IMG/VR virus record: IMGVR_UViG_3300032325_000022
Location: 1-27,754 of that record
Source: a virus
Reading direction: 5' to 3' (one strand)
Length of the DNA stretch: 27,754 nucleotides
Position numbers and translations under genes: made by a program. This document shows positions 1 to 27,754 of the stretch, one piece after another; position 1 is the stretch's first letter; the number at the start of each line of letters is the position of its first letter. Below the pieces are notes generated by a model. That model was not told where the DNA came from. It saw only the letters and a list, made by a program, of their open reading frames with translations, and did no database searches.

Positions 1-2
1 CT

Positions 3-641
3 CGCGAACTAATAGCACCGAAGGATAAGTTCGTTGTTGTAATGGTCGCAGCAAACAAAGCCAGCGGTATGGTTCACCGCAAAGCTTTCAGCGAAAACAT
101 TATGGCTTTCTCAATCTTTCAGAAGAAGTATCCAGATGCGATTCTTTATTTACACACAGATCCGATGGGCAGATCAGGTGGCTGGAACTTGCCGAGTTTG
201 CTTTCAAGTTTGAGCATTCCTGAAGACGCAGTATGCTTTCCAGATCCTAACGACTACCGATTCGGTTTGTCGCACTCGGATCTAGCAGCCTTCTATACAG
301 CTTTCGATGTTATGCTCGCAACTTCTTACGGCGAAGGTTTCGGAGTGCCGACAATGGAAGCACAAGCCTGTGGCACTAGGGTAATTGGCTCTAATTGGGC
401 TGCGACTCCTGATCTAGTTTCTGAAGATGGTTGGTTAGTTGATGGCACACCAGCTTGGGATAGTGGTCAGAACGCTTGGTGGCAGACCCCGAACATTCCG
501 TCAATAGTAAAGGCACTTGAAGAAGCCTACGCAGAGAGTCGCGAAAAGTCACAGGTTTCTATTGACTTCGCTAAAGAGTTCGATGTAGAGAATGTCTGGA
601 AGAAATACTGGCTGCCCACGCTAGGCAAACTTCTAGCATGA
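3..641 (+). CDS. Glycosyltransferase, GT4-like, C-terminal part (5' truncated by window edge)
   Basis: The reading frame is open from the first base, so only the C-terminal 212 residues are seen and the true start lies outside. The visible part is the nucleotide-sugar-binding half of a GT-B glycosyltransferase. A stretch KDKFVVVMVAANKA opens the second Rossmann domain, and the GT4 signature GEGFGVPTMEAQACG carries the E-x7-E-type glutamates that hold the donor sugar. Its stop overlaps the next glycosyltransferase by 4 bases (ATGA), so the two are co-translated. Acceptor and sugar cannot be told from sequence. Candidates are virion protein decoration, host-surface glycan alteration or DNA base glycosylation. 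Family is fairly sure, role is not. Confidence 0.8.
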   Translation, partial: RELIAPKDKFVVVMVAANKASGMVHRKAFSENIMAFSIFQKKYPDAILYLHTDPMGRSGGWNLPSLLSSLSIPEDAVCFPDPNDYRFGLSHSDLAAFYTAFDVMLATSYGEGFGVPTMEAQACGTRVIGSNWAATPDLVSEDGWLVDGTPAWDSGQNAWWQTPNIPSIVKALEEAYAESREKSQVSIDFAKEFDVENVWKKYWLPTLGKLLA

Positions 642-1285
642 TTCCAGTATTGGGTTGCGCTACGCTTAGTCGCTTCGATCTAGCGTCTAGGCTTCTTGAC
701 TCAATAGATTACCCAGTTGAACACTTAGTAATCGTCAATAATTCAGGCACGCAGTCTTGGGAACCTAACAAGCCAGATCTAGTAAAAAACATTTGGCACA
801 TAGAAGTCCCTTACGGCTTAGGGCTGGTTGGCGCTTGGAACTTGATTGTGAAAAGCACGCCACACGCTCCGTATTGGCTGCTAGTGAACGATGACGCTTG
901 GTTCGAGTCAGGTGCTCTAGAGAAGATTGCCGAAAGCGCAGATCCCGAAACCCTTAGTTTCTTAGACATTACTCCGACTTGGTCGGCAATACTACTCGGC
1001 GAGAAGGTAGTCGCAGATGTCGGGCTTTACGATGAAAGGCTTTACCCGCTTTATTTTGATGATAATGATTACCAGAGGCGTATTGAAAATGCTGGATTCG
1101 TCATCGGACACATACCTGCGACTATCCATCACGACAACAGTTCAACCCTACAATCGGGCTACCAAGAGAGAAATACTAAAACCTTTCAGGCAAATAACCG
1201 ATTATTCCAAACCAAGATTGTAGACAACGACTACTCTGAGGGTAATTGGTCACTAAAGATTAGGCGGGAAAACAGTTGGGATTAG
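638..1285 (+). CDS. Glycosyltransferase, GT2-like (GT-A fold)
   Basis: This 215-residue protein looks like a short family 2 glycosyltransferase. It starts with the beta strand PVLGCATLSRFD, has a donor-binding NDDAW near residues 84-88 in place of the usual DxD, and a C-terminal block around residues 132-152 (YDERLYPLYFDDNDYQRR) resembling the acceptor/catalytic region of rhamnosyl- and galactofuranosyl-type GT2 enzymes. It is compact and has no membrane segments, so it should be soluble. It overlaps the upstream GT4 gene by 4 bases and the downstream cytidylyltransferase by 10, forming a three-gene sugar operon just upstream of the head-tail connector. Substrate unknown. Confidence 0.75.
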   Translation: MIPVLGCATLSRFDLASRLLDSIDYPVEHLVIVNNSGTQSWEPNKPDLVKNIWHIEVPYGLGLVGAWNLIVKSTPHAPYWLLVNDDAWFESGALEKIAESADPETLSFLDITPTWSAILLGEKVVADVGLYDERLYPLYFDDNDYQRRIENAGFVIGHIPATIHHDNSSTLQSGYQERNTKTFQANNRLFQTKIVDNDYSEGNWSLKIRRENSWD

Positions 1286-1698
1286 TTTATACAGGTGGGA
1301 CTTTCGATCTATTCCACGCTGGTCATGTTAGGTTTCTAAGTCGTTGCGCGGAGTTTGGTAGTGTTGTCGTATCACTAAACACAGACGAGTTTATTGAGCA
1401 ATACAAAGGCAAGCCACCAGTTCTATCTTTCGCAGATCGCAAAGAAGTCCTGTTGTCCTGTCGGTTTGTTGAAAGAGTTGTCCCTAACCTTGGTGGCGCA
1501 GATAGCAAGCCAACGATTCTGGCAGTAGATCCAGACTTGGTTGTTATCGGTTCTGACTGGGCGCGTAGAGATTACTACAAACAAATGGGCTTTACTCAAG
1601 ATTGGCTAGACCAGCGCGGTATCGGACTAGCTTACATTCCCTACACCCAAGGGATTAGCTCCACAATTATAAAAGAGCGTATGACCTTCAGGAGATAG
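1276..1698 (+). CDS. Cytidylyltransferase-like nucleotidyltransferase (TagD/GCT type)
   Basis: A 140-residue protein of the HxGH nucleotidyltransferase family. The N terminus has GGTFDLFHAGHVRFL (HAGH at residues 14-17), and the C terminus has GISSTIIKERM, matching the second nucleotide-binding motif (usually ISTTxI..R) of glycerol-3-phosphate and related cytidylyltransferases. These enzymes join CTP to a phosphorylated alcohol or sugar, giving a CDP-activated donor. The TTG start at 1276 is chosen because it puts the catalytic strand right at the N terminus and overlaps the previous stop by 10 bases. With two upstream glycosyltransferases it may provide an activated precursor. Substrate (glycerol-P, sugar-P or other) is not determinable here. 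Confidence 0.8.
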   Translation: MGLVYTGGTFDLFHAGHVRFLSRCAEFGSVVVSLNTDEFIEQYKGKPPVLSFADRKEVLLSCRFVERVVPNLGGADSKPTILAVDPDLVVIGSDWARRDYYKQMGFTQDWLDQRGIGLAYIPYTQGISSTIIKERMTFRR

Positions 1699-1707
1699 AA
1701 TAGAACA

Positions 1708-2304
1708 ATGCCAATTACTAACGGATACGCAACCCTCGCAGAACTAAAAGCAGTAATGAGAATACCTTCTGCCGATACTGTTGATGACACACTACTTGAA
1801 ACTTCAATCGAAGCAGCCTCGCGGCAACTAGACGGATACTGTGAGCGCGTGTTTTACAGCACCGCTGGAACTAGAGTCTTCGTGCCGAACGACAGTTATG
1901 TTTGTGAAACTGACGATCTAGTTTCTATTACGACAATCAAAACTTCCTCTGACGGAGAAGGTTTCGACACAACTTGGGCAGCCAAAGATTACCAACTAGA
2001 GCCTCTGAACGGTAGAGCTGGCGGTATCGTCACCCCAGCCACACAGATTCGCGCAATAGATGACTTCTTATGGCCAGTCTTTGGTGGTGAAGCGACTGTT
2101 CAAATCGTAGGGACTTTCGGTTGGTCGGCAATACCTATCGCAATCAAACAGGCAACACTAATGCTGGCGCAGCGCCAGTTCAAGAGATACGACTCTCCGC
2201 TTGGTGTTGCTGGTGTTGGAGATCTAGGTGTAATGAGAATAAGCCGAATTGACTTCGATGTTCAAGCGCTTGTCGCTCCATTCCGTAGAGTTAGGTTTGC
2301 GTAA
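1708..2304 (+). CDS. Head-tail connector (adaptor) protein, gp6-like
   Basis: This 198-residue protein begins with an all-helical domain, YATLAELKAVMRIP followed by TVDDTLLETSIEAASRQLDGYC, typical of HK97 gp6 / SPP1 gp15 type head-completion adaptors, in which helices pack into a 12- or 13-mer ring under the portal. A beta-rich middle and a C-terminal helix (IKQATLMLAQRQFKR) follow. It is directly upstream of a tail-completion gene and the major tail protein, the usual order for connector genes. Its stop codon shares one base with the next start. Family assignment comes from the N-terminal pattern and gene order. Confidence 0.75.
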   Translation: MPITNGYATLAELKAVMRIPSADTVDDTLLETSIEAASRQLDGYCERVFYSTAGTRVFVPNDSYVCETDDLVSITTIKTSSDGEGFDTTWAAKDYQLEPLNGRAGGIVTPATQIRAIDDFLWPVFGGEATVQIVGTFGWSAIPIAIKQATLMLAQRQFKRYDSPLGVAGVGDLGVMRISRIDFDVQALVAPFRRVRFA

Positions 2305-2711
2305 TGGCAACAATCGCGCAGATACGCGATGGTATAGCTACTAACCTAAGCACAATCAGCGGTTTGCGCATAACGGAAACTGTGCCAGATAATCCTCAGC
2401 CACCAACCGCGATTATTCAGCCAGCCTCGATAGATTATGACCGCGCGATGCGACGCGGGTTAGATCAGTACAACTTCGTTGTGACAGTTATTGTTGGGCG
2501 AGCTTCAGAAAGAAACGCACAAAACCTGCTAGATCTTTATTGCGCGGGTACTGGAAGCTCATCAGTCAAAGTTGCGATAGAATCGAACCGAACGCTCTCT
2601 GGGGTTATCCAAGATCTTAGAGTCGTTTCAATGAGAAACTATGGTTCTATTCTGGTGGCAGAGCAAACTTATCTAGCTGCCGAGTTTGACCTAGTCGTGT
2701 ACACACAATAA
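2304..2711 (+). CDS. Tail completion / tail terminator-like protein
   Basis: A 135-residue protein with an initial helix (MATIAQIRDGIATNLSTISGLRI) followed by beta strands and a central region NFVVTVIVGRASERNAQNLLDLY. This resembles the lambda gpU / HK97 gp10 type tail terminator fold, which caps the tail tube and joins it to the head connector. Position between the connector and major tail protein supports this. It starts on the last base of the previous stop (TAATG). Sequence similarity alone is weak, so the call leans on order and size. Confidence 0.55.
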   Translation: MATIAQIRDGIATNLSTISGLRITETVPDNPQPPTAIIQPASIDYDRAMRRGLDQYNFVVTVIVGRASERNAQNLLDLYCAGTGSSSVKVAIESNRTLSGVIQDLRVVSMRNYGSILVAEQTYLAAEFDLVVYTQ

Positions 2712-2734
2712 AAACTAGCTAGTAAGGAAAACAA

Positions 2735-3145
2735 ATGGCAAAATTCGTAGTAACAGCAACAAATGTTACACTCAACGGAAGCAACATCTCAGACAGCGTA
2801 GCTCAGGCAACTTTGGAATTGACTGCTGCTGATGTAGATGTAACCGACTTCGGATCAGGTGGATTTACAGAAGTAGTTGGCGGACTAAAATCTGGCACAG
2901 TTTCTTTGGACTTCCATTCAGATTACGCAGCTGGCGCAATTAGCAATCTACTAAACCCGCTACTTGGGTCAATCGCAACTGTAACTCTAAAACCAAATGG
3001 AACTGCTACTTCAGCAACCAACCCAGTATGGACCGCTACTGTTCTTGTGAACAGCATCACCCCAATCTCTGGCGCAGTTGGAGATCTAGCGACATTCTCC
3101 GTATCATACCCAACCTCTGGTTCTGTAACCAGCGCAACCGTATAA
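2735..3145 (+). CDS. Major tail tube protein
   Basis: A 136-residue, almost entirely beta-predicted protein rich in Ala, Ser, Thr, Val and Gly. It reads MAKFVVTATNVTLNGSNISD at the start and has the strand-turn pattern SGTVSLDFHSDY typical of siphoviral tail tube subunits. A strong Shine-Dalgarno AAGGAAAA about 5 bases before ATG matches a highly expressed structural gene, and the same ribosome site recurs before the chaperone (3156), fiber (7749) and 8986 genes. It lies directly upstream of the frameshifted tail chaperones, the conserved place of the major tail protein. It is short for the family (often 150-250 residues). Confidence 0.75.
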   Translation: MAKFVVTATNVTLNGSNISDSVAQATLELTAADVDVTDFGSGGFTEVVGGLKSGTVSLDFHSDYAAGAISNLLNPLLGSIATVTLKPNGTATSATNPVWTATVLVNSITPISGAVGDLATFSVSYPTSGSVTSATV

Positions 3146-3155
3146 GGAAAACAAA

Positions 3156-3419
3156 ATGAAACTGACCCTACGCATTGAGTTTCAAGACGGAACACACAAA
3201 AACATAACTGTTTCTGCTGCCGACATGGTGGCTTTTGAGGATAAGTTCAATGTTTCAATTGCAAAACTAGATGACCCACGAATGGGCTGGCTTCTATTCT
3301 TAGCTTGGCACTCAGAAAAGAGAACTAAGCAGACAGACAAGCCTTACGAAGAATGGCTAGATCTAGTAGATTCGATCGGTGAAACTTCGGACCCAAAAGC
3401 ATCGGCATCAAAGGCTTAG
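3156..3419 (+). CDS. Tail assembly chaperone, short form (gpG-like)
   Basis: The 87-residue zero-frame product of the two-part tail chaperone gene. Its first half (MKLTLRIEFQDGTHKNITVS then AADMVAFEDKFN) and the segment RMGWLLFLAWHSEKR match small actinophage and lambdoid tail assembly chaperones, which bind tape measure protein during tail polymerisation. It follows the major tail protein with the same AAGGAAAAC ribosome site. The frame ends at TAG 3417-3419, but a slippery C CCA AAA at 3392-3398 lets part of the ribosomes move to the -1 frame (see the fusion entry). Identification rests on position, size and frameshift architecture. Confidence 0.8.
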   Translation: MKLTLRIEFQDGTHKNITVSAADMVAFEDKFNVSIAKLDDPRMGWLLFLAWHSEKRTKQTDKPYEEWLDLVDSIGETSDPKASASKA

Positions 3420-3556
3420 GTGACAGCTCAGCTCATTGGTTCATCGCTTCAATAGCAGTCGAATCTGGTATCGCTCCAAATGTTTTACTGGAACAATCAG
3501 ACAGAATGCTTTGGACAATGCACCGATGGCTAGTCGCTAGAAACATTCAGAAATAG
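3156..3556 (+). CDS. Tail assembly chaperone, -1 frameshift fusion (gpGT-like)
   Basis: If ribosomes slip back one base at C CCA AAA (3392-3398), translation continues in the -1 frame from AGC at 3398 to TAG at 3554-3556. The product has 81 zero-frame residues plus 52 new ones, 133 in all. The added part contains GLGDSSAHWFIASIAVESG and ends RMLWTMHRWLVARNIQK, the amphipathic-helix look of gpT-type extensions. That frame has no start codon with a ribosome site of its own and no stops over the whole stretch. The arrangement just before the tape measure region is conserved across siphoviruses. A terminator begins on the stop codon itself. Confidence 0.85.
3392..3398 (+). promoter_or_regulatory. 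Programmed -1 ribosomal frameshift site
   Basis: The heptamer C CCA AAA, split by zero-frame codons, is a canonical X XXY YYZ slippery sequence. Pro-CCA can re-pair on CCC and Lys-AAA on AAA after a one-base backward slip. It lies six codons before the zero-frame stop of the tail chaperone and leads into an open -1 frame of 52 codons. Confidence 0.85.
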
Positions 3557-3586
3557 ATCTCTCGCTTCGGCGAGGGGTCTATTTTT
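3555..3586 (+). terminator. Rho-independent terminator after tail chaperones
   Basis: An 11-bp stem, AGATCTCTCGC (3555-3565) with GCGAGGGGTCT (3570-3580), allowing two G-U pairs, is closed by a UUCG tetraloop in the stable C(UUCG)G context. It is followed by ATTTTTGTCTTT. The stem begins inside the TAG stop of the frameshift product. It would end or weaken the head/major-tail transcript before the tape measure region. Confidence 0.8.
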
Positions 3587-3591
3587 GTCTT

Positions 3592-3600
3592 TGCTACAAT
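3592..3600 (+). promoter_or_regulatory. Candidate extended -10 promoter
   Basis: TGC followed by TACAAT forms an extended -10 element directly after the terminator at 3555-3586. Transcription would start near 3607, about 13 bases before the GTG of the next gene, just leaving room for its GAGG ribosome site. No convincing -35 is seen. A similar TGC-TACACT lies at 7715-7723. Inferred from motif and placement only. Confidence 0.4.
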
Positions 3601-3619
3601 TAGATCAGCGAGGTGTGCT

Positions 3620-4216
3620 GTGGAACTAAAAACCAACATTAGAGTTGATGGTCTAAAAGACACGCTAATTATTCTCGAAGCAATCGAAGGCGATAGCGTA
3701 AAGCAACTAAAGAAAGACGCCGATGTCGCTGTTCGTGGTTCTGGCGTATTCTCCGCAATTAGATCTAATGTTCCTTCGGTAGCGCCGATGAGTGGAATGA
3801 TGCACAATGGTGCGACTAAGTGGGCTGGCATTACAAGCGTAAAAACTGCGATACCACCAATCACACTTAGAAGACTGGCTCGCAAAAGGGACACGCCAAT
3901 TATCTCTATCCACGCCACAGGTTCCCCAGATGGTCTTGGTTTCGATTACTCAGAATTAGCGGGTATTCGCCGACACCCACCACGCTCGCGATCTAAAATA
4001 CCAAGCACAGGTTTGCGCGGTGCTGGTCGCGGTGATGGCTCAATAGCTATTAGAGGACAGGGTGATAACATGATACGAGTTCTAGAAGATAAGTTTGGCA
4101 AACAGCCAGGAAGATTTGCTTACGAGGCAACAATCAAAAAGCGTCCAGCGCTAAACACAGCTCTGCAAGTAGTTCTTGACAAATACGCGGCAATAGTAAA
4201 CAGGAAACTTAGGTAA
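3620..4216 (+). CDS. Phage structural protein of unknown role, before tape measure
   Basis: A 198-residue basic protein starting at GTG 3620 with GAGG six bases upstream. It opens with ELKTNIRVDGLKDTL, reminiscent of the N terminus of HK97 gp10-like tail completion proteins, which start with a beta strand containing a 'v.G...l...l' pattern. The middle holds a Gly/Arg-rich, likely flexible segment (RRHPPRSRSKIPSTGLRGAG) and the C terminus is helical. It sits alone between a terminator/promoter pair and the tape measure gene. It could be a tail-completion (neck) protein displaced from its usual place or a minor tail component. I cannot choose between these. Confidence 0.5.
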   Translation: MELKTNIRVDGLKDTLIILEAIEGDSVKQLKKDADVAVRGSGVFSAIRSNVPSVAPMSGMMHNGATKWAGITSVKTAIPPITLRRLARKRDTPIISIHATGSPDGLGFDYSELAGIRRHPPRSRSKIPSTGLRGAGRGDGSIAIRGQGDNMIRVLEDKFGKQPGRFAYEATIKKRPALNTALQVVLDKYAAIVNRKLR

Positions 4217-4218
4217 TC

Positions 4219-6468
4219 ATGGCAATCAAAATCCCAATTATCACCGTCTTTGACAACAAAGGATTACGCGCTGCCCAGTATCAGCTAAACAAAGTATCTG
4301 GAAGCTTTAGTGCGCTTGGCAGAAACTTCGCTATCGCTGGGACTGCTGTTGGTGTTTTTGCTACTGGTCTTGGTTTAGCGGTAAAAGCAGCGTCTAACTT
4401 CGAGGCTGAATACGAAGGTGTAAACCAAGTATTTGGTAAAGCTGCTAGAAGCGTTCAAGATTTTGCCAGAGCTGCTTCTGAAACTGCTGGTCTTTCTGAA
4501 ACCGCAGCTCTACAAGGTGCTAAAACCTTTGGTCTATTTGCTAGAAGCGCCCAACTAGGCGAAGAAGAAGCTGCTAAGTTTGCGACAAGTTTGGTGCAGC
4601 TTGCTGGTGATCTAGGTTCGTTCAACGATGTCCCGACAGAAGAAGCGCTCGCAGCCCTTCAGTCTGGTCTTATGGGGCAAGCGGAACCCCTAAGAAAGTT
4701 CGGTGTGTTCCTTACGGACACTAAGCTACGCGCCGAGGCTCAGGCATTGGCGATTTACAACGGAACTGGCGCACTAACCGATCAACAGAAAATGTTGGCT
4801 TCTTATAGCTTGATTATGAAAGATACCCAGATCCAGCAGGGTGACTTCGTAAAATACCAAGATACTTTTGGAAACGCGTTCAAGACAGTTCAAAAAGACA
4901 TTGAAAACATCACCAAAGACATTGGTATGGAGCTGCTCCCAATAGTCGCTAAAATCACACCTATTATCGGTGAACTAGCCAGAGAGTTTGGTTGGAAGTT
5001 AGCTAACGCGCTAAAGGCTGTAGATTTTGAGTCACTAATCGGATCTATTGTAGAGTTCTTTACTTTTGTAGTTAGCAACATAGAAACTATTACTAGAGTC
5101 GTTACTGCCTTGTTCTTATTGAACACAGCGTTCAACGCGGTTCGAGCTGCCAGCGGTTTATACAACGCAGCAGCCACGATCTTAAATGCGACATTTACTG
5201 TCACAGCAGGTAAAATCGCGCTTACTACTGGCGCTCTAAAGTTATTCAAAACCGCGCTTGTCACTACTGGTATCGGTGCGCTTGTTGTCGGTCTTGGCTA
5301 CATTATCGAAGCAATTACTAACACCAATGACGCAGCGGAAGACGGAGCACCGAAACTTACCAACTACGGTGGTGCGCTACAAAAGTCTGGGGCTGACGCA
5401 GCATGGGCAGCCAGCAAATACGGTATTGCTAAGGACGCGATCAACGGTCTAAACAGCGCGTCTGCTAATTACAACCCAGCCTTGATTGTCGGACCAGACG
5501 CATTTGAAAGAAAAATGAATGTAGGCAAGTCAGAAGCTCTTTCTAAGTATCTGAGCGTTCAGGCGGAGATTGAAGAAGCTAACGCTCGTGCTAGTAATAG
5601 CGGTGCTGCTGCTGCCCCAGCGCAGTCTTACATCGCGACCCTAAACGCAGCTGTCAAACAACAGAAGCTATTCACTAAAATAACTACAGGTGGAAGGGTA
5701 TCCGAAGGTTTAGCAGCTGACCTTTTGGGTGGTAAAAAGGGACTCGCAAAAGCGAGGGAAATCGCTAAGGGTAATACACAACTAGCAGATAAGCTACAAA
5801 AGAAGTTCAATCAAACTGCTGCTGGTGTAGCAGAATTGAAGTCAATCAAAGATGCTGCTGATAGGCAAACCGAGGCAGATAACGCACAAGCTCTTGCGGA
5901 TCAAAGAGCAGCAGACGCAGCGCGTGACGCAGTAATCGCAGCGGAGAAAGCAGCAGCCGACGAGCGCGAAAGGGTTTATCAGTCCTTCGCTGATTCTGTC
6001 AAATCTATTTTTGGGCAAATAAAAGACTCGATTCTAAACGCATTTACGCTACCGAGCCTTGGCAGCAGCACAGACGCAATTATCCGCAACATGGGCAAAT
6101 TGCTTACTAAGACCAGAGAGTTCTCGAACAACATTACCCAGCTAAGTTCAATGGGATTAGATCCAGTATTACTACGGCAGATTATCTCCGAGGGTCCAAT
6201 AGCTGGCGCGAAGCTGGCAGCGAGTTTGGTTGCTGGTGGAGCTTCTGGACTAGCAGCTATAAACACAGGCTACTCAGAATTGTCGGGTTTAGGTTCTGCC
6301 ATTGGTATGACTGGAACGAACGCAGTATTTGGTGCTGAAAGACAACAGAACATTTACAACATTGAAGTCAATGGCGGTGTGGGATCTGGCGCAACTATTG
6401 GTCAGGCAATCGTAGACGCAATCAAGGCTTATGAAAGAACTTCAGGCGCGGTCTGGCAGGGCGCGTAA
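4219..6468 (+). CDS. Tail tape measure protein
   Basis: A 749-residue protein, the largest in the window, following the tail chaperones as expected. It is alanine-rich and mostly helical. The N-terminal part contains FSALGRNFAIAGTAVGVFATG and SNFEAEYEGVNQVFGKAARSV, typical tape measure phrasing. A central region (about residues 265-365) holds several hydrophobic helices that could act in membrane passage during DNA injection. A coiled-coil stretch rich in Ala, Asp and Glu lies near residues 540-590. By the usual 0.15 nm per residue rule the tail would be roughly 110 nm, fitting a siphovirus. No lysozyme or peptidase motif is apparent. It overlaps the next gene at ATG/TAA. Confidence 0.9.
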   Translation: MAIKIPIITVFDNKGLRAAQYQLNKVSGSFSALGRNFAIAGTAVGVFATGLGLAVKAASNFEAEYEGVNQVFGKAARSVQDFARAASETAGLSETAALQGAKTFGLFARSAQLGEEEAAKFATSLVQLAGDLGSFNDVPTEEALAALQSGLMGQAEPLRKFGVFLTDTKLRAEAQALAIYNGTGALTDQQKMLASYSLIMKDTQIQQGDFVKYQDTFGNAFKTVQKDIENITKDIGMELLPIVAKITPIIGELAREFGWKLANALKAVDFESLIGSIVEFFTFVVSNIETITRVVTALFLLNTAFNAVRAASGLYNAAATILNATFTVTAGKIALTTGALKLFKTALVTTGIGALVVGLGYIIEAITNTNDAAEDGAPKLTNYGGALQKSGADAAWAASKYGIAKDAINGLNSASANYNPALIVGPDAFERKMNVGKSEALSKYLSVQAEIEEANARASNSGAAAAPAQSYIATLNAAVKQQKLFTKITTGGRVSEGLAADLLGGKKGLAKAREIAKGNTQLADKLQKKFNQTAAGVAELKSIKDAADRQTEADNAQALADQRAADAARDAVIAAEKAAADERERVYQSFADSVKSIFGQIKDSILNAFTLPSLGSSTDAIIRNMGKLLTKTREFSNNITQLSSMGLDPVLLRQIISEGPIAGAKLAASLVAGGASGLAAINTGYSELSGLGSAIGMTGTNAVFGAERQQNIYNIEVNGGVGSGATIGQAIVDAIKAYERTSGAVWQGA

Positions 6469-7712
6469 TGCCAGCACCCGCAGTCAAAGTCGAGCTTGGT
6501 CTAGATCTAGGCGATAATTCCCCACAAGGATTTACGCTTGATGACGCGGTAAAAGGCGTGCTAGACAATACCAGCTTTATTTTGGGTGGAGAGTTGTTCT
6601 ATGACATTACCGACAGGCTTACTAGCGTGTCAGTCAAGCGCGGTAAAAGCCAAGCACTAGATCGTATTGACGCTGGTATTGCTGACATCAACCTAAACAA
6701 CAACGACAGAGAGTTTGACCCGCTTTACCCTGACAGCTTGTATTTTGGATTCTTAGTTCCCCGCAAAAAGGTTCGCATTTCCGCTAATGATAAGCCAGTC
6801 TTCTTTGGCTTTATCGAAGACTTAGATCTAAACTACTTGCCTCAAAACAGATCCACCGTATCTATCTCGGTAGCAGACGCGCTCAGCCAATTTACAAATA
6901 CTGGCATTGAAGATTATACGCCTGTTAGCCAGTTATCTGGCGCACGCGTAAACGCAGTTCTTGACTTACCTACTATCGGTTGGAGTTCTACCGAACGAAG
7001 AATAGACGATGGTAATTCCATTATGTTAGACGCAGATGTGGCTGACGGAACAGGCGCTTTGGATTACCTAAAGTTAGTTGCTCTTAGCGAGCAAGGAAAC
7101 TTCTTTATTGGCAAAGATGGCGCAGTTGTATTCCAAGAGAGAAATACTGCCACAAATGCGGTAGATCTTATTTTTACTGACGATCTAACCGCTAGCGCCT
7201 TTACCAAAATCCCATTTAGCAGGGTGACAAATGTTTATGGTTCTGAAAATCTTTACAACCAAATAACAGTCTCAAACGCTGACACAATTCCAGATGAAGT
7301 TTACATAGAAGACGAAGCCTCTATTGGTGCTTACGGCGCTCGCGCTTATTCTGTGTCTAATGTTTTGATCCAAGATCCAGATGAATTAGAAGACATGGCA
7401 ACTCGGTTGCTATTTACTTATTCTGAACCCCTATACCGATTCGATTCGATTACTGTTGAGCTAGACAGGCTTTCAACAGTCAATCAAAACGCGGTTCTAG
7501 ACTTAGAGATCGGTGACATTGTTCAGGTCGAGTTTACGCCGAACGCTATACCACCAGCAATCTCGTTGGCTTGCCGAATACTAGGTGTTTCACATCAATG
7601 GGGATTAGACAAGAAGCAAATTCTATTTAGCCTTGAAACCCTCAACTATGGCGTGTTTGTCTTGAACAGCGATCTATTCGGTCAGCTGGACAACGACAGG
7701 CTCGGCTACTAA
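6468..7712 (+). CDS. Minor tail protein / tail-tip hub-like protein
   Basis: A 414-residue beta-rich protein directly after the tape measure gene, where distal-tail and baseplate-hub proteins are encoded. Features include DITDRLTSVSVKRGKSQALDRIDAGIADINLNNNDREFDP, a phrase common in actinophage and aquatic phage minor tail proteins, where it marks a distal-tail-like domain. FGFIEDLDLNYLP (about residues 115-127) is similar to hub-domain strands. Such proteins form the tip ring that carries fibers. There is no visible enzymatic motif. The start overlaps the tape measure stop by one base. Confidence 0.7.
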   Translation: MPAPAVKVELGLDLGDNSPQGFTLDDAVKGVLDNTSFILGGELFYDITDRLTSVSVKRGKSQALDRIDAGIADINLNNNDREFDPLYPDSLYFGFLVPRKKVRISANDKPVFFGFIEDLDLNYLPQNRSTVSISVADALSQFTNTGIEDYTPVSQLSGARVNAVLDLPTIGWSSTERRIDDGNSIMLDADVADGTGALDYLKLVALSEQGNFFIGKDGAVVFQERNTATNAVDLIFTDDLTASAFTKIPFSRVTNVYGSENLYNQITVSNADTIPDEVYIEDEASIGAYGARAYSVSNVLIQDPDELEDMATRLLFTYSEPLYRFDSITVELDRLSTVNQNAVLDLEIGDIVQVEFTPNAIPPAISLACRILGVSHQWGLDKKQILFSLETLNYGVFVLNSDLFGQLDNDRLGY

Positions 7713-7714
7713 TC

Positions 7715-7723
7715 TGCTACACT
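7715..7723 (+). promoter_or_regulatory. Candidate extended -10 promoter for the fiber genes
   Basis: TGC-TACACT begins right after the stop of the minor tail gene and lies 26 bases before the next ATG, with the ribosome site AAGGAAAA in the short leader. It resembles the element at 3592-3600. No clear -35 is visible. Confidence 0.35.
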
Positions 7724-7748
7724 AAAACACGAAAGACTAAGGAAAACC

Positions 7749-8138
7749 ATGCCAAGAAAAGTATTTACCGCTGGCGAAGTTCTAGCAGCTGCGGATGTAA
7801 ACACCTACCTCTCTAATGAGGTAACTCTTACCGTATCTACTGCCACAACTTACACAGTGCTTACCTCTGACCGCTATAAGATTTTAGAGTTTGACAATGC
7901 CTCAGCGGTCACAGTTACGATCGGAACTGCCACAGCCTTTCAGGCTGGCGAGCGCGTGGACATTCTTCAAGATGGCGCGGGTACTGTCACTATCCAAAGA
8001 GATGGCACAGCCACAAGCCTTGCAGGTCGAGGAACCGCTGGAACCGCTTACACAATCGGTCAGCGTTATGACGCTGTATCTGTTGTCTGTGTTGCTGCTA
8101 ACTCTTACCGCATAATCGGGAACGCAACAGCAATCTAA
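7749..8138 (+). CDS. Tail fiber / decoration-like protein
   Basis: A 129-residue protein starting MPRKVFTAGEVLAAADVNTY, an opening widely seen in phage tail-fiber and tip proteins (the 'aGe.LtA.dvN..l' motif). The rest is beta-rich, with short Thr/Val/Ala strands and a GQRYDAVSVVCVAANSYRIIG ending typical of fiber or head-fiber domains. A strong AAGGAAAA ribosome site precedes it. It is followed with one base of spacing by the glycine-rich gene, so the two probably form one fiber assembly. Its exact place in the virion is not shown by sequence. Confidence 0.6.
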   Translation: MPRKVFTAGEVLAAADVNTYLSNEVTLTVSTATTYTVLTSDRYKILEFDNASAVTVTIGTATAFQAGERVDILQDGAGTVTIQRDGTATSLAGRGTAGTAYTIGQRYDAVSVVCVAANSYRIIGNATAI

Positions 8139-8139
8139 A

Positions 8140-8976
8140 ATGGCACTTTTTCCGTTAGGTATTTTTAGTGCTGCTGCTACAGTAACACGCGGCCCACTTG
8201 TAGTTGAATACTTAGTAATCGCTGGTGGTGGCGGTGGTAACTCTGATGAAGGAGCTGGTGGCGGTGCTGGTGGTTTTCGCTCATCAGTTATTGGGCAAGC
8301 TTCTGGTGGCGGTGGAAGTGCTGAAAGCACATTTACAGCAGTCATAGCCACAAACTACACAGTGACTATTGGTGCTGGTGGTGTTGGTGGGAAATGGCAA
8401 TCACCACCAATAACAGCCACTTCTGGAAATAACTCAGTATTCAACACTGTGACTTCAATTGGTGGTGGAAAGGGCGCAAGAAGGACAAGTCAAGCTGAAA
8501 CCGGTGGTTCTGGTGGTGGCGGTTCAGACAGGAGCACTTACCTTGGAAAAGCTGGAACAGCCAACCAAGGTTTCGCAGGTGGAAATGGTGCTACTTACAC
8601 AAAAGGTGGTGGTGGTGGAGCTGGTGCTGTGGGTGCTACTGGTGATGCTGGTGGTGCTGGTGGTGCTGGAGTTTCAAGCAACATAACTGGTTCAGGAGTT
8701 TTTAGAGGTGGTGGTGGCGGTGGCGGCGGTGCTGGTGGAAGCGGCGGTGGCGGTGCTGGTGGTGGTGGATCGGGAGATCCTAATACTGGTGGCGGTGGTG
8801 GTGGTATAAGGAGTACTGCTCTAGCTGGTTCTGGTGGTTCAGGAGTAGTCATCCTTCGCTACCCTTCTGGTTATGTTATTACGATTGGTGCTGGATTGAC
8901 AGGCACAACAGCCACAATAGGAGCAAATAAAGTTACAACAATTACACAAGGAACAGGAAACGTCAGCTTTACTTAA
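8140..8976 (+). CDS. Glycine-rich tail fiber adhesin
   Basis: A 278-residue protein whose residues ~25-245 consist mainly of glycine-rich loops (runs of 4-7 Gly with Ala, Ser, Thr). They start after VVEYLVIAGGGGG and end with SGVVILRYPSGY, the boundary phrases of a known phage/bacterial glycine-rich domain. Such regions resemble the polyglycine-II sandwich of T4-like gp38 adhesins, where variable loops at the tip bind the host surface. A short C-terminal beta segment (ATIGANKVTTITQGTGNVSFT) follows. There is no ribosome site of note, so translation is probably coupled to the preceding gene. Role as receptor-binding tip is inferred from composition and place. Confidence 0.7.
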   Translation: MALFPLGIFSAAATVTRGPLVVEYLVIAGGGGGNSDEGAGGGAGGFRSSVIGQASGGGGSAESTFTAVIATNYTVTIGAGGVGGKWQSPPITATSGNNSVFNTVTSIGGGKGARRTSQAETGGSGGGGSDRSTYLGKAGTANQGFAGGNGATYTKGGGGGAGAVGATGDAGGAGGAGVSSNITGSGVFRGGGGGGGGAGGSGGGGAGGGGSGDPNTGGGGGGIRSTALAGSGGSGVVILRYPSGYVITIGAGLTGTTATIGANKVTTITQGTGNVSFT

Positions 8977-8985
8977 GGAAAAAAT

Positions 8986-9333
8986 ATGGCACACTACGCA
9001 TTTTTAGATGAAAACAACATCGTCACCGAGGTAATCGTTGGAATTGACGAAACTGAGCTTATTGAAGGTCTAAATACTGAAACTTGGTACGGCAACTTTA
9101 GAGGTCAGGTTTGTAAAAGAACAAGCTACAACGGAAACATTCGCAAGAACTACGCGGGCATTGGCTACACTTATGACTCAGAGCTTGACGCTTTTATTCC
9201 ACCTAAGCAATTTGATAGCTGGGTAATTGACGAAGCTACTGCTCGCTGGGAAGCACCTGTACCTATGCCTACCGATGGTGTTTACAGTTGGGATGAAGAA
9301 ACACTTAGCTGGTTAGAGATTGAGGAAGTCTAA
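8986..9333 (+). CDS. Conserved aquatic-phage fiber-associated protein
   Basis: A 115-residue protein of a type I recognise from marine and freshwater phages, including cyanophages. It starts MAHYAFLDENNIVTEVIVG, has the middle RTSYNGNIRKNYAGIGYTYD and ends with a Trp-rich segment of the form SW.id..t..WEAP.P.PtDG..Y.WDE.t.sW. No biochemical function is established that I know of. It is typically encoded near tail fibers, as here after the adhesin with an AAGGAAAA ribosome site. Repeated Trp/Asp-Glu phrases suggest small beta modules. A fiber component or fiber-assembly helper is plausible. Its last 21 bases overlap the convergent sulfotransferase gene. Confidence 0.65.
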   Translation: MAHYAFLDENNIVTEVIVGIDETELIEGLNTETWYGNFRGQVCKRTSYNGNIRKNYAGIGYTYDSELDAFIPPKQFDSWVIDEATARWEAPVPMPTDGVYSWDEETLSWLEIEEV

Positions 9334-10131
9334 AGCGTTTCCATACTTTTGAATCACATAGTCAGTTAGAAGCTCGCTAGGGTCTGTTTTAGGTCTAGCG
9401 AGTTTCTTATTTACATCGTGTAAACCCAACATCCCATAACCAGCTAGATCGTCGTGGTTATCTACTGCCTTGATGCTATTGAAGTTATGCTCAAAGCGGT
9501 CAAGCCCCAAGAAGTCGTAGATTCCATCCATTGTCGCTTGTGGGCTATCTAACAAGTCATTAAACCAAACAACATAAACCTTGTCCCTATGGTTTTTGAT
9601 TAGATTGGCAATAGAAAAGATTGCTCGATCCATCTCACCATTAGCAGCCATAATGTTATCTGCCTGAGAGTCGGTCACATCTCGATAGTGTGAAGTCCAA
9701 AGGTCATTGTTCAGGTAAGGCATACTCGCCGTAGCCTTGTGAGTCTTTTTGGCAACCTGAATAAACGAAGCAAGAACTTCTAGGATTGGTCGCATTGTCA
9801 AGATGACTTTGCCATCTGGATTGACATACAAACTAAGGTTGTCCCAGTTGTAGGGTGTTCCCCAACCCCTGTTCTTGTCAATGATTACTGGCTTGTCAAT
9901 CGGGGCATAAAAGTTGTCTGCCATTCCATAAAGAACCGAAGCAAAGTTAGGCAGCATAAGTTTAGCCCTATAGCTTTCGTAATTTGGTATCTTGCTTTCA
10001 AGTTCATAGAGCATTCCTATTAAGTCAGTCTGCGGACTTGAGTAGATTTCTGGGTTCTGATTTAGAATGGCAGCTAGAACGGTACTACCCGAACGTGGTA
10101 GCCCAGCCATAAAATGATAGGTTTTTGTCAT
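9313..10131 (-). CDS. Sulfotransferase (PAPS-dependent family)
   Basis: A 272-residue protein with the PAPS 5'-phosphosulfate loop GLPRSGST at residues 10-17 and a 3'-phosphate-binding region VILTMRPILEVLASF around 109-123 (Arg114, Ser122). The C-terminal IYDFLGL also fits sulfotransferase families. It would move sulfate from PAPS to a sugar, protein or small molecule. PAPS must come from the host. It is one of only two leftward genes in the window, set between the fiber block and the lysis cassette, which suggests a separately regulated accessory ('moron') gene. AGGG lies 8 bases before its start. Target unknown; fiber, host glycan or modified DNA sugar are all possible. Confidence 0.85.
   Translation of the reverse strand: MTKTYHFMAGLPRSGSTVLAAILNQNPEIYSSPQTDLIGMLYELESKIPNYESYRAKLMLPNFASVLYGMADNFYAPIDKPVIIDKNRGWGTPYNWDNLSLYVNPDGKVILTMRPILEVLASFIQVAKKTHKATASMPYLNNDLWTSHYRDVTDSQADNIMAANGEMDRAIFSIANLIKNHRDKVYVVWFNDLLDSPQATMDGIYDFLGLDRFEHNFNSIKAVDNHDDLAGYGMLGLHDVNKKLARPKTDPSELLTDYVIQKYGNALDFLNL
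9368..9412 (+). terminator. Terminator of the tail operon, inside the antisense sulfotransferase gene
   Basis: AGAAGCTCGCTAG (9368-9380) pairs with CTAGCGAGTTTCT (9395-9407) in a 13-bp stem with one G-U pair and a 14-base loop. The 3' arm runs into TTTCTTATTT on the + strand. It lies 35 bases after the + strand stop at 9333. The - strand side is not T-rich, so it should act mainly on rightward transcripts. Confidence 0.6.
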
Positions 10132-10145
10132 AGCTAAACCCTACT

Positions 10146-10154
10146 TGATAGAAT
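10146..10154 (+). promoter_or_regulatory. Candidate extended -10 promoter for the lysis cassette
   Basis: TGA-TAGAAT lies in the 81-base divergent gap between the leftward sulfotransferase and the rightward lysis genes, about 60 bases before the first lysis ATG. No good -35 is seen. The gap must hold promoters for one or both directions, but only this element stands out. Confidence 0.3.
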
Positions 10155-10212
10155 CCTAAATTGAGTAGTTTTCTTTCTTGTAAACTTAGAGAATGAAAGA
10201 AATCAAAATCTA

Positions 10213-10458
10213 ATGGCTGAGGAAACAACTGGGGTACGCATTACCCAGCAAGCAATTTACGCCAAGCAACTTGAGCATGGAGAGATCCTTGTCAGGTTAT
10301 TGGAGAAGTTAGACCACCTAGACGATGTCCCTGCGCGTATGCGCGAAGTAGAGATTACTTTGGCGCGGTTAGCTTGGATCGAGAAGATTGCCTACTCAGG
10401 TTTGACCGCTGGGATCGTTGGTTTACTGTCTGCTATTTTTAGCATTGTGCTAAAGTAA
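10213..10458 (+). CDS. Small coiled-coil membrane protein, XhlA/holin-like
   Basis: This 81-residue protein has an N-terminal helical, heptad-like region (KQLEHGEILVRLLEKLDHLDDVP and ARMREVEITLARL) and a single C-terminal membrane segment (YSGLTAGIVGLLSAIFSIVL). That layout resembles XhlA-type lysis membrane proteins and small actinophage membrane proteins beside endolysins. It is the first gene of a three-gene lysis cassette and ends four bases before the endolysin start. A holin, antiholin or lysis helper role is likely. The second membrane protein after the endolysin shares or divides this task. Confidence 0.65.
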   Translation: MAEETTGVRITQQAIYAKQLEHGEILVRLLEKLDHLDDVPARMREVEITLARLAWIEKIAYSGLTAGIVGLLSAIFSIVLK

Positions 10459-10462
10459 AACT

Positions 10463-10948
10463 ATGAGATTCCCATTCGATAAGCCAGTCCCTAAAATCAG
10501 CTCTCCTTATGGCTGGCGTATTCACCCTATTGAGAAATACCGTAAACATCACAACGGCGTAGACTACGCTGGCGCTCTCGGCACACCTGTTCGCGCTATC
10601 GCCAATGGCAAGGTAATCTTTGCTGGCGCTTCAACACTTAAGTTTCCTAACGGCGAACCTGCTGGCGGTGGCTACCTTGTAAAGATCCGTCATAAGGTAA
10701 ACGGCAAATGGATTACCTCGGCTTATATGCACATGGTCAAGGGATCTATCGCAGTCAAAAAGGGACAAGAAGTTATCGAAGGTCAAGTAATTGGTAAGCT
10801 GGGCAATACAGGCGAATCAACAGGACCGCACTTACACTTTGAGATTCAAGAAGGCAAAGATTATGTTTGGACTTCTAACGGAACACGCTACGAAGAACCA
10901 GTTGCTTTCATCAAAACACAAATCGAACTAGAGAAGAAGACAAAATGA
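10463..10948 (+). CDS. Endolysin, M23-family metallopeptidase
   Basis: A 161-residue single-domain peptidase of the LytM/M23 family, which cuts peptide crosslinks in peptidoglycan. The N-terminal ISSPYGWRIHPI leads to the first zinc pair H30-x3-D34 (HHNGVDY). His90 in AYMHM and the GPHLHFE motif (H123, H125) complete the usual M23 metal and catalytic set. All key residues are present. There is no signal peptide or separate cell-wall-binding domain, so export depends on a holin. It is flanked by two membrane-protein genes and overlaps the downstream one by ATGA. M23 endolysins are less common in actinophages than amidase or GH types. Confidence 0.9.
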   Translation: MRFPFDKPVPKISSPYGWRIHPIEKYRKHHNGVDYAGALGTPVRAIANGKVIFAGASTLKFPNGEPAGGGYLVKIRHKVNGKWITSAYMHMVKGSIAVKKGQEVIEGQVIGKLGNTGESTGPHLHFEIQEGKDYVWTSNGTRYEEPVAFIKTQIELEKKTK

Positions 10949-11214
10949 AGAAAATTATTGAAAAGCTAAAGCAAGAAGAAACCATTAGACAACTTAAGGC
11001 TGCGCTTTGGTCTTACTTGCGAGCTGCTATTTCCGCAGTTGGCGCGATGCTTCTAGCAGGTATCGAAGATCCAGCACAGATAACCTTGTCAGCACTTCTC
11101 GGCGGTATCCTCGGACCACTAATCAAGGCGCTAGATCCTAGCCAAGATGAATACGGTATCGGCGCTAAAGTTGAGGCTGCGATTGTGACTGAGGAATCTG
11201 CTTCTTCCGAGTGA
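10945..11214 (+). CDS. Holin-like protein
   Basis: An 89-residue protein with a charged N terminus, two closely spaced hydrophobic segments (LRAAISAVGAMLLAGI and ITLSALLGGILGPLIKAL) and an acidic, Ser-rich tail. This matches two-segment actinophage holins, which form lesions in the inner membrane to release endolysin. It overlaps the endolysin stop by 4 bases, so it is translated with it. Its 3' end overlaps the convergent WhiB-like gene by 50 bases, meaning the acidic C-terminal tail and the WhiB C-terminal tail are encoded by the same DNA in opposite directions. Confidence 0.7.
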   Translation: MKKIIEKLKQEETIRQLKAALWSYLRAAISAVGAMLLAGIEDPAQITLSALLGGILGPLIKALDPSQDEYGIGAKVEAAIVTEESASSE

Positions 11215-11491
11215 GTTCTAGCCTCGCTTCGCGTCTTTCACGCGCGTTAGTCCCACCCCAAATACCATAATCTTCTTGCGCCGAAATCGCATAATCTCGG
11301 CATAGATCCTTGATGGGGCATTCCGCGCATAACATTCTGGCGATTCGCTCAGAAAGCACTTTGGCTTTCGGGTCAAAATAATCTTCAGGGAAATAAAAGT
11401 CCGAGTTCTCTCGGCAAGCTAGGGTTTCGCCACGATCCTCAAGCTCGGCTTGCGCGTGGCAAAACTCCGTAAACGCTCTATCTCTATCCAT
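11165..11491 (-). CDS. WhiB-family iron-sulfur transcription regulator
   Basis: A 108-residue protein with the four WhiB cysteines (C26, then C55-x2-C58-x5-C64) that hold a [4Fe-4S] cluster, followed by the turn GIWGG at residues 76-80 and a basic tail (NARERREARLELTRKK) for DNA contact. WhiB proteins bind the main sigma factor and act with it at promoters, and they are typical of Actinobacteria and their phages. It is transcribed leftward, alone, at the border between the late lysis genes and the rightward early/DNA genes, the usual site for a switch regulator. AGGG lies about 8 bases before the ATG. Confidence 0.92.
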   Translation of the reverse strand: MDRDRAFTEFCHAQAELEDRGETLACRENSDFYFPEDYFDPKAKVLSERIARMLCAECPIKDLCRDYAISAQEDYGIWGGTNARERREARLELTRKKQIPQSQSQPQL

Positions 11492-11511
11492 TCAAACAAC
11501 CCTATAAGTAT

Positions 11512-11521
11512 TTTGCGCAAA
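11512..11521. promoter_or_regulatory. Short palindrome upstream of whiB-like gene
   Basis: TTTGCGCAAA is a perfect 10-bp palindrome 20 bases upstream of the leftward start codon. It could be a regulator site in the divergent region between whiB and the DNA-metabolism operon. A palindrome of this size can occur by chance, so confidence is low. Confidence 0.25.
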
Positions 11522-11564
11522 TAGCATAAAATGTCGGTGGTTCGAGCTAAGGTTCTTTTGTAGG

Positions 11565-11601
11565 CAAAATAAAAGCGGGTGGAGCTTCAAGGTCCACCCG
11601 C
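11565..11601 (-). terminator. Leftward terminator or structured leader between divergent operons
   Basis: GCGGGTGGA (11575-11583) and TCCACCCGC (11593-11601) form a perfect 9-bp stem with a 9-base loop. Read leftward, the stem is followed by TTTTATTTTG, a proper Rho-independent terminator. No leftward gene lies to its right, so it may stop stray antisense transcripts from entering whiB, or attenuate whiB if its promoter is farther right. On the rightward transcript it is a hairpin just before the exonuclease ribosome site. Confidence 0.6.
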
Positions 11602-11626
11602 AGTCAAAAGAAAGGACAAGGAACTC

Positions 11627-12526
11627 TTGACTACTAAAAGCATAGCAGAAATACAAGCTAAGTCCACAGCGACATGGCTGGGGTCATTTACCCCTGATAA
11701 TCCCGAATGGCACGAACTTAGATCTAGCCGAATCGGTGGTTCTGAAGTCGGTGCGATTGTAGGCGCTAGTAAGTACGAGAGCGCTTATTCGCTTTGGGCT
11801 AAGAAGCTCGGTCTTATCTCTGACGAGGTTTCCGACAATGAGTTTATGTATTGGGGACGCGCATTAGAGCCAGTTGTAATAGATAGGTTCGAGCGCGACC
11901 ACCCTGAACTGAAATTAGTTAGAGATGTAGGGACTTGGGTTCACCGCGAGCGCGACTATCACTTAGCCAACCCAGATGCGATTTACCAGAACTTTGATGG
12001 ATCGTATGGCGTACTAGAAATAAAAACTGCGCGATACTCTGACGATTGGCAAGACGGAGTCCCACAGTACTACATGACGCAAGTTCAATGGTACTTATCT
12101 TGCTTTGGTTTCAGCGAGGCTTATGTCGCAGTTCTTTTTGCGGGATCGGAATACCGCGAGTTCTTTATTCGCGCTGAACCAATGTGGCAGGAATCAGATT
12201 TAGAGCGCGTTCAAAACTTTAGAGAATGCTTATTACTAGAACAGAAGCCCGCTTGGGATGGTGCTGAAGCAACAGTTATGGCGGTTCGCCAGCAACACCA
12301 AGACATAGATCCTAAGTCGCAAGTCGAGCTGGGTGAGCTAGGTCTCCATTACAGTTCTTCACTCGATGATTTAGAAATCGCGAAATCTAAAGTGAACGAA
12401 TTACAGGCTAGGGTTCTTGATGCTATGGGATCGGCAAAGACTGGCATAATCTACGACACGCCAGCTTTTGTTAGATCTTCACGCAAAGGTGGCACACCTT
12501 ACCTAACTAGAAAGAGAGGCGCATAA
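11627..12526 (+). CDS. YqaJ-family viral recombinase exonuclease
   Basis: A 299-residue lambda-exonuclease-like (PD-(D/E)xK) protein. It shows WHELRSSRIGGSEVGAIVG (residues 28-46), WGRALEP (76-82), Asp117 in NPDAIY and the catalytic E131-x-K133 in LEIKT, followed by the Q-containing helix YYMTQVQWYL. These enzymes degrade one DNA strand from ends to give 3' tails for annealing. I chose TTG 11627 over the upstream GTG 11579 because GAAAGGACAAGG precedes it, the same ribosome site as at the TTG start of 14549, and because 11579 lies inside a hairpin. It heads the rightward DNA-metabolism operon and pairs with the putative annealing protein at 12842. Confidence 0.88.
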   Translation: MTTKSIAEIQAKSTATWLGSFTPDNPEWHELRSSRIGGSEVGAIVGASKYESAYSLWAKKLGLISDEVSDNEFMYWGRALEPVVIDRFERDHPELKLVRDVGTWVHRERDYHLANPDAIYQNFDGSYGVLEIKTARYSDDWQDGVPQYYMTQVQWYLSCFGFSEAYVAVLFAGSEYREFFIRAEPMWQESDLERVQNFRECLLLEQKPAWDGAEATVMAVRQQHQDIDPKSQVELGELGLHYSSSLDDLEIAKSKVNELQARVLDAMGSAKTGIIYDTPAFVRSSRKGGTPYLTRKRGA

Positions 12527-12840
12527 TGTACGACGAGTCAGAACTAAAAGAAATGTATCAAACGATCTATGAAGAAGAACCCAAGGTCGGTGATTGGGTT
12601 ATCGTCAAGCACAACTACAACGAAACCATTATCACAGGCGAAGTGCGCGGTCTCCGACACACAAAGCCTCAACGCGGTTGGCACCAAGAAGCTGATTTTG
12701 AGTTTGTGGTTTGGGCTGGCTTCAAGATACAGCTAGCTGGGGTCAAAGGTTGGCTAGACGGCGAAGACTGGGAGATCCTCAGCGTGATGCCTGACTTCGA
12801 GAATAAGAAACTAACAAAGAGAGATAGAGAGGAAAACTAA
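12526..12840 (+). CDS. Hypothetical protein in recombination operon
   Basis: A 104-residue acidic protein that I do not recognise. It has a helical N terminus (ESELKEMYQTIYEEEPKVGD) and then several strands with many Trp residues (GDWVIVKHNY, FVVWAGFKIQL, GWLDGEDWEIL), which suggests a small SH3- or KOW-like beta barrel. It begins on the last base of the exonuclease stop and ends one base before the annealing-protein start, so it is co-expressed with recombination genes and may assist them. That link rests only on position. Confidence 0.6.
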   Translation: MYDESELKEMYQTIYEEEPKVGDWVIVKHNYNETIITGEVRGLRHTKPQRGWHQEADFEFVVWAGFKIQLAGVKGWLDGEDWEILSVMPDFENKKLTKRDREEN

Positions 12841-12841
12841 A

Positions 12842-13354
12842 ATGGCACAGTTCAATTTAGAAGATTACGAAACAGTAGCAAGCCGAATCACCAAGCTATA
12901 CGACGCTCACCCTGATGCTCGTATCCAAACCGATAACCTTACGACACCTTACGATCGCGAGCGCGGGACTTGGGTAGTACGCGCGGTTATCTACCTAAGC
13001 GCCGATGAACAGGAACGCGAACTGCCAAAGTCTAATGGCTTGGCATTTGAGATTGACGGCGCGGGTATGGCTAACAAAACATCAGCACTAGAGAACTGCG
13101 AAACCAGCGCCATTGGTAGAGCATTAGCCAACATGGGACTGTCGGGAGATCAGCGCGCCAGCCGAGAGGAAATGGCAAAGGTTCAGCGCGGTACTGAGCC
13201 AACGCGCGATTGGATCGCCGAGGCGCAAGCAATTATGAACACCAAAGAGCTTAGGGATCTATACAACAAAGCTCGTCAGGCTGGCGCAGGGCAACACATA
13301 CTAGCGCAAATAACTGATTACGCAAAAGCACTAGAAGAAACTACTAAAGGATAG
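12842..13354 (+). CDS. Putative single-strand annealing protein (ERF/Rad52-like)
   Basis: A 170-residue protein with the segment NKTSALENCETSAIGRALANMGLSG (about residues 77-101), which matches the 'TS..E.aETsAiGRALa..G' signature common in phage ERF/Sak-type and related single-strand-binding recombination proteins. It starts YETVASRITKLYDAHPDARI, also family-like. Paired with a YqaJ exonuclease, it would anneal complementary strands for recombination-dependent replication and repair. The C terminus (WIAEAQAIMNTKELRDLYNKAR) is helical and may contact a partner. The assignment rests on this motif and operon context, so the exact family is uncertain. Confidence 0.65.
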   Translation: MAQFNLEDYETVASRITKLYDAHPDARIQTDNLTTPYDRERGTWVVRAVIYLSADEQERELPKSNGLAFEIDGAGMANKTSALENCETSAIGRALANMGLSGDQRASREEMAKVQRGTEPTRDWIAEAQAIMNTKELRDLYNKARQAGAGQHILAQITDYAKALEETTKG

Positions 13355-13366
13355 TAAGGTTGGACT

Positions 13367-13400
13367 CGCGGGGTAAGGTAGCTACGGACTTTGCCCCGCG
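13367..13400 (+). other. Strong RNA hairpin between annealing protein and methylase
   Basis: CGCGGGGTAAGGT (13367-13379) pairs with ACTTTGCCCCGCG (13388-13400) over 13 positions including two G-U pairs, with an 8-base loop. It is followed by TTAAATAATAAG and not by a T run on either strand, so it is not a standard terminator. It starts 12 bases after the annealing-protein stop. Possible roles are mRNA 3'-end protection, processing or partial termination. Confidence 0.6.
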
Positions 13401-13423
13401 TTAAATAATAAGAGAGAACCGAA

Positions 13424-13866
13424 ATGGGCAAAATAAACTCAGGTCTTATGAGTAGCGCCACAGACGAATGGGCAACTCCGTTAGATCTATTCCAAGAATT
13501 AGATCGCGAATTTGGATTTACTTTAGATGTTTGCGCGGATGACTGGAATCACAAAACACTACGATACTTTGACAAAACTGCCGATGGGCTAAGTCAAAAT
13601 TGGGAAGGTGTTTGCTGGATGAATCCACCATACGGAAGGCAAATTGGCGCATGGCTTAAGAAAGCCTACGAATCTAGCGGGGGGGGGCAACTGTGGTTTG
13701 CCTAGTACCTGCTAGAACAGATACCGCTTGGTGGCACGATTACGCAGCGAAAGGCGAGGTGCGCTTTATTCGTGGTCGTATAAAGTTCGTAGGTCGCGAA
13801 GGACCAAAAGACGCTGCGCCATTCCCCTCAGCAATAGTTATCTTCAGACCCGAAAGGCAAGCATGA
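13424..13866 (+). pseudogene. Dam-like DNA N6-adenine methyltransferase, frame broken at a G9 tract
   Basis: The first frame encodes GLMSSATDEWATPLDLFQEL and the catalytic motif IV NPPY (residues 67-70), then stops at TAG 13703-13705. The rest of the same protein (GATVVCLVPARTDTAWWHDY, then VRFIRGRIKFVG and APFPSAIVIF) continues in the -1 frame to TGA 13864-13866. The switch is at nine consecutive G (13679-13687). A one-base backward slip or a tenth G gives AYESSGGGATVV, exactly the family spacing, about 147 residues. It may be regulated by slippage, phase-variable, or a sequencing or true indel. If made, it would methylate adenine, likely in GATC or a similar site. The next gene starts within its stop (ATGA). 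Confidence 0.85.
13679..13687 (+). repeat. G9 homopolymer tract inside methylase gene
   Basis: Nine consecutive G are present at the exact point where the Dam-like reading frame breaks, far longer than expected in this moderate-GC sequence. It is a likely site for polymerase, RNA-polymerase or ribosome slippage, or for a homopolymer sequencing error. Confidence 0.95.
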
Positions 13867-14216
13867 GCGAGATCGTCACCCCTGACCAAATAATCAAAGC
13901 GCTGACTGAGATACGCGCAGAAGCTGAAAAGGGAATCGAAGCGCAATACCGCGCTGAAGTTGAGCTGAGTCAAAAGCAACTAGAAGTAGATCGGTTAGAG
14001 TCCGCAGCTTTCTTACGCATCAACGGACTTGTCGCAGATCGTCAAGCACTCGCAAAGTTGGAAAGCTCGGAAGCGCGATTAGAAGCCGACCTAGCCAAAG
14101 CCAAGTTCAATCGGGTCAAGACTAAACTCCAACAGCTCAATCAGGCGCAGAGCGCTTTACAAACACAAGCCAGAATGGTCGAGATTACTTATACGCAAGC
14201 TGGACTGGGAAGATGA
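13863..14216 (+). CDS. Coiled-coil protein of unknown function
   Basis: A 117-residue protein, helical almost throughout, with heptad-like Leu/Ala spacing (QLEVDRLESAAFLRINGLV, then KLESSEARLEADLAKAKFN). The ATG at 13863 is chosen because it overlaps the methylase stop by ATGA. The longer frame that begins at 13728 merely reads the methylase tail out of frame. No domain is recognised. Its stop overlaps the next start by 4 bases. A scaffold or subunit role is possible, but nothing in the sequence shows it. Confidence 0.75.
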   Translation: MSEIVTPDQIIKALTEIRAEAEKGIEAQYRAEVELSQKQLEVDRLESAAFLRINGLVADRQALAKLESSEARLEADLAKAKFNRVKTKLQQLNQAQSALQTQARMVEITYTQAGLGR

Positions 14217-14536
14217 AACCAAATGAATTCAAGAAGTTTCAAGCTCGGGATCCTTATTGCCCTCATTGTGGTATTGGTGTGCCTTACTTAGTTCCCCACC
14301 ACCGCAAGAATCGGGGCATGGGTGGATCTAAGTTGCGCGACAATCCTTCAAACATTCTGCTCGTTTGCGCTTTACTGAACGGCGCGATGGAACAGCAAAG
14401 TCAGGTGGCAGAAGACGCTAGACGCTTCGGTTGGAAATTAGAATCGTGGCAAGATCCTGCGGTTGTGCCAGTTTACGATGCTATGACAGGTTTTACTTAC
14501 CGATTGAAAGACGATTACTCAAAAGAACCACTCTAG
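14213..14536 (+). CDS. HNH-like zinc protein with altered final histidine
   Basis: This 107-residue protein looks like a family of small phage HNH proteins. CPHCG (C16, C19) and LVPHHRKNRGMGGS (H29, H30) are followed by NPSNILLVC (N47, C52), where the usual 'aNll.lC..cH' gives way to VCALLNGAMEQ. The terminal metal-binding His is therefore Asn56. In related proteins this region holds the second zinc or active-site His. The protein may be a degenerate or non-nuclease form that binds DNA. It is translated by ATGA overlap within the replication operon. Confidence 0.7.
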   Translation: MKPNEFKKFQARDPYCPHCGIGVPYLVPHHRKNRGMGGSKLRDNPSNILLVCALLNGAMEQQSQVAEDARRFGWKLESWQDPAVVPVYDAMTGFTYRLKDDYSKEPL

Positions 14537-14548
14537 AAAGGACAAGAA

Positions 14549-15385
14549 TTGCCAATTATTCGAGGCTCCCATGACTTTGACGAGAGCTTTACTCGATTAC
14601 CTAACCGCTGGTTGCGCGATGAGCGCCTAAGCCTAAAGGCGATTGGGTTGATGGCTCAACTTCACTCGCACTCGGTTGGCTGGCGTCTAAGCATTAGATC
14701 TTTGGCTGAGGCTAACCAATGCGGGTTAGATCTAATTCGCAGCGCAATTAGCGAGCTAGAGTCTGCTGGATACTTAAGCAGAGATCAGGCGCGTGGCGAT
14801 AATAACCAGTTCGCCGAAAGTGTTTGGACTACTGTTGATCCGTCATCGGGTTATCCGTCATCGGGAAATCCGTCATCGGGAAATCCTACCCCTAAGAAGA
14901 ACAATATTAAGAAGACCAAAGAAAAGAAACACATACCTGAATTGACTAGATTTGAGCAGTTCTGGGAAAGTTATCCTCGCAGGGTTGGCAAAACTAGCGC
15001 TCTGAGGGCGTACACGGCTGCTAGGGGTCGCTACGCTGGCGAAACAGGGGACTTTGAGGCTATGGTGGTTTCAGGGGCTATACGGCTCTCACAGGACCGC
15101 AACCTACCAGCGCTTCAGTATGTCCCCTACCCGACTACTTGGCTGAACCGCGATGGTTGGAATGATGATCCTTACCCAGAGCGCCAACTAAGTCAAGACG
15201 AGATTGCCGAGCGCCAGAGATTAGATCGCGCAGCCAAGAGCCAGCGTGAAAAGGAAAACACGCAGAAGATCCTTGCCGAATCGGAGAAACCAGCCAAGCC
15301 AATACCGCTTTGCGAGCACGGCGAGAAGATGCTTTACTGTAAAAAGTGCCTAAAGCAAATACCAAAAGGCGCTAATGATGGCTAG
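14549..15385 (+). CDS. Replication initiator / helicase-loader-like protein with winged-helix N terminus
   Basis: A 278-residue protein starting at TTG with the GAAAGGACAAG ribosome site. Residues 1-85 form a winged-helix domain of the replication-organizer type (RLPNRWLRDERLSLKAIGLM, SIRSLAEANQCGLDLIRSAI). A linker of three PSSG(Y/N) repeats and a basic Lys stretch follows, then a DnaD/helicase-loader-like domain (FEQFWESYPRRVGKTSALRAY and YVPYPTTWLNRDGW). The C terminus has a small zinc motif, C-x2-H...C-x2-C (CEHGEKMLYCKKC). Such proteins open the origin and load helicase. The repeats in its own coding DNA are candidate iterons. Confidence 0.8.
   Translation: MPIIRGSHDFDESFTRLPNRWLRDERLSLKAIGLMAQLHSHSVGWRLSIRSLAEANQCGLDLIRSAISELESAGYLSRDQARGDNNQFAESVWTTVDPSSGYPSSGNPSSGNPTPKKNNIKKTKEKKHIPELTRFEQFWESYPRRVGKTSALRAYTAARGRYAGETGDFEAMVVSGAIRLSQDRNLPALQYVPYPTTWLNRDGWNDDPYPERQLSQDEIAERQRLDRAAKSQREKENTQKILAESEKPAKPIPLCEHGEKMLYCKKCLKQIPKGANDG
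14840..14884 (+). repeat. Three 15-bp direct repeats, candidate origin iterons
   Basis: Three head-to-tail copies of CCGTCATCGGG(TTAT/AAAT) lie at 14840-14854, 14855-14869 and 14870-14884, within the linker of the replication initiator gene. An A-rich stretch (about 14893-14935) follows at once. This repeats-plus-AT-rich layout inside an initiator gene resembles the lambda origin inside gene O. The amino-acid repeat PSSGN could also explain it, but the copies agree at almost every base, including third codon positions. Confidence 0.85.
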
Positions 15386-15394
15386 AATGAAGGA

Positions 15395-15649
15395 ATGGAG
15401 TCTAAGCGGTTATGTGCGCGATGCGGTATCGACCGCGAGCTACCTGCGAAGAGAACTAAAAATGAGGCTTGTCGCGGTTGTCGCGTCAAAGTCGAGCATG
15501 TTATACGCTATGCGAATGGCGAAACTTGCTTGGCGTGGCGCGGAGATTTTGACCGCGATGACAATCCAGTTCATAATGGGAAAGTCTTTATGGCTGGGAA
15601 ACGGAGATGCGGTCATCGGGACTGTATCAACCCAGAACACATCGAATAA
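15395..15649 (+). CDS. HNH/zinc-finger-like small protein
   Basis: An 84-residue protein with two metal-binding parts. An N-terminal CARC...CRGC (C7, C10, C26, C29) is followed by a C-terminal CGHRDCINPEHIE, like the end of phage HNH endonucleases where the pattern 'C.n..H' closes the beta-beta-alpha site. TCLAWRGDFDRDDNPVHNG lies between. The frame has a stop just before ATG 15395, so the start is fixed there; GAAGGA lies unusually close. It follows the initiator by nine bases. It could be an HNH nuclease or a zinc-binding DNA protein. Confidence 0.7.
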   Translation: MESKRLCARCGIDRELPAKRTKNEACRGCRVKVEHVIRYANGETCLAWRGDFDRDDNPVHNGKVFMAGKRRCGHRDCINPEHIE

Positions 15650-15663
15650 GAGAGGCAAACACC

Positions 15664-15945
15664 TTGGCAAAAGTAATTATAGAAAACGCAACAGTAGAGA
15701 ATCTACTAGGGCAAAAGGGCTACACAGTCAGCGTCAGCTCTAAAGACGCAAGCGGTTCTGAAAAGAAGATCTACTACAAGATCTGGTCAAGTAATCTCCC
15801 GCTTCAGGGCGCAAAGCTAGACAAGATTACAGGAGATCTAAGCGTGCGACTAGAAGAATATACTGACAAAAATGGTCAGCCGAAGCAGGTCGCAGCAATC
15901 CATGTGAACAACCCAGAGCTACAAGAAACAAACGCGCCTTTCTAA
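15664..15945 (+). CDS. Single-stranded DNA-binding-like protein (OB fold)
   Basis: A 93-residue protein starting at TTG 15664, preceded by GAGAGG. It resembles a short SSB: YTVSVSSKDASGSEKKIYYK, IWSSNLPLQGAKLDKITGDL and SVRLEEYTDKNGQPKQVAAI match the strand order '...yy.v.w...Ga.v.v.G.l..r.y.dk.G......v' of OB-fold SSBs. It lacks a long disordered tail, but ends acidic and polar. It stands between the initiator and RusA, where phage SSB genes often are. The longer frame from 15607 would only add out-of-family residues overlapping the previous gene. Similarity is moderate. Confidence 0.65.
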   Translation: MAKVIIENATVENLLGQKGYTVSVSSKDASGSEKKIYYKIWSSNLPLQGAKLDKITGDLSVRLEEYTDKNGQPKQVAAIHVNNPELQETNAPF

Positions 15946-16325
15946 TGGATACCTTTGTGGTTCTGGGATTACCAGTCCCACAAGGATCTATGCGCCATGT
16001 TGGCGGTGGGCGGATTGTTAGCAAGTCCCCAAAACTAAAAGAGTGGCGAACCAAGATCGCTCAGGTAGTCAGGGAACAAGTTGGCGAACCCGCTCACCGC
16101 GAACCTGTCTCTGTCACAGTTATCTTCACCTTCAACCGACCTAAAACTGTCACGCGCGAAATGCCAACAGTCCCACCCGATCTAGACAAGCTTCAGAGAG
16201 CAATCGGAGACGCGCTGAGTATTGACTGTAAATACCTAATTGACGATGCCCAGATTGTCGAATGGCACGCTCAAAAAGCCTACGGAACCCCCGCTGGGGT
16301 TATTATTCAAGTTCAAAAGCTCTAA
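15945..16325 (+). CDS. rusA: RusA-family Holliday junction resolvase
   Basis: A 126-residue nuclease with the RusA pattern: LGLPVPQGSMR at the N terminus, then VTVIFTFNRPK, then the metal-binding PDLDKLQRAIGDAL (Asp79, Asp81, Asp89) and LIDDAQIVEWHAQK (Asp100, Asp101). All acidic active-site positions are present. RusA works as a dimer and cuts four-way junctions made in recombination and replication, and resolves branched DNA before packaging. It begins on the last base of the SSB-like gene stop and closes the replication and recombination group. Confidence 0.92.
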   Translation: MDTFVVLGLPVPQGSMRHVGGGRIVSKSPKLKEWRTKIAQVVREQVGEPAHREPVSVTVIFTFNRPKTVTREMPTVPPDLDKLQRAIGDALSIDCKYLIDDAQIVEWHAQKAYGTPAGVIIQVQKL

Positions 16326-16413
16326 CTGACTCGGTTCTTTCCGTTATCAAATCGTTATACAAAACGGCGCTAAAAGTAGCGAAACGCAACTAAACCACGC
16401 TAGAGTAATTCTA

Positions 16414-16434
16414 TTAGCTAAAAGTTAGCTAAAG
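16414..16434 (+). repeat. Two tandem TTAGCTAA-containing repeats, possible operator
   Basis: TTAGCTAAAAG is followed directly by TTAGCTAAAG. Each holds the 8-bp palindrome TTAGCTAA. They lie 16 bases before the ATG of a small gene in a 124-base intergenic stretch, the longest gap in the early genes, and upstream of an HTH protein gene. A repressor or activator site is plausible. Confidence 0.45.
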
Positions 16435-16449
16435 ATAAGGACTAAGAAA

Positions 16450-16614
16450 ATGACAGGCTTCGAGAAACTAACCGAAGATTCCCTAATCAAGTTCATCGAA
16501 AAGAATGACGGCTCCCCACTAATCGAGGATCTAGTTCAGGACGCTAAAGATGAACTGTGGCAGCGCAAGATTGAACAGGTTGCTAATGAGCGCCTAGAAA
16601 ATCCGAGGCTCTAA
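16450..16614 (+). CDS. Small hypothetical protein (54 aa)
   Basis: A 54-residue acidic, helical protein beginning MTGFEKLTEDSLIKFIEKND. It is unrecognised. Its stop shares bases with the next start (TAATG), and a promoter-like repeat region precedes it, which supports real expression as the first gene of an early operon. RBS: GATAAGGACTAAG about 7 bases upstream. Confidence 0.65.
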   Translation: MTGFEKLTEDSLIKFIEKNDGSPLIEDLVQDAKDELWQRKIEQVANERLENPRL

Positions 16615-16835
16615 TGTTTGAAGAAGATGGCTCAACCCTACGCCTGATTAGGCTGATGCGATTACGCGACAAAATCCTCAACGAGATTCTATTTGGATTA
16701 CGCGAAGCAGATAGAGGTGCCGACTTTGATTTAGTCCGCGAGCTAGAACTAAAAGTTGAAGAATGCGGATTAGTCAGCAGAGAAATCAGCCAATTACTAG
16801 AAGACAACAAACCACCAATGGAACCAACCCACTAA
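16614..16835 (+). CDS. Small hypothetical helical protein (73 aa)
   Basis: A 73-residue charged protein predicted to be an antiparallel helical hairpin: RLIRLMRLRDKILNEILFGL then DLVRELELKVEECGLVSREI. It is unrecognised. It starts in the stop of the 54-residue gene and lies just upstream of the HTH gene. Confidence 0.65.
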   Translation: MFEEDGSTLRLIRLMRLRDKILNEILFGLREADRGADFDLVRELELKVEECGLVSREISQLLEDNKPPMEPTH

Positions 16836-16846
16836 GAAAGAGAGAA

Positions 16847-17014
16847 ATGAGCGAACTACTAACACCAAAAGAAGTCGCTGACGCGCTAAGTGTTCAGCTA
16901 CCTACGGTATACCGATACATAGCCAGCGGAGATCTAACTGCGAAACGCGTTGGACCAAAGCTACTAAGAATAAAAAAGTCAGAGTTAAATAGATTCATGA
17001 AAGGACAACAGTAA
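16847..17014 (+). CDS. Excisionase-family helix-turn-helix DNA-binding protein
   Basis: A 55-residue MerR/excisionase-like (HTH_17) protein. LTPKEVADALSVQLPTVYRY forms the HTH, IASGDLTAKRVGPKLLRIKK the wing, and ELNRFM closes it. The ATG at 16847 follows AAGAAAGAGAGAA and fits the domain exactly; the in-frame upstream extension to 16763 overlaps the prior gene and has no family likeness. Such proteins bend or mark DNA, acting as excisionases or small regulators. No integrase is seen in the window, so a lytic-cycle regulator is as likely as an excisionase. Confidence 0.85.
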   Translation: MSELLTPKEVADALSVQLPTVYRYIASGDLTAKRVGPKLLRIKKSELNRFMKGQQ

Positions 17015-17325
17015 TGCGATTTACTTATGACGAAATCAAGAAAGCCATCGAAGAAGAATGGGGAGAACTAGCAGATGATGTTTACCCTGAAGACCGATTA
17101 GAAGAAATGGCTGACGGCTTTGTGCCGATTTATGACAACGAGATTATCTCCGACTGGGCAGAAATGCCCAACGAATACACCGACAACTGGAAAGAACAAT
17201 ACGAAGGAACCCTACCACCAGAATTAGGCATAACAGCTTTGATGGCTACTGATCTTTACAGTTATTACCGCGCTACCACACTAGAGATCTATCAGGAACT
17301 AAAGGACGAGAAAGAGGACAACTAA
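17014..17325 (+). CDS. Hypothetical acidic protein (103 aa)
   Basis: A 103-residue, strongly acidic protein, unrecognised. It reads MRFTYDEIKKAIEEEWGELA at the start and has many Tyr, Trp, Asp and Glu residues. Small acidic early proteins in phages often act as DNA mimics or host-protein inhibitors, but nothing specific shows this. It overlaps its upstream and downstream neighbours by one base each (TAATG). Confidence 0.65.
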   Translation: MRFTYDEIKKAIEEEWGELADDVYPEDRLEEMADGFVPIYDNEIISDWAEMPNEYTDNWKEQYEGTLPPELGITALMATDLYSYYRATTLEIYQELKDEKEDN

Positions 17326-17564
17326 TGGCAACGACAGCTAAAGAACTAATTGAGATTCTACAAAAGTATGTGGACCCAGATGAGTTTGTTATTTGGCAGT
17401 ATTACACACGCGAGGACTTCGAGCAAGACGAAGATGCTCAAGTGACAAACGATGAGTTCGGTGAAGTCGCAGATTCCCTTGGCAACTGGGATGTCTGGGA
17501 AGGTGTCCCCGATCTAATCTCAGACGCGATTTACAGTTACAAAAACCAGAAAGGACAGGAGTAA
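17325..17564 (+). CDS. Hypothetical acidic protein (79 aa)
   Basis: A 79-residue acidic protein, unrecognised. It begins MATTAKELIEILQKYVDPDE, continues with FVIWQYYTREDFEQDED and ends with a helix-like VPDLISDAIYSYKNQ. Composition resembles the preceding acidic gene, but no clear homology between the two is visible. TAATG junctions on both sides place it in the same early operon. Confidence 0.65.
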   Translation: MATTAKELIEILQKYVDPDEFVIWQYYTREDFEQDEDAQVTNDEFGEVADSLGNWDVWEGVPDLISDAIYSYKNQKGQE

Positions 17565-17851
17565 TGCCAAACGCAAGAACAACAGATCCAGAAACTAGCC
17601 ACGAGGCTGCGATGTCAGTCACAAACATTACCCCGCTGAAGTACGAAATACTTCAGAGGCTGATGACCCCAATGACAGATACGGATCTATACCAATTGCT
17701 AACAACTAACTCACGACTAATGGTGACAGAATCTGGGGTTAGATCTAGGCGCTCGGAGCTGGTTCAGGCTGGCTTGGTCAGGGATACTGGCGAGCGCGTC
17801 AAGTTAGCAACTGGTCGTCGAGCAATAGTTTGGGGTACGCAGATTGTGTAG
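17564..17851 (+). CDS. Winged-helix DNA-binding protein
   Basis: A 95-residue protein opening MPNARTTDPETSHEAAMSV, a phrase I know from small actinophage HTH proteins. LKYEILQRLMTPMTDTDLYQ and SGVRSRRSELVQAGLVRDTG form a winged helix, with the recognition helix GVRSRRSELVQAG. It ends in basic strands. It probably regulates early transcription or replication. It overlaps the next small gene by 8 bases. Confidence 0.75.
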   Translation: MPNARTTDPETSHEAAMSVTNITPLKYEILQRLMTPMTDTDLYQLLTTNSRLMVTESGVRSRRSELVQAGLVRDTGERVKLATGRRAIVWGTQIV

Positions 17852-18065
17852 CTTCGATGAAATCGTAGAAGACGGCGCACCAACAGGATCTTGCGACCCT
17901 GAATACGCGCGTGGCTTTAGATACGGTCAGGAATACGGAATCAAAATAGAGCGTGAACGGATCGTTGAATTGCTAGATCCTTACGACAAATCTTGCGCGA
18001 ATGGAGATTGCGATTGCCTGAGCGCTGCATCAACTATCACACTAATAAAAGGAGAAGAAGAATGA
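17844..18065 (+). CDS. Small protein with ARGFRYGQEYG motif
   Basis: A 73-residue protein starting at TTG 17844, overlapping the previous stop. It contains EYARGFRYGQEYGIKIERER and IVELLDPY, a 'GF..G...G....R..I..LL' pattern shared with two nearby genes (18062 and 18536). It ends with a Cys cluster CANGDCDC. No function is known to me. The start is uncertain because the ribosome site is weak, but the shared motif supports the reading frame. Confidence 0.6.
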   Translation: MCSFDEIVEDGAPTGSCDPEYARGFRYGQEYGIKIERERIVELLDPYDKSCANGDCDCLSAASTITLIKGEEE

Positions 18066-18274
18066 GTGATCTACAAGACATCATCGCAACTAGCAGTATC
18101 CGCGCTTTCAATTCAGGAATCGCACACGGCTTCAAGACTGGCAAGGATAGCGCCAGAAAAGAAATCATTGAGCTCATTGAGATTCACGCAAAGTCAAATG
18201 TCGAACTAAGCGACCAAGAGATTGTGCGGGAGATCGAACACCTACAAAAGACAGACAAGGACAATGGGCTATGA
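18062..18274 (+). CDS. Small protein of the same motif family (70 aa)
   Basis: A 70-residue protein starting at ATG 18062 (ATGA overlap, GGAGAAGAAG ribosome site). It holds FNSGIAHGFKTGKDSARKEI and IELIEIH, repeating the 'G...GF.tG...R.eII.LI' pattern of the 17844 gene. The longer in-frame extension upstream to 17993 overlaps that gene and is not needed. Function unknown. Confidence 0.65.
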   Translation: MSDLQDIIATSSIRAFNSGIAHGFKTGKDSARKEIIELIEIHAKSNVELSDQEIVREIEHLQKTDKDNGL

Positions 18275-18546
18275 AGAAAGAGAAACCTGTCTGTAAACTT
18301 ACCGACTGCGGAAAGCCACATTACGGGAAAGGATACTGCGAGATGCACTACAACCAGTATCGCCTAACCCAAGCGCCAAGTTGTATAGCCGAGGATTGCT
18401 CAAAGCCAGCGCGAGCAAGGCAAATGTGTCACGCGCATTATTCAGCTTGGCTAATCGCCACTAGCGAAAAGAATGTTATTGACTATGACGATTTTTGGGA
18501 GTTCGTCAAGAAGCAACTAAAGATAGGAGAGCGCGATGTGGCGTAA
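18271..18546 (+). CDS. Double zinc-knuckle protein
   Basis: A 91-residue protein with two copies of C-x4-C-x9-C-x2-H: first C8, C13, C23, H26 in CKLTDCGKPHYGKGYCEMHY, second C38, C43, C53, H56 in CIAEDCSKPARARQMCHAHY. Each probably binds one zinc. Similar knuckles occur in small actinophage proteins, often beside HNH domains. The C terminus (YDDFWEFVKKQLKIGERD) is helical. It may bind DNA or RNA. ATGA overlap joins it to the previous gene. Confidence 0.75.
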   Translation: MKKEKPVCKLTDCGKPHYGKGYCEMHYNQYRLTQAPSCIAEDCSKPARARQMCHAHYSAWLIATSEKNVIDYDDFWEFVKKQLKIGERDVA

Positions 18547-18724
18547 AAAACTAAGTAAGGTTTGGTTGTCGGGCTATTCGCTGGGTCATCAAGCTGGCAG
18601 TATGGAAACCAGTCAGTCCGTAAGGGAAATGATTATCAAGAATCTACTCGCTGACGCGGTAATTATCACCAACGCTGAGGTGCGGTTCGTAGAACGCGTA
18701 GTAAAGATAATCGAGGAATCGTGA
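18536..18724 (+). CDS. Small protein of the GYxxGxxxG motif family (62 aa)
   Basis: A 62-residue protein with VWLSGYSLGHQAGSMETSQS and VREMIIKNLLADA, the third member of the local 'G(F/Y)..G...G....R..I..LL' group. It overlaps the zinc-knuckle gene by 11 bases and the next start by GTGA. Function unknown. Confidence 0.6.
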   Translation: MWRKKLSKVWLSGYSLGHQAGSMETSQSVREMIIKNLLADAVIITNAEVRFVERVVKIIEES

Positions 18725-18855
18725 AGCTCTGCCCAGTCTGCGAGAAATGGCGCGAATCAAGCTACAAAAAAACCCTTGTCGCAATCTGCGGTAATTGCTT
18801 CAAAGTAGTAGATAATGAAAGAGCAACAATAACTAAGAGAGTTGGTGCTAAGTGA
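18721..18855 (+). CDS. Zinc-ribbon microprotein (44 aa)
   Basis: A 44-residue protein starting at GTG 18721 and stopping at TGA 18853-18855. It has two CxxC pairs, CPVC (residues 4-7) and CGNC (23-26), fitting a single zinc ribbon. GTGA overlaps with both the previous stop and the next start fill the gap between the genes exactly, strong support that this very short frame is real. Function unknown. Confidence 0.75.
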   Translation: MKLCPVCEKWRESSYKKTLVAICGNCFKVVDNERATITKRVGAK

Positions 18856-19121
18856 ATCAAGAGCGAGGCAGCTCTAAGCGCTGGGAAGTAAAACTTACGA
18901 TCCCAGAGATACGCGAGATGGCTGAAACTGATGGCAGATTAGAGGGTCATTGGGCAATCGAAGTAAATGTGCCTAATGGGATTGACCCTTTTTGCGGTAA
19001 GAAGCTATGGCTGGACGCACTCAACACGCTGACAGAGTCTTGTGGCGTGAAGATAACTACGGTAAGGTTCAATCTAAGCGCGAATGTTGCTGGATACGAG
19101 TTCGGAATGAGAGAAGAATGA
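18852..19121 (+). CDS. Hypothetical protein (89 aa)
   Basis: An 89-residue protein starting at GTG with GTGA overlap. WEVKLTIPEIREMAETDGRL leads to GHWAIEVNVPNG and a C-terminal strand set (CGVKITTVRFNLSA). It looks like a small alpha/beta fold, unrecognised. It ends in the start codon of the membrane microprotein that follows. Confidence 0.6.
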   Translation: MNQERGSSKRWEVKLTIPEIREMAETDGRLEGHWAIEVNVPNGIDPFCGKKLWLDALNTLTESCGVKITTVRFNLSANVAGYEFGMREE

Positions 19122-19270
19122 ACGCAGAAACTATTTTGGGGGTAGTCCTAATAGCGATTGGCGCAGTGATCCTTTACTTCAGCGCCATTGGTATTGCCTT
19201 TATGTGGATACTAAAACAAGCTCAAAGAATGATGCTCAAGGACATAGACAGCGATGCTGGAAAATCTTGA
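19118..19270 (+). CDS. Membrane microprotein (50 aa)
   Basis: A 50-residue protein with one long hydrophobic segment (ILGVVLIAIGAVILYFSAIG then IAFMWIL) and a charged tail. The ATG at 19118 overlaps the previous TGA. It would sit in the inner membrane. Superinfection exclusion or regulation is possible but nothing shows it. It overlaps the next gene by 17 bases. Confidence 0.65.
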   Translation: MNAETILGVVLIAIGAVILYFSAIGIAFMWILKQAQRMMLKDIDSDAGKS

Positions 19271-19484
19271 GCCTAGTTCTAACTTACGAAGCTGTAAGGT
19301 GCGAACAATAATCGAAAGCCTAGAAGCTAAGGATCGCGCGATACTAGAACGAGCTTTGACCGATAGTAAATGGACTCCCCATTCTCTTTCAGCAGCACTA
19401 GCGCAACGCGGAATAGCATTAGCAGATAAGTTGATACGCAAACATCAAGTCGCAAGATGCTCATGCCAACAGTTAGGTAAGTGA
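19254..19484 (+). CDS. Small helix-turn-helix protein with C-terminal Cys-x-Cys
   Basis: A 76-residue protein with RSCKVRTIIESLEAKDRAIL, then a helical KWTPHSLSAALAQRG, and the ending RKHQVARCSC, matching a small actinophage family whose members end 'I..H....CSC'. A DNA-binding role is likely. Its first residues MLENLEP are nearly identical to the MLDNLEP that opens the next gene. It ends at the start of the phosphoesterase. Confidence 0.65.
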   Translation: MLENLEPSSNLRSCKVRTIIESLEAKDRAILERALTDSKWTPHSLSAALAQRGIALADKLIRKHQVARCSCQQLGK

Positions 19485-20605
19485 TGCTAGACAACTTAGA
19501 ACCAGCACCCAAACCAGAACCAACCCCATTCGGCAGACCCGCAGTTGAGTTCGATGGCAACGAGGGTGTAGCAACTACCAACGGATTACCAACTGGCGCG
19601 GACTTCAAGGAGTTCTTAGTCGAGGCTGGCTACGATCCTGAACAATACGAAGTTATCGGTAACCCACGCACCAGTCGTTGGCAGAGATACGATGGCGAAT
19701 GGCTAACCTCTTACCGATTCCACTTTCGCCTGAAGCAAGGTGGCGATTCGCTAGAACTTCTGTGGTCGCGAGCTAAGAAGTATCAGCCAACTAAAAAAGA
19801 AACTAATAAATCAACCATCGTAGTTCTATGGTCAGATACCCAGACAGGCAAGACAGGTTCACGCGGTAATACTACGGATCTAATCGAGCGTATAAGCCAA
19901 AAGCAGATAGAGCTAGAACTATTCCTAAAGAAGCACAAGCCAGAACACGCAGTCTTCCTGAATGTGGGCGATTCGATTGAAGGCTTCGAGAACACAGGTA
20001 GTCAGAGCTTCACGAACGATCTATCGCTGATGGAGCAGGTAGATCTAGAGGCAACCTTTCAATGGGAAACGCTGAAGCTATTAGCCAAGCACACTAACCA
20101 AGTCACAGCAGCAGCAGTTGGATCTAACCATTGCGCTTGGCGCAGAGGCAAGGATAAGTTAGGCAACCCGCTAGACGATTGGGGTATCCATATCCAACGC
20201 CAGCTTGCCCGACTAGCACAGGAAACTAACCAGCCAATCAAGTTCTATGAACCACAGACTTACGACGAGAGCTTGGCACTACCGATCTATGACGAGGTAC
20301 TAGGACTAGCGCACGGACACCAAGCTAATAGACCAGAACAGATCCCTAACTGGTGGCGCGGTCAGTCGCATGGTGAGCAAGCAGTAGCCGAAGCAACAAT
20401 CCTGAACACAGGGCATTATCACCACCTACGCATAACCGAAACTGGCAGGAAGAACGGGCGATCCCGCTGGTGGGTTCAAGCGCCAACCCTAGACAATGGC
20501 TCGGACTGGTATCGTCAAAGGGCAGGAGATGATAGCGACGCTGGCTTGGCGGTCTATCTTCTTTATCCAGACAAACCATTTACAGGCACGGTGTATAAAC
20601 TCTAA
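19484..20605 (+). CDS. Calcineurin-like metallophosphoesterase (putative phage DNA nuclease)
   Basis: A 373-residue protein with the metal-binding motifs of the calcineurin-like fold: SDTQTG (117-122, Gln replacing the usual His), VGDSIEG (161-167), GSNH (213-216), AHGH (276-279) and GHYHH (310-314). Related actinophage proteins are annotated as exonucleases of the SbcD/Mre11 type. The Gln substitution also occurs in related phage proteins, so it need not mean loss of activity. The N-terminal 90 residues are a separate module of unknown role with a Pro-rich start. ATG 19484 is preferred to GTG 19481. It ends overlapping the next small gene at TAATG. Confidence 0.8.
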   Translation: MLDNLEPAPKPEPTPFGRPAVEFDGNEGVATTNGLPTGADFKEFLVEAGYDPEQYEVIGNPRTSRWQRYDGEWLTSYRFHFRLKQGGDSLELLWSRAKKYQPTKKETNKSTIVVLWSDTQTGKTGSRGNTTDLIERISQKQIELELFLKKHKPEHAVFLNVGDSIEGFENTGSQSFTNDLSLMEQVDLEATFQWETLKLLAKHTNQVTAAAVGSNHCAWRRGKDKLGNPLDDWGIHIQRQLARLAQETNQPIKFYEPQTYDESLALPIYDEVLGLAHGHQANRPEQIPNWWRGQSHGEQAVAEATILNTGHYHHLRITETGRKNGRSRWWVQAPTLDNGSDWYRQRAGDDSDAGLAVYLLYPDKPFTGTVYKL

Positions 20606-20781
20606 TGCCGACATACGATTACAAATGCCCTAAGTGCGAGATGACCACAGTAGTTATCCGCACACTTCAAGAAGAAGAAAAGAAACCCATTTGTATTACT
20701 GACGCGCTAGAGCTAGTAAGGTACTACGGTAGCCCAGTAGTCCAGTTCAAGGGCACAGGATTCTATAAGAACGATAAGTGA
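20605..20781 (+). CDS. FmdB-like zinc-ribbon protein (58 aa)
   Basis: A 58-residue protein opening MPTYDYKCPKCEM and ending VVQFKGTGFYKNDK, the two diagnostic ends of FmdB-type small zinc-ribbon proteins. The first CxxC is intact (C8, C11), but the second pair is reduced to a single Cys30 (KPICIT), so zinc binding may be altered. TAATG and TGATG junctions on the two sides fill the gap between the phosphoesterase and HNH genes. Function in phages is not established. Confidence 0.8.
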   Translation: MPTYDYKCPKCEMTTVVIRTLQEEEKKPICITDALELVRYYGSPVVQFKGTGFYKNDK

Positions 20782-21122
20782 TGGCTGGCTTCCCCAAACC
20801 TTGTATCGAATGTGGCAAGCTCTCACTCGGAGATACTCGTTGCGAAACTCACAGACTAGAACACGAACGGATAAGGGAGTCACTAAGACCTAAGCGAGTA
20901 AGGGCTAATAAAGGCTACAGACCTCACTACACAGGTGACTATTGGAAACGATCAAAACAAGTAAGAGAAACCGCAAGATACTGTCACTTATGTAAAGACG
21001 GACCAAGGCATAACGACCCTTGGACAGCTGATCACCTAATCGCAGGAGATCCGAATAGTCCTCTACTGCCAGCCCATCGGTCCTGTAATAGCAGTCGTGG
21101 AGATAAGCCTCTAACTACCTAA
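20781..21122 (+). CDS. HNH endonuclease, packaging-associated
   Basis: A 113-residue HNH nuclease. The N-terminal CIECG...CETH (C8, C11, C21, H24) is an extra zinc knuckle. The core has CHLC (68-71), DH at 84-85 in WTADHLIAGD, His99 in LLPAHRSCN and N103...R106, the complete HNH set. HNH proteins beside terminases help terminase cut phage DNA at packaging sites in HK97-like phages. Here the terminase genes follow after a DNA-modification cassette. ATG 20781 is preferred; GTG 20778 would overlap the prior stop. Confidence 0.85.
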   Translation: MAGFPKPCIECGKLSLGDTRCETHRLEHERIRESLRPKRVRANKGYRPHYTGDYWKRSKQVRETARYCHLCKDGPRHNDPWTADHLIAGDPNSPLLPAHRSCNSSRGDKPLTT

Positions 21123-21276
21123 TACCCCCCTACGCCTACACTAGGGGCGGGTCAAATCCTCTCAGTCCCCCCACCCTAAACCCCCCAACCTTTAGCCTTG
21201 TATAGAATCCCGCGAAAGTCAGACTTTTTTTGGGTTCTGGTGTAGTCTGGAATCACGACTAAGAGAGGAAGCTAAA
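21123..21276. other. C-rich intergenic region, candidate cos/packaging or promoter region
   Basis: This 154-base gap is the longest non-coding stretch before the packaging genes. It has three C6 runs (21125-21130, 21167-21172, 21181-21186) and an inverted repeat CCCCTA (21127-21132) / TAGGGG (21142-21147). Further right are TATAGAAT (about 21200-21208), which could be a -10, and a small AAAGT/ACTTT stem followed by T7. The opposite strand is G-rich enough to suggest quadruplex formation. A promoter for the ParB-terminase operon must lie here if the unit is separately transcribed. Confidence 0.5.
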
Positions 21277-21984
21277 ATGTCCGAGATCGCCAAAGACCTG
21301 AAACCCCTAATCCAACCGATGAGCAAGCTCAAGCCAGCTAAGCACAACCCACGCAAAGGTGATGTTGAGTCCATCAAAAAGTCCTACGAGCGCTTCGGTC
21401 AGCGCAAACCGATTGTCGCAGATCGCGCGACTGGTGAGATTATTGCTGGCAACCATCAGTTCCTAGCAGCTCAGGCTTTGGGCTGGTCGGAGATGGCAGT
21501 TGTGTTTGTCGATGACGATCCCGAAACCGCAATCGCTTATGGTGTTGCCGATAACCGTATTGGTCAGCTAGGCGAATGGGACATTGAAGAACTTGTCTAT
21601 GCGCTCGATGAGATCGGACTGGATTCTATTGAGAGTGTTGGCTTCAAGGAGTCAGATGTTGAAGACTTCCGCGCACTACTAGACGAACACCAAATGACCG
21701 CACCCGCAATCGCAATTCAAGATGGCGGACTACGCGATGCTGATGGTGGAACCAGCTCAGTTGATTCTGAAACCAAAGTAAAGAAAGACGCAACCTACGC
21801 AGAGTTTCTAGAGCGATACGCCAACCGAGCTGTCCGCGCAATTATTCTTTATTACCCAAACGATGACTACGGTAAAATGGTAGAGAACCTAAAATTAGCT
21901 GCGAACAAACTTGGGACTAAAGACAACGCGGAAACTGTTCAAGCTCTTACTGAGAAAGAATTGAAGAATGAGCAAGCTACCTGA
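21277..21984 (+). CDS. ParB-like nuclease-domain protein
   Basis: A 235-residue protein with the ParB/sulfiredoxin fold: PAKHNPRKGD (HNPR at 23-26), GQRKPIV (41-47) and IIAGNHQFLAAQALG (55-69), the nucleotide-binding loop with Asn-His-Gln in place of the usual G-x-R. The N-terminal domain is typical of phage ParB-like proteins that accompany DNA modification or terminase genes and may bind CTP/ATP or act as nucleases. A helical middle (EWDIEELVYALDEIG) and a unique C terminus follow. It overlaps the dioxygenase start by 17 bases, so they are co-translated. It is unlikely to be a partition protein, as no ParA or centromere repeats are seen. Confidence 0.85.
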   Translation: MSEIAKDLKPLIQPMSKLKPAKHNPRKGDVESIKKSYERFGQRKPIVADRATGEIIAGNHQFLAAQALGWSEMAVVFVDDDPETAIAYGVADNRIGQLGEWDIEELVYALDEIGLDSIESVGFKESDVEDFRALLDEHQMTAPAIAIQDGGLRDADGGTSSVDSETKVKKDATYAEFLERYANRAVRAIILYYPNDDYGKMVENLKLAANKLGTKDNAETVQALTEKELKNEQAT

Positions 21985-22858
21985 ATTTTTGATTGACCGA
22001 GTTCTAAACAAAGAACAGGCTGATGAAGTTGTCGGCGCAAAAGTAGAAGCACTAGAACCTAATGTCAATGAAGCTGGGATCTATCGCGACAGAGAAACTG
22101 GCGAAGCTATTTTGGTTTACGCGCCATACCCTGCTTCGATTACTCCGCTACGCAAAGCTGTCCTAGACACTAACTACTCAACGACCCTACGCGCCAGCGG
22201 AACTAGAAATGTGTCCAGAACTTTTGGCTTTACAAATAGATCCGCAGTTCTTCAGCGCGAAGCCTGTACTCCAACATCGCTGGCTTGGGAATCCCCAGAA
22301 GCAAGCATCACCCTCAACGAAACTGCCGAAGTGCTTGGCGATTATCTACGCGAGCAGTTGCCAGAAGTGTTCCTTCACGATCAGGCAGAACTATCACAGG
22401 TGCTACCAGAATGGCGCATGACCGAAGACGCGCTTTGGACCTCTGGCGTAATCAACCAGTCTTCTGCTTTGCCTTATCACCGCGATGGATCTAACTTCGA
22501 TACTTGGTCCGCGATGCCTGTTGTCCGCAGAGGAATGGACGGCGGAAATCTACATATGCCTGAATACGGAATCACTATTAACTGTCGTGATGGCTGGGCG
22601 CTTTGGTTCAACGGATACGCGTATGTTCACGGTGTAACACCAATGTCCCCACGCGCTAAAGATGGCTACCGCTACTCAATCGTCTTCTATGCGAAGCGCG
22701 GAATGAAAGACTGCCACACCTACGCAGTCGAACTTGGTGAGGCTCGCGCTCGCCGACAGGGTCGCGAAGAAGGTATGACAGATACCTCAGTCGAAGGCGC
22801 GATGGCTAAGATACCGAATGGCAGATCTAACGGAGATACGCGTATTATCAACGACTAG
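21968..22858 (+). CDS. TET/JBP-like 2-oxoglutarate/Fe(II) dioxygenase
   Basis: A 296-residue protein whose C-terminal half has the full dioxygenase set: H171-R-D173 in LPYHRDGSNFDTW, the strand GGNLHMPEYGI (192-202), the second iron His221 in YVHGVTP, and Arg235 in GYRYSIVFY for 2-oxoglutarate. The spacing and the 'HGVTP...RYS.VFY' ending match the TET/JBP group, which oxidises the 5-methyl of 5-methylcytosine or thymine in DNA. In phages this produces hydroxymethyl bases that can be sugar-capped. The next gene is a TET-associated glycosyltransferase, strongly supporting that role. The protein also resembles general 2OG oxygenases, so the DNA target is inferred. Confidence 0.82.
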   Translation: MSKLPEFLIDRVLNKEQADEVVGAKVEALEPNVNEAGIYRDRETGEAILVYAPYPASITPLRKAVLDTNYSTTLRASGTRNVSRTFGFTNRSAVLQREACTPTSLAWESPEASITLNETAEVLGDYLREQLPEVFLHDQAELSQVLPEWRMTEDALWTSGVINQSSALPYHRDGSNFDTWSAMPVVRRGMDGGNLHMPEYGITINCRDGWALWFNGYAYVHGVTPMSPRAKDGYRYSIVFYAKRGMKDCHTYAVELGEARARRQGREEGMTDTSVEGAMAKIPNGRSNGDTRIIND

Positions 22859-22882
22859 CAGTAAAGTAAAAGAGAGTGAACG

Positions 22883-23626
22883 ATGTTAGATTACGAAATT
22901 GCTATACCCTCGCACAATCGTAGTGAGGACATAAACCAGTACAGCCTGAAGTATCTTGCCGAAACTGGAATCAGTAAAGAGCGCGTCCGTATTTTTGTTG
23001 CGCCAGATCAAGTTGCTGCTTATGAGCAGAATACTGATGCTGGCTTATACAATGAGATTGTTCCAACAGCCATCGGTATACGCGCTAACCACAATGCGAT
23101 AACTGAGTTCTACCCAGAAGGCAAAGCGCTAGTCAGGCTCGATGATGATGTTCGCTACTTAGCAAAGGCGCAAGATCCGAAGACGCTGACTCGGATAAAC
23201 AACACACACGAACTAATTCTTGATTCTTTTAGTCGGGCTGATGAAGTCGGTGCTACTCTCTGGGGACTTTACCCAATAGACAATCCTTTCTTTATGAAAC
23301 CCAAAGAGCGCTACGGACTATCCTTTATCATCGGTCAGTTCTTCGGTGCTTACAATCGTCACGCTGAAGTTCTTGGCGCAGAAATAAAGGAAGACTTTGA
23401 GCGCTCGATTCTTCGATTTATTGCCGATGGGATAGTCCTACGCTTTGAGGATCTAACAGCAGTAGCAGGTCGTGTCGGCGGTAATCGTGGCGGACTACAA
23501 ACAATGGATCGCGCAACTATGAACGAACAGGGAACTGATTATTTACTAAACACTTACCCAGAGTTTGTGACAGAAAAGAAATCACGAGCCAACGGATACC
23601 GAGAAATCAAACTACGAAATGTCTAG
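22883..23626 (+). CDS. TET-associated glycosyltransferase (TAGT), GT-A fold
   Basis: A 247-residue protein of the GT-A type. It starts YEIAIPSHNRSEDINQYSLK, typical of the TAGT family, has the donor-binding acidic triad in LVRLDDDVRYL (Asp87-89), and a later region FFGAYNRHAEVLGAEIKEDF plus DGIVLRFEDLTAVAGRVGGN that fits the family's acceptor site. TAGT enzymes are predicted, and in some phages shown, to add sugar to 5-hydroxymethyl pyrimidines made by TET/JBP enzymes. The gene follows the dioxygenase by 24 bases with an AGAGAG ribosome site and overlaps TerS by 8. Sugar and target base are unknown. Confidence 0.8.
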   Translation: MLDYEIAIPSHNRSEDINQYSLKYLAETGISKERVRIFVAPDQVAAYEQNTDAGLYNEIVPTAIGIRANHNAITEFYPEGKALVRLDDDVRYLAKAQDPKTLTRINNTHELILDSFSRADEVGATLWGLYPIDNPFFMKPKERYGLSFIIGQFFGAYNRHAEVLGAEIKEDFERSILRFIADGIVLRFEDLTAVAGRVGGNRGGLQTMDRATMNEQGTDYLLNTYPEFVTEKKSRANGYREIKLRNV

Positions 23627-24065
23627 AACTGGCAGACCACCGAAACCCACAGAAGTAAAACGAGCCTTGGGAAACCCAGGAAAACGAGCGCTGCCCAACG
23701 AGAAAACAATCGTGGCTTTACCGCAGATAACTCAGACACCAGAAACCAGCAGACCTCTCGGCTCACACGGTAAACAATTCTGGGACCGCGTCTGGCAAAT
23801 GGGATCTACTTGGATTAGTTCAAACACAGATTACGAAGCCATGCTAATGACTGCCGAGATGATTGACGAGCGCTGGAACTTGCGCGTGAAGGTTATGACC
23901 GAAGGGCAAGCGCGGGATCGCCGAGCGCTCAGGGACTTAGATCGCGCAATCCAAAGCCAGTTATCTCTACTGGGGCTGACTCCTGCGGATAGATCGCGTC
24001 TGGGTGTGGCGGAAGTCAAGAAGTTGAGCAAGATCGCCGAGCTAAGAAATATGCGTAATGAGTAG
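23619..24065 (+). CDS. Terminase small subunit (P27-like)
   Basis: A 148-residue protein starting with the basic GRPPKPTEVKRALGNPGKRA, a clear signature of P27-type small terminase subunits. Later helices, SHGKQFWDRVWQMGSTWISS and MLMTAEMIDERWNLRVKV, fit the family. It recognises phage DNA and recruits the large subunit. It overlaps TAGT upstream by 8 bases and TerL downstream by 8, so the modification genes and packaging genes are one transcription unit. Confidence 0.88.
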   Translation: MSRTGRPPKPTEVKRALGNPGKRALPNEKTIVALPQITQTPETSRPLGSHGKQFWDRVWQMGSTWISSNTDYEAMLMTAEMIDERWNLRVKVMTEGQARDRRALRDLDRAIQSQLSLLGLTPADRSRLGVAEVKKLSKIAELRNMRNE

Positions 24066-25581
24066 TTATCCACCGCGCTGGATTACGCCAGTAGATAGAC
24101 ACGACCACGAATCTAGTCGCGCTGAACAGATTATGGCTTTCGTAGAAGCATACGGACTACAAACCAAAGACACCATCGCAGGTAAAGCAGGTAATTCCTT
24201 AGTCCTACGCGATTGGCAGCGGGAACTCATTAGGGATCTATTCGCCGAAGACGAAGACGGCAAACTGCTTCATCGAACAGCCTTGGTCGGAATGCCGCGT
24301 AAAAATGGCAAGAGCGCGCTCGGATCTTCACTAGCTCTATGGTCGCTTTACTTAGGGGACAATGGTGGTGAAGTTTACAGTTGTGCTGCTGAAAAGGAAC
24401 AGGCTCGTATCGTGTTCTCTGACGCAAAGCGCATGGTAGAAAATAATCCTGACCTAATGGAAATGACAAAGCTTTACCGCGATGCGATAGAAGTAGTAAG
24501 CACAGGATCTATATACCGAGTTCTATCTGCGGAAGCTTTCTCAAAGGAAGGTCTATCGCCTACCTTCGTAGTGTTTGATGAACTTCATGCCACACCTAAC
24601 CGAGAACTGTTTGATGTTATGGCTCTGGGTATGGGTGCTAGGCGTGAACCGATGTTGCTTTCCATTACTACTGCTGGGGTAAAGACAGATAGCACTGGGC
24701 AAGATTCAACTGCGTATAGCTTGTATCAGTATGGGCAGCGCGTAGCGCGGAAAGAAATCGAAGATCCCAGCTTCTTTATGGCTTGGTGGGAAGCAACAGC
24801 CGAAGCACCATACCAAGATCCAAAAACATGGGCGGAAGCTAATCCAGCATTTGGGGATCTGAACGCCGAGGAAGATTTTATTGCTATGGCTCGGCGGACA
24901 CCCGAAGCTGAATTTAGAACCAAGCGCTGCAACCAATGGGTAAGCTCTCAAAACGCTTGGCTGCCCTCGGACAGCTGGTTGCCGTTAGCTGTCAGCAAAG
25001 AGCTAGACCCCGAAGCTGAATACATACTAGGCTTTGACGGCTCGTTCAACCAAGACTGTACTGTCATCGTAGGGTGTCAAATCCCGAAAGATGAAAACGA
25101 AAAGCCTTATCTGTTTTTGGTGAAGGCGTGGGAAAAGCAGCCAGAAGATACCGATGATTGGCGCGTGGATACGCTGGATGTAGAAAACGAGATAATCAAG
25201 TTTGTTCAGAATTATCCAAGGACTAGGGAAGTGGCGTGTGACCCTTTCCGCTGGCAAAGATCTATGGCGGTTCTTCAGGACAAGGGTGTGCCGATTGTTG
25301 AATGGCCATCGACTTCGGTCAGGCGTATGGTTCCTGCTTGCCAAAAGTTCTACGAGAATGTGACAGAAAGTAAACTAGAACACGACGGCAATCCATTACT
25401 AGCGCGACACCTAAGCAACGCAGCAGTAAAGATTGACAACTATGGACCAAGAATTGTGAAGGAACACAGACACAGCTTGCGAAGGATTGACGCAGCGGTA
25501 GCTGGTATTATAGCTCTAGACAGAGCGCTAACAACTCATGAGAAAGAGGAACTGCCACCAATCCCGCAGTTCTTCATTTAG
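24058..25581 (+). CDS. terL: Terminase large subunit
   Basis: A 507-residue two-domain packaging motor of the HK97-like group. The ATPase has the Walker A variant GMPRKNGKSA (residues 78-87) and Walker B FVVFDE (170-175). The RNase H-like nuclease domain starts at ILGFDGSFNQD with the first metal Asp, and a later Asp appears in REVACDPFRW. The C terminus has IDAAVAGIIALDRAL, typical of the last nuclease motif. It cuts concatemeric DNA and drives it into proheads. Length is normal. If the DNA carries glycosylated bases, the nuclease must tolerate them. Confidence 0.95.
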   Translation: MSSYPPRWITPVDRHDHESSRAEQIMAFVEAYGLQTKDTIAGKAGNSLVLRDWQRELIRDLFAEDEDGKLLHRTALVGMPRKNGKSALGSSLALWSLYLGDNGGEVYSCAAEKEQARIVFSDAKRMVENNPDLMEMTKLYRDAIEVVSTGSIYRVLSAEAFSKEGLSPTFVVFDELHATPNRELFDVMALGMGARREPMLLSITTAGVKTDSTGQDSTAYSLYQYGQRVARKEIEDPSFFMAWWEATAEAPYQDPKTWAEANPAFGDLNAEEDFIAMARRTPEAEFRTKRCNQWVSSQNAWLPSDSWLPLAVSKELDPEAEYILGFDGSFNQDCTVIVGCQIPKDENEKPYLFLVKAWEKQPEDTDDWRVDTLDVENEIIKFVQNYPRTREVACDPFRWQRSMAVLQDKGVPIVEWPSTSVRRMVPACQKFYENVTESKLEHDGNPLLARHLSNAAVKIDNYGPRIVKEHRHSLRRIDAAVAGIIALDRALTTHEKEELPPIPQFFI

Positions 25582-25590
25582 GAATAGACA

Positions 25591-25722
25591 ATGGCAAGTT
25601 CAATACAAATTATTGGGGCAGCTCTAGTTTCGCTTGGGGTTAGCTTTGTATTTTTACCCGCAGGAATGATTGTCGCTGGTGCTTTGGCGATTGTATTCGG
25701 AATTAGTTTGGAGAAGAAGTAA
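25591..25722 (+). CDS. Membrane microprotein between terminase and portal (43 aa)
   Basis: A 43-residue, nearly wholly hydrophobic protein: IQIIGAALVSLGVSFVFLPA, then GMIVAGALAIVFGISLEKK. It would make two short membrane passes or one long hairpin. Its ATG lies nine bases after the TerL stop, and its stop overlaps the portal start (TAATG). Small membrane proteins at this place occur in other actinophages. Function unknown. Confidence 0.7.
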   Translation: MASSIQIIGAALVSLGVSFVFLPAGMIVAGALAIVFGISLEKK

Positions 25723-27074
25723 TGCTTGGAAATCTATTTGAAAAGAGAGCAATCTCTTACCAGACTATTTGGGGTTCGGGAGATGACTTCGATCTAGGCT
25801 CACAAGCTGGACCGCTTATCAACAGCGAAACCGCTTTCCACATCAACCCAGTCTTCTCAGCAATCAGCCTAATCAGCGACACCATCTCAACACTTCCGCT
25901 AGACGCTTTTGTTCGTGAAGGTGGCGAGCGCCGAGCGCTAAGACCAAGACCAGCTTGGGTTCTAAAGCCAGATGTGGACACAACCAAAGAAGCTTTCTAC
26001 GGGTCTATCATTGTGTCTCTGCTTCTAGACGGAAACGCTTTCGTACGCGTTTACACCCAGAACAATCAGATCGTAAACCTAGTTGTGCTGAACCCGCAGA
26101 CAGTAGAGGTTAAGCGCAACGGACTAGGTCGCTTGATGTTCAATGTTCAGGGCGAGGGCAAGCCACTAACTAGCGAAGAAGTAATCTTTATTCCAGATGT
26201 TGTTAGACCAGGAAATCTACGCGGAGTTAGTCGAGTAGACGCGCTGAAGGACAACTTCGGTTTGGCTAAGGCGCTAGAAACTTACGCAGCCAGATTCTTT
26301 GGTCACGGCGCAACTACCAGCGGAATTATTGAATACCCGCACGATCTAACTTTTGAGCAGTCGCAAGGTTTGGCAGCAGCATTTGACGCCAAGCACAAGG
26401 GTCTAAGAAAGTCGCACAAGACTGGTGTTCTATCTGGTGGCGCAACTTATAAACCAACAAATGTTCCGAACGATCAGGCACAGTTCCTAGATTCTCGCAG
26501 AATGGCAGTAGAAGATGTGGCTCGCGCTTTCAATGTGCCACCACACCTACTCGGACTATCGGGAACTAACTCTTACGCTTCGGTAGAACAGAACAACTTG
26601 GCATGGGTCACACACGGTCTACGACCAATCATTTCTAAAATCGAGAACGCTCTATCGCCACTACTAGCGCTAAGTCCTAATGGGCAAAATGCTTTCTTGC
26701 GCTTCAACATAGATGGGCTACTACGCGCTGACATTAACTCGCGTATGTCTGCTTACAGCATCGGACTTCAGTCTGGATTCTTGACAATCAACGATGTCCG
26801 TAGGCTAGAAGATCTTCAGTCTATTGACGATCCAAGCGCAAACACAGTCCGCGTACCACTAGCGAATGTGAATGTCGAAGACGCTGGTCTCACAGGACTA
26901 GATCGCAGAATACTTATGGCTAACAGACTTGTGACATCGGGCTTCAAGCCAGAGCAGGTATTGGCAGCTCTTGGATTACCGGCAATCGAACACTCAGGCA
27001 TTCCGAGCGTAATGATTCAAGGCGTGTCACAGATTGACCCAGAAGATCCGCTATCGGTATACGAGGTCAAATAA
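25722..27074 (+). CDS. Portal protein (HK97-like)
   Basis: A 450-residue portal. Diagnostic phrases are NPVFSAISLISDTISTLPLD near residues 45-65, then AFYGSIIVSLLLDGNAFVRV, EEVIFIP, LETYAARFFGHGATTSGIIE and RRMAVEDVARAFNVPPHLLG, all conserved in HK97-type portals. Twelve copies form the DNA entry ring of the capsid and bind TerL. Length is typical. The start overlaps the microprotein stop by one base, and it overlaps the next gene in the same way. Confidence 0.95.
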   Translation: MLGNLFEKRAISYQTIWGSGDDFDLGSQAGPLINSETAFHINPVFSAISLISDTISTLPLDAFVREGGERRALRPRPAWVLKPDVDTTKEAFYGSIIVSLLLDGNAFVRVYTQNNQIVNLVVLNPQTVEVKRNGLGRLMFNVQGEGKPLTSEEVIFIPDVVRPGNLRGVSRVDALKDNFGLAKALETYAARFFGHGATTSGIIEYPHDLTFEQSQGLAAAFDAKHKGLRKSHKTGVLSGGATYKPTNVPNDQAQFLDSRRMAVEDVARAFNVPPHLLGLSGTNSYASVEQNNLAWVTHGLRPIISKIENALSPLLALSPNGQNAFLRFNIDGLLRADINSRMSAYSIGLQSGFLTINDVRRLEDLQSIDDPSANTVRVPLANVNVEDAGLTGLDRRILMANRLVTSGFKPEQVLAALGLPAIEHSGIPSVMIQGVSQIDPEDPLSVYEVK

Positions 27075-27346
27075 TGCCAGTCACAACTTACGCCTACGAC
27101 CTAGTAGCTAATGTTCGGACGCTAGTCGTACCTGCTAAAACTATGTCACAGGAAGTTTGTATTCACAATCACGAACACAATCAGAATAGAGAAGTCTTTC
27201 TGGGCAATTCGGGTGTCACTCTCGCTAACGGAATGCACGCGGTTGCCACACAAACTAGCATTATTACTCTTGGTCCGAATGACGATCTTTACGCCATAGC
27301 AGACAGTAATTGTAATCTACGAATTATGGTGGTGACTCAGGACTAA
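27074..27346 (+). CDS. Small beta-rich structural protein (90 aa)
   Basis: A 90-residue, beta-predicted protein: VRTLVVPAKTMSQEVCIHNH, then VFLGNSGVTLANGMHAVATQ and TSIITLGPNDDLYAIADSNC. Small proteins of this pattern ('n..v.lG...v....G..l..g.....l...d.lyai...') are found among phage structural genes and resemble head-fiber or decoration domains. It lies between portal and what should be the maturation protease region. Its TAA overlaps the next ATG. Role inferred from fold look and position. Confidence 0.6.
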   Translation: MPVTTYAYDLVANVRTLVVPAKTMSQEVCIHNHEHNQNREVFLGNSGVTLANGMHAVATQTSIITLGPNDDLYAIADSNCNLRIMVVTQD

Positions 27347-27754
27347 TGCCTTATTACATAACTGACAAAAACCCCGATTGCGATGGCTGGGCTGTCGTAG
27401 ATGGCGGAGATGGCTTTTACGGGTGTCACATTACTAAGCAAGAGGCGATAGATCAAATGGTTGCTATTTCTATTGCGGAAGACATCGAGCCAGCTGGGGA
27501 AAGAAAGAAGTACAAAATGAAAAGCAAAAAACCTAGCTACCGCGAACTCCCAGAAAATTATCGACCAGCTTTAGCAGATGATGTACCAGAAGGTCGAGCC
27601 TGTGGCAACTGCTACTTCTTCAACGAAGATCGAGTAAATGAAACTGGCGACAAAGCTTGGTGTGAAAAGTGGGACGATTTTGTAGACGGTGGCTATTACT
27701 GTAACGCTTGGCAAGAATACGAAGAAGAAAGAGCCCAGCCTGAGGATCTAGCAG
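27346..27754 (+). CDS. Protein with HiPIP-like four-cysteine domain (3' end cut by window)
   Basis: The first 136 codons of a gene that runs off the window. An N-terminal module (MPYYITDKNPDCDGWAVVDG ... GCHITKQEAIDQM) is followed by a linker and CGNCYFFNEDRV, AWCEKW and GGYYCNAWQEY. The four Cys are C86-x2-C89-x16-C106-x12-C119. The high-potential iron-sulfur protein pattern is C-x2-C-x16-C-x13-C in the well-known Chromatium protein, also with an aromatic residue before and a Trp after the last Cys. In the head module this may be the front part of the maturation protease or a separate structural protein. Cluster binding is inference. Confidence 0.6.
   Translation, partial: MPYYITDKNPDCDGWAVVDGGDGFYGCHITKQEAIDQMVAISIAEDIEPAGERKKYKMKSKKPSYRELPENYRPALADDVPEGRACGNCYFFNEDRVNETGDKAWCEKWDDFVDGGYYCNAWQEYEEERAQPEDLA

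Follow-up and report, generated by a model that had tools for sequence, protein, structure and literature searches.

A predicted DNA hypermodification cassette with an exchangeable decoration slot beside the terminase genes of a probable actinophage

Introduction

In kinetoplastids, base J is made by the thymine hydroxylases JBP1/2 and by JGT, which take T to 5-hydroxymethyluracil (5hmU) and then to glycosyl-5hmU (PMC6449724). Among phages, the beta-glucosyl-HMC-alpha-glucosyltransferase of T6 belongs to the TAGT family, PF20691, and has a GT-A fold (PMC13216743), and Rhodococcus phage Tonitrus, which carries ParB and TET genes together with an amino-acid:DNA transferase (ADDT) and a kinase, has been published as having a predicted thymine hypermodification system (PMC11955845). 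In addition, ParBc proteins lie near many phage cytosine carboxymethyltransferases, although their role there is unknown (PMC12783734).

The locus described here lies in a viral contig of 27,754 bases (the window), which is a fragment; further phage genes could lie in the missing part. An earlier note, made from the sequence, had placed a ParB-like gene, a TET/JBP-type oxygenase gene and a TAGT-type glycosyltransferase gene directly before TerS and TerL, and this order is confirmed by Pfam, PHROG and the ORF coordinates (Table 1). The two steps predicted for the cassette are those of base J synthesis; the hosts are unrelated, and the likeness is at the level of the pathway. With the T6 enzyme, the window transferase has in common the PF20691/phrog_842 family and the GT-A fold. 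However, T6 makes hydroxymethylcytosine at the nucleotide level, without a TET enzyme, and its transferase attaches a second glucose to the already glucosylated base, whereas the window cassette includes a TET gene. It is probable that the whole constitutes a post-replicative DNA hypermodification cassette, in which thymine would be oxidised and then glycosylated, with an exchangeable slot for the decorating enzymes.

Table 1. Features of the cassette and its borders in the window
Feature	Position	Strand	Basis
Small HNH-endonuclease-like protein, left neighbour of ParB	20778..21122	+	phrog_5718 E 6e-5; position conserved
ParB-N/Srx-superfamily DNA-binding-like protein	21277..21984	+	phrog_620 E 6e-33
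TET/JBP-type 2OG-Fe(II) DNA oxygenase	21968..22858	+	PF12851 above cut-off
TAGT-type GT-A glycosyltransferase, swappable slot gene	22883..23626	+	PF20691 E 5e-5; phrog_842 E 2e-9
Segment exchanged relative to L010	22900..23625	.	blastn breakpoints
TerS (terminase small subunit), conserved right border of slot	23619..24065	+	PF25673 E 4e-7; phrog_83 E 2e-17
TerL (terminase large subunit)	24058..25581	+	PF03354 E 1.5e-21; PF20441 E 1.2e-16

Related phages and the probable host

A tblastn search with the oxygenase returned 92 phage records, nearly all of them actinophages, and the general layout in cultured relatives is ParB-TET-[slot]-terminase. The same ParB-TET-TAGT order as in the window is found in the Bclasvirinae (Acadian, Indlovu, Serendipitous) and in Arthrobacter phages (Altadena, Prairie), whose oxygenases are 42-46% and transferases 31-35% identical to those of the window. 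These modules add a PIG-L-type deacetylase and, in the Bclasvirinae, also a PF18751 kinase, whereas in the window the TAGT gene leads directly to TerS; furthermore, the Arthrobacter phage modules lie away from the terminase genes. In Tonitrus and the Gordonia phage Wooper, ParB-TET stands upstream of terminase as in the window (oxygenase 46-49% identical), but the slot holds an amino-acid:DNA transferase and a kinase of the PF18751 (5hmU-kinase) family instead of a glycosyltransferase. In Margaery, KayaCho and Nigel, it holds the kinase only.

The earlier note had expected a little-studied variant, but the arrangement is not rare: ParB-TET occurs in dozens of cultured actinophages, several of which carry a TAGT gene. 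The cassette belongs to a known kind that is chemically little characterised; what is new is the exchangeable decoration slot. The annotated close relatives of the window are actinophages, and the window itself carries a WhiB gene (11165-11491), so that an actinobacterial host, as had been proposed, is plausible. The module also turns up in bacterial sequence, where it may belong to a prophage: a Brevibacterium genome contig (L063), the one locus returned by a scan of genome contigs, has ParB-TET-ADDT with HYP5-type and kinase genes and no transferase of the TAGT kind.

Gene layout and selection

The five ORFs from 21277 to 25581 are co-directional, with overlaps of 17 bases (ParB/TET), 8 bases (GT/TerS) and 8 bases (TerS/TerL), and most close relatives also have the HNH-like gene next to ParB on its left. 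Scans for promoters and terminators gave signals at chance level only; consequently, the limits of the operon are drawn from gene overlaps only. Comparison with the relative L007 gave dN/dS values of 0.10 for ParB, 0.09 for TET, 0.13 for the transferase, 0.05 for TerS and 0.07 for TerL. These ratios indicate that all five genes are maintained as proteins by purifying selection, which argues that the gene set is not a product of chance.

The oxygenase

The oxygenase matches Tet_JBP (PF12851) with an E-value of 6.6e-9 and scores 35.6 bits, just over the family cut-off of 34.9; all 34 of its close relatives match the family at E<=0.001. The active site read in the earlier note has been borne out: the iron triad H171-D173-H221 and the 2OG-binding R235 are invariant in the 34 oxygenase sequences, together with many surrounding residues. 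The confidence of the AlphaFold model is moderate, with a pLDDT of 65 that drops below 50 in the active-site loop. Nevertheless, when the TET assignment was set against small-molecule or protein hydroxylase families by fold, the 23 best PDB matches were all of the TET family (CMD1, CcTet, NgTET1, TET2), with other oxygenases ranking lower. A PDB sequence search with the oxygenase or its profile gave no useful match, so placement in the family rests on Pfam and fold. Taken together, sequence and model assign the enzyme to the TET/JBP family, and oxidation of a 5-methylpyrimidine in DNA is its predicted activity.

RefSeq records of relatives and PHROG carry labels that would instead have the oxygenase modify RNA or nucleotides, such as "queuine tRNA-ribosyltransferase". 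This label was rejected, since both the window protein and the 34 relatives match Tet_JBP in Pfam and none matches a tRNA-transglycosylase; moreover, the fold search returned TET enzymes that act on DNA. An activity on RNA or nucleotides is therefore extremely improbable.

At the left ends of three Bclasvirinae genomes (L002, L052, L058), the TET gene bears this same queuine label, and the PF18751 kinase is labelled variously "adenylate kinase" or "terminase small subunit". Both look like propagated mis-annotations.

The glycosyltransferase

The match of the window transferase to PF20691 (E 5e-5, 23.7 bits) is below the cut-off of 27.5, and 22 of 30 slot transferases from relatives match the same family at E<=0.001, the best at 4e-11. 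It also matches phrog_842, the family of the T6-type glucosyltransferase. The product is modelled confidently as a GT-A fold (pLDDT 91.5), its best fold matches being GT-A/GT2-type transferases, with some nucleotidyltransferases listed. The 30 slot transferases align over their full length, with D88, D89, D171 and R210 invariant. Thus, of the GT-A transferase with a DDD donor site that had been described, the fold and two of the aspartates (D88 and D89) stand, but D87 varies. The enzyme is predicted to glycosylate a hydroxymethyl base.

It could be argued that the transferase decorates a virion protein or a host target rather than DNA, and that its place beside the oxygenase is accidental or serves regulation. 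Phages do carry GT2-like enzymes with other functions, and there is a separate sugar gene cluster in the window, at 3-1698. However, a TAGT-superfamily gene occupies the interval between TET and terminase in 55 of 85 relative contigs, where it alternates with genes for a DNA-base-modifying kinase and an amino-acid:DNA transferase, and the phrog that it matches is that of a known phage DNA glucosyltransferase. A target other than DNA is thus very unlikely.

The cluster at 3-1698 comprises a group-1 glycosyltransferase, a GT2/galactosyltransferase-like gene and a cytidylyltransferase-like gene, and it precedes head-tail or tail-looking genes from 1708 onward. It may possibly be a second sugar pathway.

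A swap slot between TET and TerS

The interval between TET and TerS, to which the earlier note had given no attention, is, by sequence comparison, a swap slot. The flanks of the window and of relative L010 are 90.3% identical in DNA at 21071-22899 and 92.5% at 23626-26584 (blastn), and the breakpoints coincide with the start and stop of the transferase. Between them, the window has one TAGT gene (~0.73 kb), whereas L010 has a 31%-identical transferase and an NAD-dependent sugar epimerase (~1.8 kb). The same exchange separates L018 from L017 and L046 (flanks 83-85% identical), and another separates L011 from L010 (flanks 79-81% identical). A chimeric assembly as the source of these differences was rejected, since the slot types recur in independent contigs: the window and L009; L010, L015, L018 and L043; L006, L007, L008, L017, L046 and L050.

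A survey of 85 metagenomic relative contigs, the window included, found one to four transferases alone in the slot in 42 contigs. In seven, there is a transferase with an epimerase gene, the latter further along in some; in six, transferases with a protein of 243 amino acids; in seven, a kinase; and in another seven, an amino-acid:DNA transferase with or without the kinase. The remaining 16 have none of these families in the slot, and in six of them (L033-L035, L037, L039, L040), the spacing between TET and TerS is just 10 bases. Transferase and kinase share a slot in none of the 85 contigs; they occur together in Acadian-type phages.

On the well supported branches of the oxygenase tree, the window slot type (GT_W) calls for at least four changes, GT_10+epimerase for at least three and GT_11 (L011 type) for at least two, while the kinase, empty and multi-transferase types form one group each. 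The tree thus requires repeated exchange of the slot. Furthermore, the transferase evolves far more quickly than the genes around it, also where the slot type is the same: between L006 and L007, its pN is 0.113, compared with 0.003 (TerL), 0.013 (TET) and 0.015 for the neighbours.

These results have led to a model in which recombination in the conserved flanks, whose sequences bear the mark of such exchange, replaces the decorating enzyme or enzymes. Related phages would then keep the hydroxymethyl handle and change what hangs on it. A constant handle-maker with a changing decorator would be the pattern left by an arms race over DNA decoration.

In multi-transferase phages, the slot begins with the gene for the 243-aa protein (L045:633-1364), which has homologues in L030, L038, L041, L042 and L049. 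It has no Pfam, PHROG or NCBIfam match and is a candidate for a new sugar- or base-modifying enzyme.

The modified base

Which pyrimidine is oxidised bears on the identity of the product. C5-methyltransferase genes (PF00145) and members of the thymidylate-synthase family (PF00303, the dUMP/dCMP hydroxymethylase type) are both absent from the 14 cultured carrier genomes. The PF18751 kinase, annotated as a 5hmU DNA kinase, is present in 11 of the 14; we take its substrate, from the annotation and general knowledge, to be 5hmU in DNA. The amino-acid:DNA transferase (PF18724) is present in several cultured relatives. Consequently, no source of a hydroxymethyl base other than the oxygenase is recognised in these phages. 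Within the window's own clade, L023 and L026-L028 have the kinase in the slot, and their oxygenases share 73-75% identity with that of the window.

Burke et al. 2021 (cited in PMC11347163) reportedly described a phage pathway in which a TET-family oxygenase starts from 5mC and feeds further decoration. Were the window oxygenase likewise to act on 5mC, made by a methyltransferase of the host or by a phage enzyme so far unseen, the transferase would glycosylate 5hmC. The fold matches are all from the 5mC-acting TET branch, although structures of trypanosome JBP oxygenases may be absent from the library, and the characterised T6 TAGT works on glucosylated hydroxymethylcytosine (PMC13216743). A C5-methyltransferase is found elsewhere on the contig in 5 of 69 metagenomic relatives; none is present in the window record, but this is a 27.7 kb fragment, and such a gene may be encoded outside it or by the host. 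However, unlike in the pathway from 5mC, no C5-methyltransferase accompanies the cassette in the 14 cultured relatives, no methyltransferase lies inside any slot of the 85 contigs, and genes of the 5hmU-kinase and amino-acid:DNA transferase families accompany this same family of oxygenases. The 5mC route is thus unlikely, and thymine, giving 5hmU in DNA, is most likely the substrate.

If so, the TET/JBP enzyme, whose family is well placed, would hydroxylate the 5-methyl group of thymine in phage DNA, and the TAGT enzyme would move a sugar from a nucleotide-sugar onto the hydroxyl of the resulting 5hmU. This would yield a glycosylated 5-hydroxymethyluracil resembling base J, which may shield virion DNA from host nucleases. 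The original proposal of DNA hypermodification by TET-type oxidation and glycosylation is well supported by families, invariant sites and the fold search. It should be noted that a simple glycosylated-5hmU scheme leaves unexplained the co-occurrence of TAGT, deacetylase and kinase in Acadian-type phages.

The ParB-like protein

The Pfam ParB_N match of the first gene product (E 7e-4) falls below the cut-off of that family, and the protein matches phrog_498, a ParB-DNA methyltransferase fusion, at E 3e-29. Its N(P/A)R and AGNH boxes are conserved, and a ParB gene is the next gene upstream of TET on the + strand in 73 of 85 relative contigs, with the contig edge cutting 10 more. We infer that it is a DNA-targeting or accessory subunit, which probably attaches to DNA and recruits or directs the oxygenase.

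Position beside terminase

In L080, L098 and L112, inspection of the sequences showed the cassette directly before a terminase of another sequence type. In contrast, the two are apart in Arthrobacter phage Altadena (terminase, 1-1.9 kb; cassette, near 38.7-42.1 kb), so that linkage is not needed for function. The terminase-adjacent position is thus favoured and very common, but not universal. The earlier idea that modification is coupled to packaging keeps the adjacency in its favour; this evidence is positional, and Altadena separates the two. Late co-transcription with the head genes is a simple alternative.

Implications

A wider reading, to which we would give an even chance, is that actinophage DNA carries glycosylated 5hmU, the viral equivalent of base J, and that the one terminase-side slot switches the decoration while the TET-made handle is kept, a means of contending with modification-dependent host defences in an arms race. 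In that case, the decorations switched would include different, layered or epimerised sugars and adducts made by the kinase or with amino acids, or the 5hmU would be left bare. Such a device would connect many phage TAGT genes that stand alone and have no known role (288/753 phage genomes, PMC13216743). It would also open a way to new enzymes that decorate DNA, and the relation between decoration and defence would become testable in isolated M. smegmatis phages.

Other genes in the window

At 9313-10131 on the minus strand, the window encodes a sulfotransferase-family protein (PF13469) that falls in phrog_27463, of unknown function. A Dam-type N6-adenine methyltransferase (PF05869) is encoded in two pieces at 13424-13900. 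The frame for its N-terminal half stays open as far as 13705, and the coding sequence for the C-terminal portion resumes in another frame after a G-rich run, the result of a frameshift or a sequencing error.
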